Source: Arcuatula senhousia
Lineage: Eukaryota; Mollusca; Bivalvia; Mytilida; Mytilidae
Reading direction: 5' to 3'
Assembly: GCA_963971305.1 (NCBI GenBank)
Contig: OZ020305.1
Location: 10,325,001 to 10,389,000 of the forward strand
Length of the DNA stretch: 64,000 nucleotides
The translations under genes were made by a program, and so were the position numbers. This document shows, piece after piece, positions 1 through 64,000 of the stretch (its first letter is position 1; the number at the start of each line of letters is the position of its first letter). The notes under the pieces were generated by a model, which was not told the DNA's origin, made no database searches, and saw only the letters and a program-made list of their open reading frames with translations.

Positions 1-693
1 GGATGTGTCTCTCGGGTTCTTGAATACGACCATGTAATGGGTATTGAGACTGATGGTTCTGTGGTGTTTGTTTTTATTAAACAGGTTCTGTACGATCAGC
101 ATGATACTAATGGATCTGTGGTGACTGTATTTGGTAAACAGGTCCGCTATGGCTTGTGTAATGTTGTCCATCTGGTCGTCGATGACGATAAGATGTTTCT
201 CTTCGGGGTTCAAGCTCTCGATATCCGGGAGTCCTCTGATAAACTCGACGTTGTTCATTCCAGAATATAGGGGCTGTTGTACATCGTATGACCACCAAAT
301 TCGATCGGGTTGGGGAAGCGTCATGTGTTGTATATTGTCGATGAATCTTCTTACAAAGACTGACTTTCCACTTCCGGTAGGTCCTGTAATGACGCTGGTG
401 AATGGATGAGCCCAAGGCATGAAATGGTCGTGGAGTAATCCATCGGGTACGTTAAACGTAAAGGGATCGCTCGTCGGTAAAATGAAGTAAGGCTCTTGTT
501 CTGTCTTCCTATTGTTGACTGGTGTATCAGTTTCAGCATTCCTTTGCAGGGGTACTGGAGGTGTTATCAATTTAGATCTTGGTAAAGTAGTTGGCATGGT
601 TCTGTTTCTTTTCACTTTGTTGTGAACTGTTTCGATGTGTCTCTTTACATGGTCTTTTCGGGAAAGTATTTTCCCACAAATAAAGCAATCCAT
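1..693 (-). CDS. Maverick/Polinton-type genome-packaging ATPase with N-terminal C2H2 zinc finger (partial)
   Basis: An open frame of 231 codons runs leftward from an ATG at 693 and leaves the window without a stop. Residues 3-24 form a C2H2 finger (C-x2-C-x12-H-x4-H). Residues about 25-90 are a polar linker. Residues 104-111 are a Walker A loop (GPTGSGKS), residues 167-173 a Walker B strand ending in Asp-Asp, and about residues 200-220 hold a polar VQN-containing segment. This order fits the FtsK/HerA-like ATPases that package DNA in Maverick/Polinton elements and related adinto-like viruses. The frame is undamaged as far as it can be read. The zinc finger is not something I associate with the family. 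No other Maverick gene (integrase, polymerase B, capsid) is in the window, so an isolated endogenous fragment cannot be excluded. Confidence 0.75.
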   Translation of the reverse strand, partial: MDCFICGKILSRKDHVKRHIETVHNKVKRNRTMPTTLPRSKLITPPVPLQRNAETDTPVNNRKTEQEPYFILPTSDPFTFNVPDGLLHDHFMPWAHPFTSVITGPTGSGKSVFVRRFIDNIQHMTLPQPDRIWWSYDVQQPLYSGMNNVEFIRGLPDIESLNPEEKHLIVIDDQMDNITQAIADLFTKYSHHRSISIMLIVQNLFNKNKHHRTISLNTHYMVVFKNPRDTS

Positions 694-719
694 GTTTCCT
701 CTTCGGTGTCTAACGTAAG

Positions 720-895
720 ACTGACTCAAACTCTACCTGTCATTTCCTATATCTTTCTCTAACCCTATGTTTTGTTCTATTTTTAACCCTGGCCTCATTC
801 TAACCCTAACTCTCCTTTGTTCTATTTTTAACCCTGGCCTCATTCTAACCCTAACTCTCTTCTGTCTTTAACCCTAACCCCTAACCCTTTTGTAT
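720..895. repeat. Telomere-like CCCTAA short repeats in a two-copy 46-bp unit
   Basis: CCCTAA/TAACCC hexamers recur about every 20-25 bases. Two near-identical units of about 46 bp (starting near 774 and 820) each carry two of them, and the stretch ends in a short CCCTAACCCCTAACCC run. It lies directly upstream of the packaging ATPase start and may belong to the terminal region of that element. From 900 to 1340 I see only unremarkable A+T-rich DNA. Confidence 0.5.
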
Positions 896-1339
896 GTTTC
901 TTTATGGGCTCTTTATGGTGTCTCGTACTTAGTTCTTCTTATATTCCTTATGTATTGGTCCTTGGCTCTTTAACACCCTTAGTTTTTGGAATGGGTCACT
1001 TTGGGGTCAAGTCCTGACTGACCACTGACCATAACCACCCTTAAACCCCCAGAATCTGCCTCTAGACCTTAAAAGCTGTCTAATGATATACAACAACCCT
1101 ATATTGGACCTAATTTAGGTATTGGTCATTTTGTGGTCAAGCCCCTAATGACCACTGACCAACACAATGGACATCATCGGAAAGACATTGTCTTACCCAA
1201 GACAATGCAACAAACCGGAAGGAAATCGGACAAGGAATAACAAAGTTATGACTTATTAAAGAATAGTAGTAGTATAGATGTGGTGAACAGTTCGAATTTC
1301 TCGGATATCTCGAATTTTCGCGCGAAAATGAACTTCCAA

Positions 1340-1480
1340 AAACCGGAAACTGCGTCATGGGGCGGAACCGGAAGTCACGTGATCCAAGATGGCCGCCGGG
1401 ATCCAAGATGGCCGACCGGAACCGGATGTGACGTCATACGCCTTCGCAAAAAAGGGACGTCCTGGGGACGTCCCGAGAAA
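1340..1480. promoter_or_regulatory. GC-rich promoter-like patch (duplicated AAGATGGCC, CRE, GGACGTCC pair)
   Basis: This is a locally GC-rich patch in A+T-rich surroundings. GATCCAAGATGGCCG occurs twice (1381 and 1400) and resembles YY1-type sites. TGACGTCA, a perfect CRE, is at 1429-1436. Two GGACGTCC palindromes sit side by side at 1455-1473. The patch lies about 700 bp upstream of the minus-strand ATPase start, so it could drive that gene. The promoter function is inferred. Confidence 0.3.
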
Positions 1481-1504
1481 TACGACTCGTGAACAACATG
1501 ATAT

Positions 1505-1985
1505 ACTACTGATATCTTATTAAACTGATAAGATATCTTAAAAAACTGATAAGATATCTTAAAAAACTGATAAGATATCTCATAAAGTTATAATTGGATA
1601 TCTTATATATTTTATGAGATATCTTATAAATTAGTTTTTTTATATATATCTAATTACGTTATAAACTTTAAAAAAAAATATATCAGAAGTTGTATAAGAT
1701 ATCTTATACAGATTATTAGACATCTTACATAAAATAATTTGTAGGATATCTTATAAAACTTATGATATATTTTTTTAAAGTTTATAAGATATCTCATATC
1801 TTATAAACTTTAGGAGATATCTTATATGTTTTATAAGATATCTTATAAACTCCCATTTATATGAGATATCTTATATATTTAATAAGATATCTTATAAACT
1901 TTATAAGATATCAGATAACCTTTATCATGTTTATAAGATATCATATATTGTTAAAAGACCTCTTTAAATATATCTCATAAAATTT
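1505..1985. repeat. Dense array of AAGATATCTT-type palindromes
   Basis: About 480 bp of nearly pure A+T DNA holds roughly 17 copies of GATATCTTAT or close variants. Many are the full palindrome ATAAGATATCTTAT. Spacing varies from about 20 to 60 bases, so this is not a simple head-to-tail satellite. It begins right after the GC-rich patch. No coding frame is present. Confidence 0.75.
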
Positions 1986-2445
1986 ACACCTGTCAAGCAC
2001 ACTACATGCTTATATTTCATAAGAGACTCATGAGAAAAAAGGATACGAATTCAATGTTTTAGTAAAATCTTTGCATTTGGTATGTTTTGGCAGAAATATT
2101 GATAGCTTGATAGTAACTTTAAAACGTTAAATTTTCACTTTGTATCCACTGTATTATTTATAAGCACCACAGCGATCAGGTATGTCGGTTCTGTGTGGTG
2201 ATACAACTCTAAATCATTCATTGTTTTGACGTGGGGTGTCGGATTTAGGACTGACGTATTTGATTCTTTTACATCAATCGATAAATGTTTCTTAGCTAGT
2301 TGTCAGTAACTTCGAGTGTTCCCAAGAGAGTTCCTCCTCGTCTTGTTGTTTTCGTACAGTATTTTGTCTTATGTTCTCTCTTGTTGAATTTAATTTTTGT
2401 CGATTGAGTTTTACAGTGTGTTTTATATGTATGCTTTGTGCAAGC

Positions 2446-2524
2446 TTATCAGTAGGGGGAAGGTTGGATCCAAAAAACTAGTTTAACCCCGCCACATTTT
2501 ATATGTGCCTGTCCTAAGCCTAAG
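2446..2524 (-). repeat. Terminal piece of dispersed repeat family E
   Basis: This 75-bp stretch, which includes a GGGGGAAGGTTGG run and a CTGTCCTAAGCC end, reappears in opposite orientation at 26400-26470. There it forms the end of a longer dispersed repeat. Here it abuts the truncated LINE at 2532. From 1986 to 2445 nothing is recognised. Confidence 0.55.
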
Positions 2525-2531
2525 CCGAGAT

Positions 2532-4014
2532 TAAAGCGGGAGTCCCGCAAGGTTCAATATTGGGACCCCTATTATTTTTATTATTTATAAATGACATTGT
2601 CGTAGAAATTCAGGCTGACTTGCGGCTGTTTGCAGACGACACTAGTATTTTCTTAATTGTTGAAAATCCAGTGCGGTCGGCAGAGATCCTCAATTCCGAC
2701 CTGAATTCGCTATATGAATGGTCCAACAAATGGTTGGTCACGTTTAACCCTCAAAAAACAGAATGTATGACGATTTCTAGAAAATCAAATAAGCCCATTC
2801 ACCCCCCACTTTTTATGAATAGAGAGGAACTACAAGACGTCACAAATCACAAGCATCTTGGTATAGTACTATCAAACAATGGACAGTGGAATGCGCATAT
2901 TAACAGTATTGTTGATAAAGCGTATAAACGTCTCAACATATTGCGTAAATTCCGTTGTATACTTGACAGAAAAGCACTTGAAAATATTTACTTATCCTAT
3001 ATTAGACCTCTATTGGAATATGGAGATATAATCTGGGATACAACTACTAAGTATCTTGAGAATAAACTTGAAGGAGTTCAGCTTGAAGCCGCCAGAATAG
3101 TAACTGGCGGCTCCAGGCTGACATCTAAACAAAAACTATATAAAGAGACAGGTTGGACTAAGTTGTCTGAAAGGAGGAAAGCTCATAGACTTATCATGTT
3201 TTACAAAATGTCGAACGGTTTGTCTCCGGGCTACCTCCATAATATGCTACCGAACATAGCAGCAGATCAACATAACTATAACACACGTAGATCTCAAAAT
3301 GTAGTAGAGCCTCGAACAAAAACCAGGTTCTACTCAGACTATTTCTTACCGTATACCGTAAAATTATGGAACAATTTGCCTCCTGACGTAAGAAACTCAA
3401 AATCCGTTAGCATCTTCAAAAAGCGAGTTCTTTCTCAGCAAAGTGTTCCAAAATACTATTGTGCTGGCAGCCGTCGAGGTCAAGTTTTGCACGCTCGTTT
3501 ACGTATGGAGTGCAGCTCCTTAGCTGAGCATTTATTTTCAAGAGACTTAGTCAATTCCTCATTATGTGTGTGTGGCGAAATAGAAAATTCTGCACATTTT
3601 TTATTAAATTGTACTCGTTATATAGACTTGAGAAACGGCACATTTCTCTCTCTAGATTTACCAATCACCGTTGATTGTAATACACTTCTTTTTGGTTCAC
3701 AGGCCTTAACAGATGAGCAAAATTCCCAATTATTCTTACAAGTACAGAAATACTTAGTTAATTCAAAACGATTTACATTATAAGCCTCATTATATTACAT
3801 AATTACATTTAACTTGTACGATTCAGTTATTGTATACCCCTATATCAAATCTTTATTGATTACTTATATATTAGTCAGCAATTTCATTCTTGAGCGTGCA
3901 TTTCTATCATTTTGATACTTGTAAAGTTATTATTAAGGAGACGGATATAAAAAAGCTTGCCTTGTTTCCGAATCCTTACATTGAAATATATTGTATTGTA
4001 TTGTATTGTATTGT
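2532..4014 (+). mobile_element. 5'-truncated non-LTR retrotransposon (LINE) with intact 3' part of its reverse transcriptase
   Basis: An open frame enters at about 2532 in the RT motif GVPQGSILGPLLF and continues to a stop at 3783. It carries the catalytic FADDT box about 35 residues later, then a thumb region and a C-terminal Cys-containing segment (CVCGEIENSAHFLLNC). The endonuclease and the N-terminal half of ORF2 are missing, which is typical of aborted target-primed reverse transcription. A 200-bp untranslated tail ends in five TTGTA units (about 3985-4014), the kind of microsatellite tail some LINE clades use. A second damaged member of what looks like the same family lies at 38490-40113. 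The clade is not assigned. Confidence 0.85.
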
Positions 4015-4187
4015 AGTCTTTACATCAATAAAATACTGTTTAAACTAAGCCAGGAAACTTTGCCAAAGCCTTTGTTTGTCATTCTGTGTTAACTGTTCTA
4101 TGTCAAGAATTGGGTCTTTCGTTGATGATTTAGGGATTGGTTTTGAAACTTTTGTATTGTATTATAAGTCTTGGGCTAATGCATATA

Positions 4188-4332
4188 CAATAATAGTACA
4201 CTGACTCGACATAAAATTTTTATACGGATGAGGCTTAGAAACAGGAAAACGCGAGGGTCTCCCGAGCGTTTTCTTGTTTCGAGCCGAATTCGTATAAATA
4301 CAATTTTATGTCGAGTCAGTGTACTATTATTG
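4188..4332. mobile_element. 145-bp fold-back element (long imperfect hairpin)
   Basis: The outer 31 bases (CAATAATAGTACACTGACTC onward) are repeated as a near-perfect inverted copy at 4302-4332. The interior continues to pair (GAAACA...GAAAACGC with GCGTTTTC...GTTTC), so the whole element can fold into one long stem with a small loop near 4257. No coding capacity. It is probably a tiny inverted-repeat transposon or fold-back. Confidence 0.65.
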
Positions 4333-6240
4333 TGTTTATACTGCAATATTTTGTATTTTCTTTGGAGTATTCTTTATTTTAAAAAAACACAAATAAAAAA
4401 ATCGAAAAATGATCCTACCTCGGGCCCCTCTCCTAATATGGTCATAACACCTGTGTCGCCAGGTAAGGGGCACACTGTATAACATGGAATGGTTTATGTA
4501 CTATGACACAAATGTTCATGGTCTAAAGTAAATTAATGTAATGAAATTTGAAAAAAAAAATAGAATAAAAATAATATATTTATACTGAAGCATAAATTTA
4601 AAATTAGAAATTGAATGCTACCGTTTTTTTTAACTAATATGCGCCTTACATGTAAGAATGCAGCTTAATATCATTATGCTAGAAATAAAAAAAAATAAAA
4701 ATAATTGTTTTTCTTGGAATAAAATGTAATACATTTATCAAATACATTCGGCGTTATAAATATTAAGATTACATATTTTTATCATAAGTATTTTAAATTC
4801 GGGTATTCAATTCAACGCATTAATATTTACACCTGTCAATCAAAAAGCACGTGGAGTCCGTGCAACTGCAAACTCAACTAGCTCTCTCTATATATGTTGT
4901 TTACCGGTTTATACGGATTTGATAGTAGTTGCCTACATAAATTGGGCATATTTAATTACATGATAGAACATCCAATTATTTCCCACCCATTTTTTAAGTT
5001 TATAATTTTAATTTCACCTAACAAATACTTTTCTTGAATTTATTTATACGGGAATAAACGGTTAATTTAATTTTGCCGATTTCAAAATTTCAAGGAGTAA
5101 CCTCTCATCAACATCATTCACGTCAAAACATTGGAAGATCAATAACAAGAACTATGAAAATGCATTTGTACAAGTACTAGTAATCAATACCAAAATGTTC
5201 GAACAGGAAAGCCAAATCAAGGACCACGGATATCTGTATTCTAATTCCTTGCTTCTGTCCTGACTTCTCAATCCGAGTTGCATGAAAATTTTCACATACT
5301 ATCCTTTTTAAAATTATATATTAAATAATTGGTGATTTATGTGGTTTTAATCGTCATTCCGGACCATGAAAATTCTTTAACAGCATTAGGAACAAATTCG
5401 TAGAGATCTCTGCTAGAGCGAATAACCCGCTTTCGATCTGTGCTCACTAATACCAATATTCATTTCCCCACTCATACGAAAGGTTTCTTTTATTTATACA
5501 TATTGATTAGAGTTAATTTAATTTGATTTAATTCTTTAATGTAGCTGATGTGTCCTAGAATGCAACCCCCCAACAAAAAAAAAAACAAAAAAACACTGTG
5601 TTTGTATAGAGGTTGTACTGCTAATTTTGTGATTTACAAATTATCAAGTTCCATAAAAAAATAATATAATAAGGTATCCCTTATAAAGGGGCTTGTGTGG
5701 CGGAATCTTCATGCTTGAATACCACACTATCGGTAATTAGCCAATTACCAATAAAATTCTTCTTTTCTAAATATTTGTACCATACTATATTCGACCTTGT
5801 TTTACAGCATGCCTCGGAAAGGGGGCGTGTACTAAAAGTGATATACTGTCACTGACCGTATATCACATATCGATATACGGTCACTGTAATTTGACTGCTC
5901 AAATAGACCGATTGCAGTATAAAAGACGGTAAGCAGTGACCTATGGTCATGCTGAAGACGTCTTGCTGTTTTCCGTTGTGATTTTTTGAATAACTGTTTG
6001 TTTATGTTTGTTGTGTCGCGTACACTTATTCCACATCTCAATATCGTCTACATTTAAATCAACCGTTTTTAATAATTTCAGAAATGGAATGATCTCGAAT
6101 AGGTCCTTTGATTTTTAAAGGGTTTTCGATTTTTAACTAAAGCCTGCTAAAGGCTTAGACAGGAAGGAACTACCTAGAGTTTTCACTAAGACTAAATATT
6201 ATTAAATTCCATGTATAGACCAAATTCTGACCCTCGCTAT
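4333..6240. other. A+T-rich DNA without recognisable genes
   Basis: No coding frame of substance is present. The only structure I see is an 11-bp inverted repeat (TGACCGTATAT at 5853, its complement at 5873) separated by a 9-base loop, and a short A-rich run near 5575-5597. Confidence 0.5.
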
Positions 6241-7680
6241 ACCGGTATTACTATTTCGAGTCGGTTGTGCACGCGTGGGTTCCGTTTCCAGGAGCGGACG
6301 GAATGTTGCTGCACGGCAGGGGAAGGTTGACAATTGGAAAGTTGAAGTCATCACGTTTGTCATTGAGCTTTGTTGGAGGCTTTCCTTGAGAGTCTCTTTC
6401 GAGATGGAGATCTATGTGTGAAGCAGACTTCCTTGTATCCGTTGTGTCCTTTGTCTCAGGTTCCTGGGGGTGTGTGGGATGCAGGAGGTCGCCAAATAGG
6501 AAATTGTTCAGTGAAGGGACGTCGTCGGTGTAGCGGAGAGGAGGGTTTGAGGCCGACTGAGGAGAGAGCCGGTCTGTGGTCTATTTGTCTGGAACAGATT
6601 GAGGGAGGTCCGCTTCTTGTGAGTGAAGAAACAAATCACCAATATATAATGATGACCTTCCATCCCTGTATTGGATTCCGACATTACATAAAAATCCATA
6701 TGGTGACAAACAGCGTGTCATTGCAGGGTTATCAAAATGCACAACTAAACCTGACTTCAATACTGACGACAATAAAATCCGGCCACCAGAAATATTACGA
6801 TTGTTGTTATTCTAAAAATGGTGTCGATCAATTATGGGTCCTGAAGAATTCGAAAGAACTAATGGAGATTCTTAACTCTTAATCAGTTTCATCTTGCAAC
6901 AGCGTCAAAACTTTCTATTTCTCCACTCTTAACACTTCTAATAAGCGCAGCTTTTTCAAAAAATAATGGAAAACGCAGGTACAACTATCGATTATACTAA
7001 GACTTACTTTGTCATCAACGAGTCTAAGAATAAGAACAAATTTACAGACGATCAAATTATTGACATGCTCAATATTATTATCGGCAACATATTAATTCAG
7101 TTTGGTGGACGTTATTTTCAGCAAACAATAAGGATTCCAATGAGCACTAATTGTGCACCTTTGCTTGCTGATTTGTTTCTTCATTCACGTGGGCGAACTT
7201 TTTGCAGTCTCTTCTGTACAAGAGGAGATCGTGGACTGGCTCTTTCTTTTGGCCTCACTTTCCGGTGTATTGGTGGTGTCCTTTCGCTGGGCGGTTCTCG
7301 GTTAGGTGGCGTTCTCCATCTCATGTATCCCCGGAACTTGAGATAGGGAACACGGCGATTCCATTTAGTCTGTCGTGTTTGGATCTTCATCTCAAGGTGG
7401 GCTTTCGGGGAAGGCTTTCGACAGGGCTCTGTGGCGGGCGTGGTGGCTTCGCCTTTCCGGTTTTCGGCTTTCCCTTCTTGTGCGGCAGCATTCCATCCGC
7501 TCCAGCTTGTGGATTTTGCGTATCACAATTGATCCGTTGTTTCAGGGCTTGCGGGAGCTGCATCGATTTCCTTGGCGGGGCGTCACGTTTGACACGGGGG
7601 CTGCTGACGCGGGGCTGTGTTGCTCATCGGTTGCTGTCTTCACTCGAGAAATTTTACACCAAGCACTAGGGAGACAAATA
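6240..7680 (+). pseudogene. Penelope-like retroelement reverse transcriptase, decayed and partly A-to-G hypermutated
   Basis: From about 6660 the + strand encodes pieces of the RT characteristic of Penelope-like elements: a WIPTLHKNPYGDK-like segment, a KNSKEL segment near 6850, then GGRYFQQTIRIPMSTNCAPLLADLF at 7105-7180. Frames change between pieces and stops intervene. From 7185 to about 7640 the same protein continues, but with Tyr to Cys, Asp to Gly, Asn to Ser or Gly, and Lys to Arg or Gly at almost every adenine-rich codon. The catalytic box that should read YIDD reads CIGG (7266-7277). The block is stop-free because TAA and TGA also become TGG. The C-terminal thumb (APACGF, SQLIR, FYTKH) is recognisable to 7669. 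No GIY-YIG endonuclease is seen. 6240-6640 is similarly adenine-poor but not clearly alignable. Confidence 0.75.
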
Positions 7681-7681
7681 T

Positions 7682-7830
7682 GAGGGGGCGGACAGGGGGA
7701 CGGGGGTTGAGGAGGCGGGGAGCGGGGGTAGAAGGGGCGGGGAACGGGGGTGAAGGGGGTGGAAGGGGCGGGGAGCGGAGGTGGAGAGGGCGGGGAGCGG
7801 GGTGGAGGGGCGGGGAACGGGGGAAGAGAA
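7682..7830. repeat. G-rich minisatellite
   Basis: About 150 bp of GGGGCGGGGAGCGGGGG-like units on the + strand, nearly free of T. It could form G-quadruplexes. Open frames across it on both strands (Gly/Arg-rich or Pro-rich) are artefacts of composition. Confidence 0.8.
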
Positions 7831-8024
7831 CCCTCCTGTCCATCCCCAAATATGGGATTCATTCTGGAATATTTGTTAGAAAGACACAGTTTACATATTT
7901 CAAAATTTGACAACATTTGGCTGTCTCTTTAAAATTTGATAATTTTATCTGTTTGGTCATTTTTGATTTCTGTTTTTGTTTGATCAAATCTAATATTCTA
8001 CCGGTTTTCCAAGTTTCCTATCCC

Positions 8025-8070
8025 TTGCGTGCCTGATGAAGGTTAATCCAGAAAAGCGCTTCACACGCAA
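8025..8070 (+). ncRNA. Hammerhead ribozyme motif, Penelope-associated type
   Basis: CTGATGA at 8033-8039 is followed by a short stem-loop (GG-TTAAT-CC), GAAA at 8051-8054, and a two-base stem III (AA/TT) around the loop GCGC. The cleavage triplet TTC ends at 8062. Stem I pairs TTGCGTG (8025-8031) with CACGCAA (8064-8070), seven contiguous pairs. Two defects are visible: a C/A mismatch at the base of stem I and an A/A mismatch at the base of stem II. It lies about 350 bp beyond the Penelope RT remnant, as expected for the ribozymes carried by these elements. Activity may be reduced. Confidence 0.7.
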
Positions 8071-9731
8071 TGAAATTTTGCTGTTGTACATTTATCAAAA
8101 ACATTTCAATATGTGGATCGTGTCTTTCTGGCACATATTCCATATTCTTTCTTTTTTTATATTGCAGGTGGGTGCGGGTGTTGGTTTGTCATATAGTTTT
8201 GTTTTGTCTTCCTTTGCCGAATTTGAATACTGAATTGGAAATAAGCTTTGCGATGGGTATGCTACCCGGGGATCTACTTGCTATTATTCAGATAATATGA
8301 GTGTGTCGTAGGAATGGGTCATGTTTTTGCAACCAGTTTGTCTTAAACAAGTTATCTTTTTCACACCTGCATGCTGTCTTGAACAGGGTAACAATTTCCA
8401 TATTGGCACTCTGCTGTCAAGCTTTCATGATTGATGCAATGGAATACAGGAAGAACACATCTGAATATAACATTATATAGCATGGAAAATGGTTCAAAAA
8501 TTGAGTACAACACACTATATAAAATGTCTTAAACGGGATCTAGTTATTGCCGTTTTTGTCTTAAACAGGGTGTATTTTTTTTTTCATTTTTCGGTCTTAA
8601 ACAGGGTCCATTTTTAAGGGCTATAGGCACAGTATTATTAAAAATATTGGCAAGTAGCCCCCCCCCCCCCCCCCCCCCCGGAGTGCTATAGCATACAGAA
8701 TCCACATTCTCTTCCGGAGCACATGAGTTCACTTTCATTACGACTAGAGTTCTATATGTTTTCTGTTTCTTGTCCTGTTCTTGTTGGTACGATTGGGTTA
8801 TAAATACTTACAATTCTAATCAGCAACCCCAAAATATAAATATGCGATGTACTTAACATATGGCCCCTTCTTATCTGAAAATTTAATATAGATTGTTAAG
8901 AAATTGTCCCTTCAAATTTTCATTTTTGTGGAAAATGCAAAAAATGTTTATGGGTTATGAATAGACAGGGCTGAGAAAAATAAATTTCTTCAGGATAGGC
9001 CCTGAATCCATGGCATGTCCGTATGATGGACCTATCCCCCCTTTTTCCGAGATACAAATCCAGTAGTACTGGTCAGGGGCGAATCCAGAGGTCGGAATAA
9101 GGGGGGCGTAATGGCTAAAAATGTCAGATTTTGATGAAAATTTGAAGTAGCTTGGTCAATTTTATACACAAAAAATTAAAATTTCTCAATGAAAGGGGGG
9201 CGTACGCTCCCTCCGCCCCCTCTGAATCCGCCATCATGTGAGTACCATAGACCTGACTGTTCTAATAATATACAGGTCTTTGCTTTGAACAGTACTTACT
9301 ATGCAATTATCTAACGTTAACAGAAATCGGGACAGAAATCAAGTTTGTTTAGAATCCTCATGTGGCCCCATGTGCCCTTTGCAAGGAATCAAGACTACGT
9401 TGCACTGAAGTACTTTTTTATAGGTATAAATTATAAATACACAGATAGTCTATAGTCTAATTTAAAAAGATAGTCTAATTTAAAAAGATTTTCAAATAAA
9501 AGAGTGTGATGTTTACTTGTAAGTACGCATTATATATATACCGTTTTAACATAAGTACGACGCACAAAATCGTTATACCATAAATTCGTTTCGTCAACAA
9601 TTCTTCGATTTTGAAGAACCCGTATGACGGAGGTCAAATGTTCACATTCTTTGTTGAGAGGAGTGCGAGGAAGCACGCAAAATACGAATAAATTTTGATT
9701 AAATTACGGCTTGTTTCATGGAAAATATATT
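8071..9731. other. A+T-rich DNA with simple repeats and one small dispersed repeat
   Basis: Contains a run of 22 C (8658-8679). A short repeat at about 9075-9232 begins GGGGCGAATCCAGAGG and ends with an imperfect inverted copy (CCCCCTCTGAATCCGCC). Related wording occurs at 18165-18330. No gene is recognised. Confidence 0.5.
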
Positions 9732-10025
9732 TTAAAGTGATGCTGCTGTAAGTTTAGTCAGCTTTTCTTTAAGAAATAAGTTGTCAGTCCATTTTTCTAA
9801 GCCAAAATAATAAAATTCGTCTGCCAAATAAAATATTTCTGATGCCAAGCAGTGCAATGGCGCGTTGTTTCCTCTCTTGCCATTGGTTAACTCGATAATT
9901 TGCAATATATTAGTATTGAATGCAAAATTTCCATTCTTTTTCTGTTTGATGGAATGGTGAATGATATAAGCTTTCAAATAATCTGTCCATTGCATACAGT
10001 AAACATCAGGAGCTGAGAAATACAA
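9732..10025 (-). CDS. Unrecognised 97-codon open frame, possible exon or transposon remnant
   Basis: The frame opens with ATG at 10025 and closes with TAA. Its composition is protein-like (aromatic-rich, with a segment HCLASEIFYLADEFYYFGLEKW). An AG preceded by pyrimidines lies just upstream on the minus strand, so it could be a terminal exon. No family is recognised and no partner exon was found. It may equally be chance. Confidence 0.2.
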   Translation of the reverse strand: MYFSAPDVYCMQWTDYLKAYIIHHSIKQKKNGNFAFNTNILQIIELTNGKRGNNAPLHCLASEIFYLADEFYYFGLEKWTDNLFLKEKLTKLTAASL

Positions 10026-10716
10026 CTGACCTCAGTATGACCTATATAGTTGATTGTCTATTTATAGAAATGACAAAACGACATACAATGCATGGGAAAG
10101 GTTTTGTGGGCATATTTCATTATTTGTTAGCAAATTTTCAGGTTTGGTTAAAAAATTATGTTTGTCTAACTATAGTTTAACTGTTTAAACATTTTTCATC
10201 AGAAGATATTTTCTAAAATGTAAAATTTAATTATTTTCTTAATTTCCTATGCTGCAAGAGTAATATTGTCCTGCTCCCATACTGGCAAAGAAGTGCTAGT
10301 GTGTCCCTCTGTCCACTTGAGTACTTCTTTGTCCCTTTTTCCCTCACTTTGATCATCCTTCAATTTGGTAATTGGATCATTCAATCACATTTCAATTAGT
10401 AAGAATGACTGTTTATGGCTATATTATCCAAACAACATAATCTAATTAATGACCTCAGGTGGACTACAGGTAAGTATTATCAGTGATTAGTACCAAGCTA
10501 AAACTGTCAATCATTGTAATTTGTGAAATTAAATTACATGTAGCTTTAACAGATTGGACAATCATCAAAATAAGGTACATTTTGTACAACTCTCAGATCA
10601 GTGACAAATCCTTTGATTTCACTTAACTTATTTTCAAAGAGTTAATTTATTTTTATATTTGAATTTCTGCAGATTTAACATGTACATGACATCATACAAA
10701 ATAAAAACCTCAGTCA

Positions 10717-11262
10717 TTAGGTTCATCTGTACCTTTCTTTAAAACATGGCGTTATTTTTAATCTATTTTCAGTATATGCACAGCCAAAACAGCACATAAA
10801 ATTGAAATATTTAGTGTAGCTGGACCTAGATATTAAAAATTCTTACCTTTTCTCTATGAATTCTTTATGAAAAAATCCTTTATTTTAGAGATCTCTTTTT
10901 TCTCCGCTTTTAAAAACACCCGATTTAAGGCTAGTAATACCACTTTCACCCTTTCTTGTGGCCTCAAGTTTCATGCAACTTTCAATAAGGGATTTAACTA
11001 AAAGTGTTCACCTCGTTTCATGTAAGGGGCACAATAGGGTTAGTTTGTCCCTTTTCAATTTAAAATCTGAACATGAAAAAAAAGAGATCTATATTTTTAA
11101 GGAATTTAAAATAAAAAATTGATAGAAAATTGAATCAGAAATTACCATATCTATGTCCAGCTACATGTATGCTTTATTTTGTTATTTTATTTGTAGTTTT
11201 TGTTCTGCATATATAGGTAGAAAATTTTGCTATTTTTAACGAAAGGTTCAGATGAACCTTAA
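10717..11262. mobile_element. TTAA-site inverted-repeat element (family T1, copy 1)
   Basis: It is bounded by GGTTCATCTGTACCTTTC on the left and its complement on the right, with TTAA on the right flank and a decayed TTAG on the left. Subterminal parts are also inverted (GTAGCTGGACCTAGATAT against ATATCTATGTCCAGCTAC). It matches 33901-34443 along its whole length. There is no transposase, so it is non-autonomous. Confidence 0.85.
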
Positions 11263-14200
11263 GTTGAGCATGTTATGTAAATAATTTTAATCTTTTTTAT
11301 TAACGGTGGCCAACTCTGAACTTTTTTATGATCCACATACCAAAGAAGGTGGGCTTATAGTGTTTGGGACTATTCATGATTGGTCTCAAATGTTGCGAAA
11401 TGGGGCATTATACATGTACATGTAACTTTTTGACAAATTCTCATTATTCTTGTTATATCTTATAATCTTAAATTTGATGATTTGTGATGAAAATGGAAGA
11501 AACATGTACTTGTCCACTTTAACAAATGACAAACAGAAAACAATAGGCCCATTTATTTGTTACAGAGATTTAGGACATCAAAATTTTGGCAGTAAACTTG
11601 ATTCCTCAAGTCTGTTTATTCCTGCATGTTCATTAATATTGTTGGTACAAAAATTTTAAGTTCAGTAGACTGAGAATGTCAAAAGTGGGAAAGGGCAGAG
11701 ACAAATTAATAATAATTTTATTCTTTGTCGAGAATCAAATTTTGTGGTTTGTCTGACCTATGGTAACAAATACCACCAAAATTAGTACCATATGAAACAT
11801 AATATTTTTGTAACATGTACATTGTACATAACATGCTTTATCCATGATGTTGGCCCTAAAAACATTCTCATAAGCCACAAGACATGTAACAATATGTACC
11901 ATGTACATGTATGATTATCAAAGTTACAATGTACATACATGTACATGTATATTTATTATGTTGAATTTGATATTATATTCAAGATGTTGGAGAGATTTTT
12001 GCATTCTGAATCTGGAATATTTACATCACCGTTGATAAGCCATAGTTTAATAGTTATCTTTATTAGCATAATTATGTCCATGAGGACCAAAGCAACATAC
12101 GAATAATTTAAAACATACAAGCTGAAATAAAAGTCGCATGTATAGATCAGTTTTATATAAATTGAACATTCCCCAGCTGTTTAATTATTTACATGTTCTC
12201 TGCTATCACCAAATATTTGTGTTCTTTGTCATGATTTGATTTCCGTAGCATAAATTATAGATAAATTTGTAATGGAATTGTGTAATTCTTTTATCCAGGT
12301 TTCACAATAGATTTGTACATTGTGTACTATTGTAGATATTGACACAATGTTTGATCAATACATTGAAGAGAATAATAAATATAATTGCATGACCATGATT
12401 GATTTTAGAAAAAAAAATCCTAGACATTGCTCACTTGATAAGTTAGAATTAAACGTCTACAACAATTAGTCTAGTTTTCAATGTAAAATAAACTGATATA
12501 AATATAAGGATGAGATATATGACTATTTTATTGAGCATCACATTTTTTGTTTTTTGGTGGTGGGGTGGGGGAGGAGATTTTCAATCTGTACATACATGTA
12601 TTGTACTAAAATGAAATGAAATAAGATATTCTCTTGTTATTTACTGTGTCAGATTCAAAATTCTAGTCAGGGAATCCTTTAGTTTAATATTTATAAGTTC
12701 TGATCAATTACCCATTTAAATCTTACTATTTCTTATGCAAAGAAATAAAGACTCTTTTAATCCATTACATAAACAGTTAACCTTGTGATAGTTGTCTTGA
12801 TTTCTTGTGCCAGTAATGGTCACATACAAAATTACGTAATGTTAACACCCCAGTAAGAAGATTAGATCTAGGGAGGTCCATTTTTATAATCTTGTTTTAT
12901 TCAGTACATTAAGTGGGTAGAAATTAGGAGACACAAATTTAGAACTATTTTCCTATGTGCTGCTGCATGTATACTTGTTGTTGTACAAAAAATGTGATGT
13001 AATAAATGTACATGTAAAATGTAGGTGACTATCTTATCATAATCTATTAAAAAAACATAGAAAATTTCAGAATTCAGACAGTTTTCATTTGTAATATTGA
13101 ACAGACAAATAGATAAATGAATGATTATTATCAATGTCTTGCAAACATTTTTTGTCTTCTTTGATAAGGTCAGTTATTTATGTAGTTATTATTTGTTACA
13201 TGTACATGTTGATGTTGCATCAATTAATGATAAAAATCATTTTTATCTTTATGTCATAAATTCATGCATGTATGTTTGCATTTACAAGTACATGAAGTAA
13301 ACATATGATTGTTTTTTTATTCAAAACAACAGTGCATGGTAACTATTTATTGCAACAAATTTTACTTCAATTTTCATGTCTCACTGGACGGTCAGGACAA
13401 CTACTGAAAGAAGTGATTGATCAAAATAAAAATATTAGGCAGTTAAAATAAAATCACTTAGACAATGTTAGATCATGCAGTGATTTTATGAAATTTTATA
13501 CTAAAAAATCACTCAAACAAGTGATTTTCAACTTTTTACTCCCTTTAAACTATGACCATTGCAAACATTCAAATTTTCATAGAGAACATACCTGTTTCTT
13601 TTTAGAAAATCAAAGTTAAAAGAATAAATTTATCAGGAAAATTATAGATTTCTATGGGAAAATTCCAGATCCCCGTGAATTCAGCCATCAAAGATTCAAG
13701 AAAAAGGAAAAATGTGGAAAAAATGCATTAAAATATTTGTAGTTGTAAAACCTTTCTTTTAATTATACATTAATACTTAATTAGAATCAAAGGGACATAT
13801 AACTTCATAGTTTAGCAAGAGGAATTAATTTAAAAACCCCAAAATCTGTCATTGTTAAGAATTTCCAAAAATCACTTATTAGAATGATTAAAAAATCACT
13901 TGTAGTAGTCTCCCTAAACTGCTGGAAATATAGTGTATAATTTCTTACACGCTTCAGCTTAAAATAATAAGATAACTTTATAAAATTAGTTTTACCATCT
14001 ATGGACCTAATACACAGGTCTATGGTTTTACACACAGACTTTCATCTTTACCCCAAGATACATGTACATGTATCATGATTAGAACCCTAGTGTGAAAATT
14101 TGTCAGAGTAACTCAGGTCAAAACCTAATTACATGTAACCATTGAATTTTTTCTGGTCAGTTGATGTAATTAGCATAATCAATTAACAATATCTACACAT

Positions 14201-14384
14201 TGGTAAATGTAGAAAAAGTTTATGTAAATTTAATGGAAGACCTCATTTCCTTTAATGTTTTATTCAAGCATGATCGTGACTAATAATATTCAAAATGATA
14301 TTAGCTTGAGGATGTACATGTACTTAACATGTACACAGGAAGGTTAACTATTGATTTACGGGAAATATTTAATTTATTTTTCAG
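11263..14384. other. Intergenic A+T-rich DNA, presumably containing the unseen first exon or promoter of gene A
   Basis: No protein signal. Short TACATGTA/ACATGTACATGT motifs are scattered throughout (for example 11930-11950, 13196-13206, 14313-14333). The splice acceptor at 14384 implies an untranslated upstream exon here or further left, but I cannot place it. Confidence 0.4.
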
Positions 14385-14423
14385 AGATTGGTCCTTGAGA
14401 TGTTGGTTCTATGAAGACCCAGC
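14385..14423 (+). promoter_or_regulatory. 5' untranslated start of the first coding exon of gene A
   Basis: A pyrimidine-rich tract and TTTTTCAG end at 14384. The exon then has an out-of-frame ATG at 14400 that stops after four codons (a minimal upstream ORF), and an in-frame TGA at 14412. This makes ATG 14424 the first usable start. Confidence 0.6.
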
Positions 14424-17187
14424 ATGCAGGATAGAAAAGAAAGCGAATTTAATCCTTTAGACATACTAGCAACAGCTGCCGCATTGAAACAAACAGATAA
14501 AAAAGAAATAAAGCCCAAAATAGTCATCGTTAAACCTAAAGAAGGAGCCAAAATCATTAACCCAAAACCTACTTCTAAATCTGAAAATGAGAAAAAGGAA
14601 ACTCCAAAACGTTTTAGTGTGTTGACCACTTCAAGCTTCGTACAAGATGGAGTTAAGAAGGTTAAACTGAAAATAAGTCCTGAGTTGGAAAAAATGCTCA
14701 ATGAGCACAACTATGGAAGTATACAAAAAGTAAATAGCGGAAACAAAGCGTTTAAGTTACCAGATGTTTTATCCCTTGGGGGTCAGGACAAGAAAGTCAT
14801 TGTGAAACTGGTGGAAAAATCTGGTGTTCATTCCAACCGTGACAAAATATTGACAGGTGTAAATATTAAAGGAGATAAAAATAGCCCTGGGGAAAACCCA
14901 GTCAACCATACAAACAATGATTATCACAAGGAAAATAAAACTGACATTGGAGAAACACAAAGCAATCGGTCAGAGTGTTTAGATACGTTAGGAAAAGGAA
15001 TTTCTAAAGACAGTGTAAATCCATTGAATGAGGAATATGAAGAGGAAAAAGACCAGTGTGTAAATACATTAAAGGAGGAAGACATTCAACCATCTACAAG
15101 TTTTTCTGGATTAATATTTAACCCTCAAGCAGAAGAAAGTAAAGAACCATTATGCTCTAAGTCAGAAAATATATCAGACAATGTTACACAAGAATCTGAA
15201 GATTCTAATGGTCTAGTTGGACAAGGATTAAATTCATTGGAAAAAGATCAAGATAGCGTGGACACTTGTTCTGAGGCGATCTATAAATCGTTAGTTATTG
15301 ATGAAAGAGGAGATAAGGCTTGTTTCTCAGTACCTGTCTGTAAACCTGTGGTGGAGGATTTTGATGTTTGTACAGAGAGAATAGATACTGATATTAGATC
15401 ACCGGTATATGAGGATATTGATTTAAATGATTCACAACATAAAACTCCACCCAATGATGAAAAACTATTGGAATCAAATACAAGTAAGGATCAGATTCTT
15501 AAAATAGATTCATCATGTGAGAATGATAAAATACTTCTGAACCAAGACGTACAGTTATTGACAAATGGAGAAAATTCAATATCTTCAGCGGTAAAAGATA
15601 GAACAAACACAATATTGGAGAAAGATGAAGAAAATCAATATGGTGATAACAAGAGTCTACCAGGTATAGAAGAAACAGGTGTGAACAACACAGACAGATG
15701 TGACATGGGCAAATCACAAGTTCTTGATAAGGTACAGGCAACATCCTACTCAGAAAGACGATTTTCACAAAACAGCAGCGAATCTGGATCTGGAAGTCCA
15801 TCAGCAAGTGATGATAGACCAAAACTTCCATTTTCAATGATCGACCATGAATATTGTGGAAAGTTCTGTGAAGACTCATCTGATATAAAAGAAAGTAATA
15901 GTCAAGTATCGGATATTTCATTTGTTAATGAGTTTTCTCAAGATAGTGGATTTAGTGACTCTGGTCTCTCCCCTGATGGATTAGAGTCCAGGACATTTCG
16001 GCGGGACAGCCCATCTCTGATACCAATTCGATCCGACATGCTTCCATCATTTGACTTGAATGAAATCAACAAGGCAAGGGATGCTATCGTAGCAATTGCT
16101 AATGCTAACAATGTAACATTTACAAGTGACAATGTTTCACCAACTAAAACATCGCCAAAGGTGGGGAAATTTTCTATCGGAACATTTGCATCAGTTTGTA
16201 ATTCCTCTTTAGGGCTACAGATTCCAAATAAGAATCAAGCTAGTTCTAGCCAAAGGATTGTAACATCCCTCTTAACCAACAAACCTTGTCCTCAAAATAA
16301 GATGATTAATACTGGAGCCATGGGGTTGATTGACCATATCGAACACGATCATGATTATAGTCTTCATCAATCAGCTAAACCAAGTAACATTCCATTTCCA
16401 GTGCATAAAGTTGATAAAGAAGTCACTGGCAAGGGAAAGACAAAAGAGAGAAAAGGAGATGGAAGTGACAAGAGGAATCGACGTTCTCACAGCTCGGAGG
16501 ACTCCAAGGAGGATAAACTGTTCAACATGATTACAAGTGATAATGAAAAGAAATTGAATAAACAAGAAAAGTTGACAGCTGACCTGTTAAAAACTGGAAG
16601 TTCTGATTCAAAACTTAAAATTCAAGGAAGTTATAAAGATGACTTTGTTTACTTTCTAAATACAAATTTCCGTAGTAGAAGACGTACTAGTCAAGATCTA
16701 CCTCCTCCGATTCCACCTGATAGGATACTTGTCCCACTTCCAAAACCAGGGGATATAATAGTACCTCATTTGACAAATGAAGACTTGGAAGCTATTAAAT
16801 TGGGGAAGACAGTCACTTTGCCGTCTGGGCAACAAATTTCTGGAAATGCTCCAATACCTTCCCAAGCTCCTCCAGTGACTGTGGTTCCAGCTCAGACCAC
16901 ACCCAAGACCAGCACAGGGATCGAAGATATGGAAAATTGTATTGTCAATACTATATTGAGTATGGAAAGTGACACTTGTTCTGATACAACTGATACTGGC
17001 TTGTTTAGTGCTGCTAATGACAGTTTTGGAATTAACTTCTCTGACCAACTTACGCCTGAACAGATGGAAATATTATATAGTGCTGTAGATGAAGTACAGA
17101 TGTGTGACAAGGTTGGAGGTGAGGTGGTTATGGGTGGTGACGTCACAAGCCAGGCAGATGGAAATCTTCAAGATTCTTCTAAAACAG
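14424..17187 (+). CDS. SKI/SNO-like nuclear protein, coding exon 1 (residues 1-921)
   Basis: This 2764-bp exon encodes a mostly disordered, acidic, serine/asparagine-rich region with no recognised enzyme domain. It starts at the only in-frame ATG after an upstream TGA. A basic, serine-rich stretch (residues about 665-700, KGKTKERK...KRNRRSHSSEDSKEDK) is a likely nuclear-localisation segment. A proline-rich segment with a conserved-looking GDIIVPHLTNEDLEAI follows at about residues 770-800. Near the end, SDQLTPEQMEILYSAVDEV (about 870-890) looks like a short helical interaction motif. The donor AAACAG/GTACAT leaves phase 1 and joins cleanly to 18743. The open frame that continues to 17363 is intron read-through. 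The function is inferred from the domains in exons 2 and 3. Confidence 0.8.
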
Positions 17188-18742
17188 GTACATATGAAAT
17201 ATTACTAGCAATTACATGTATTCAAAAATCTACATGTGCAATGTGCGTATCTGCTAGTTCTCATTCACTGACAGTCTTCACAATTGGGTTTACAAGCAGG
17301 GTCACTTTCTTCTCTATATGTATAATGGATATCTACATTTTGTACATGGTCATGATGGTCTAACTGTCTTGCACCCTACATGCCCCATTGAAATGCATCA
17401 ACAAAATTTTCATTAACATTCTTGATCTTTGCAACTACATGTACATGTACATGTACTTACATGTGCTGCAAGGCTCTTGATAATTTCTAAATTTGCATTA
17501 CCATTTCGTACAAAAAGCAATTTGATACCAGTTACATTGTACATGTATTTACATGATTTATCTGCTTCTTGTTTAGGGAACACTTTTAATGATATTGAAT
17601 GTTCATGTACATAAATAGATTTTGAAAATGATAGTTTTCCAGAAAACTACACATGTATGCCAAAGGCTCTAGTCTATTGGAGTGGAAAATAATTCAGTAC
17701 TTTCAGTCTTAAAAAAACCCAATTGCAGTATATGCAACTTTGAACAGGTTCTCTCTCATGAATAAACAACGCCTACATTGTACATACAGTACATGTAATG
17801 TACTTGTGTAAAATGGACAAAGGGAATTTAAAGTTAAATTATCACCTTTTTACGCAGCTATTTATCACATTTTCCTATCTTGTGCCCTCAATCAATAAAG
17901 CAATCAATAACTGACACCAAAACATGACTAATAGGATTTTAATATCTTAACACATTTTAAGATAAAGTTTTTATTTTCATGTAAATCATGTAAATAGGAT
18001 CTTTAACAAATTAGCTTAATAAATGTACATACATGTAGATTATTGTGGATTTTTTTTTTTTTGTGGATATCAGGGTTCATGGTCCCCCCAAATATTTGAT
18101 TGAACTATTCAGTCTTAGAAATAAACTTCTGAGACAATGTAGACATAAATGTATCTCCAAATTCAGAGGTGGATCCAGAAATTCCAAAAAAGGTTGCCCA
18201 CACCAGACTTGCCTAAGAGAGGGGCTGCTTAGGTCATGCTTCAAGGATTTCCTACATATGTATATTCAATCAAATTTTTCTGCCAAAAGAGGAGGCCTGG
18301 ACCGCCAAGGGCCCCCTGGCTCCGCCTATGAAATTTCATGGAATTCTTTTTGGTATATATTACTATGTATTTGTAAAGAAAAGTTTTCGAATTCTACATG
18401 TATGTAGATCTACTCAGTAAAATTACAGATGACCTTTATAACTTTTAAAGGAGTTTTGGGCCCAGCCCCAGGAATTAATAAATATTAAAGAGACAAATTT
18501 TCTTTTTTGTCTTCTAAATTGAAAATCATTACAGAGTACATGTTTTTAGTGGTTAAAGCTTTTCATGCATATTAAAGTGTTCAGTCTTTAATAGTACATG
18601 TACAGTACATGTATAAACTTGCTTAGATCGATGTTTTCAGCTGACTCCTTATTACATGTTAAGTTTGAGACAACATTACAGCCCTTTGGATTTCCAAAAA
18701 TGGTTTTTTTCTACACATGACATATTTGCAAATCTTTTTCAG
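17188..18742. other. Intron 1 of gene A
   Basis: A+T-rich with many TACATGTA motifs. A small dispersed repeat at about 18165-18335 (GGTGGATCCAG... to ...GGCTCCGCC) resembles the one at 9075-9232. Confidence 0.6.
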
Positions 18743-19247
18743 AAATGATGGAAAATGAGACTGTCCAGATGCATGAAGATGTAACATCCTCAGCAAAAAA
18801 ACTGGAAGGAGACGTGAAAGCTTTCCCAGAGCCCCAAGAGACCAAATTGGAGGAAAAGGACGATGGCGCCCCCTGGATAGTAACTGTTAGTATGTATTGG
18901 AACGACCTACCAGCTATCATGTTGGACAATATCCCTTTCATTAGATTAGTCGATATTCATAAACAGATTTTACCAGCTAAGGATACAGGGATTTTGAAAA
19001 AGCGATGTCAGCTGCTTGGAGTTGAGGTTAAGAACTGTACAGAGATGCAGAGATATTTCCTCGTTCAATACGGCAAAGCATTTAATTCTAAAAGTAACTT
19101 GATTATCAGTAAAGACAATGCAGAGTTTTTGGTGGGATATTATGTCAACCCCGTTACAAAATTGCCTCGAGTGGAGGAACATCGACCCAAACCTCGAGTG
19201 AGAAAAGTCTCTCGTCCTAGACCAAGACCACCAAGTCGAACTGAGAG
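18743..19247 (+). CDS. SKI/SNO-like nuclear protein, exon 2: Ski/Sno/Dac-like domain
   Basis: 505 bp, entered in phase 1 after TTTTTCAG and left in phase 2 before GTAAAG. Residues about 964-1056 follow the Ski/Sno/Dac pattern: a strand region (PWIVTVSMYWNDLPAIML), a helix (LVDIHKQILP), then LGVEVKNCTEMQRYFLV..GKAF and LIISKDNAEFL. These match the SKI spacing Leu-x5-Cys-Thr-x2-Gln-x3-Leu-x3-Gly followed by Leu-Ile-x-Lys-x-Asp-Ala-Glu-x-Leu. In SKI this domain mediates protein contacts in SMAD co-repressor complexes. A basic Arg/Pro tail (KPRVRKVSRPRPRPPSR) ends the exon and probably aids nuclear import or nucleic-acid contact. Family membership rests on motif pattern and needs a profile search. 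Confidence 0.75.
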
Positions 19248-20597
19248 GTAAAGAGAATGTAAATGACATACTTGTTGATAACCTTTGAATATTTTCTTAC
19301 ACAACATATGAATAATTATTTAAATTGAGATGAAATGCATGACCCAGTTTGTAATTTTCTTGGGCAAATCTTTCATTATTATCTCTTTTAAATAGAATTT
19401 TGCTGAAATTTTACAGCAATTTTCAAAGTTTGAATTAAAACATATCCTTTCAAAACCTAATAAGCCAAAATGAAATATGATTCCTGTGATCAAGGAAGAA
19501 TTTATTGATTTCTTTATAAACCATTTAACTTTGGATCCATACATTGACAAAGCAATAATTGGTTGCATAAACAAACTTGAACTTTAAATTTGCACTTTCT
19601 ATGCAAACAAATAATGATTAGTCTTTAATACAATAATATTTAGTTTCCTTAACAGGCTTTCATACTTTATGGTAACACCTTACAGAAACAATTTGATATA
19701 TGTGCATATTTTAAATATTGATAATATTAAGTTTGTAATAATTAAATCAACGAATACATTATTGTAGCATGTTGCTTATTTGCGTCATAATGTCTTTATT
19801 TTTGGTTGATTTACATGTAATCACATACATGTACAATTGGCCCTTGCCTTTCATGAAAGTAGCAGAGAATAGAATTTACCTTTTGGTCCAACATTTTTCT
19901 CCAAATTGGTTTCTTGATATAACTTTTAGACACTTTCAAAGATTTTCATGTCAGATACTTCAACACATTTAAAGAAAGACACCTACATGTACACAGTCAT
20001 GGAAATTAGCACAGGACAGGCAGTCCAAGGCCTGTAAAAACTCGTTCGATCTGGTGTTTTTGTGCCTTTTACAGGTCCGAATGTCCGATTGAAATTAGCA
20101 GTATTTTGAAAATAATGTGTTATAAATACTTATTGGACCTCTATATTTTCTTATGGTCCTGTGAATCTTGACCAATGATGGGACCGAATGTCCTGCCCCC
20201 AAAAATTCAAATTTCCTCGACTGTATACATGTACAAATGTATGTATTGTATCAATTTTTGGTCAAAGGTCAATGAAACATCGACTTGGAGAAATGTGCCA
20301 GCTCTGCTCTTGTTAAAACAAATTTTCAAAGGAAATGTAACTAAAAAAATATCAGAGTATTGAAAGCTTTAATTTATATTAGATGTAACTTGGTGTTGAC
20401 ATAACATTACAATAGACTGACAGCAGGACACAGAAATTCAAATCAAACATGAATATGCAAAGCAAATCACGATTCATAATGTTGTAGAAGTATTTGTATA
20501 GAAATGGTTCTTGTTTTCAACTGACAAAGGTCTGTACATGTATAAATGTTTGATTTATCATAAAAAACTTGATTTAAATTCCCATTGTTGTTTTCAG
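19248..20597. other. Intron 2 of gene A
   Basis: 1350 bp of A+T-rich DNA. 20020-20215 resembles a dispersed repeat fragment with several TCCGAATGTCC-like words. No other structure seen. Confidence 0.6.
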
Positions 20598-21714
20598 TGA
20601 CAAGCGAGATATTCCAGTTCCTCCTCCAGTTATCGAGCAGCTACCTCCACCCCCAGCTCCTTTGGGCAGAACAAGACATAAAAAAATTAACTTTCTAGAA
20701 CTTCTCAAAGGTGATACCTCACAAGATGTATCTGATACCACAGAGGAGAAAAAATCCGAAGGAAAAGTTTCTGTCGTAGTGGTTGATCCTCCCTCGGGAT
20801 GGAAAAAGTCAGACGATCATTCAAATGTGCGAAAGAAACGGTTGCATTCTGTGGATACGCTGAAAAAGAAATCAGAAAAGTGTCAAACAATTGAATGTTT
20901 AACGGACGAGGATATTGAAAATCGTGATGAAAAATCGCTAACTTGGCTTAGTAAGAAGCGTCAGAAGTTACCAATCAAGATGAGCAAAAAGTTAAAGAAG
21001 CCCGGCTCTTTGAAAGTCAAGTGGACAATATTTAATAAAGCAAAAAGTAAGAAACTGTCAAACAAAAAGAACCAGCGGGCAGTTCTTAGTGTTGTACATA
21101 AAGATGTATCGCCAAACGGTAGTCACATAAACAATATACAGCCAGGTAATGTGTTCATGGATTTATACAATAACAGTAACTCTCCCTGTGTTCGCTGTTG
21201 TACGTGTAGTAAGAATTTCACTATTGACGCTTTTCTTACACATCAACACGACGTCACAGACAATGAGAAACTTGTTCTTGTAGTCAGTCCACAAGCCCTT
21301 AGTCTCAGGGAATCATCGGAAGCCCAGAAAAAAATGTGGCGCAATTTCCAACTCAAGCGGAAAAGATTTAACAACAAGATTTCAGTGGTCCAGAATGGCC
21401 TGCAGAACAAAATACATAGGTTTCCAGTCAGACCGGACAATTCTGACAAAACCACACTTTTGGTCAGGCCACCAACAAACAAATCGGTGCGAATTAGCTC
21501 TCGGAAACGCAAACAAAAACAACTCTATCCTATTGAAAATTACTCTTACGGTGCCAATGCCAGACATTCTGAGATCAGTGATGAATTGTTGGTACCTTCT
21601 CCGAACAAAATGATTAAAGTGGGGCTATGTCTTGATGATAACACTGAAAATGTTGTAGCCAAATCTAATGGACCATTGTTGACAAGCTTCACTGCCTTAG
21701 AACATGATTTGTAG
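20598..21714 (+). CDS. SKI/SNO-like nuclear protein, exon 3: SAND-like Cys/His module and C-terminus
   Basis: The last coding exon starts in phase 2 after TTTTCAG and ends at TAG 21712-21714. It opens with a proline-rich stretch (VPPPVIEQLPPPPAP). A lysine-rich, likely NLS region follows (about residues 1190-1250, with KKRQKLPIKMSKKLKK). At about 1271-1304 the order FMDLYNNSNSPCVRCCTC then FLTHQH reproduces the SKI SMAD4-binding module, where a strand precedes Cys-x2-Cys-x2-Cys and a His-x-His about 13 residues later. About 215 residues separate it from the Ski/Sno domain, far more than in canonical SKI. SMAD4 binding is therefore plausible but unproven. The C-terminus (to residue 1461) is basic and then acidic, with no coiled coil seen. 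Confidence 0.75.
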
Positions 21715-24700
21715 CTTGTACATGTATTCGAGAGGTTTTTGTTATGTATATAAATTTTTGTTACGCTTCATCTCTTTTACATTTTGTGTGTATATATGTG
21801 TGTGTTTGTGTGTAAAGTAAAATACATGTTGAGCTATCAAACAAAAAATGTGCTATCTATTGTATTGTAACCTAGTCACTCTTCCTGTAAATCCATTCTT
21901 TTTATTTTTTGAAAACATATTTACTGTAATAGCATAATTTAAAATCCAATCAACTTCAAGTACATGTATGATTAAATTCCCCTTTTCTGTTCTTCTGTAT
22001 CTCTTAAAACTAGAACACAAGGAAGATAATGCCAAGGCATAATGTCATTTCCTAGTGCTTGTACCCTGACAGTTCCTGTACTTCAAAATAATTGTTTTCT
22101 TCAAATTTTCCTTATTCTTTGAAATGATATACATGTACATTGTACATCAAGTGGGATGAAATGGGGTTTTCATTTAAGTATTTGTTCCTGTTTGTACCCA
22201 TTGTAAAGCAGTGCAGTCTTGAATTGGCTGAACATCTTTTTTTCAGTGCAATTTTCATGTACATGTATATATGTGTCATTTTATTATATTTACAGTCTCC
22301 ATTGAATTTGAAGTACATTGAATTAATTCAAACTTAATATCAGATCTATTGATTAACACATATCAGTCTGCACCAAAAACTTTTTCACAACAAGTTTTAA
22401 AGGTTTTTCCTTAAATGTCTATATAAAATTTTGGCTATTTTTCACTAGTCCGAACAAATTTTTACTAGTCTAGGGCACAGGATTAGTGGCTAATGGTGCA
22501 GACTGACATATTTAAACCCTTTCTATAAAATTGTCAGATTGACTTCAAACACAAGCCTATTTAAACATGTACATGTACATGCATACATGATTGGAAAGAT
22601 CATTACAAGAAGTGTCTTCTGGAATCTGCTATGTTTTCTGAAATAGAAATTCTTTTAGTTTTAATTTTTTATTGCCATCAAAATTGTTGATTTAAAGACT
22701 GGGTTTATAAACCTCTGAATTGCAATTATACTACATGTACTCTCAGCACTTACATTAAACACTTCATTAGGAAAATGTTTTATTTCTGGTATAAAATTTG
22801 TCCTGTGGACTAAACCAGTGATTCCAAAGTATTTTTTCTCTTTCACCGGACATGTCCTGTAATTATGTACATTGCAATGGAAAAAGTCAAAATATTTTAC
22901 CAGACCAAACAATTTTTTACCAGATTTGTCAGGTGTCCGACAGACCTTCTGAATGGCTGGTCTAAACAAGTATATAAATGAACATTCAGTCATTGTACAT
23001 GTAGTTACAGAGTGTTGTAAATTACTTTCATGGTACAACATGTAAATGGTATTCACAGTTTTAACTTTTAAGATAGATACCCATTCCCTTAGAATCGGTA
23101 AACATTTAAATTGCTTGATCATGAAATTTGATTAGTTTGTAAACAAGGAAGCAATGCTAGAATTAAACAGGATATTTAAACAATGTATCATGTCAATAAG
23201 GATTGTCTGATATTAAGTTTAGGCCAAGGAATAATAAATAAGTGATTCATTTACCACTTAAATTCCAGATCTTTTGAGCTTCATTCAATTAAAAGTTATA
23301 GTTTACCGCTTAACCCATATTTATTTAAAGCAATTTAATAACATACATGTAGAATATCATTCTATATATATCTTTTTTATCTCGGCTACATTTTTGTTGT
23401 ATTTTTAAATCTAAACACTATTTCTTTAGTCTACAGTGAATACATTTTTAGGGGGGGGGCATAACTAATAGGAAGAGCACTTTTCAGTCAGTTTATAGAA
23501 TTTATAGAATTATACTGTAACTAATATTTTAAGAAAACATTTTTCCCATATCTTGATGTAAACTAATTGTATAATATTAAAAGAACATAAAAATAGTATC
23601 CTGGTTCTGGCTTAAATTTTAAAATCATTAAAATAAATATATTTTTAATGCTAAATTTTTATTTTCTCATAAATATTGAATTGAATCTAATGTTAAATAT
23701 ATAAGTTTACAATGTAAACTGTACGTACCTATATATGTGTAATTGTTAAAAAGAAAAATGTGTGATGTATCCTAAAAAGAATTTTAAGATTTCTTCAAAC
23801 CATGTTACAGACAAAATATGTTTGTTTGCTTAATTATTATCAGAAAACTATCAACTTCAGACTTTTACATGTAGTTACATGTACTATATTTAGTTAATTT
23901 TAGTTTGTTATTTCCACTTTTCTATTCACTCTTTTTATTCAATGCAAAATAAATTACAAAAAAATATTATATTGTATGAAAAAATTAACAAAAAAAGTTA
24001 GCTTAAGAATGTGATTTTCTTAGTATACATGTATATGATAAGAAGTTAGAATTGGCTGGTCAACACTGTGTTGTTTTCATTGTATTTTTTGCTTTGTTGT
24101 TTTGATTAGTGCTGAATCATGTTCATCTTGTTAATTTTTTTGGAAGAGATGGGGATTTATTATTTCATTGATGATGAAAAAATAAAATAATGTTGAAATT
24201 TTGTTATTTTGTTGTTGCTTGACCTTCTTAGCCCAATAAAACTGACCCTTGACCTTTGGTTTAAATGTATAATTTCTAGACCTTGAAAAGGGTATTTAAC
24301 TATGGTACATGTATGGAAAAATACTTGTTATACATATATTTGCATTCTGACTTTGTTAGGACAAAGAAGTCACCAATTATTTTAAACAGATAAAAATCAA
24401 AACAATTTCTTTAATCATCAAAGATCAAACATCTGGAGCAATCAGTCGATAGAATAAAAACATGTTTGCCTGTTTAGATAATTATAATGAGTGTATTTTG
24501 CACAACCTCAGCAAACAATTGAATTTTTAATGTAGTTAAGTAATCATTGCTTGTGTTCTTAAAAGAAGCTAAGAAATACTAATGGACATTCCATGTCATC
24601 ATTCGGAAAAAGCAAAGATCATTTGGAAAAAGCCAAGACATTCAACTAACACATACATGTAAGAACAAAAAATGTGCAATACATCAGGTTGGACTCGGGT

Positions 24701-24836
24701 GCTCAGAAGGGTGCTCAGTTCCTGCTTATTATAACAAATCCGTCATGTTCTCGAGAATCAATTTCAACCTGAATATATTGCAAAAAATTCCAAACCAATA
24801 GTAGAGTGAAACACTAGGTATATGGTCTTAAGAACA
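21715..24836. other. 3' untranslated region of gene A and intergenic DNA
   Basis: A+T-rich with a TG-rich patch at 21784-21815 and scattered TACATGTA. AATAAA words occur near 23948 and 24180, but I cannot tell which poly(A) site is used. 22800-22960 holds repeat-like TCCGGACATGTCC wording. No further coding exon is supported. Confidence 0.4.
22364..22505. mobile_element. 142-bp inverted-repeat element with 6-bp target duplication
   Basis: CAGTCTGCACCA at the left end and TGGTGCAGACTG at the right end are perfect 12-bp terminal inverted repeats. ACATAT flanks both sides directly. The inside has no coding capacity. Confidence 0.75.
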
Positions 24837-24894
24837 AAAGGCTCCCAGGAGCCTGAATCACTCACCTGGTTTCAATGACTTCACCTAACAATAT

Positions 24895-25636
24895 TATACC
24901 CCCACTCATAAGAGAGGGGGCTATATTGCAATCACCTTGTCCGTCCGGTTCAATTTCTCTGCTTCTACTGGATGGATTGGTTTCAAATTTGGTACACAGC
25001 TTCAGCATGTTGAGTTATACCACGCTTTCCCTTTCCAGGTCAGTCTATCATCTACTTCCTGTTTTCTGAGCCGATTTAGACTTTTTTAGGGTAAAAAAAT
25101 TGAAATGTGAAATTTTTCGTAACAGATCTCTTGGCTTCTACTGGATGGATTGGTTTCAAATTTGGTACACAGCTTCAGCATGATGAGTTATACTGTGCCA
25201 GTCTTTCCAGGTCAGTCCATCATCTAGTCTACTTCCTGTTTTCTGAACCGACTCAGACTTATTAGGGTTAAAAAATTGAAATGTGAAGTTTTTCGTAACA
25301 GATTTCTCCGCTTCTACTGGATGGATTGGTTTCAAATTTAATACACAGCTTCGGAATGATTAGTTATACCATGCCTCCCCTTTCCAGGTCAGTTTATCAT
25401 CTACTTCCTGTTTTCCGAGTCGACTTAGACTTTTTATGGGTCAAAAATAGACAATTTTCCGTAACAGATTTCTCGGCTTAAACAGAAGGGATTGATTTCA
25501 AATTTGGTATACAGCCTAATCATGATGAGTTGTTTCGTGCCACCCCTTTCCAGGTCAGTCGGGCATCTACTTCCTGTATTCTGAATGGTCGAGTGGGGGT
25601 ATGCTTAGCACGACTTAGTGCAACCCCTTGTTTACA
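24895..25636 (+). mobile_element. Family B Helitron-like element with about 175-bp tandem core
   Basis: Starts TATACCCCCACTC and near its end carries the inverted GAGTGGGGGTAT, followed by a small hairpin (GCAC...GTGC) and CTTGTTT. The core is about four copies of a 175-bp unit starting near 24957, 25132, 25308 and 25474 (CTTCTACTGGATGGATTGG). No protein. The organisation resembles bivalve pearl/HINE-type non-autonomous elements. Confidence 0.65.
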
Positions 25637-26127
25637 CTTTGCTAAGCATTTAAGCAAGCAAATGGGTGGCACAATCTTCTATGAAACACAATATAAATAT
25701 CACGCTCAATCTACTTTTTTGTCATGTAACAGACCATAACTCCTATAAGGGTCATCTGATAATTAATTTTGTAGATCTCAATTAGCTGAACATTTAAGCA
25801 AGCAACAGCTTTTCTCTCTCTGCAATTATTTAATTCTGTAGGCAAAAAAAAACCATGATAAATGCTAATTCAAGGGCCATAACCCCTAAAAGGGGTCATC
25901 TGACAATTTTGATCTAATGGATTTATTGTAGAGCACAATTAGTTGAACATTTTTAAGCAAGCAAAACCTTTTCTCTCTCTATCTTCTATAGTTCACAATC
26001 TATAAGGCTAAAACCATTATTTTTGGCGTTTAAGGGACAGTAACTGCTATAAAGGGTCATTTTTATAGCTTAATTAGCTTAACAATATGCAATTGAAATT
26101 ACTTCAATATCTTATACAGTTCTTGAG

Positions 26128-26470
26128 ATATAATAGAAAATAAAGAGATGTGGAATAAGTGTACGCGACACAGCCCACAATTAAACGGCAATTTAGAAAA
26201 ACCACAATGGACAACCGCCAGCAGCCTTCAACGAGGCCATTTGGCACTGCTCGCGGTTATGCAATTGGCCCATGGTCTAAATAAGATGCATATAATTCAA
26301 ATCCAGCCCTGAAATAGTCACAGATAGACCCCCTTCTTAAACAAGGAACAAAAAACATCAAAAAGACAAGTACAAACGAAAGCTTTGTCAAGGATTCCTG
26401 GCTTAGGACAGGCACATGTAATATGTGGCGGGGTTAAACTAGTTTTTTGGGCCCAACCTTCCCCCTATCA
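26128..26470. repeat. Dispersed repeat family E, longest copy
   Basis: Begins near GAGATGTGGAATAAGTGT, passes CAGCAGCCTTCAACGAGGCC and AATTGGCCCATGGTCTAAAT, and ends GGATTCCTGGCTTAGGACAG followed by the piece shared with 2446-2524. Other copies are at 44610-44880, 37400-37540, 59604-59735 and 43112-43200. No internal promoter boxes or protein are recognised, so its class (SINE or DNA element) is open. Confidence 0.7.
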
Positions 26471-27140
26471 ACATAAGACAAAATAAGTGCAAAAAGCAGA
26501 AAAAAATAAGAAAAGGGACAATAACTCCCACACTACTTGTTGGAATTTCTTCAAATTTTCTGACAAGGTAGATCTTGACGTGCTGATCATTTTTAGCATA
26601 CACCAGAATTTTTATATCTGTCACCGTTGTTGAGTTATTTCCAAAAAACTGCTGTTTTACCCCTGTTTTATTTTTAGCAACAGCAGCCATGTTTTTTATC
26701 TGTTTAATTTAAAATGAGGATTTTGTAGCCAACTTGTCATATATCATTCATACCAAGTTTCAGTAAAATTGGTAAAGTTGTTTCAGAGAAGAAGATTTTT
26801 GAAATTGTTTACAGACGACGAAGATTTTTTTTGGAGTTTAATGTGTCATAACTCATATAAGGGGTCATCTGACAATTTCGACATAATGGACAATTTTGTA
26901 GAGCTTAATTAGCTGAACAATTTGCAATTGAAATTACTGCAATATCATTATTCTTATATAGTTCTTGAGATATAAGACAAGCAGAAAAGGGGCAATGATT
27001 TGGAATTTCTTAAAAATTTCTGAAGAGCTGATCACTTTTACCCATGCCACAATTTGATATATGTCACCGTTTTTGAGTTATTCGCAAAAAACTGCTGTTT
27101 TACCCCCTTTTCTATTTTAGCAATGGCGGCCATATTTTTT

Positions 27141-28382
27141 GCTCACCTGACCCGAAGGGTCAAGTGAGCTATTGTCATCGTCATCCGTCCGTCGTCCGTC
27201 GTCCGTCCATTACTTTTCAAAAATCTTCTTCTCTGAAACCACTGAATGGAATTTTTCAAAACTTGGTCCAAGTATTAATCAGGGCATGGTGTTTAAAAAT
27301 TGTGTTCGGCTTTATGATTTGATAACAAACATGACCGCTGCTACTAAAAATAGAACATAGGGTAAAATCACATTCAAAGACTTATAACTTGAAAACTAGA
27401 ACAGATAGAAAAAATCTGAAGGATCTTAGGCCATTCAGAATCAAAAGCTCTACAAAAGTTTCCATTGGGTCGAAGTTGTCAGATGACCCCTAATAGGGGT
27501 TATGGCCCTTTTAAGGTCAAAATAGCGTTTTTTCATGTTTTTGCCCTATAGAATGAAAACTATTGCAGATAGAGAATAGCTGTTGCCTGCAAAAATGTTC
27601 AGCTCATTAAGCTCTACAAAAGTCTCTATTGGACTGAAGTTGTCAGATTACCCCTAATAGGGGTTATGGCCCTTTTAAGGTCAAAAATAGCGTTTTTTCA
27701 TGTTTTTGCCCTATAGAATGAAAACTATTGCAGATAGAGAAAAGCCGTTGCCTGCTAAAATGTTCAGCTCATTAAGCTCTACAAAAGTCTCCATTGGGTC
27801 CAAGTTGTCTGATGACCCCTAATAGGGGTTATGGCCCTATTGAGGTCAAAAATAGCGTTTTTTCATGTTTTTGCCCTTAAGAATAAAAACTATTGCAGAT
27901 AGAGAAAAGGTGTTGCTTGCTTAAATGTTAAGCACATTAAGCTCTACAAAAGTCTCCATTGGGTCGAAGCTGTCAGATGACCCCTAATAGAGGTTATGGT
28001 CGTTTTAAGGTCAAAAATAGCGTTTTTTCATGTTTTTGCCATATAGAATGAAAACTATTGCAGATAGTGAAAAGGTGTGTTTGCTTAAATGTTTAGCTCA
28101 TTAAGCTTTATAAAAGTCTCAATAGGGATGAAGTTGTCAGATAAGCCCTTATTGGAGTAATGGCCCTTTTAAGGTCAAAAATAGCGTTTTTTCATGTTTT
28201 TTGCCCTATTGAATGAAAACTATTGCAGATAGAGAAAAGGTGGGACTTGCTTTAATGTTCAGCTTATTTAGCCTCAGGATCGAAAGTCTCCGTTGTGTCT
28301 AAGTTGGGACTTGACCCATTAAAGAAGAGACCATTATGCCTTAAGGATCAGGTGAGCGATTCAGGCTCCTGGGAGCCTCTAG
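27141..28382 (+). mobile_element. Helitron-like non-autonomous element family A with about 166-bp tandem core
   Basis: Starts GCTCACCTGACCC, with CAGGTGAGC as the inverted match near the end. It finishes in the hairpin AGGCTCCTGGGAGCCT followed by CTAG and T, the hairpin-plus-CTRR end expected of Helitrons. The middle is five tandem units of about 166 bp (GAATGAAAACTATTGCAGAT at about 27549, 27716, 27882, 28046 and 28212). No Rep/helicase is present, so it depends on an autonomous partner. A longer sibling is at 56889-58400. Confidence 0.75.
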
Positions 28383-28575
28383 TTTATCGAATCAATTTGA
28401 AATGACGATCGTTTGTAGCCAACATGTCAAATATCACCCCTTCCAAGTTTCATTCGAATTGATTCTGTAGTTTCAGAGAAGAAATTTTTTGAAATTGTTT
28501 ACAGACGACGACGGAAGCATAGTGATGGCCATGTGAGCTTAAAATGAGTCCAGTTCAAAAAAGATTTGACAATGA

Positions 28576-28745
28576 TTCCTGAATAAGACATGCATGCTCA
28601 TGATAAGACATACATACTCATGATAAGACATCCATACTCATGATAAGACATTCATATATTCATGATAAGACATGCGTACTCATTGTAAGACAGGCGTACT
28701 CATAGTAAGACATGCATACTCATTATAAGTCATGCATACTCATAA
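28576..28745. repeat. 20-bp minisatellite
   Basis: About eight to nine units of GATAAGACATGCATACTCAT with small substitutions, head to tail. Confidence 0.85.
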
Positions 28746-28900
28746 ACTGTGGCGTATGTTATTACAGTTAACCCCAAAAGGCCAAAATCCACTAAATGTC
28801 ACAGAATAATTCAATCTGTAAAGGTTTATTGCAGCCTTGGACACAAATACAACAAGCTGTAGAGACATCTCGGCGAAAAATGATGTTTATGTCATAAACT

Positions 28901-29090
28901 TCATACCCGTAGCCATTCGGACGAACCCCCCCCCCCCCCCCCCCCCCTTGGACAAAAAATTTGATCAAAATAGGGAAAAATCAGATGAAAAATTGGTCAA
29001 GCACTATTAAAGTCAGAAAAAAATGGGAAATCGAACCCCCCTCTTCTCATTTTCGAACCCCCTGTTGAAAAATTCTGGCTACGGGTATGA
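28901..29090. mobile_element. 190-bp inverted-repeat element with poly-C tract
   Basis: TCATACCCGTAGCCA (28901) and its exact complement (ending 29090) bound the element, and ACT flanks both sides. A run of about 22 C lies at 28927-28948. No coding capacity. Confidence 0.65.
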
Positions 29091-29179
29091 ACTTTAAGAT
29101 GATGCCATGCTTGGAATAGACGCTAACTCGAATAACCGAAAATAAGAGGAATAGCCATGATAACCGAAACTAAGGAATG

Positions 29180-29943
29180 AGACGATATGGAATAAATGTA
29201 CACAACACAATCTTCATTAATCAGCTGCAGTATGAAAAAAAATCACATTTGGAAAACAGTTATTAAGCCGTCTTTAATGCGACCAGTCGTCGCTGCCATA
29301 TACTTGTCTAATCTAATATACAGGTCTATGTTTTGCAATTGGCCTCAGATCGAATTCATAAGGTTTAAAACCAGTTTTACAGTTTCCAACGAAAGGTGAA
29401 GTTTACGGGTAGAAGAAGACCACGGACTCTTATATCCAGGCGTGATTGTAAAACGTTAGCTTATACCTGCAGTGTATATGAACCAAGAAATAATTCAGCG
29501 TACCAACAAAGCTGAAGTCAACAAGTTAGATAGAACCTAAAACGGGATACGTGATGGACTTGCTCCCCTCTAACAATATTTTGATTTGTTAGAGTTTACG
29601 TGCCTTACGGAATTTTTCACAAAACAAGCCTCTGCATGGATTCTGGTACGTTCTGTAAGCCCTAATATTTAAACGACAAAATCATTACATAGACCTATAT
29701 AATTATAAGTTGTAGAATCAAGTAAGGCTATTGTCATCACTTGGCGTCCGTCGTTCGTTAAATTGTTTTTTTTTTTCGTATGACATATTGACTTATAAAC
29801 TATTGATAGAGGGGAGCAAGTCCCTACGTTCAAACGTTAACTTCTCAGGCTCTGACACCACATGTCCAATTGCAATCAAACTTTGTAAGCATTAGCTTCA
29901 GGTGTATAGAACTGATGTGGGTGTATTTTTTAACCGTCGTAAA
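29180..29943. other. Unassigned A+T-rich DNA with a decayed family E fragment
   Basis: 29180-29260 shares the ATGGAATAAATGTACACAACACAATC phrasing of family E. The rest, to 29943, shows no gene or clear repeat. Confidence 0.35.
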
Positions 29944-30100
29944 CACAGGCGTTTGGGTCCAGGAGTTTATTTTATTATAAATAACGTGTTTATAAAAATT
30001 TTCATCTCGTCTCTATACTATTTCATAGTAATATAGCGAGGGTCATATTTTTTATACACCGAATTAATAAAAAATAAAATCCTGGACCCAAACGCTTGTG
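29944..30100. mobile_element. 157-bp inverted-repeat element (CACAGGCGTTTGGG family)
   Basis: CACAGGCGTTTGGGTCCAGG at the left end pairs with the right end (one mismatch over 20 bases). The same termini bound a much larger element at 30877-32264. No coding capacity. Confidence 0.75.
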
Positions 30101-30276
30101 ACCGTAAATCAAATGGCTAAAAAAACAGCACATAGGAGTGAACTGCAGTTTATTTTGAAAAAAAAACCAACAACTTTAAAACAGATACAGATTTAAAAGA
30201 TATAAAAATTCTAATAGGATAAAAGTGATTGGCACCTCAAGATCTACTTGCCCTACAATTTTCAATAAGATCCAAC

Positions 30277-30567
30277 CACAGGCACTTGTATACAGGATAA
30301 CCCTTATGGTGCCCCATCCCTCCTTTTTTCAAAACCGATTATTTTTCATTTTTTCTGTTACATTTCTCATTTTCACTCATACACATTTCAAATAAATATC
30401 AATAACCCCATATGGATAGTAGATACTGATTGATGGTAGATTTGCATATATTTGAAATGTGTATGAGTGAAAATGAGAAATGTAACAGAAAAAATGAAAA
30501 AATAATGGTTTTGAAAAAAAGGGTGGATGGGGCACCATAAGGGTTATCCTGTATACAAGTGCCTGTG
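30277..30567. mobile_element. 291-bp fold-back with about 115-bp near-identical arms
   Basis: CACAGGCACTTGTATACAGG at 30277 begins an arm whose inverted copy occupies about 30450-30567 with only a few mismatches, around a loop of roughly 55 bases. The terminal CACAGGC is shared with the neighbouring CACAGGCGTT family, but the rest differs. Confidence 0.8.
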
Positions 30568-31414
30568 CTGTAGATTTGGTAATGAAATCAGCGTTGAATC
30601 AGTGGAGACAATCGTGACAGGTACATGTATTTAATAGATGGACTCTTTACAGATCTAGAAGATCTTGATTATACAGAAGACCTTGCTTTGCTATCACATC
30701 TATAGAAGGACATGCATATGCAACATTAAAACAACGAATCTCTATGATAATGCAAGTAGAATCAGCCTGAAAATCAATGTAAAATAATATAAATTAAAAA
30801 AAAAGTAAAAAAAAATATAAACAAACAAAGAAACAAAACAAAAACACAACAGAGATCATGTCTTTCAGTACTAAGCCACAGGCGTTCGGGTTCAGGATTT
30901 TATTTTTCTTATTGTGTGTTATAATATAAAAAAAATCTTACCCTCACTTCATAACTATTTCCAGTATATATCAGGGATCACCACAGCTGAAAAATTAAGG
31001 GTTGGGGAACATTTGTCAGATTTTTTAACGCGTAAAACAAAAAATCAATACGTGTTTATTTTAGTTTTTGCCTTTTTTCAAGTTACAGATGTTGGACTAT
31101 ATAATGCTTAATATTCACCAGTTACTTTCAAAACGCGCGTCAGGCGTAGCAAAATTTATTGTCTGGAACTTTGTTGTCATTTTTATTTCGAACACCGGTG
31201 AAGGTTAGCACTGCTGGTGGATTTTAATTCCCCGAGATTAGCCCGCTCCGGCACCAACACTTTTGTGTTGGAGAACACATCAATGCTTTAAATTATCTGT
31301 TTAAATTTCAAAATTGTCTAACCTAAGGTTCTTCCTACCCCAGACATAGGTTGATCATCTTAGTAAAAATTTGCCGGTTCCCCATTTTTGTGTTTTTGGT
31401 TTTATTGTTCTATG

Positions 31415-31625
31415 AGGGGGGGGGGGGGGTAGGACCTTTTTCGGGACACCGGGATTGGCCATATTTAAGCTCGGGATTCCGGGATGTGGACAATTTAAGT
31501 TCGGGATTCCGGGATAAAATTATTTCAACTTTACCGGGCTTCGGGATTTTCTCATTTTTAAGTCGGGATGACGGGATTTTGTAAAAATTAGTTCGGGATT
31601 CCGGGATCAGACCCCCTCCTACCCC
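31415..31625. repeat. CGGGATTCCGGGAT degenerate repeats flanked by a poly-G run and C-rich end
   Basis: About five spaced copies of TCGGGATTCCGGGAT or variants follow a G run (31415-31428) and end at CCCCCTCCTACCCCCC. The two ends are inverted relative to each other (GGGGGGTAGGACC against CCTCCTACCCCCC), which suggests a small inserted element. Confidence 0.6.
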
Positions 31626-31684
31626 CCTCATTCTATGCTCTTCATAATCATATAGTGTTTGGCATTTTCAATATTTTTGGTAGA

Positions 31685-31728
31685 GCGCCTCTGATGAGTC
31701 TTGAATAGACGAAACGCGAGTCAGGCGT
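31685..31728 (+). ncRNA. Hammerhead ribozyme, complete, short stem III type
   Basis: Stem I pairs GCGCCT (31685-31690) with AGGCGT (31723-31728). CTGATGA is at 31691-31697. Stem II is GTCT/AGAC around TGAAT, followed by GAAA at 31711-31714. Stem III is two pairs (AC/GT) closed by the GNRA-like loop GCGA, and the cleavage triplet GTC ends at 31722. Every catalytic-core position is intact. This is the minimal stem III form known from retrozymes and Penelope elements, which act as dimers or in tandem. Self-cleavage would release monomer RNA of the surrounding repeat. Confidence 0.85.
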
Positions 31729-32264
31729 AGCAAAATTTATTGTCTGGAACTTTGTTGTCATTTTTATTTTTCTGATTACATTTATATTTGTTTTGTATCA
31801 AACTCCTTCGCAGTAGGCTTATCCTTCCCGACAAAAATAGGTCTGCTAAAGGCTTGTATGAATTCAATCAAAATTCTTGATAGTTTTTTTTTAGTTTAAT
31901 AAATTTTAAAATTTTCCTATAATTACCCATGAAAACCATGAAAACATCAAATTTTCTGTATTATTTTTTTTTCTTAGAAGAATTGATTCAATTTGTTGTA
32001 CAACCGGTTTTGAGTACGCACTATTTTAAAGTGAAGTAAAGTAGAAGTATTTAGGCTATACTATTAACAATGTGGAGAAAAGGGGTCAAAAAGATGTCAT
32101 TGAAAAGAAGCCTGGGAAGCCTGGTGCGGACCGTTACGGACGGAAACTGGAACTGTGCGGAGTTTGGTTTTGTGTGTAATGATTTGTAGACGAGATTGAA
32201 ATTTTATATACATGTTATTTATAATAATAATAAAAAAAGAAAATCCTGAACCCAAACGCCTGTG

Positions 32265-33825
32265 CACCAAGCAACCAGTAAAGATATAACTTACTGGAAA
32301 CTATCTACTCAAGATCCTTATCAGTATAACGACAGCAGATGGAGGCGCAAACAAGGACATGAAAACAAGACAAGGAAAAGCAGCATTCATTAACCTGAAT
32401 AATATATATGGACACCCAATATCATTAACAGGAACAGCAAGTTAAGAACCTACAACCGATGTATACTATCTGTCCTACTCTAAGTTGCAGAGTGTTGGAG
32501 AATGAAAGAGAAAGAAATTGGCAGACTATGCAGTTTTCATAATGGCATAGACCTGTATATTTACAGGTCTATGATAATGGTTGCCGTAGAAAAAATTAAT
32601 GAAAGATTTCTGGTGATAACATGGAGATGAACTAGCTGTGTAAATGAAAATGAAGAACCATGGATTAACTTGGGGAGAAGCTGATAAGATCGCACAAGAC
32701 AGACCATGTCAGGCGGAGAGGCCAAGTTGTTCTTGCACTTAATTTTGCCCCCGGGCATTAAAAGGACTAGGTTGGTATGACGTCATACCAATTACGGTCA
32801 CGTAACTAAGCTCAGTTTCTTAAAAACTTCATAAGATGTTTTAGAAATTTAAGTTGCATATATTTTTAAGCACATCAAGATCTATACGTTGAAAAAAATA
32901 GCTAGTGACAAACTTTAAACTCTATTGAATTGAAATTTCAAATTACCTCTACTGTCCCTCTACTAGGAGTCGTATGGTCCCTAAAAACTGATAAAAAAAT
33001 AACTGTTTTTGCTTTCATGATAGTTGGCAAACCGTAATACTGAAAAAAAAGTTTTGATTGCTAAAATATTCAGTTCAATGAGCTATACGCTTTACTGTAC
33101 TAAATTCAGCAATGCTTACTATACTTATAACTCTTCTGGGACAATGTCAAAAAGCTGATTTTGCCTTATTGCCTAAAAATCACTGAGGCAAAAAGCCAAG
33201 TGACGGCGACTCGGGCTTCTCGGAGCCTCTTGTTGTGACAATTAAAAAAGCATGTTAACCTACGTGACATAGTCGGAATATTTCGTTCTCTCTCTCATAG
33301 CCCAAAAGGTTTACTCATAGAGAAATTTCGAGTAAGAAAGCTTGTTTTTCATGACCATAAGTTCGTTTCGCAGAAGATTTTCATTATTGGGTCGATTTCC
33401 TTTCTTCGTATTTTCGAATCAATTTAATTATTTTACAATTAAACAAAAATATGAATAACTAAATATGATAGAGAGATTAATTTAGTTTTTATATTTAAAT
33501 AAAAATATTGTACATTTAGTACATTTGTACATTTTTTTACACTCGTCATGTGACTGAACAAGATGGCGGACGGATTTTCCAAACAAAACAAGCACATAGT
33601 ATTTTAAGGCAACTAAATAGTCTTACAGGTGGTATGTTCTATTTTTCACTGAGGAAGATTTTTTTTAGTATTTTTGTGATCATTTTCATCCACTTAAAGT
33701 CATTTTGTTTTAAATCTGGTTGTATTTTCTGAGTTTCAGCTCTTCTTCTTCTTTCTGGTTCTAGCGTCCCTTCAGTACTCGAAACGTCAGGCGTCTAACA
33801 ATTTAGAATTTTGAGTATATACATG
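32265..33825. other. Repeat fragments, no gene
   Basis: Includes the 28-bp hairpin CATAGACCTGTATA... at 32546-32573 and a 5'-truncated family A-like end at about 32870-33235, finishing GGCTTCTCGGAGCCTCTTGTT. A GAAACGTCAGGCGTC phrase at 33780 recalls a hammerhead 3' half without a 5' half. Confidence 0.45.
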
Positions 33826-33900
33826 TATATGCATTTGATAGTGGTAGAAATTTCAATATCTTAGTTATACTATGAGCTGAATTTTCCTTCAACGTCTGGT

Positions 33901-34443
33901 TTAAGGTTCATCTGTACCTTTCTTTAAAACATGGCGTTATTTTTAATCTATTTTCAGTATATGCACAGCCAAAACTGCACATAAAATTGAAATATAAAGT
34001 GTAGCTGGACCTAGATATTAAAAATTCTTACCTTTTCTCTATGAATTCTTCCCGAAAAAATCCTTTATTTTAGAGATCTCTTTTTTCTCCGCTTTTAAAA
34101 ACACCCGATTTAAGGCTAATATCACTTTCACCATTTCTTGTGGCCTCAAATTTCATGCAACTTTCAATAAGGGATTTAACTAAAAGTGTTCACCACGTTT
34201 CATGTAAGAGGCACAATAGGGATAGTTTGTCCTTTTTCAATTTAAAATCTGAACAGGAAAAAAAAGAGATCTTTATTTTTAATTAACTAAAAATGAAAAA
34301 TTGACAGAAATTGAATCAGAAATTACCATATCTAGGTCCAGCTATGCTTTATTTTATTATTTTATTGTAGTTTTTGTTCTGCATATACTAAAAAATAGGT
34401 AAAAATTTCGCTATTGTTAACGAAAGGTACAGATGAACCTTAA
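33901..34443. mobile_element. TTAA-site inverted-repeat element (family T1, copy 2)
   Basis: A 543-bp element flanked on both sides by TTAA, with termini GGTTCATCTGTACCTTTC and complement. Near-identical to 10717-11262. The sequence on either side rejoins into one that exists uninterrupted (reverse strand) at about 42505-42580, so the insertion site is verified inside this window. Confidence 0.9.
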
Positions 34444-35961
34444 CACGCTTGTTTTCCGGAACTTTTGGTGTCTTTTTAACACTTTTTTCTTTTGAAATTT
34501 CCAACGTCAATAAGCGCACAGTTGACTCCCAAGTAAAGCTAGTTTGATTTTATTTTTCCAATGTAAAAGTATTTCAATTCAGCGTATTAAAAACATTTTT
34601 AGAATCATTTAAGCTTGAGAAATATATAAAAATACAATGTACATTGCATCTTCAGGAGCGTTAAACTTGCCTCATATTAGTGTATTTATCATTTAAAAGT
34701 AGCATTTACAAATCAAGGAGAGACATATGAATAACTACACTCAAAAAGCAAACATTGAATTAAAGGTTATTTTCTAACACTAACTAACTTTTCATATTAA
34801 ATTATCACCTAATGATTAAGTATTCAATTAATATGCTGTTGCTGGGATTGGGAAGGCAGGAGGCCATAAGCCATTGGCACATTAAGAATGAAATGGCCCT
34901 CTCATCTCAATAGTTTATGAAGAATAAATGGCCCCATGAAAATATTGGTGAATGGTATTTTGCTTAAAATTCCTTCACAATCCCTGTTGTTGTTTCTTCC
35001 CTACAGTCTGTAGAGATCTGTGGAGGCATCAATCACAGATCACAGAAAATTGTTATAGCCAAGAACGGTTCACAGACAATGCTGTCATCACAGTTCACGA
35101 ACAATTGTTTGCCTGAATCACAGTTCAAAGAAAATTCAAATGGACGATTACGCATCACGAAATTACCCCATCATTACCTCATTATGAAACAACCTGATGT
35201 TTGATTTTATGGGGAAGTTGGGATATTTTTTCATCTTGCCGTTTTATTTTGGAAAATATTGATTTTTTTTCCTTGCTAACATGCACAATGTTTTTATTTT
35301 TGAATTTACTATAAATTTTTAAGCCAAAAACACCATCTTTTTTTTTTAATTCTAAGCGCTGATGGCTGATATATAAGATAACTTTTTTAAATCAAATTTG
35401 TTTAACATCTTAAGACTTCTTGATTCACTGTTAATTGTTTCTACCATAGAGACAAGTAACAAAAGGTTGAAAAGGAATGAAGTTAAATAACTGATAGATT
35501 TAATTATACTGCACTTCATTAAAATTGTGCTTGGGTCCATGCTTTTACACACCAATAAAACTACAAAATATTGCATTCAATGTATATATATTTACATTTT
35601 GTTACAAATATATAAATGTTTGCACAGATTAATTGATAAGATTGCACAAATTGCATTGTACATGTATATTTGTTTTTTTGAATTACTCCCCGTAAGTTGT
35701 TGTCAAGGTCCCACGTGCTGGTGAGTTTCATCAAGAAATTAAACTTCATCACCGAAGAACTATTAACCAATCAAAATCACCGTTATAATACAAAACAAAA
35801 GGAATGTAATTATTATCAGTTGAAAGTATTTAGCTACATTTAAGGAAACATAAAAGAAGATGGGCTAAACATGGGGTTAAGATTAATGAAAAAAACAACA
35901 ACAATAGTTTGAATTTTGTAGATATTATACATGTACATGCATCTGTAAAATATGGATAGAC
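34444..35961. other. Upstream region of gene B
   Basis: A+T-rich. 34910-35030 and 56340-56550 share phrases about GGCCATTTGCC, a dispersed repeat. 35525-35590 matches the right end of the element at 62053-62169. No TATA-box/initiator pair can be chosen with confidence. Confidence 0.35.
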
Positions 35962-36089
35962 ATGGACACTGTCTCATTGAAACCTAGAGATATCCTGCAT
36001 TATATATGTGACAGTGAAGAAGAGACATGGAAAAGGAGGGCTGCATCTGAGAATTCAGTTACTACTGATCTAGGATCTAATATTCTGAG
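35962..36089 (+). CDS. Gene B exon 1 (residues 1-42), candidate start
   Basis: ATG at 35962 opens MDTVSLKPRDILHYICDSEEETWKRR and the donor is CTGAG/GTAATA, phase 2. The frame stays open upstream to an acceptor-like TTTTGTAG at 35914-35921, so this may be an internal exon of a longer gene. Confidence 0.55.
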
Positions 36090-36374
36090 GTAATAACTCT
36101 TACTATTATAGACCTTATAAACAAAAAAAAAAGATTTTTATCATTCATGTCATTCATATTAACCTACCTCAACACACTATAAACAAATACCATTTTCTAC
36201 CAAATTTAAATGAGGAATGTGCAAATCTATACACGTTGCAATACTAGTTAGCAACGGCTTAATCTAAGTGATTACAGGACAAAGACTAAACAGATAATTG
36301 CCAATTTAAAGCCTAGATTTTCTTCATACAAATGTATACCTGATTCAAAAGTCCACCCGAGTGAATTTTATTAT

Positions 36375-36421
36375 TATACCCCCCGCAAACAAAGTTTGGG
36401 GGGGTATATAGGAATCACCCT

Positions 36422-36455
<34 letters not shown>

Positions 36456-37330
36456 CCGTCTGTCCACATACCTCGTAAGCGCAACTCCTCCCAAACCCCT
36501 TGATGAATTTTGATGAAACTTTACACAAAGGATGTACACCATATGGAGATGTGCATGAAGAATTTTGGTTGCTATCAGGTATCATTCAAGGGAGATAATT
36601 GGACTTAGACTTTTTAAACTTGGTGTTCAATGGGAGACCTCGTAAGCGCAACTCCTCCTAAAACGCTTGATGGATTTTGATGACACTTTACATGAAGGAT
36701 GTACACTATATGGAGATGTGCATGAAGAATTTTGGTTGCTGTCGGATATCATTCAAGGGAGATAATTGGACTTAGACTTTTTAAACTTGGTGTTCAATTG
36801 GAGACCTCGTAAGCGCAACTCCTCCTAAACCGCTTGATGGATTTTGATGACACTTTACATGAAGGATGTACACTATATGGAGATGTGCATGAAGAATTTT
36901 GGTTGCTGTCGGATATCATTCAAGGGAGATGATTGGACTTAGACTTTTTAAACTTGGTGTTCAATGGGAGACCTCGTAAGCGCAACTCCTCCTAAACCGC
37001 TTGATGGATTTTGATGAAACTTTACACAAATGATGTTGACCATGTGGAGATGTGCATGAAGAATTTTGGTTGCTGTCAGGTATCATTCAAGGGAGATAAT
37101 TGGACTTATACTTTTTAAACTTGGTGTTCAATGGGAGACCTCGTAAGCGCAACTCCTCCTAAACCGCTTGATGGATTTTGATGGCATTTTACATGAAGGA
37201 TGTTCAATATATGGAGATGTGCATGAAGAATTTTGGTTGCTGTCGGATATCATTCAAGGGAGTTATTTGGACTTAGAATTGTTAAAGCGGGGGGTATCCT
37301 CTGTGAGCTCGCTCACAGTATTCCTTGTTT
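36375..37330 (+). mobile_element. Family B Helitron-like element with five 167-bp units, in gene B intron 1
   Basis: Begins TATACCCCCCGC. GCGGGGGGTAT is its inverted match near the end, followed by the perfect hairpin CTGTGAGCTCGCTCACAG (37301-37318). A CTGT microsatellite lies at 36420-36465. Five tandem units start with CCTCGTAAGCGCAACTCCTC near 36471, 36638, 36805, 36972 and 37139. No protein. Confidence 0.75.
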
Positions 37331-37399
37331 TTTTTGGCAATGTCTTAATGAACATGGAAGTATTATGCATATAGATACATGTAGTTCTACATATTGAAA

Positions 37400-37540
37400 T
37401 GAGAAATGAATGTATGTGACACAGCCAACATAAACAAGCGATAATTTAAAAAGACCACAATGAAAAACAGTCAGCAGCCTTCAACCAGGCCAGTAGGCAC
37501 TGCTCTCTGTTTTGCGATTGGCCCAAGGTTTCTTTCTGTT
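37400..37540. repeat. Family E repeat, partial copy
   Basis: Shares the GACACAGCC...CAGCAGCCTTCAACCAGGCC...GATTGGCCCAAGG order with 26128-26415. It lies just downstream of the family B element. A GAGT microsatellite follows at 37884-37903. Confidence 0.65.
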
Positions 37541-38489
37541 TATTTTTATTTTGCTCTTTTTATATCCTAACAGAGAATGCAAGTGTATCAAAACAACTCA
37601 TGGGCTGTTTAGTAGCCTAGAGTAAGTATATGTATTAGAAGTGTGACTATGTTAGATAAATTTTAGGTATACTCTGGATTAAGTTTTTTTCAAGGGCTTC
37701 AATTTTCATGGTTATCTCTAAAAAGACATTTTGTTGTTGTTGGATTTTTGATTTTGTGGTTTGCATATGGTACTTGAAGAAATCAGTATGAATTATTATC
37801 ACCGCTCCCGGTACTTTGTTGGAATCTTATTTTTAGCCATAACATTATGATGATAAGCACTTTAAATCTAAAGTTCTAAAACTGAGTGAGTGAGTGAGTG
37901 AGTTGGTGTTTTAAGCCCGTGCAACGCTATATAGGTTATTTACAGGCGATGAACATGAAAAGGATGAGACAATGAACATGAAATGATTCTAAAACTGAAA
38001 AAATGGTCAACTTTAACAATGATGAAAAATAACTACAAATGTACTATATGGAGTCATTGCAGAACTTTGACTCAATAAAGTCTTGTTGAGCTTTTGTTGC
38101 TGAAGGAAGAAGATTGCTACTTGAAACCTCTTGTTTGTATTTTTCTATCATTTTTGTTTTTTTTCTATTTTTACAGTAGAAGAAAATGTTGTGTATCATT
38201 AACAAGTACTGGTGTAAAGACAAGCTTTAACAACTTCAGAGTGGCAAGTATAAGACAAAACTTTTTTTGCCAATTAATTTCCCTCAAGTGGCAAGTACAT
38301 GTACATGAATTTTAGGCACACAGAAATTGCAGATAGATTCCTTAAATAAGTAATAAATATACCTTTGCTATTTTCCATTTACTTGTGATAATATTGTTTT
38401 TCTGTAGAATTGAAATGATGTAGACAATTATTTTTATCATGAACAAATATGTAACAAATATTTCAAGCAAGTCTAATACTATATATTGG

Positions 38490-40113
38490 AAAAGTCATGG
38501 AACGAATAGTTTATAAACATGTTTTTAATCATCTGTCGAGTGACAATCTCATATACGAATACCAATCGGGCTTCCTGCCAGGGTTTTCTACTGTGCACCA
38601 ATTATTGGAGCTATATAGCAGCATACTTGATGGTCTTGAAAAAAAGAAACTAGCTGTTTTGTATTTTGTGACTTTTCTAAAGCCTTTGATAGGGTCTGGC
38701 ACAAAGGTCTGTTGCATAAAATGAAGGGATATGGAATAAATGGTGATTTGTTACTTTGGTTTTCTAACTATCTCTCGAATCGAAAACAAAACGTTATAAT
38801 AAAAAACTCGATATCACCACTATTAGGTATTAAAGCTGGGGTACCTCAGGGTTCTGTTTTGGGTCCCTTACTATTTATAATAAACATAAATGATATTTCC
38901 CACAAACTGACTTTGCTCACAAGATTGTTTGCAGATGATACATCATTCAGATTTTTGGGAAGTGACAACGAGCAAATACAGTCCGTTATCGAGCACGATC
39001 TAAATGAATTAGACCTTTGGTCAAAAAAGTGGCTCATGAGTTTTAATGCAAACAAAACAGAGGTTTTATTATTTTCAAATATTGAAGCTCCCGATCTGAA
39101 CTTTGCCTTAAATGGTCAAAGAATTCCCAATGTCACCTCCCATAAGCATTTAGGGGTTACTCTGAATCACGATGGTAAATGGAATAAACATATAGATAAC
39201 CTGATAACAAGCGCAATGAAGCATGTCAATATCTTACGTAAACTAAAATACAAATTGTCAAGATCTACCTTAGAAAGATTATACATATATCGTTTATATA
39301 AGACCGATATTAGAATATTCCTGTGAACTTTGGGATAATTGTGGCATAGTATATTCAAACAAACTTGAAAGTGTTCAATTAGAAGCAGCTAGAATCGTTA
39401 CAGGTGTACATATCTTTACTAACAAAGAACAGATTTATTGTGAAGGAGGCTGGGAAACCTTGAAAACTAGATGCGAACGTAGAAAATTACAGATGATGTA
39501 TACCATGGTAAACAATCTTGTTCCCCCATTTCTTTGTAGACTGACTCCCCCTAGTATTGGTAGCTTATCAAACTATCCGTTAAGAAATAGAGATGATCTT
39601 GTAATTCCATTTTGTCGATTATCTCTAACTACAGAATCATTTGTCTCATCTTCGATCAGAGATTGGAACAAATTAGAACCCTCTATATGAAATCTTCCCA
39701 ATATTTCAAAATTCAAAAAGGCTTTAAAAAACCAAAATTCTAGTCACTGTCCGTCTTTTAAATTACGCTCTTACGGGCCGAGAAAGTTAAATATCATATT
39801 AACACAAATGAGATGTGGCGCCACCTTCCTTAATTTTGATCTTAGCAGAGTAGGCATCGTGCAAGACCCTATTTGCAGATGTGGATATCAGCAAGAAACT
39901 CTCACCCACTTCTTTTTTGAATGTCCTCAATATGCGATAATTAGACGTTTACTATTTGAAAATCTATCGTTCCTGTCCCCTCAAACTTCACGGAACTTAT
40001 CTCTGTTTCTCACAGGCGATAACCATCTTTCCGAAATAGATAATATGAAAGTGCTGGATTATGTATTTGAATTTATCCTTCACTTCTATTTAGGCATTAA
40101 CACTAATGTCTAG
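38490..40113 (+). pseudogene. LINE reverse transcriptase remnant in gene B intron 1
   Basis: Pieces in successive frames read as one RT: VMERIVYKHVFNHL..YQSGFLPG (38497-38690), then a frameshift and GVPQGSVLGPLLF plus FADDTS (38712-39300), another frameshift near 39300, EAARIVTG and SSSIRDWNKLEP with a TGA at 39688, then a Cys-rich C-terminus (ICRCGYQQETLTHFFFECPQ) to 40113. At least two frameshifts and one stop inactivate it. It shares motif wording with the LINE at 2532-3783 but is more decayed. Confidence 0.85.
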
Positions 40114-40502
40114 GTATTATCTTATTGCCTAGGATTTAAGCTTAATGCCTAATTATACCTATTGCCTCTAACATATACATATATAATGTAGTACCACAGT
40201 GTTCTCCCCATGTCCTTATAGAACCCTGTCAATTTGATGCTATCAGAAGTTATTTTTAATATGATCAATAATTATTGTAATGCTATAATTTCAAGCCAGA
40301 AAATGCTTTTTTTATAGGAGAATATGAGTTGAAGATGTATTTAAAAAATTTCTGGGGAGAACACTGTACTAGCAAATAACTAAAGGAAAACTCATTAGCA
40401 GATGTAACAGTTGCACTTGTTTAGGTACAATGAATTGAAGGTCAAGTGCAATTGGGTGTAACATTGATGACACTCTATTTTCTGGTTTTGATTTCAGGTT
40501 AG

Positions 40503-40534
40503 AAGTGATGACCATGATAATGGCTTGGAAGAAG
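40503..40534 (+). CDS. Gene B exon 2 (residues 43-53)
   Basis: A 32-bp microexon. Acceptor AG at 40501-40502 (in CAGGTTAG) is chosen over the CAG four bases earlier because only it keeps phase 2 and gives RSDDHDNGLEE. Donor GTAAAG, phase 1. Confidence 0.6.
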
Positions 40535-40902
40535 GTAAAGGATTAAAACAGTACAATTTTTAAGTGATTGTAATTCAGACAGCAAATATTAAACTGTTAC
40601 AATAAAACTTCATCAGATATTTCACTTTTGAGGAAAAAAATAACTAAAGCATTTGCTTTAAGGATTGTATAAACATGTCCTGTAAATCAATTTTTATCAA
40701 GAGTTTAACTAAACTCATATTAATGAGGATTAATTTACCTTAATTCTTGCAATTTAGCTCTTGATACTTGTAATTTTAGTTGTCTTTTCCATTTTATTGA
40801 CAGGAGCATAACATACTACATTTGTATTACTTGTGGTTTTTATTGTCTCATAACATTTGCTTTATTTTTTTTCTTCTAAACATAGAATATTTTTTTATTC
40901 AG

Positions 40903-40961
40903 GTGCCATGGTTAAATCCTCTTTTGACACACAGCCACTGTTAGTTGAATTAGATGCAAAA
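40903..40961 (+). CDS. Gene B exon 3 (residues 54-73)
   Basis: Acceptor TTATTCAG. The donor AAA/GTAGGT is preferred over the GTACAT four bases later because it leaves phase 0, which the next exon needs. Encodes AMVKSSFDTQPLLVELDAK. Confidence 0.65.
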
Positions 40962-41543
40962 GTAGGTACATATATCTCATTCAATAGCAATAAGTTTTTT
41001 TAGAATTGACGAGGAGTATTTGTACATGTCCAATAAGTTTATGCTAAATTCATATCAAATTTTAAAGTGGAAGTATGTTTTAACATTCAGGTTAAAATGA
41101 AATTTTCTGGCGAACTATATGCTGTAAACATGGTAATTTTTGCAGGGTGATATTCTCATGTTTTTGTTATGTGGGTTAAAATTCATGATTTTTCTTATTC
41201 TTTATATTCTATACTGAAGGAATAAATCATTCAATTGAGGAAGCAAAGGTATCAATGGGGCATCTGAATGTCAAAGTTCGAAAGGGCAGAGACAAAACCA
41301 GTGAACACAAACAAGGACAGGACGAAAAAACAAACAACATATAAAACATGGAATCACAAAAAGTACTGAATATCAATTAACAGATTGATATTTAGGGATA
41401 TTTTTGCAGATATTTTGTGATTAACCTCCACACCAAACTTTCCACTTAACAGTAAACCACAGTATCATTGAATTAGATCAAGATGTTTCTAAGCTTGAAT
41501 TTTACATTTTGCTATTTTTATTTGTGCAATATGTTCTTGGCAG

Positions 41544-41659
41544 GATTTTCGAGTATTCAGATATGCCTACATGTGTGCTTCATACCCCGTCCTTGGAGCT
41601 CCAGACCCTCCTTCACCACAGACTCCGCCCTTGACCCCTCCAGACTTAGGAAACAACAG
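41544..41659 (+). CDS. Gene B exon 4 (residues 74-111)
   Basis: Acceptor TTGGCAG, donor CAACAG/GTAAGA, phase 2 out. Encodes DFRVFRYAYMCASYPVLGA followed by a proline-rich run ending PPLTPPDLGNN. A different frame is open through this exon into the intron and is not used. Confidence 0.7.
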
Positions 41660-41902
41660 GTAAGAGAATACCTTGGTATTTTATTTAAGAATATTTTCAT
41701 TACTTTTCAATGTAATATTTTGTATTTGAATAGGACCAGTTATGAGTTATTTGCGTACTCATTATTTTTACAAATATTAAATCAAGACATTTTAAAGTAT
41801 TTTGTTCAAGTCATAAGACATGTAAGCTATTTCTAGAACTTGACCTTAACATGTAGTTTGAGAACTTTTCATCAATACAGAGTATAAGTGGTATAAATAA
41901 TA

Positions 41903-42114
41903 TACTGTGAATTCATTTATTTTCGTGGATACTAATTTTCGTGGTTTGATAGAAACTAACAAGTTCGTGCATTCTTAAATTCGTGGTTCTGAAGTCTGCA
42001 GTATAGAGATCAATTTTAAATTTCCTTTTTGTGGGGTATCAAATTTCGTGGGTCAATGCCACCCACGAAAACCATGAAAATTGATACCCCACGAATAATA
42101 ATGAAACCACAGTA
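41903..42114. mobile_element. 212-bp inverted-repeat element with TACTGTG ends
   Basis: TACTGTGAATTCATTTATTT...TTCGTGG at the left is an imperfect inverted match of the right end (CCACGAATAATAATGAAACC ... CAGTA). A shorter relative sits at 46931-47093. This TACTGTG/TTCGTGG pattern is familiar from bivalve introns. Confidence 0.75.
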
Positions 42115-42499
42115 CCATAAATTTATGGTTATAATTAGTAAAACATATGGACAGTATTCTAGGAATTTTTTTTAAGAGGTTTATATGTAAAAAGAATCTT
42201 AAAGATTTCCTGGAAATTTGAGTTGTAAATTAGTGTAAAAAATTGGGATGATTATTCAGTCCTCCATAGGTATAATCTTTCAATAATATGAGGCAGGTTT
42301 TTTAACCTGTGAGGCTCCCGAAGTTAAAACCTATCTAAAATCATTTTATAAGCATAAATAATTGTTCAAAATGTTAACAGTGCGATATCTATTCTAAAAA
42401 ATATATTCAAAAATAAAAACAAACTAGCTTTTCTCGTGGGTCACATATGCACTTGATGACGTTCGAAATTTTTCAAAGCAAAAAGCTGAAAGTTTGGGA

Positions 42500-42600
42500 A
42501 AACAAGCGTGATTTACCGGACGTTGAAGGAAAATTCAGCTCATAGAACAACTTAAATATTGACATTTCTACCATTATCGCTCCCTTCGGGAGCTTATTAA
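42500..42600 (-). repeat. Uninterrupted relative of the family T1 insertion site
   Basis: Reverse-complemented, this segment matches 33835-33900 and then 34444-34465 continuously (CCTTCAACGTCCGGTAAATC then ACGCTTGTTTTCC). This is the pre-insertion arrangement of the site occupied at 33901-34443. Confidence 0.8.
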
Positions 42601-42650
42601 TTTAACAGAAAGACAAGTAAAAGAAAAATATTATAAAAATATAATTTCAG

Positions 42651-42849
42651 GAGCGGATTTGCAGGATTTAGAACACAGATAAGTCAGACCAAATCAGAGG
42701 GCGATGTTATTGATGAAACATCAGTTGTACCTGCGGAAACTCTCTTTGAATTACTCAGACGAGTGTTCAGACTGAGTCAAAATACTTTCTACGAATATGA
42801 AGTGTACATTAGGAATTTATATGGGAAGAAGGATGCTGAGCCAAATAGG
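42651..42849 (+). CDS. Gene B exon 5 (residues 112-178)
   Basis: Acceptor AATTTCAG. Encodes SGFAGFRTQISQTKSEGDVI and a helical stretch ETLFELLRRVFRLSQNTFYEYEVYIRNLY. The donor AGG/GTTTGT is weaker than its neighbours but gives the needed phase 0. Confidence 0.7.
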
Positions 42850-43111
42850 GTTTGTTTTGTTATTTAAAAAGAATGAAAAAAAAAGGAAAAGAAACTGTCA
42901 GTATTTATACACAATTTGTTTACCAGTAATTTGCAGCCTAATCTTTTTTTCACAATTTCAGTCTGTAAATTTGGTTTACTTTTACTTTAAACTTTATTTT
43001 ATGAATAACAGATTGGTCCATAAATTAACCCACATTTAATCTTAACCTGTTAGTTTACATGTACTTATTCTCTTAAATAAAAAAGCGTGTTTTTTTTTAC
43101 AGGAGAGTTTA

Positions 43112-43200
43112 CTTAGAAGATAATGATATGTGGAATCAGTGTAAATGACACAACCAACATATATGTGGTGATTAAAAAAAATCTGTGATATTATAAAAAC
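43112..43200. repeat. Family E repeat, short copy in intron 5
   Basis: ATGATATGTGGAATCAGTGT and ATGACACAACCAACATA match the start of the family E copy at 26128. Confidence 0.5.
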
Positions 43201-43312
43201 ATGAAGAATACATATAGTTTTAAAGCTCCTACAATTTGATTTTGTGAAATTCATATAAATTTACTCCAAATCTGTTCTTTTTCAGTTTTGATTGTTTATT
43301 TCTATTGATCAG

Positions 43313-43393
43313 ATTTTAGCAGAAGAAATGGTTGGTCAGCTGGTATCTCTAGAGAACAATAACAACCCTTATTACACTCCTAAAAATTTTATG
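43313..43393 (+). CDS. Gene B exon 6 (residues 179-205)
   Basis: Acceptor TTGATCAG, donor TTTATG/GTAAAT, phase 0 on both sides. Encodes ILAEEMVGQLVSLENNNN followed by PYYTPKNFM. Its 3' end and donor are copied three more times downstream (see next entry). Confidence 0.7.
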
Positions 43394-43419
43394 GTAAATA
43401 TCATTCATAAATGGTAAAA

Positions 43420-44440
43420 AATCACAACAACCCTCATTACACTCTAAAAAAATGTTATGATAAATATCATTCATAAATGCTTAAAGTAATAATAGATAAA
43501 AAAATCTTAAAATTTTTAACAGTCTTTTTAAGCTTTAAAAACATAAATTGTTAATAAAAACTTTTATTAAAGCTACAAAAAGTCCATTAAACAGTGGGAT
43601 TTTTGCAGAATTTAACAAAAATTCCCGAGTTGTATAATGCAAATTAGATGCATACGACCCGAATTTAAACTCACTCAGAAGTGCCCGCGCAAGCCCATCT
43701 AAAAATACTTTAGGAAATTGATATAAACAAACGTGGTCTGAAAGGGTATGTTCTGCATATGGCTTTTGTAACTGTTTTGCTTTTTCCTTACCCCGTTCCC
43801 TTTTAAAATGATATCAATATCAAAAGAAAGTGGTTTAAAAACACCCCCCCCAATGAGAATCTTATGTCATTGAATTAATCGAGTTTCCACGTTTTCAATT
43901 AAATAGGCCCATTTAATATATAGCACGATAAAAGGAAAACAGGTAGGTATGTGTTGTTATTATTTACATTTTGAACACTTTTTAATCAGTATTTCATAAT
44001 AGCGGAAAGGTTTTACTTGGCAAATAAAGAAGATATATGAAATTATATTAAACCCAGAGCTTTACATGCTCTTACTTCAAAATACATTTTTGTTTGTTTT
44101 GATATGTTCGGTAAAATTCAGAATGTTGTTCAAGAAAGTTTATAAGTGGCCATTGGTATCAAACTTCTTTAAAAATCAGCTAAATTTCTAGCCGGTACAC
44201 ACACATTATCAAAATTTTCGTCTTCATAAAAGCGCGAAAGCTCTAATTTTATGTTTATGCAACAGTTAAGTGATTATTTTTACATTGCAATTTTTCCCCC
44301 AAAACTGCTTTATTATTACTTTAACAACAACAACAACCCTTATTACACTCCTAAAAACTTTATGGTAAATATCATTCATGAATGCTAAAATAACAACAAC
44401 ATCCCTTATTACACTCCTATAAACTTTATGGTAATGGATA
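43420..44440 (+). repeat. Three duplicate copies of exon 6's 3' end plus donor, split by an insertion
   Basis: The exon-intron edge (AACAACCCTTATTACACTCC through the donor and CATTCAT) is repeated at about 43422-43482, 44328-44390 and 44396-44440 with a few substitutions. The 43.4-kb copy has TGATAA in place of the GTAAAT donor. The two distal copies keep ATGGTAA. An 834-bp element at 43491-44324 separates the copies. Confidence 0.85.
43491..44324. mobile_element. 834-bp TTAA-site insertion (TTAAAGTAATAATA ends)
   Basis: TTAAAGTAATAATA at 43491 is repeated inverted at the right end, so TTAA marks both borders. It sits inside the tandem copies of the exon 6 edge. Removing it restores the expected repeat junction (AAATGC-TTAA-CAACAAC). 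No transposase is recognisable. Confidence 0.75.
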
Positions 44441-44609
44441 AAATGCCAACAAACCAAAAGTTCATTATTTTATTCAGTGAAAATAACTAAATTTCTAATG
44501 TTGCAGCAAGTATTCTGAAGTCAGTGGCATAAAATAAGCCTTTGTATACAGTCATCTTCATATTTCCATAATTGTAAAATACTCTTTTAAGTATTTACAT
44601 TATAATAGA

Positions 44610-44880
44610 AAATAATGAGATGTGGAATAGGTGTATGTGACACAGCCCACATAGCAAGTGACAATTTAGAAAAACCATAATGGTCAGCAGCCTTCAACGA
44701 GGCCTGTAGGCGCTGCTCCAGTTCTGCAATTGGCCCATATGGTCTAAATAAAATGCATATAATTCAAATCCAGTCCTGATAAACCCCTTTCTTAAACAAG
44801 GAACAGAAGAAAAAAAAACAAGTACAATCAAAAGCTTTGTCAGAGATTCCTGGCTTAAGACAGCCACATAGAAGTCACAT
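44610..44880. repeat. Family E repeat, long copy in intron 6
   Basis: Follows the same order as 26128-26415 throughout, from GAGATGTGGAATAGGTGT to GATTCCTGGCTTAAGACAGC. Confidence 0.75.
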
Positions 44881-45121
44881 TAAATGTATGTCACCATTGT
44901 TTTATTGTTTTATAATTCTATTATAGAAAATGTATAAATTTTATCTCGGTACCTTTATGTACCACTATCAAGCTTTCCTAGCAAGGTGATGACCTTCATT
45001 ATATTATATACTAAAACGTCTTTCATTAAAGTATTTAAACTGTTTAACAATCAGAAAATGTTTGTTTATTAAACATTGGAAACAATATCTTGAATTATTT
45101 TATGATGATACATAATTTTAG

Positions 45122-45285
45122 ACCCAGTTTGGATATGACCGATGGCAAAGAAAGGAGTTTATCCACATTGCTGAGTTGATGAGGAAGTTTTGGCACATGG
45201 CTCATCCACACAAGAGAAATAATCATATACAGTTCTTACTACATGTCCATGATGACTATGTTGTACTGATGGAAAAGTTACTCAG
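45122..45285 (+). CDS. Gene B exon 7 (residues 206-259)
   Basis: Acceptor ATTTTAG, donor CTCAG/GTGAAC, phase 2 out. Encodes a His-rich amphipathic helical stretch with FIHIAELMRKFWHMAHPHK and FLLHVHDDYVVLMEKLL. Confidence 0.8.
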
Positions 45286-45572
45286 GTGAACAAAAAATGT
45301 CTTATCTGTTTTCTTTTTATTATTAAGAATTACACAAATTAAATAATTTTGTCTGTTCATAGTGAATCAATTGTCAAACTTTGTCTTTGCAACTTTATTC
45401 CTGCTGGAGGTAATTCAATAGATTTCAAAATCAGGAGAATAGATATACCAAACATAAGTCCATCCATCTTTATCATTATTGAAATTTAACAATTGGAAGA
45501 AGAAAACAGGAAAAGAAGCAATATTACAAATCAATGTAAAAATCAAGTTATATTTTTCACACCATGCATGTT

Positions 45573-45922
45573 TTAACCCTCTTGGTGCGGGAGGGACAAA
45601 TATGTCCTCATCTGTGCAAGTGCGGGAGGGACATATATGTCCTTATCGGTTTACTGCGGGAAGGACATATATGTCCCCTTTACAAAATATCAAAATTGTG
45701 ATTTCGTCAAGGTATTTGCTAAAATCACTTATTTGTTTAAGCAAAATGGTGCATTATTAAACATCTATGGTTTTGTAAAAATCAAAAATATTTGTTTTGC
45801 ACTTGTGAAAAAAATGTTACGTCATTATCAAAATGCGTCACAAATATTGACAATGACGTCGCATTTATTTCCAAGACTTTTTGTAACGTTTCTCGGATCG
45901 GTTCCCGCACCAAGAGGGTTAA
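45573..45922. mobile_element. 350-bp piggyBac-like non-autonomous element
   Basis: TTAA on both sides, terminal inverted repeats CCCTCTTGGTGCGGGA and complement (CCC...GGG as in piggyBac). Three subterminal palindromes GGACATATATGTCC (the first GGACAAATATGTCC) lie near the left end, each preceded by GCGGGA. No transposase. Confidence 0.85.
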
Positions 45923-46030
45923 ATGAAGGTTAAGGAAGTAAGGCATTTATAAACATAGTGTGAATGTGTAGAAAGTAGGCAGATAACTTATAATCAATGT
46001 TGCTGTGCCTTATTTATTTGAATTTCTATT

Positions 46031-46185
46031 TTAAGATATGATGCAACACACAAACAACTCTGTCACCTGATTCTGATTTATTTTTATGTCTATTTTTAGA
46101 TATGAGGCAACATACAGACAGGCAGACAACACACAAACAACAATGCTATCATCTGATTCTGATTTATTTTAATGTCTATTTTTAG
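46031..46185 (+). repeat. Two extra upstream copies of exon 8's 3' splice site and exon start
   Basis: The true edge (TCTATTTTTAG then ATATGAGGCAACATAC) is preceded by a near-identical 86-bp copy with acceptor at 46098-46099 and by a more diverged copy with acceptor near 46034. Splicing to either upstream copy would run into an in-frame stop within about 25 codons. Confidence 0.85.
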
Positions 46186-46285
46186 ATATGAGGCAACATA
46201 CAGACAGGCAGACAACACACAAACAACAATGCTATCATCTGCATCTGTTAGACTTCTGAAAGAGTTTGGATTAAGATATGGTGTT
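46186..46285 (+). CDS. Gene B exon 8 (residues 260-293)
   Basis: Uses the third, proximal acceptor, which alone keeps an open frame to the donor GGTGTT/GTAAGT. Encodes YEATYRQADNTQTTMLSSAS then VRLLKEFGLRYGV. Confidence 0.8.
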
Positions 46286-46758
46286 GTAAGTTTCTTCATC
46301 AATGTCCTTTTTGGGACAGGCCCATTAACATTGTATAAATCTGTTTTTTTTAAAGCTGCTTGTATTGTATAAGAATCTAGAATGTTATGCACAGGCTAGA
46401 AGAGTGTTATTCATTTTTTTTTCCAAAAAAGGATTTGTAAGCTAATGCTCCTAAAATATCATGATCAACGGAAGCAACACAGAAGAATGTTCTTTTTTTA
46501 GTGCGACTAATTCCGACAATGCCTACACATGCGACTTATCTGGTCAAATGTTGCAAAAAGACTACATTAATAATATAGTGAATGTCAAGCAGAAAGGTGT
46601 AAAATGTAACAGTTTTCTCAGCAACTACTTAGTGCAGCCTCTTATATTATATTTGGTGGGAGCATCAACATCATATCCTCAGACCTGCTCCTATTTAATA
46701 AAACATGTCCATTTCTGTCTTATATAACTCATTCTCTTTAATTTTGTCATGTATTTAG

Positions 46759-46902
46759 GGTGAACTGTTTCGTAGGATAGTGTACCTACAGTACTTGGTG
46801 AACAACTTTGACCCAACAGTATGGTACATACAACATTGTATATTTGGAGTCTCGTCTGTCCTGGATGTTTTACCTAATGTGCAAGATATGATCAGAAAAG
46901 AG
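46759..46902 (+). CDS. Gene B exon 9 (residues 294-341)
   Basis: Acceptor GTATTTAG, donor AAAGAG/GTAAGA, phase 0. Encodes GELFRRIVYLQYLVNNFDPT with further helix (IQHCIFGVSSVLDVLPNVQD). Confidence 0.8.
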
Positions 46903-46930
46903 GTAAGATTATTTAGGGTTATAGATATGG

Positions 46931-47093
46931 TAACTGTGGTTTCATTATTATTTGTAGGTTTCTAATTTTGGTGGTTGTTGATCACGAAAACCAGAATTCA
47001 ATGGAGTACATGTATTTTGTTTATATTGATTACTTTTAGCAACATGTGCAAACTGCAAAAAGTATTGAAAACGAAATAAATGAAGCCACAGTA
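46931..47093. mobile_element. Short relative of the TACTGTG element in intron 9
   Basis: AACTGTGGTTTCATTATTAT at the left and AATGAAGCCACAGTA at the right are inverted matches and resemble the 41903-42114 ends. Confidence 0.6.
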
Positions 47094-47479
47094 GGTTATT
47101 AGTTTATCAGAAAACTATTGTTGAAAAAAAATTCAAAATTGACAAACAATATATGCTACAAACACACAAATAGATATTTTATATCAATCCAGAAATGTAC
47201 CAAGGTGTTGTGCTTTTCCATACATGCTTGTTGGGCAATCTTAGTCAGATTGAATTAGAAGTGGTTTTCTTCTGTAATTTAAAAAAAAATATTAGAAACC
47301 AATTAATAAAAGTTTGCTATGAGATCTCTGTGGTCAGGTTAAAATTTATAAGCCAGTATCAGGAAATGTTAGAAAACAACTTTGTTTACAATGTGTAAAT
47401 GATAAGTGTTAGTTCTTTGTATTACATTTTTTTCACTCAATACTAAGTCATCTTCAAAACACATTTATCTATATTTCAG

Positions 47480-47585
47480 GTTGAGATTCTATCAGACTGT
47501 ATCAGAAGATTGCAGACGACAGCTTTGTCTACTTTGTCTAAAATGAAAAGTGTCTTCCCTGATAATAAACCAGCGGATGGGCTAA
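47480..47585 (+). CDS. Gene B exon 10 (residues 342-376), start of MUN-like region
   Basis: Acceptor ATATTTCAG, donor CTAA/GTATGA, phase 1. Encodes VEILSDCIRRLQTTALSTLS then KMKSVFPDNKPADGL. The long helix followed by a Ser-Val-Phe-Pro turn is what made me recognise the UNC13/BAIAP3 pattern. Confidence 0.8.
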
Positions 47586-47894
47586 GTATGATTTTGTCAA
47601 TTTATTGCAGTGGTTGTGGGTTTTTGAACAATTTGAAAATCCTGGTTATAGAATGGTGAATGATGGGTGGCTAGCAGACTAAGGTTGGATATAAATTTTC
47701 TAAAAAGTGTCCTGAGCAACTACTTTATACACTTACTGTTGATTATCTATTAGGATTAAGAAATGTTTGGATTTGTTCCTACTTATAATACATTGCTTGT
47801 TAGGTTTATATTTGTCATTTATTATAACTGATTAAAAATTACATGTACCGGTATAATATCAGACTTTTTTGGACTATTTGTTTCTCTTTTGCAG

Positions 47895-47995
47895 TGGTAC
47901 TTTTTGACTTGATGGATAGGATTCTGGAGATCAAATGTCATTTAAAGATGCCTAAAGTAGAAAGACTAAATGATATGATAGTCCAATGCTTAGTG
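47895..47995 (+). CDS. Gene B exon 11 (residues 377-410)
   Basis: Acceptor TTTTGCAG, donor GTG/GTAAGA, phase 0. Encodes MVLFDLMDRILEIKCHLKMP and KVERLNDMIVQCLV, a MUN-type helix pair. Confidence 0.8.
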
Positions 47996-48158
47996 GTAAG
48001 AATATGTTGTAAATTATAAAAGTTCATGTCATATAGAGTACTGTGTGAGTGAGTTTGTGTTTTACATCCTAGCAACACTTTATTTTTCATATATATCAGG
48101 GCGATGAACATGAAATGATGATAAGAAAGATGAGGTTGGGATATGAAACCAAAAAAAA

Positions 48159-49320
48159 GGCACAGGATACGGTTACGGCAAATTTTGGCAAAACCGTAAC
48201 AATAAGAAATTTTTATTGTTACAGCAAAGACGAAAATCGGGAACGGATGACGAGACAAAGACCGAATCGTTTACGACCGTAACAATAAGATTTTTTTTAT
48301 TATTACGGCACTTATTATATACGGGAAATCGATGATGTGACGATATGAAATAAAGGGGTGACATAACATTTATTAATTCATTTACTAGTCATATTCAAGC
48401 AGGTTAAAATTCTTCAATCTTAATTTTACTCGTAATGAAAACAAAACCTGTTTTGCTTTTATGCTTATATGGACTTTATATGCTCATTTATATAATCATA
48501 GACCTGTATATAAATATACAGGTCTATGATATAATGTATGTGTGTGTTTTACTTCGTTTGTATTTCAAACCTTTGTTCTTTGTATGTTATGTCTATTGTA
48601 CACCCTTGCATGCTTGTGTCTTTGTGTTTTATTTATGTGTTATCTATTGGTCGAAAGCCCAATAGAGCTTATGTTTACTGTTATAAAAGTACCAAATTCA
48701 AATAAAGTTTTCGTATTCGTATTCGTATAATAATTTTGGTAATTTATGGCACATGCGACATGACCAATGAGGGGTTTTCGAGTTTTATTTTATTCCCGTG
48801 CATTAATTTCTGGTGAAACCATTCGTTGTATCCATCTAAGACTACGGATGTCGCAGTGCAGACAAGAGTGGAACAAACTGTGCAGTGGTTCCATTTGGCA
48901 TTTTTTTCTTTGGATCAATACGCATTTTACTTTTCTCTTCCATCCTTTGGGGTATAATAAAACGGTTTTTCTCAACTAACATTTGTCTAGGCAAGTCAGT
49001 TGCCTCGCTTTATTTTCGCGAACAATTCTATGACCATTAATTTGAACAAGTTGTACTACTACATTTGTTTTTAGTATCCTATTCAGAATGAAATAAAGTA
49101 AAAAAATGCGAAAGACGTTAATGTTAACTTCTCTTATGTTTGGTAAAGTTCTAACGCAAGATTTGCCTTAATAATAAGTACCGTAATTTTAAGAAAATTC
49201 TTATTGTTACGGTCGTAAATGATTTGGTCTCTGTCCCGTCATCCCTTCCCGATTTTCGTCTTTGCCGTAACAATAAGAATTTCTTATTGTTACGGTTTTG
49301 CCGTAATCGTATCCTGTGCC
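48159..49320. mobile_element. 1.16-kb element with about 165-bp terminal inverted repeats and 8-bp flanks
   Basis: GGCACAGGATACGG at the left and its complement at the right end begin inverted repeats of roughly 165 bp that themselves contain a hairpin (CCGTAACAATAAGAA / TTCTTATTGTTACGG). Exactly eight A flank each end, consistent with an 8-bp target duplication of hAT or P type, though a poly-A target is ambiguous. The interior (about 48330-49150) has no transposase. It carries the CATAGACCTGTATA hairpin at 48497-48528. Confidence 0.75.
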
Positions 49321-49623
49321 AAAAAAAACCAGTAAATTTTGAAAACAACTAGGAAAAGCAGAGGTGGGTAGCAGCCAGAAATTTAGCATATGTGGTGCAC
49401 TCACGATGGTCCATGTCACTCCCCACACACATTTGTGAGATGACCACCCTATTTAGCCAGCTAAAGATCACATCTTGATCGCTTTGTGGACTGAATACTG
49501 ACTTCCCATCAGAATCTCAAGACCCTCAGTTCTATTTCACTTTGGATGTTCATGTAGATTTTAGTATAAGAGAACAAAAGAAAAAATAAACTACAGAACA
49601 TCTAAGAGAGACAAATTTTATTT

Positions 49624-49778
49624 AAGGAATGACTTTAATAGTTGGTCATTTTATACGGGTATAAAATGGGTAGGGTCGTTTTACACTTAATAAAGCGTGA
49701 AGCGCTTTATGTAGAGCGTAAAACGACCCTACCCATTTTATATCAATATAAAATGACCAACTATTAAAGTCATTCCTT
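49624..49778. mobile_element. 155-bp near-perfect hairpin element
   Basis: AAGGAATGACTTTAATAGTT at the left is exactly inverted at the right end. Pairing continues through TGGTCATTTTATA and AAAATGGGTAGGGTCGTTTT to a small loop around GCGTGAAGCGC near 49698. No coding capacity. Confidence 0.75.
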
Positions 49779-50405
49779 ATAATTTAATTTCATAAGATTT
49801 ATATTAACTATCGAATATTCAACAACAAAAAATCATAGGGACTGTTTTGAAAATGCCGTGGCGGATGAAGATGTTAGTGACGTCACAAGACCAAACCATA
49901 TAATACAAAATAACATGGGTTGGTCCAACCAATCGAATTGAGCGTTAGCGGCATACCAAATTAAATTATAAATCATTAAATGTTTTATTCAGTCAAATTA
50001 AAATAAAAACAACAAAATAAAGTTTCTAATTGATAAAAAATGGAAATGTTAACCGCCTAAAAGTACAATAATTTTTTTCCTTAATATATATGATTTCATT
50101 TTCATAAAATTTAGCATTAATTCTACTACCTCATAAAAGTACATATTTTAGTTAATTTTTGTCTCACCTGCGACAAATAGTCGCGGAAGCATCCATAGGT
50201 ATTATTTCCGGCTGCAGTGTCATAAACTTTTTGTAAGACTTTTCTGTAAAATGAAAAGTATAATAGCTAGGCATCTGTTATTTAGTATACAGACAGTTCA
50301 GGTTATGGGTCTACACAACTATCACCATGCCGTGTGACCCTGACCCAATTTTCACACTCCAGTGACTCTCTGAACTAAGATCTTTTTTCAGGCTGAAAAC
50401 TTCTA

Positions 50406-50916
50406 TTAAAGTGATAGGATCTGCGATTTTGGTGAAATTTTGGTTTTTTGCATTTTGTTCTTAAGATATTGCAACTTATCAATTATGATAGATAAAATCT
50501 TAATCAGGTACATTAATTAAGCATTAATTGCTTCAAGAAAATGAAATCTAATTCATGTAATTTACTTTGTAACTCCCCACATGCTGTCAATCAACTTTCT
50601 AACAAAGAAAACATGTGTGCTCTGGTCAGAGGTAATCATGATCCTGTGAAATGTTTTGAAAATAGGTCAAAACCATTGGATAAGAAATTTAAGTGTAATT
50701 TGATTGGCATTTCATTGATGCCTTTGGGTGGAACACTTGAATTTCTGTCTGGCAGATAATAATTCAAAAACAAGTTTTAAATCCAAATTCTAAGCTAATT
50801 ATTTCATGAATTGCAAAATTTTCATGTATTCACCTTATATTTTGATGAAGTAAAGGTATAATGAATGAAATAAATGCTTTAAAAAATTGCCAAAATCATA
50901 GATCCTATGTCTTTAA
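50406..50916. mobile_element. 511-bp TTAA-site insertion (AGTGATAGGATC ends)
   Basis: TTAAAGTGATAGGATCTGCG at the left is inverted at the right (ATCCTATGTCTTTAA), with about 22 of 27 terminal bases pairing and TTAA at both borders. Neighbouring tandem units read through the site without it (AACTTCTTTGTAAGACTTTT). The small open frame 50541-50759 inside has no recognised homology. Confidence 0.8.
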
Positions 50917-50965
50917 GACTTTTGTGGAAAATGAATTTCTTGAAAAGAATAATAGCTAGGCATCT

Positions 50966-52272
50966 TTCTTTCTTTCTTCTATTGTTATCCCTCCATTAGC
51001 TGGAGCACCAATCAATGATGTGGATCATAGCAACTGTACGGAGAGCAACTGCGTGCATGTGCAGGGTTAAAACGTAAAATTATAAAATTAGTTCGAAGGT
51101 GCAAGGTCCAGTATATAATCGGTTCTGTTCCAGAAATAAAAGTTATAATGCCGAATACTGGGATGGAATGTCACATTACAATCCAACCCACCACCATATT
51201 TACACTGGATCACAAGGTCATTCCACTAAAAGATGGTTAGACAGCAAACACATGTGTACTAGCGTCTATATTAATATATTAACACACTTCACTGCATAGC
51301 GTCCATAAGATATAAGCAAAGCATACTAATGAATATATACATGTATATATTTTGTAAAAATTATGGTACATTAATACATTAATACAAAGCCCCTAAGCAC
51401 ATACACCTGGAAAAATTAGGAGTATTAAAATAGCTGTCATCAGTATAGCTCTTAATTTGATATCAATGTAAGAGACCTACATGAATATCCAACTGATAAT
51501 GAGTATAGAGGATGCTTCATTGGAATTAAGATTATCATGGATACAAATAAGGATAAAATATGGAAAAGTTTAAAATCTAAAAAAAAAGTGTTTATTTGCG
51601 CTTATATGAGTATAGTTTCTCTTCACTTAACATTATACTATGTGTCAATCAAACGAACATATAATACTAAAAATAAAACGGGTAAGCTTATTAAAATCTA
51701 AAATCAATTAATCTGTGTGACACTTATAAGTTCTCCATAACTAAGCTGATGCAAGTTTTAGTATAAAACTACTTTAAGTAAAAGCTCAAGCTTAACACTC
51801 TTAAAATAGACAGCTATAGGTGGTAACCCTGATGGCAGGTATAAAAATAGAACCAATAGAACGAGGGACGAGCTAAAGATAGGGGCTTGAAATACTATAT
51901 ATAAAATAATAAATACAACAACCCTTCACATACAGGGTTTAAGCTATATTAATATAAAACCGTCCCCCCTCATTGACTGACACACTGTACTGTCTCTAAA
52001 TTACTAAAAAGTCAACTTCAATTGTCTACATCTCTCTCTATGAATAGCATACACCAGACATCGAGACACAGCTTCGATCTTCATACTAATGTCAGATTGC
52101 AGAATAATAGGCAACGATGGATGCGATATATCCATTAGAATCTGCATCAGATACATCTTTTGCTGGTTATGAAATATCACATTTTCTAACGCAATGTCTA
52201 TACTCCTGATAAAAGAACGAAGTGAGTCAATGTAAGGGCTTCTTACATGATCTGTTGCTTTACAATCCAACA
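50966..52272. mobile_element. 1.3-kb insertion with ATCT duplication and an unrecognised minus-strand frame
   Basis: The host repeat phrase GGCATCTGATATTTGG is split after ATCT at 50965, and ATCT reappears at 52273, giving a 4-bp duplication. Inside, a minus-strand frame at 52004-52273 (89 codons, ending ...CRQLKLTF) has protein-like composition but no family I recognise. The rest is A+T-rich. Confidence 0.5.
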
Positions 52273-53156
52273 ATCTGATATTTGGTTTACAGACAGTTTA
52301 GGTTATGGTCTATGCAGCTGTCACCATGCCTTGTGACCCTGACCCCATTTTTACACTCCGATGACTCTGTGACTTAGATCTTTTTTCAGGCCCAAAACTT
52401 CTTTGTAAGACTTTTGTGGAAAATAAATTACGTTAAAAGTATAATAGCAAGGCATCTGATATTTAGTATACAGACAGTTCGGGTTATGGTCTATGCAACT
52501 GTCACCATTCCGTGTGACTCTAACCCCATTTTTATGCTCCAGTGACTCTGTGATCTTAGATCTTTTTTCAGGCCGAAAACTTCTTTGTAAGACTTTTGTA
52601 TTTGAAAAGTATTATAGCTAGGCATCTGATATTTGGTATACAGACAGTTGAGGTTATGGCCATGTGACCTTGACCATTTTCATGCTTCAGTGACTCTGTG
52701 AACTTTTGTCTTTTTTGAGCTGTAAACTTCTTTGTAAGACTTAAATTTGTTGAAAATGAATTTTGAAAAGTATAATAGCTAGACATCTGATAGTTAAGAC
52801 ATTGATGAATTAAATTATGGGTTTTGTGTCTGTCACAATGTTATCTGACCTTGACCTCATTTTATCACTAAATGACTGTTAATATTGTTTTTTTTTGTGT
52901 TCAGTCTTTTAGGTTAAGTCTGTTTCTCAGAGACTATAATATCTAAAATCATTTTAGTTGGTCCACAGGAAAATGTCAAGAATTAATGAATGAATACATG
53001 TAGTTGAATAACTAGGTATTCCAATGGTGCTAGCAGGCGAGATATACTTTAGTGTCAGCTCTTTTTGAAATAATTTACAAAGGACAATATTTATTTTAGC
53101 ATGGTAAGCACAAGTGTTAAATAAACCTTATTAAGTAATTTCTTCTGTCTTTGTAG

Positions 53157-53246
53157 GAAACTTTTCCTGTAACATATAAAGAGATGAAACTGGTAGCCAA
53201 GACAGACAGTAAACAAGAAAGGAGTGGGAACTTGACATTACCATTG
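53157..53246 (+). CDS. Gene B exon 12 (residues 411-440)
   Basis: Acceptor TTTGTAG, donor CCATTG/GTATGC, phase 0. Encodes ETFPVTYKEMKLVAKTDSKQ and a short polar linker. Intron 11 before it is 5.2 kb, swollen by the elements above. Confidence 0.75.
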
Positions 53247-53719
53247 GTATGCAAGCATTTCTTATAAGTTTGAACTTGGGTTTTCTTGCATTGTAAGGTT
53301 TCTGCATGTGGATGCTGTTTAAGTGTCTTGGGACATGCAAATGTTGTTTAACCTCTATATGTTCAGTTGCACTATGCAGTGTCACAGAAATTGATATCAC
53401 CATTTTCCGGAAAGACTCATGATGCAGTCATTTGAAATTTGATCAGTAGCTTCTTATTATGGTAAAAAGGATATTTTATGCCTGTAGGTCATCTACTTCC
53501 CTACCAAATCCTTTAAAGAATGTACCTCGGTTATTAAATAATTTTTAAAAGACCTCATAATTGTTATGTTTCAATATTTTTAAAATGATTTATATCAGGA
53601 ACAAAAAATAGTCGATATACAGGTTCATATCAGACATTTCAGACATTGTGGAGTCTTCTGTGAAGAAATGAGAAAAGTAAATAAGTATTTTATTCTGACA
53701 GTAAAATATTATGTTTTAG

Positions 53720-53793
53720 TTAAACATGCTGATTGGTAAAATTAGAGATGAAGTCAAACATTTAAAGACATATTATCAAGCATCATTTCAAAG
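53720..53793 (+). CDS. Gene B exon 13 (residues 441-464)
   Basis: Acceptor ATGTTTTAG, donor CAAAG/GTGAGT, phase 2. Encodes LNMLIGKIRDEVKHLKTYYQ and ASFQ, a long charged helix of the MHD1 region. Confidence 0.75.
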
Positions 53794-54328
53794 GTGAGTT
53801 TCAGAAGACAGATCATCTAGGTCAATATTTGTGTCTGATACCAGAAAACTGCCAAAATATTTCCTGGTAAAATGTTTACATTAACACATAAACATTACCC
53901 TCTGAAATTTTCCATGCTGAAAGTATGTACAAGGTCTGTTTAAAATTTGATAAAAAGAATATACATATTAGGTAATTAAAATACTGTTAAAGCAGAAATA
54001 TTTGTGAGGGATAAAATTTTATTTATTTAATGAGTTAGAAAAATCCATGAAAATTAAATCCCCATGAATTTATAATATTTAGTTAAAAAGTGTATATCAA
54101 AATTTGAAATCCATGAAAATTTGTCTATTCAGTTTTGTCATCCTATAAAAATTTCATGCATTCACAGCATTCATGTAACAATATGAATAACAAATCTTCA
54201 AATGACAAAGCTTGTTGCCTTCAATGTGGACAAGAAATATAAGTCAATTAAAACTTCTGTGCTCCATAAACAAGAACAGCCTTAAAAAAATATCCTTTTG
54301 ATCCATATATATTGCTTTCTTATTTTAG

Positions 54329-54422
54329 ATTTTGTAATTTAGCAGAATTATCAGCACAGAATTTGTATCATCTACTGATGGAAGATCTACAACAGTTCTT
54401 TACAGATTTCAATATTAAACCA
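54329..54422 (+). CDS. Gene B exon 14 (residues 465-496)
   Basis: Acceptor TATTTTAG, donor AAACCA/GTATGT, phase 0. Encodes FCNLAELSAQNLYHLLMEDL then QQFFTDFNIKP. Confidence 0.8.
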
Positions 54423-54629
54423 GTATGTATTTGTATTTATTTAGTACAGATTTAGTAAAACTTTTATTTTAGAAAAGATTTGAAGAAAAAAAAAGTTTTT
54501 ATGTGTTTTCAATCACTGACTTAATAGATAAATACTTGTAAAATAAATGGCCATATCAGAAAGAGGAATATGAAAAAGGCTTCACAGTGGAGTAAGACAT
54601 ACATGTAGGTATCCTCACCAGAGTCGGCA

Positions 54630-55310
54630 TTAGATTTTAATGTTAAGGTTTTATGAGCACCTCAATATCTCAAGAACTATAAGTCCTAGGTTGATGAAAC
54701 TTGGTATGCATATGCCCCTGTAGTAGCGGTTGAGTGACTGAAAATTTACAATGCATACATGTATACCGGTAATAACAATGTAAAGGTTTTATAAGCACCT
54801 CCACATCTCAAGAACTATAAGGCATAGGTTGATAAAACTTTTCACTACATATAAAAGCAATGTTAAGGTTTTATGATCACTTTCATATCTCAAGATCTAT
54901 AAGTTCTAGATTGATGAAACTGTGTATGCATATGCTCCAGTAGAAGCACTAGAACAGTTGCATCCCCATCTTTTGACCTTGACCTTGATTTTCCAATTGA
55001 GTGACTGAAAATTTTCAATACATTTAATAGCAAAGTTTAAAGTTTTACGAGCACCTCCATATCTCAAGAACTAAGTCCTAGGTTGATGAAACTTGGTATG
55101 CATATGCCTCAGTAGTAGCTTAGCACAGTTGCATCCCAATCGTTTGGCCTTGTCCTGGACTTTTGGTTGAGTGACTGTGACAATTCTCAATACTTATAAT
55201 GTAAGGGTTTAGGTATGTTCTTTTCTCAACAACACATAAATTAATAAATAGTGGTTACTAGGTATTCTGATAGTGCTGGCAGGTGAGACATACTTCTGTG
55301 TTAATTTTTG
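54630..55310 (+). mobile_element. Family C-related tandem element in intron 14
   Basis: About four units with ATCTCAAGAACTATAAGTCC, GTTGATGAAACTTGGTATGC and CTTGACCTTG wording, ending GCAGGTGAGACATACTTC. The left end is decayed. A cleaner sibling is at 60483-61048. Confidence 0.6.
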
Positions 55311-55411
55311 TTTAATTGTACAAATTTCTTTAAGTTTGTTTTAATTGACAATGTGTTATCTAGAATTCCTATGATCAAAGATCAGTGTTTTCAAACTAAC
55401 CCTTTTTTCAG

Positions 55412-55506
55412 CCATCAAAGAAGATAAACCATGAGTTGTTAGGGCTTGGGTTCAGACTTCATGACCTTGACCAAGACTGGAATCTATATATAGCTGAACA
55501 TCCAAG
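55412..55506 (+). CDS. Gene B exon 15 (residues 497-527)
   Basis: Acceptor TTTTTCAG, donor CCAAG/GTATGG, phase 2. Encodes PSKKINHELLGLGFRLHDLD then QDWNLYIAEHP, matching the start of the MHD1-like core. Confidence 0.8.
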
Positions 55507-55875
55507 GTATGGGAAACTTTTTTTTCATTCAAACAAAAAAGTTGTCAAAAGGCTCTTAAAAATCACTTAGCGGTAGTCATGGCAGTGAATATTATTATTT
55601 AAAACTCAAAAATTACTTCTAGGTGGTCAAATAACTGCATGAATTGTTCCACCATTTCTAATTTTAGAAACAGTATTAGACTTAATGGTTGTTGGGTGGC
55701 TAAAAAAAGTACCTCTTGTCTCACAACAAATCTTATACTAGAACAGTCCCTACTATATAATTGAATAACAATTCACAATAAAGACATTGTACTTGATCTT
55801 CAGTTCATTTTTTATTTTCAATAAAAAAAAATCAGAATACAATATTATTTTGATTTTGTATAATTGTTATTTCAG

Positions 55876-55981
55876 TGCCTGTAGTTGGATGGAGTTTTTC
55901 TATGACCAATCATTCCACATCTTACAGCTTCTAAACAGCCAATTGCAAGAAATTGTTATAAATGCTGTAGGCTCAGATAAT
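55876..55981 (+). CDS. Gene B exon 16 (residues 528-563)
   Basis: Acceptor TTATTTCAG, donor AATAAT/GTATGT, phase 0. Encodes ACSWMEFFYDQSFHILQLLN then SQLQEIVINAVGSDN. Upstream open reading frame is intron. Confidence 0.8.
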
Positions 55982-56600
55982 GTATGTATCTTAATTTCAA
56001 CACATTGCATGTATATTTAAAAGCTTTAATAACTTTCTTTAGAGCTTTCATATAAAAAAAAACATTTAGAAAACAGAATCTTGTTAGGATAAAAAAAAAT
56101 TCAGATTTGCAGTTGTCTATTTAATTGAATTTAAATGTCAAGAATAGGTTTGGCAATTAGTTATAAGATGGAAAAAAATATTTTGTTGGTATCATTAACA
56201 TGCAGCATGTCTTAAATGATATGACTTTTTTCATCCATTGCCAGACATTTTGCACTCAAACAGAGAAATGAATTTTAAGACATTTGTTTTGCTCCGTTTG
56301 TTTGTTTGTCATTGCATAAATGACACCATTTCTAACACATTACGATTGAATATTTAAGAATTAATTCCAGCAGGACACCTAAAAGGCTTGGGAAGGAATT
56401 TGTAGCAAAAGGGCCATTTACCACTTTTTTCATGGAAATTCAAAATTTCAAGGGGCCATTTCTTAATATTCTATGTAATTTTTTTAGATGAAAGGGGGCC
56501 ATTTTCATTTTTGATGTGCCAATGGCCAATGGCCCCCTGCCTTCCCAATCCCTGCACCTGAAAGGCTTCTATGATTACAGGTTATTTTGTTTACTTTCAG

Positions 56601-56657
56601 TTTTACTCCTGGACATTTGACGATGTGGGGTCTGTGTTCTATTTTGTTTACTTTCAG
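56601..56657 (+). repeat. In-frame 57-bp duplication of exon 17's 3' splice site
   Basis: TTTACTTTCAG then TTTTACTCC...ACATTTGACGATGTGGGG occurs twice 57 bp apart, with acceptors ending at 56600 and 56657. Both leave the frame open. The distal choice inserts 19 residues (FYSWTFDDVGSVFYFVYFQ) before FYSQTFDDVGSV. Confidence 0.9.
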
Positions 56658-56828
56658 TTTTACTCCCAGACATTTGACGATGTGGGGTCTGTGTACCAGC
56701 TGTCAATCAGTTCTACATCCTATCCCAGAGATCGTACTATATCTCTGAAATCCATCACGCCCTCCATCAACAGTGCCTTTAGTGGATTGCCATCGTCAAC
56801 TTCTACTCCGGTCTATAACAATATTGCT
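56658..56828 (+). CDS. Gene B exon 17 (residues 564-620), with possible 57-bp 5' extension
   Basis: Proximal acceptor used here. The alternative start is 56601. Donor ATTGCT/GTATGT, phase 0. Encodes FYSQTFDDVGSVYQLSISST and a Ser/Thr/Pro-rich stretch. The open frame past 56828 is intron. Confidence 0.75.
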
Positions 56829-56888
56829 GTATGTATAATATATATTATTTTTGCAGATCGTTTTATATATTGTAAGCAAAGTTTTTTT

Positions 56889-58400
56889 AGCTCACCTGGA
56901 CCAAAGTCCATGTGAGCTATTGCCATCACTTGGGGTCCGTCGTCGTCGTCGTCGTCGTCGTCGTCCGTTAACAATTTTTAAAAAATCTTCTCCTCTGAAA
57001 CTTCTGAACAGAATTGAATGAAACTTGGTATGATTGATCCTTAGGGTGTCCTGCACCAAACTTGTGTTTCGATTTTTGATCTGTCAAAAAACATGGCTGC
57101 CGTTACTAAAAATAGACTAGGGGGGTCAGACTACTGTTTTTGGCTTATAAATCAAAAAGTATAAGAGATAGAGGAAATCTGAGGCCACGTCACTGATTCA
57201 GCATCAAAAGCTCTACAAAAGTCTCCATTTGGTCAAAGTTGTCAGATGACCCCTTATAGGGGTTACGGCCCCTTAAAGGTGAAAAATAGCATTTTTTCAT
57301 GTTTTTGGCCTACAGAATGAAAACTATTGCAGATAGAGATTAGCTGTTGCTTGCTTAAATGTTTAGCTCATTTAGCTCTACGAAAGTCTCCATAGGGTCG
57401 AAGTTGTCAGATGACCCCTTATAGGGGTTACGGCCCCTTAAAGGTGAAAAATAGCATTTTTTCATGTTTTTGGCCTACAGAATGAAAACTATTGCAGATA
57501 GAGATTAGCTGTTGCTTGCTTAAATGTTTAGCTCATTTAGCTCTACGAAAGTCTCCATAGGGTCGAAGTTGTCAGATGACCCCTTATAGGGGTTACGGCC
57601 CCTTAAAGGTGAAAAATAGCCATTTTTCATGTTTTTGGCCTACAGAATGAAAACTATTGCAGATAGAGATTAGCTGTTGCTTGCTTAAATGTTTAGCTCA
57701 TTTAGCTCTACGAAATTCTCCATAGGGTCGAAGTTGTCAGATGACCCCTTATAGGGATTATGGCCCCTGAAAAATAGCATTTTTTCATGTTTTTGTCCTA
57801 CAGAATGGAAACTATTTCACATAGAGATTAGCTGTTCCTTGCTTAAATGTTCAGCTCATTTAGTTCTACAAAATTCTCCATAGGGTTGAAGTTGTCAGAT
57901 GACCCCTTATAGGGGTTACGGCCCATGAAAAATAGTGATTTTTCATGTTTTTGTCCTACAGAATGAAAACTATTGCAGATAGAGATTAGCTGTTGCTTGC
58001 TTAAATGTTCAGCTCATTTAGCTCTACAAAATTCTCCATAGGGTCGAAGTTGTCAGATGACCCCTTATAGGGGTTACGGCCCCTGAAAAATAGCGATTTT
58101 TCATGTTTTTGGCCTACAGAATGAAAACTATTGCAGATAGAGATTAGCTGTTGCTTGCTTAAATGTTCAGCTCATTTAGCTCTACAAAAGTCTCCATAGG
58201 GTCGAAGTTGTCAGATGACTCCTTATAGGGGTTATGGCCCCTTATAGGTGAAAAATGGTGTTTTTGGCCTATAGAATGAAAACTATTGCAGGTAGAGAAA
58301 AGCTGTTGCTTGCTTAAATGTTCAGCTCATTTAGCTCTACAAAAGTATAGGGTCAACATCAAAACCAGGTGAGCATTCAGGCTCCTGGGAGCCTCTTGTT
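56889..58400 (+). mobile_element. Helitron-like family A element with seven tandem units, in intron 17
   Basis: Starts AGCTCACCTGG (then a GTC microsatellite at about 56938-56965) and ends CAGGTGAGC followed by the GGCTCCTGGGAGCC hairpin and CTTGTTT. Seven units of about 157-166 bp lie between 57190 and 58345. Three of them (near 57316, 57481 and 57648) are almost identical, so amplification is recent. Confidence 0.75.
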
Positions 58401-58681
58401 TGTGGTAACAAAATAAAGCTATATAAGTGGTAATTGAAAATACATTCAAACATGTAATATTTGCAGGAAAGATTAAATGAACGAAAAATTGACAACCTTG
58501 AAATTTATGTTTAAAGATATAAATATGGCTTTGCCTAAAAAAGGTTTTTGAAGATATTAAAGGGTTTCTGAAATTTTTAAGGAACTGTGTCCTTTTGATG
58601 AAAAAAAAAAAATGTTTACAAAGCCAGCACTTCTCAATTTTTAGTTTTTCTTTAATTTCACTTGTTACTTATCTATTACAG

Positions 58682-59575
58682 TGGCATGGTCAAGGAAGTG
58701 GTGATTCACATCATATACCAGCAACTAATCTACCAACCAAAACAGAACAAGCATTTAAACATAAACTGGAAACAATTTCATTGGATGGTACTGAGGTTCA
58801 TGATGACCATGTGACTTCAGAAGGAATCCAGATTTTCAGTTCACGCAGGTCATGTAATTCACTTCCTGATAAATTGAGCAAAAGTTATGACCATTATTTG
58901 AATGTGTCGAGAAAAGCATTGAGTTTTTCACAGCATATAGAAAACAATAAAGGAATCGAGCAACAAGATATGGAGCATGCCATGGATTCACCAGAAAATA
59001 TAACATTTGAACTTTCAATAAATAATGAAGCTGAGGATGATAAACCGACAGTTGATAGAAATATAGAGGATTTCCTCCCTTCTGACGATGATGAACAAGT
59101 TATAGATGATGACCAAGAAAGCGTTGAATCTGAAAATTTGAATAATTTTAGTTTCCCACCCCTATCAGAAATATCAAGAAATGGAGAAAGTGATGGTTAT
59201 TTTACCCCTCCAATACAAAAGATTTCTTCTCCCATTGAACCAAAGCTTGTTAAACCTGTTCCTCTGATTGCCTCACCAATGTTGATAGACAGTGGTTCAA
59301 ATGTTCCTGCTTCACAAAGGGAACAAACTCTTATAAAACCAGATGAAGATATTAATAGAACATTTTCATCTAGTGGAACAAGCTCAAAAATAAAGAAAAA
59401 TGCAATACTACCTGTTTCAGGGTCTTCCTTGGATGTTGCTGTTATTCTTCATAGATTGTTGGAATTTAGTCAGACCTTGTGTATGGCATTTATTCAATCA
59501 AACATTAGTTCTGTAGAAAGTTATAAACCGTCAACTAAAGAAATGAAGACACGATTGCTTAATGTTAACTTAGAG
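58682..59575 (+). CDS. Gene B exon 18 (residues 621-918), long disordered insert
   Basis: 894 bp, acceptor CTATTACAG, donor TTAGAG/GTGAGA, phase 0. Most of it is acidic and Ser/Pro-rich (LPSDDDEQVIDDDQESVESE, then PPLSEISRNGES...YFTPP). It ends in an ordered-looking helix (SSLDVAVILHRLLEFSQTLC) that resumes the MUN pattern. An insert this long between the two MUN halves is atypical. Confidence 0.8.
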
Positions 59576-59603
59576 GTGAGATGCAATAAAACACTGTAAC
59601 TTA

Positions 59604-59735
59604 GATAGAAGATAATGAGATGTGGAATAAGTGTACACAACACAACCTGCAATATAAACAACAATTTATAAAAACACAATGGCAAATTAAACAGCCAGCA
59701 GCCTTCAATGTGAGCAGTGGTCGCTGTTAAAAATA
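59604..59735. repeat. Family E repeat, partial copy in intron 18
   Basis: GATAATGAGATGTGGAATAA through CAGCCAGCAGCCTTCAATGT matches the left half of 26128-26415. A 35-base T run follows at about 59879-59915. Confidence 0.65.
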
Positions 59736-59878
59736 TCTTTTTAACAAAATCTACACATTAAGAAAACAAGCAACTGATAAAATATACTCACTGTTTTTTT
59801 CAATTCAGAATTTCTAATTTGTCATTCATTATATGAAAATAAAAATGCACTGCCTGAATTTTTTTTAATTGGACATGT

Positions 59879-59922
<44 letters not shown>

Positions 59923-60149
59923 TTGAATGAATGCTTTATGAAATGACATAAAAAAGCTCATGATGCAAAATATTAAAAATAAAAGAACAGTATTAAAAGG
60001 CAAATTATTTTTATATTAGATAAATATAACTTTTTGCTAATAACCCAAATTCTTGTAAAAAATGACAAATCTTCTTGCTTTTCACATGAATATTAATTTG
60101 ACTTAAAATAAAATAAAGTATTTTCCCTATTTTTCAATCTTTTTTTTAG

Positions 60150-60248
60150 ATTTTATGTGATAATGTAAATTTGTATGGAGAAAACATACTCTGCTTTGAC
60201 CTTTGTGGGACCTCAAACAGTGAAGCAAAGTTTTTAGCTGGTCCTATG
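60150..60248 (+). CDS. Gene B exon 19 (residues 919-951)
   Basis: Acceptor TTTTTTTAG, donor CCTATG/GTATGT, phase 0. Encodes ILCDNVNLYGENILCFDLCG then TSNSEAKFLAGPM. Confidence 0.75.
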
Positions 60249-60482
60249 GTATGTATAAGGGCTATTTCCGGAAAAAAAAAACGACACCTGGGGGCAGAAT
60301 GCATGTGAATTGAGGGGGTCCCTCTAATAGAAATAAATTAAAGTTTAATCCCCACCTACAATTTTACTATATCAAATTAGAAAAAAAAAGAAACATGATG
60401 GAAATTATCTTCTTGCTACCTTTTTTTGTACACCATACCAACAAATTTCAATAATTAATGTTACCCCCCACCTAGATATTTT

Positions 60483-61048
60483 TGTCTCGCCTGCGAAGCA
60501 GAGTGGGACATAGGTGTTACTTTACCGGCGGCAGCGACGGCGGCGTTAACTTTTTGGAAAAGTTTTATGAGCACCTCCATATCTCAAGAACTATAGGTCC
60601 TGGGTTGATGAAACTTGGTATGCATATGCCCCAGTAGTAGCTTAGCACAGTTGCATCCCCATCTATTGACCTTGACCTTGATTTTTTGGTTGAGTGACTT
60701 TGACAATTTTCAATACATATAATAGCAATGAAAAAGTTTTGCGAGCACCTCCATATCTCAAGAACTATACAATGTAGGTCCTAGGTTGATGAAACTTGGT
60801 TTACATATGCCCCAGTAGTAGCTTAGCACAGTTGCATCCCCATCTTTTGACCTTGACCTTGATTTTCCGGTTGAGTGACTTTGATTATTTTTATTGCATA
60901 TATTTGCAATGTTTAAGTTCTATAAACATCTTTTGATCTCAGAAACTGAAAATCCATGTAAATTCAAAATATAGTGGAAGTAAGAAAGAATAATTGTTTC
61001 TGATGGTGCCGGCAGGCGAGACATACTTTAGTGTTAACTCTTGTTGAA
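60483..61048 (+). mobile_element. Family C Helitron-like element in intron 19
   Basis: Starts TGTCTCGCCTGCGAAGCAGA with a GGCGGC-rich patch and ends GGCAGGCGAGACATAC. The starts and ends are inverted matches. Two to three units of ATCTCAAGAACTATAGGTCC/TTGATGAAACTTGG form the core. Confidence 0.7.
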
Positions 61049-61805
61049 TCAATGTCATCCTATCCCTGGGTACATTTTGTTCAAAAATAGCCCTAATGTA
61101 CTGTATTCTGAGAAACGTTTGCATGGATGATAGTTTTTTTTACTACCAACAAAAATATCACAGTTTACAATATGATTTACACAAATACTTTAGTACCTCA
61201 TTTAATATGACCAGGTATAGAATAAATTCTGTGTTCTCCAAACATAGTTTATAAACATCCAATCTTAAGATCTGCCATGAAAAACAGCCAGCAGCTTTTA
61301 ACAGAAATAAACCAGTGGTTTCTGTCTGCACCCCAGACAAAAATCGATAGCTAATATATCAAAACTTATTGTAGAGTTATCCAGGAATATAATATAGAAA
61401 TCTGTTGTATTACATTGAAGATCAAATGTACCAATGTGAATACAGGACACAATATTAAGGTTGTTTAGGTCTTACCTCTGCTTGTTGCTTTGTATGGTTC
61501 ACTATTGATTACACATTTTGCATATAAGTGCATTTCTATGAAACTAGAAGCCAAATCTTGGTAAATTTACATTAGAGCTTATCATGGTCCAATCTAAGCA
61601 TCTTCTATCTATCTGCTTAATTTCTCACTCAGTTATTAGGGTGACTATAAAATGCTGTTGCATGCATGCATGGCTTTAACAAACGAAAAAAAAGAAAAAG
61701 AAAAAAATTAAACTGAAAAAAAAAGTTGTAACATAGATACTTATTTTGTGAACAATAATTATTATCAACATTTGCCTGTTTATGTACTCACATGTATTTT
61801 TATAG

Positions 61806-61949
61806 CTGATGGAAAATCTGAGACAGCAGAGATCTAAAGACCTGATCTGGGGATGTCGTCACAACTTATCGGGGATGAAGGACTGTTTCCACTACCTGAA
61901 CAGACAGACAGACTTACTAAGTGATCGGTATGAACCAGTAACAAAAGAT
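61806..61949 (+). CDS. Gene B exon 20 (residues 952-999)
   Basis: Acceptor TTTTATAG, donor AAAGAT/GTAAGA, phase 0. Encodes LMENLRQQRSKDLIWGCRHN then a helix MKDCFHYLNRQTDLLSDRYE. Confidence 0.8.
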
Positions 61950-62052
61950 GTAAGAAGTTTGTAATCTGCATCAATCCTTATTCGTCCAAATTTGCTTGAT
62001 ATGCTTGCCACAGCAGTGTAATGCTTTAATGTGATAATTAAACAGCTTCTTT

Positions 62053-62169
62053 TTGTAGTATTATTCGTGTGTAAAAGCATGGACATTGTGCACATTTTCA
62101 GCATGATATTGGGCTTCATTACAAATTTGCTTTGGTCCACATTTTTATACACTTAATGAAACTACAAAA
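62053..62169. mobile_element. Small inverted-repeat element in intron 20
   Basis: TTGTAGTATTATTCGTGTGT at the left is an imperfect inverted match of ACACTTAATGAAACTACAAA at the right. The right end matches 35545-35590. Confidence 0.55.
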
Positions 62170-62532
62170 TATTGCATTCATTGTATAAATAAAAAAATGG
62201 TTCTGCTTACTCTTCTCCTGTCACACTCCTGTAAAACCCACTGCCATCTATCATCCACTACAGCTTAGCAAGTCACCTTTCATTTATAAAGTTAATGACA
62301 CTCACATTTTTGAATGAGTTATCCTGTGGAAATTGCTTATACATGTACATGTATTAATAGAAATAGATGTTTCAATTTTAAATTGGCTTCAAATTATGAA
62401 GTGAACCCATTAAAATTTTATTTTTTGCAATTCTATCTCTGCTGATGTTAAACAAATTGTTTATGACTAAAGAACACAAACAAAGTTTAAAGATACCGGT
62501 ATACTATTTATAATATTCTGTTATTTTTCTAG

Positions 62533-62644
62533 ATGTGTACAAGAATAAACAATGTGTTTTTCCTTCTGGAATGTATGAAGACATTTTATAAAAAGTTTAG
62601 AGATGCCCTTTCAGTAGAGGGACAGCGCCTACCTTGTCAATCAA
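62533..62644 (+). CDS. Gene B exon 21 (residues 1000-1036)
   Basis: Acceptor TTTTCTAG, donor CAATCA/GTAAGC, phase 1. Encodes MCTRINNVFLLECMKTFYKK then FRDALSVEGQRLPCQS. The Asn-Asn then hydrophobic helix order is like the segment before MHD2. Confidence 0.8.
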
Positions 62645-63021
62645 GTAAGCTTTATAAATTCATACTTTTAGATGTGTCATAAAATCATTTCAAAATTTCA
62701 AATTTCAAATAAGACTTTAAGTAAAATTCAATCATGGTAAAGTTTTCTTACTTTATTTTAATTACAATGTAAATAGTTATAAAGATTTATTTAATATATA
62801 ATCATATATTTTTTTAAAGATAAAAAAATGTGGTTTAGAGCACAAAACTGAATTAATGGGGACAAATTTTGTGGATTTTCCAATTTTGAAATGCTCTCTT
62901 CAATAAAATGTAATGTTCATAGTTATTTAATTTCATGGACTTCTCTTAATGACACAAAAACCGAAATTAAATGCATACATGTGTATTTCTGCTTGTACAA
63001 TATGACCTGTTTACATTGCAG

Positions 63022-63116
63022 CGGAAGAGAATTTGAAGGATATGACTAGATTAAACACAGACTGTCGTTACTTGTCACATATTAACCAAGTTCAGTGTAG
63101 AATACTGGCATATAGG
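63022..63116 (+). CDS. Gene B exon 22 (residues 1037-1068)
   Basis: Acceptor CATTGCAG, donor ATAGG/GTAAGA, phase 0. Encodes EENLKDMTRLNTDCRYLSHI then NQVQCRILAYR. Confidence 0.8.
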
Positions 63117-63463
63117 GTAAGATAATAAAAAAATGCAATTTTCTTCACTGGTAACTAGCTAAGAAGCAAAACAGTGCCAATGGGGTAATCAAATATCATA
63201 ACTCTGTTTATATTCTTAGTGATTTAATCTCTTTAATTTCTGTTACCAATGACAACAACAACAAAAATTGAATTCCCAATGATTTATACAAAAACCTCAA
63301 CTGTTTACTTTTTAGGAGAAGAGAACTCCAATGTAGATTTCAATATGAAGAGAGGGTATAATTTTGTGGGCTCACTGGCTCACACACAGTATAATGCTAA
63401 CAATTGAAACAACATTCCTAAAACATACAAAAATTTCTATGAAGTATTTATTTATATTTCTAG

Positions 63464-63649
63464 ATTAATCTATTTGTCAATGATGCAATCCAAGTGTTGT
63501 TGACCTTGAAACGACCTTCAGTATCAATAGACGTATGTCTGGTTCCCCTAACACAGTTTTTACAGTCTTACCTTAGCTCTCTGATGGAATGGTTGTATAC
63601 CAGTTGTTACAGAACAGTACTAGAGAGCTTATGGAGATTTATTGTCAGG
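63464..63649 (+). CDS. Gene B exon 23 (residues 1069-1130), MHD2-like
   Basis: Acceptor TATTTCTAG, donor GTCAGG/GTATGA, phase 0. Encodes INLFVNDAIQVLLTLKRPSV then PLTQFLQSYLSSLMEWLYTS and ESLWRFIVR, the best match to MHD2. The gene continues beyond the window. Confidence 0.8.
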
Positions 63650-63668
63650 GTATGAATTATTTAACTAA

Positions 63669-64000
63669 GGTTTTATTCCCCCACTTTGAGAGGAGGGGTA
63701 TATTGTCTTACCCTTGTCTGTCTGTCTGTAAGATCATTTCCTTCTCAGTTTTCAAAGCAACTAGATGACAAAGAAGCTTGATATTTGCATAAAGCTTTAT
63801 CTTTGGCACCATATGGTGTATAGAGATTTTATGCTTCAAAGTCATACAGATCCTGTCAAACAATACTTTTCCGCAAGGCAAAATTTTGGGAGTGAATATA
63901 TCACTAGTGAGTAAAATTTTTTGTTGCTCTCCAACTTTTTTTTGGCTCACTTGACCCAAAGAAGTAGATTTGGTTAGAACCAAAATTGGCCTAAAATTTC
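63669..64000 (+). mobile_element. Start of a family B-like Helitron element, cut by window edge
   Basis: TTATTCCCCCACTTTGAGAG followed by GGGGTATATTGTCTTACCCT and a TGTCTG microsatellite copies the start of the family B elements at 24895 and 36375. Only about 330 bp are visible. Confidence 0.6.

Follow-up and report, generated by a model that had tools for sequence, protein, structure and literature searches.

Same-strand A-to-G changes in both arms of a molluscan inverted-repeat retroelement copy as the probable record of an ADAR-edited hairpin RNA

Introduction

Why has a single stretch of a decayed reverse transcriptase (RT) element in the genome of the mussel Arcuatula senhousia lost so many of its adenines, and on one strand only? 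The stretch lies within 64,000 nucleotides of contig OZ020305.1, the piece of DNA that was analysed here and that we call the window, and it belongs to an element that the original prediction called Penelope-like. The original prediction placed an A-to-G hypermutated block at 7185..7640, explained it by ADAR-like deamination of the sense RNA before reverse transcription, and named adenine-specific errors of the RT as an alternative. RNA editing is usually regarded as not heritable. The locus is described here with its own anatomy, its relatives in the same genome and similarly changed copies.

Results

Loss of adenine on one strand of an inverted repeat

The base counts behind the original prediction were reproduced exactly: 7201-7620 holds 51 A, 101 C, 131 G and 137 T, and the upstream part at 6961-7140 holds 71 A and 53 T. 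Among 6,358 sliding windows, this block is the most A-depleted 420-base stretch in the 64 kb. When 30 sliding windows were listed for each measure, all 30 lowest in A and the 14 lowest in A/(A+T) started within 7081-7401.

The A-poor block is one side of an inverted repeat in the decayed RT element, and alignment sets a 5' arm at 6640-6262 on the minus strand against a 3' arm that begins at 7168. Plain BLAST self-comparison misses these arms, so the search for inverted repeats was repeated with a purine/pyrimidine scan, which detects them. Among the open frames listed for both strands, one at 6251-6580 of the minus strand carries the RT segment of the A-poor block; in its translation most A-coded residues are intact, but Ile-to-Thr and Leu-to-Pro changes occur.

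Comparison of the arms with each other, which needs no relatives, gave the polarity of the change. From the 5' arm in its sense to the core of the 3' arm we counted 51 A>G, 5 G>A, 45 C>T and 1 T>C, besides 27 transversions and 25 indel columns. Thus 96 of the 102 transitions have the polarity of A-to-G change on the plus strand (p=6e-22), and all 96 would be G.U-type pairs if the plus strand is an RNA. Folding predicts one long hairpin for the plus-strand RNA at -589 kcal/mol, against -401 for the minus strand. Strong polarisation was found in only two of the window's 21 inverted-repeat diagonals, both belonging to this hairpin (net 31 and 24; the next has 6). Strand-blind drift towards GC was rejected, as A/(A+G) is 0.32-0.37 in the arms, yet T/(T+C), at 0.60-0.62, matches the loop value of 0.61.

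Anatomy of the locus

The 5' arm (6255..6642, minus strand) is an inverted partial copy of the RT segment, in which A-to-G change on the plus strand reads as T-to-C in its own sense; its outer breakpoint near 6255 was judged by eye from the alignment. The loop (6646..7167, plus strand) is the RT part that precedes the arm, copied in forward orientation, and has retained its A's. By homology to relatives this forward copy starts at 6646-6648, adjoining position 6642, where the inverted copy has its inner end. It leads into the 3' arm (7168..7545, plus strand), the edited forward RT segment that pairs with the 5' arm and whose catalytic box is now CIGG, and then into an extension (7546..7646, plus strand) that is edited and partnerless in the present locus. 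At 7647..7657 (plus strand) the element continues with its A's kept, 7646 being the final A>G ahead of this run in the alignment to relatives. The predicted block is real, with limits at about 7189-7646, and it is accompanied by a second block on the same strand at 6263-6623; neither the second arm, changed on the same strand, nor the spared loop had been part of the prediction.

Most relatives pass directly from 7657 to 8154, so that 7660..8153 and 8265..8679, both missing from most relatives, look like later insertions. The downstream part of the same element lies between them (8154..8264, plus strand), and the last recognised part is at 8680..8788 (plus strand), reaching 8752 in most relatives and 8788 in a few. 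The first probable insertion contains a G-rich tandem array (7695-7823) of 22-base units, in which 15 of 23 unit differences are A/G, gaps included and over three overlapping comparisons. This array is also C-rich; it is perhaps itself edited, or just GC-rich.

Four stretches were searched for a partner of 7546-7646 and none scored above shuffled controls, the present 5' arm ending near 6255. This points to a hairpin that was originally longer and has lost its 5' end; the missing partner fits a new copy truncated at its 5' end, and a later deletion could also have removed it. At 365 sites the two arms have 11 derived states in common, with 20 and 18 private changes other than edits, which makes it likely from these counts that they are of one lineage. 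No clear target-site duplication was found when direct repeats of at least 9 bases were sought between 6180-6275 and 7660-9300. The sole repeat recovered, an AT-rich one of 10 bases at 6197 and 8633, lies inside the locus and is not taken for such a duplication. Of 265 candidates the best 40 were scored, and no other locus among them, parent or sibling, extends across the inverted junction.

Substitutions relative to copies in the same genome

Reference states were taken from 45 loci of the same assembly (43 distinct places, two of them fetched twice) at sites with at least 90% agreement, the arms being covered by 45 relatives and the loop by 36. These relatives were chosen by similarity to the window, with the best 40 of 2,062 to 4,776 first-look candidates scored in each search. 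In the 3' arm (7168-7545), 58 of 106 A's have become G; the arm has 86 substitutions in all, and the others are C>T 7, G>T 6, T>C 4, G>A 4, A>T 3, T>G 2, A>C 1 and T>A 1. The 58 A>G against 4 T>C confirm a strand-specific loss of A with gain of G, as opposed to GC drift. The extension (7546-7640) has A>G at 12 of 19 A's among 17 substitutions, and the 5' arm has T>C in its sense frame, equal to A-to-G on the plus strand, at 42 of 117 sites among 73 substitutions. In the loop, A>G affects just 3 of 105 A's among 21 substitutions. The contrast between arms and loop is strong (111/229 versus 3/101, p=9e-19). As the original prediction had anticipated, A>G dominates the substitution types against these same-genome loci and the relatives lack the G-rich sequence; unedited copies of the element thus exist in the same genome.

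The same asymmetry was seen against protein relatives (950 at E 1e-3, 120 of them listed). Of the residue differences, A>G alone can explain 29 of 48 in the 3' arm, 9 of 13 in the extension and 4 of 26 in the loop, and T>C alone can explain 19 of 34 in the sense of the 5' arm. The predicted replacement of the YIDD catalytic box was borne out, the plus frame reading CIGG; by simple motif match, YIDD occurs in 89 of the 120 listed homologues and CIGG in none, with no motif in 17. Used as a homology query, the protein of the edited arm found no match at E 1e-3 among 37 candidates. No relatives were found in viral contigs.

Two other candidate explanations were rejected. Selection for the hairpin through G.U intermediates fails, since comparison with the relatives shows that A, and not C, was the base that changed. 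APOBEC editing was set aside, as there are no clusters of G-to-A or C-to-T (G>A 4/54 and C>T 7/91 in the 3' arm).

ADAR neighbour preference

The neighbour test covered 229 A sites in the arms, 111 of them now G, with 7 sites that have no agreed neighbour left out. Edited A's made up 32/40 after T, 39/64 after A, 22/50 after C and 16/68 after G (0.80, 0.61, 0.44 and 0.24), and T or A differs from C or G in the 5' position with p=1.2e-7. The arms alone, with no relatives used, give the same 5' order (19/27, 37/69, 23/52 and 17/56; p=0.003). No effect of the 3' neighbour was detected, with 26/63 edited where A lies downstream versus 85/166 (p=0.19).

According to PMC6651903, most sites edited by oyster and abalone ADAR1 follow T, A or C, and the base on the 3' side has no strong influence. 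In a study of hyperediting, G was described as depleted upstream in both animal groups compared, and downstream A as enriched in the group that includes invertebrates (PMC5625713). The order T>A>C>G in the window arms is that of ADAR, and the downstream-A enrichment described in PMC5625713 is absent here.

Further A-to-G-rich copies in the genome

We screened the genome with the RT region of one relative, G being substituted for every A, scoring 40 places of 1,844 candidates. The four best were C5:9566952 (620 bits), C9:37067967 (484), the window (483) and C14:4209809 (453), followed by a place at 442; rows below the top four are mostly at 73-74%, and for C14 it is the base counts, not the rank alone, that are decisive. 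In C5, C9 and C14, which were selected for A>G, this change is present at 109/263, 56/263 and 53/266 sites, respectively. The corresponding counts are 6/314, 4/309 and 8/316 for T>C, 11/163, 10/161 and 8/163 for G>A, and 10/180, 10/177 and 8/182 for C>T. Two unedited copies have A>G at 0/266 and 1/266, though both belong to the set that defines the reference. The 5' neighbour preference was recovered in C5 (p=0.0013), in C14 (p=0.011) and in the pooled copies (p=2.3e-5), and was not significant in C9 alone (p=0.11).

C5, C9 and C14 share 30-34 differences other than A>G among themselves, against 3-4 that they share with the window arm, which places them in a sublineage other than the window's. 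Shared A>G states number 37 for C5 and C9 (expected 25, p=4e-4), 36 for C5 and C14 (expected 21, p=2e-6) and 17 for C9 and C14 (expected 12, p=0.06). Since such states are common beyond chance, part of the A>G in these copies may be inherited or may lie at favoured sites. Between the close sisters C14 and C9, in stretches of L072 picked after seeing the bins, G stands in C14 where A stands in C9 67 times at 1501-1950 (reverse, 6 times), and G stands in C9 where A stands in C14 32 times at 2101-2400 (reverse, 2 times). T/C differences in the two stretches are 6 and 3. Judged by these differences, the two A-to-G blocks of C14 and C9 arose separately; a search for further copies edited at different sites had been proposed with the original prediction.

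No partner arm edited on the same strand was found around C5, C9 and C14 in the 10.0, 8.5 and 9.0 kb read, so we assign the hairpin to the window only. At C9, a neighbouring copy in head-to-head orientation can pair with the edited block (A>G 32, G>A 1, C>T 4, T>C 9; over 831 bases 57, 9, 15 and 21), the forward arm alone being edited and the neighbour arm unedited. This pair lies at 1852-2587 versus 4316-5141 of the joined L075+L071+L076, and both forward edited clusters fall in its pairable part. At the C5 locus, a 113-base inverted match outside the RT copy (joined L073+L070+L074, 5152-5262 versus 9256-9365, 73% identical) has the A>G polarity in 10 of 12 transitions; the purine/pyrimidine scan does not recover it. 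It is perhaps another edited hairpin.

Identity of the element

The original assignment to a Penelope-like RT stood in its RT part, through a weak match to a general RT profile; its Penelope-like part gained no confirmation beyond that. All six relatives scanned matched RVT_1 with E of 1e-6 to 4e-4, all under Pfam's cut-off, and for all four scanned against NCBIfam the only matches were to RT models of the group II or Drt2 type, with scores far under the cut-offs. A 16-row profile had no match to a solved structure at E 0.1. Pfam scans of the six relatives revealed no GIY-YIG endonuclease domain, the upstream frames listed for one genomic copy included no further long frame of the element, and Rfam at the gathering score gave no hammerhead ribozyme in the window, where the copy is truncated. 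Inverted, head-to-head partial copies are present, namely the window arms and the C9 locus.

Five relatives (L001-L005) come from prokaryote contigs, four Bathymodiolus symbiont records and one Candidatus Thioglobus. The RT family in those symbiont assemblies is probably host contamination, and these relatives are too distant for base counts.

Other features of the window

Two further RT open frames with RVT_1 matches lie at 2524-3783 and 38640-39326. Host gene exons occupy 14415-21714, with 14415-17060 being 54-55% identical to two Mytilus proteins, in support of a molluscan host, and 20578-21711 matching the c-SKI Smad4-binding domain. A high-copy repeat at 5500-5925 is ~93-97% identical over its length to seven copies read, and many places in the genome carry its final 125 bases with 100% identity, so it is probably a recent mobile element. 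Related tandem arrays of ~165 and 158 bases stand 29 kb apart at 27352-28281 and 57086-58354. Dense short palindromic repeats of the GATATCTTAT type fill 1500-1960, and CCCTAA-like telomere-type motifs occur at 760-890 inside two near-identical segments.

Discussion

We found an inverted repeat with same-strand A-to-G polarity in both arms, a spared loop, an ADAR-type order of 5' neighbours and, elsewhere in the genome, both copies that are unedited and others that are rich in A-to-G change. The spared loop, the same-strand arms, the neighbour order and an edit level of nearly one-half fit ADAR hyperediting of a hairpin RNA, and because the change sits in genomic DNA, reverse transcription of the edited RNA most likely followed. 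We therefore consider it highly probable that the A-to-G changes of the arms, with their spared loop, are the record of a hairpin RNA that was deaminated by ADAR and then reverse-transcribed into the genome. The ADAR-like deamination of the original prediction is supported by the strand-specific A-to-G change and the ADAR-type 5' preference, and its reverse-transcription step is the part that we infer.

In the proposed sequence of events, a head-to-head pair of copies would be transcribed as a single RNA, the arms of the transcript would pair into double-stranded RNA, and ADAR would turn nearly half of the arm A's into inosine. An RT would then read inosine as guanosine, and the new copy would be 5'-truncated inside the 5' arm. 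In Penelope elements of a rotifer, inverted copies are described as lying head-to-head more often than in any other arrangement, an orientation attributed to self-priming (PMC3846280), so that such hairpins would come about naturally. Counting against the hairpin are the unedited neighbour at C9, the A>G states common to C5, C9 and C14, and the lack of a clear target-site duplication and of a parent junction in the searches described above. In addition, ADAR1 is reported to restrain LINE-1 without editing (PMC12925331, PMC5974252).

A double-stranded RNA hairpin might not have been the substrate; deamination might instead have taken place in DNA, for example within an R-loop or within a DNA:RNA hybrid formed as the element was reverse-transcribed. 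ADAR is reported to act on model DNA:RNA hybrids at deoxyA-C mismatches and when mutated forms of the enzyme are used, its effect on retroviral DNA:RNA hybrids being stated as unknown in the same source (PMC12925331), and a tRNA-type deaminase of amphioxus is described as acting on DNA (PMC10354150). The absence of a same-strand-edited partner arm at C5, C9 and C14 would also suit this possibility. However, a reverse-transcription hybrid would cover the loop, yet the loop is spared (3/105), and the change coincides with two mutually pairable arms, so we regard deamination in DNA as very improbable.

The lack of a same-strand-edited partner near those three copies would equally agree with a duplex of two RNAs, sense and antisense transcripts, in place of a hairpin of one RNA, as would the edits at 7546-7646 that are now partnerless. 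Yet the change affects one and the same strand in both window arms and ends at the loop from either side, which would call for an antisense RNA that matches two separate stretches and omits the loop. We doubt strongly that a two-RNA duplex accounts for the window.

The two remaining alternatives have next to no standing. In diversity-generating retroelements, A is expected to be replaced at random. Adenine-specific RT errors of that kind, the second explanation offered in the original prediction, would agree with changes at A in an element that encodes an RT, but in the 3' arm A has become G 58 times and scarcely ever T (3) or C (1), and the loop was copied by the same RT, yet spared; this explanation is dropped as extremely unlikely. 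A sequencing or assembly artefact from fold-back reads, suggested by the reported drop of Nanopore accuracy at inverted duplications (PMC7229812), is hardly credible, as it should be strand-mirrored (A-to-G in one arm, T-to-C in the other) when both arms are A-to-G on the plus strand, and the 5' neighbour preference and the A-to-G-rich C5 and C14, with no comparable inverted partner, speak against it.

The hairpin-RNA reading resembles several known systems. In avian retroviruses, nearly 50% of the adenosines in an inverted-repeat region are reported as changed (PMC12925331), and ADAR A-to-G hypermutation of Rous-associated virus/avian leukosis virus is also named in PMC8586724. Those cases concern retroviruses in reports from the mid-1990s, whereas the present one concerns an animal genome, an element taken as non-viral and several A-to-G-rich copies. 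The window arms share with hyperediting of animal transcriptomes, as outlined in PMC5625713, the clustered A-to-G, a nearby inverted partner and depletion of G on the 5' side, and with molluscan ADAR1, as characterised in PMC6651903, editing mostly after T, A or C and no strong 3' preference. However, transcriptome hyperediting is normally seen as RNA against an unedited genome, and here the change is in the genome itself. As with vertebrate APOBEC (PMC7760323, PMC12548423), a host deaminase would leave strand-specific changes in reverse-transcribing elements; APOBEC deaminates C, which is read as G-to-A, whereas here the change is A-to-G in pairable arms. Like the Penelope-like elements with head-to-head inverted copies described in PMC3846280, the locus joins an RT element to a partial inverted partner; no endonuclease or hammerhead feature was found in the scans described above, and the element can be called a candidate member of that group. 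Among the literature matches listed, with subscription journals thinly covered, there were no A-to-G edited retroelement copies in an animal genome.

We lean towards a wider conclusion, which we hold with less assurance than the hairpin itself: that ADAR acts here as a germline mutator of retroelements, hyperedited RNAs being repeatedly reverse-transcribed, so that A-to-I editing would be archived in genomic DNA in heritable form. If true, this would be an RNA-level counterpart of APOBEC editing of retroelements, and the window copy would preserve the two arms of one edited hairpin along with its spared loop. Such copies would be DNA records of single edited molecules, from which the site and preference of ADAR could be read without RNA data. 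A simple screen with an all-A-to-G query from one family member yielded three more copies in one search. If such events are common, ADAR would mutate and inactivate molluscan retroelements, as with the catalytic box that here became CIGG, and past editing activity would be readable from genome assemblies.
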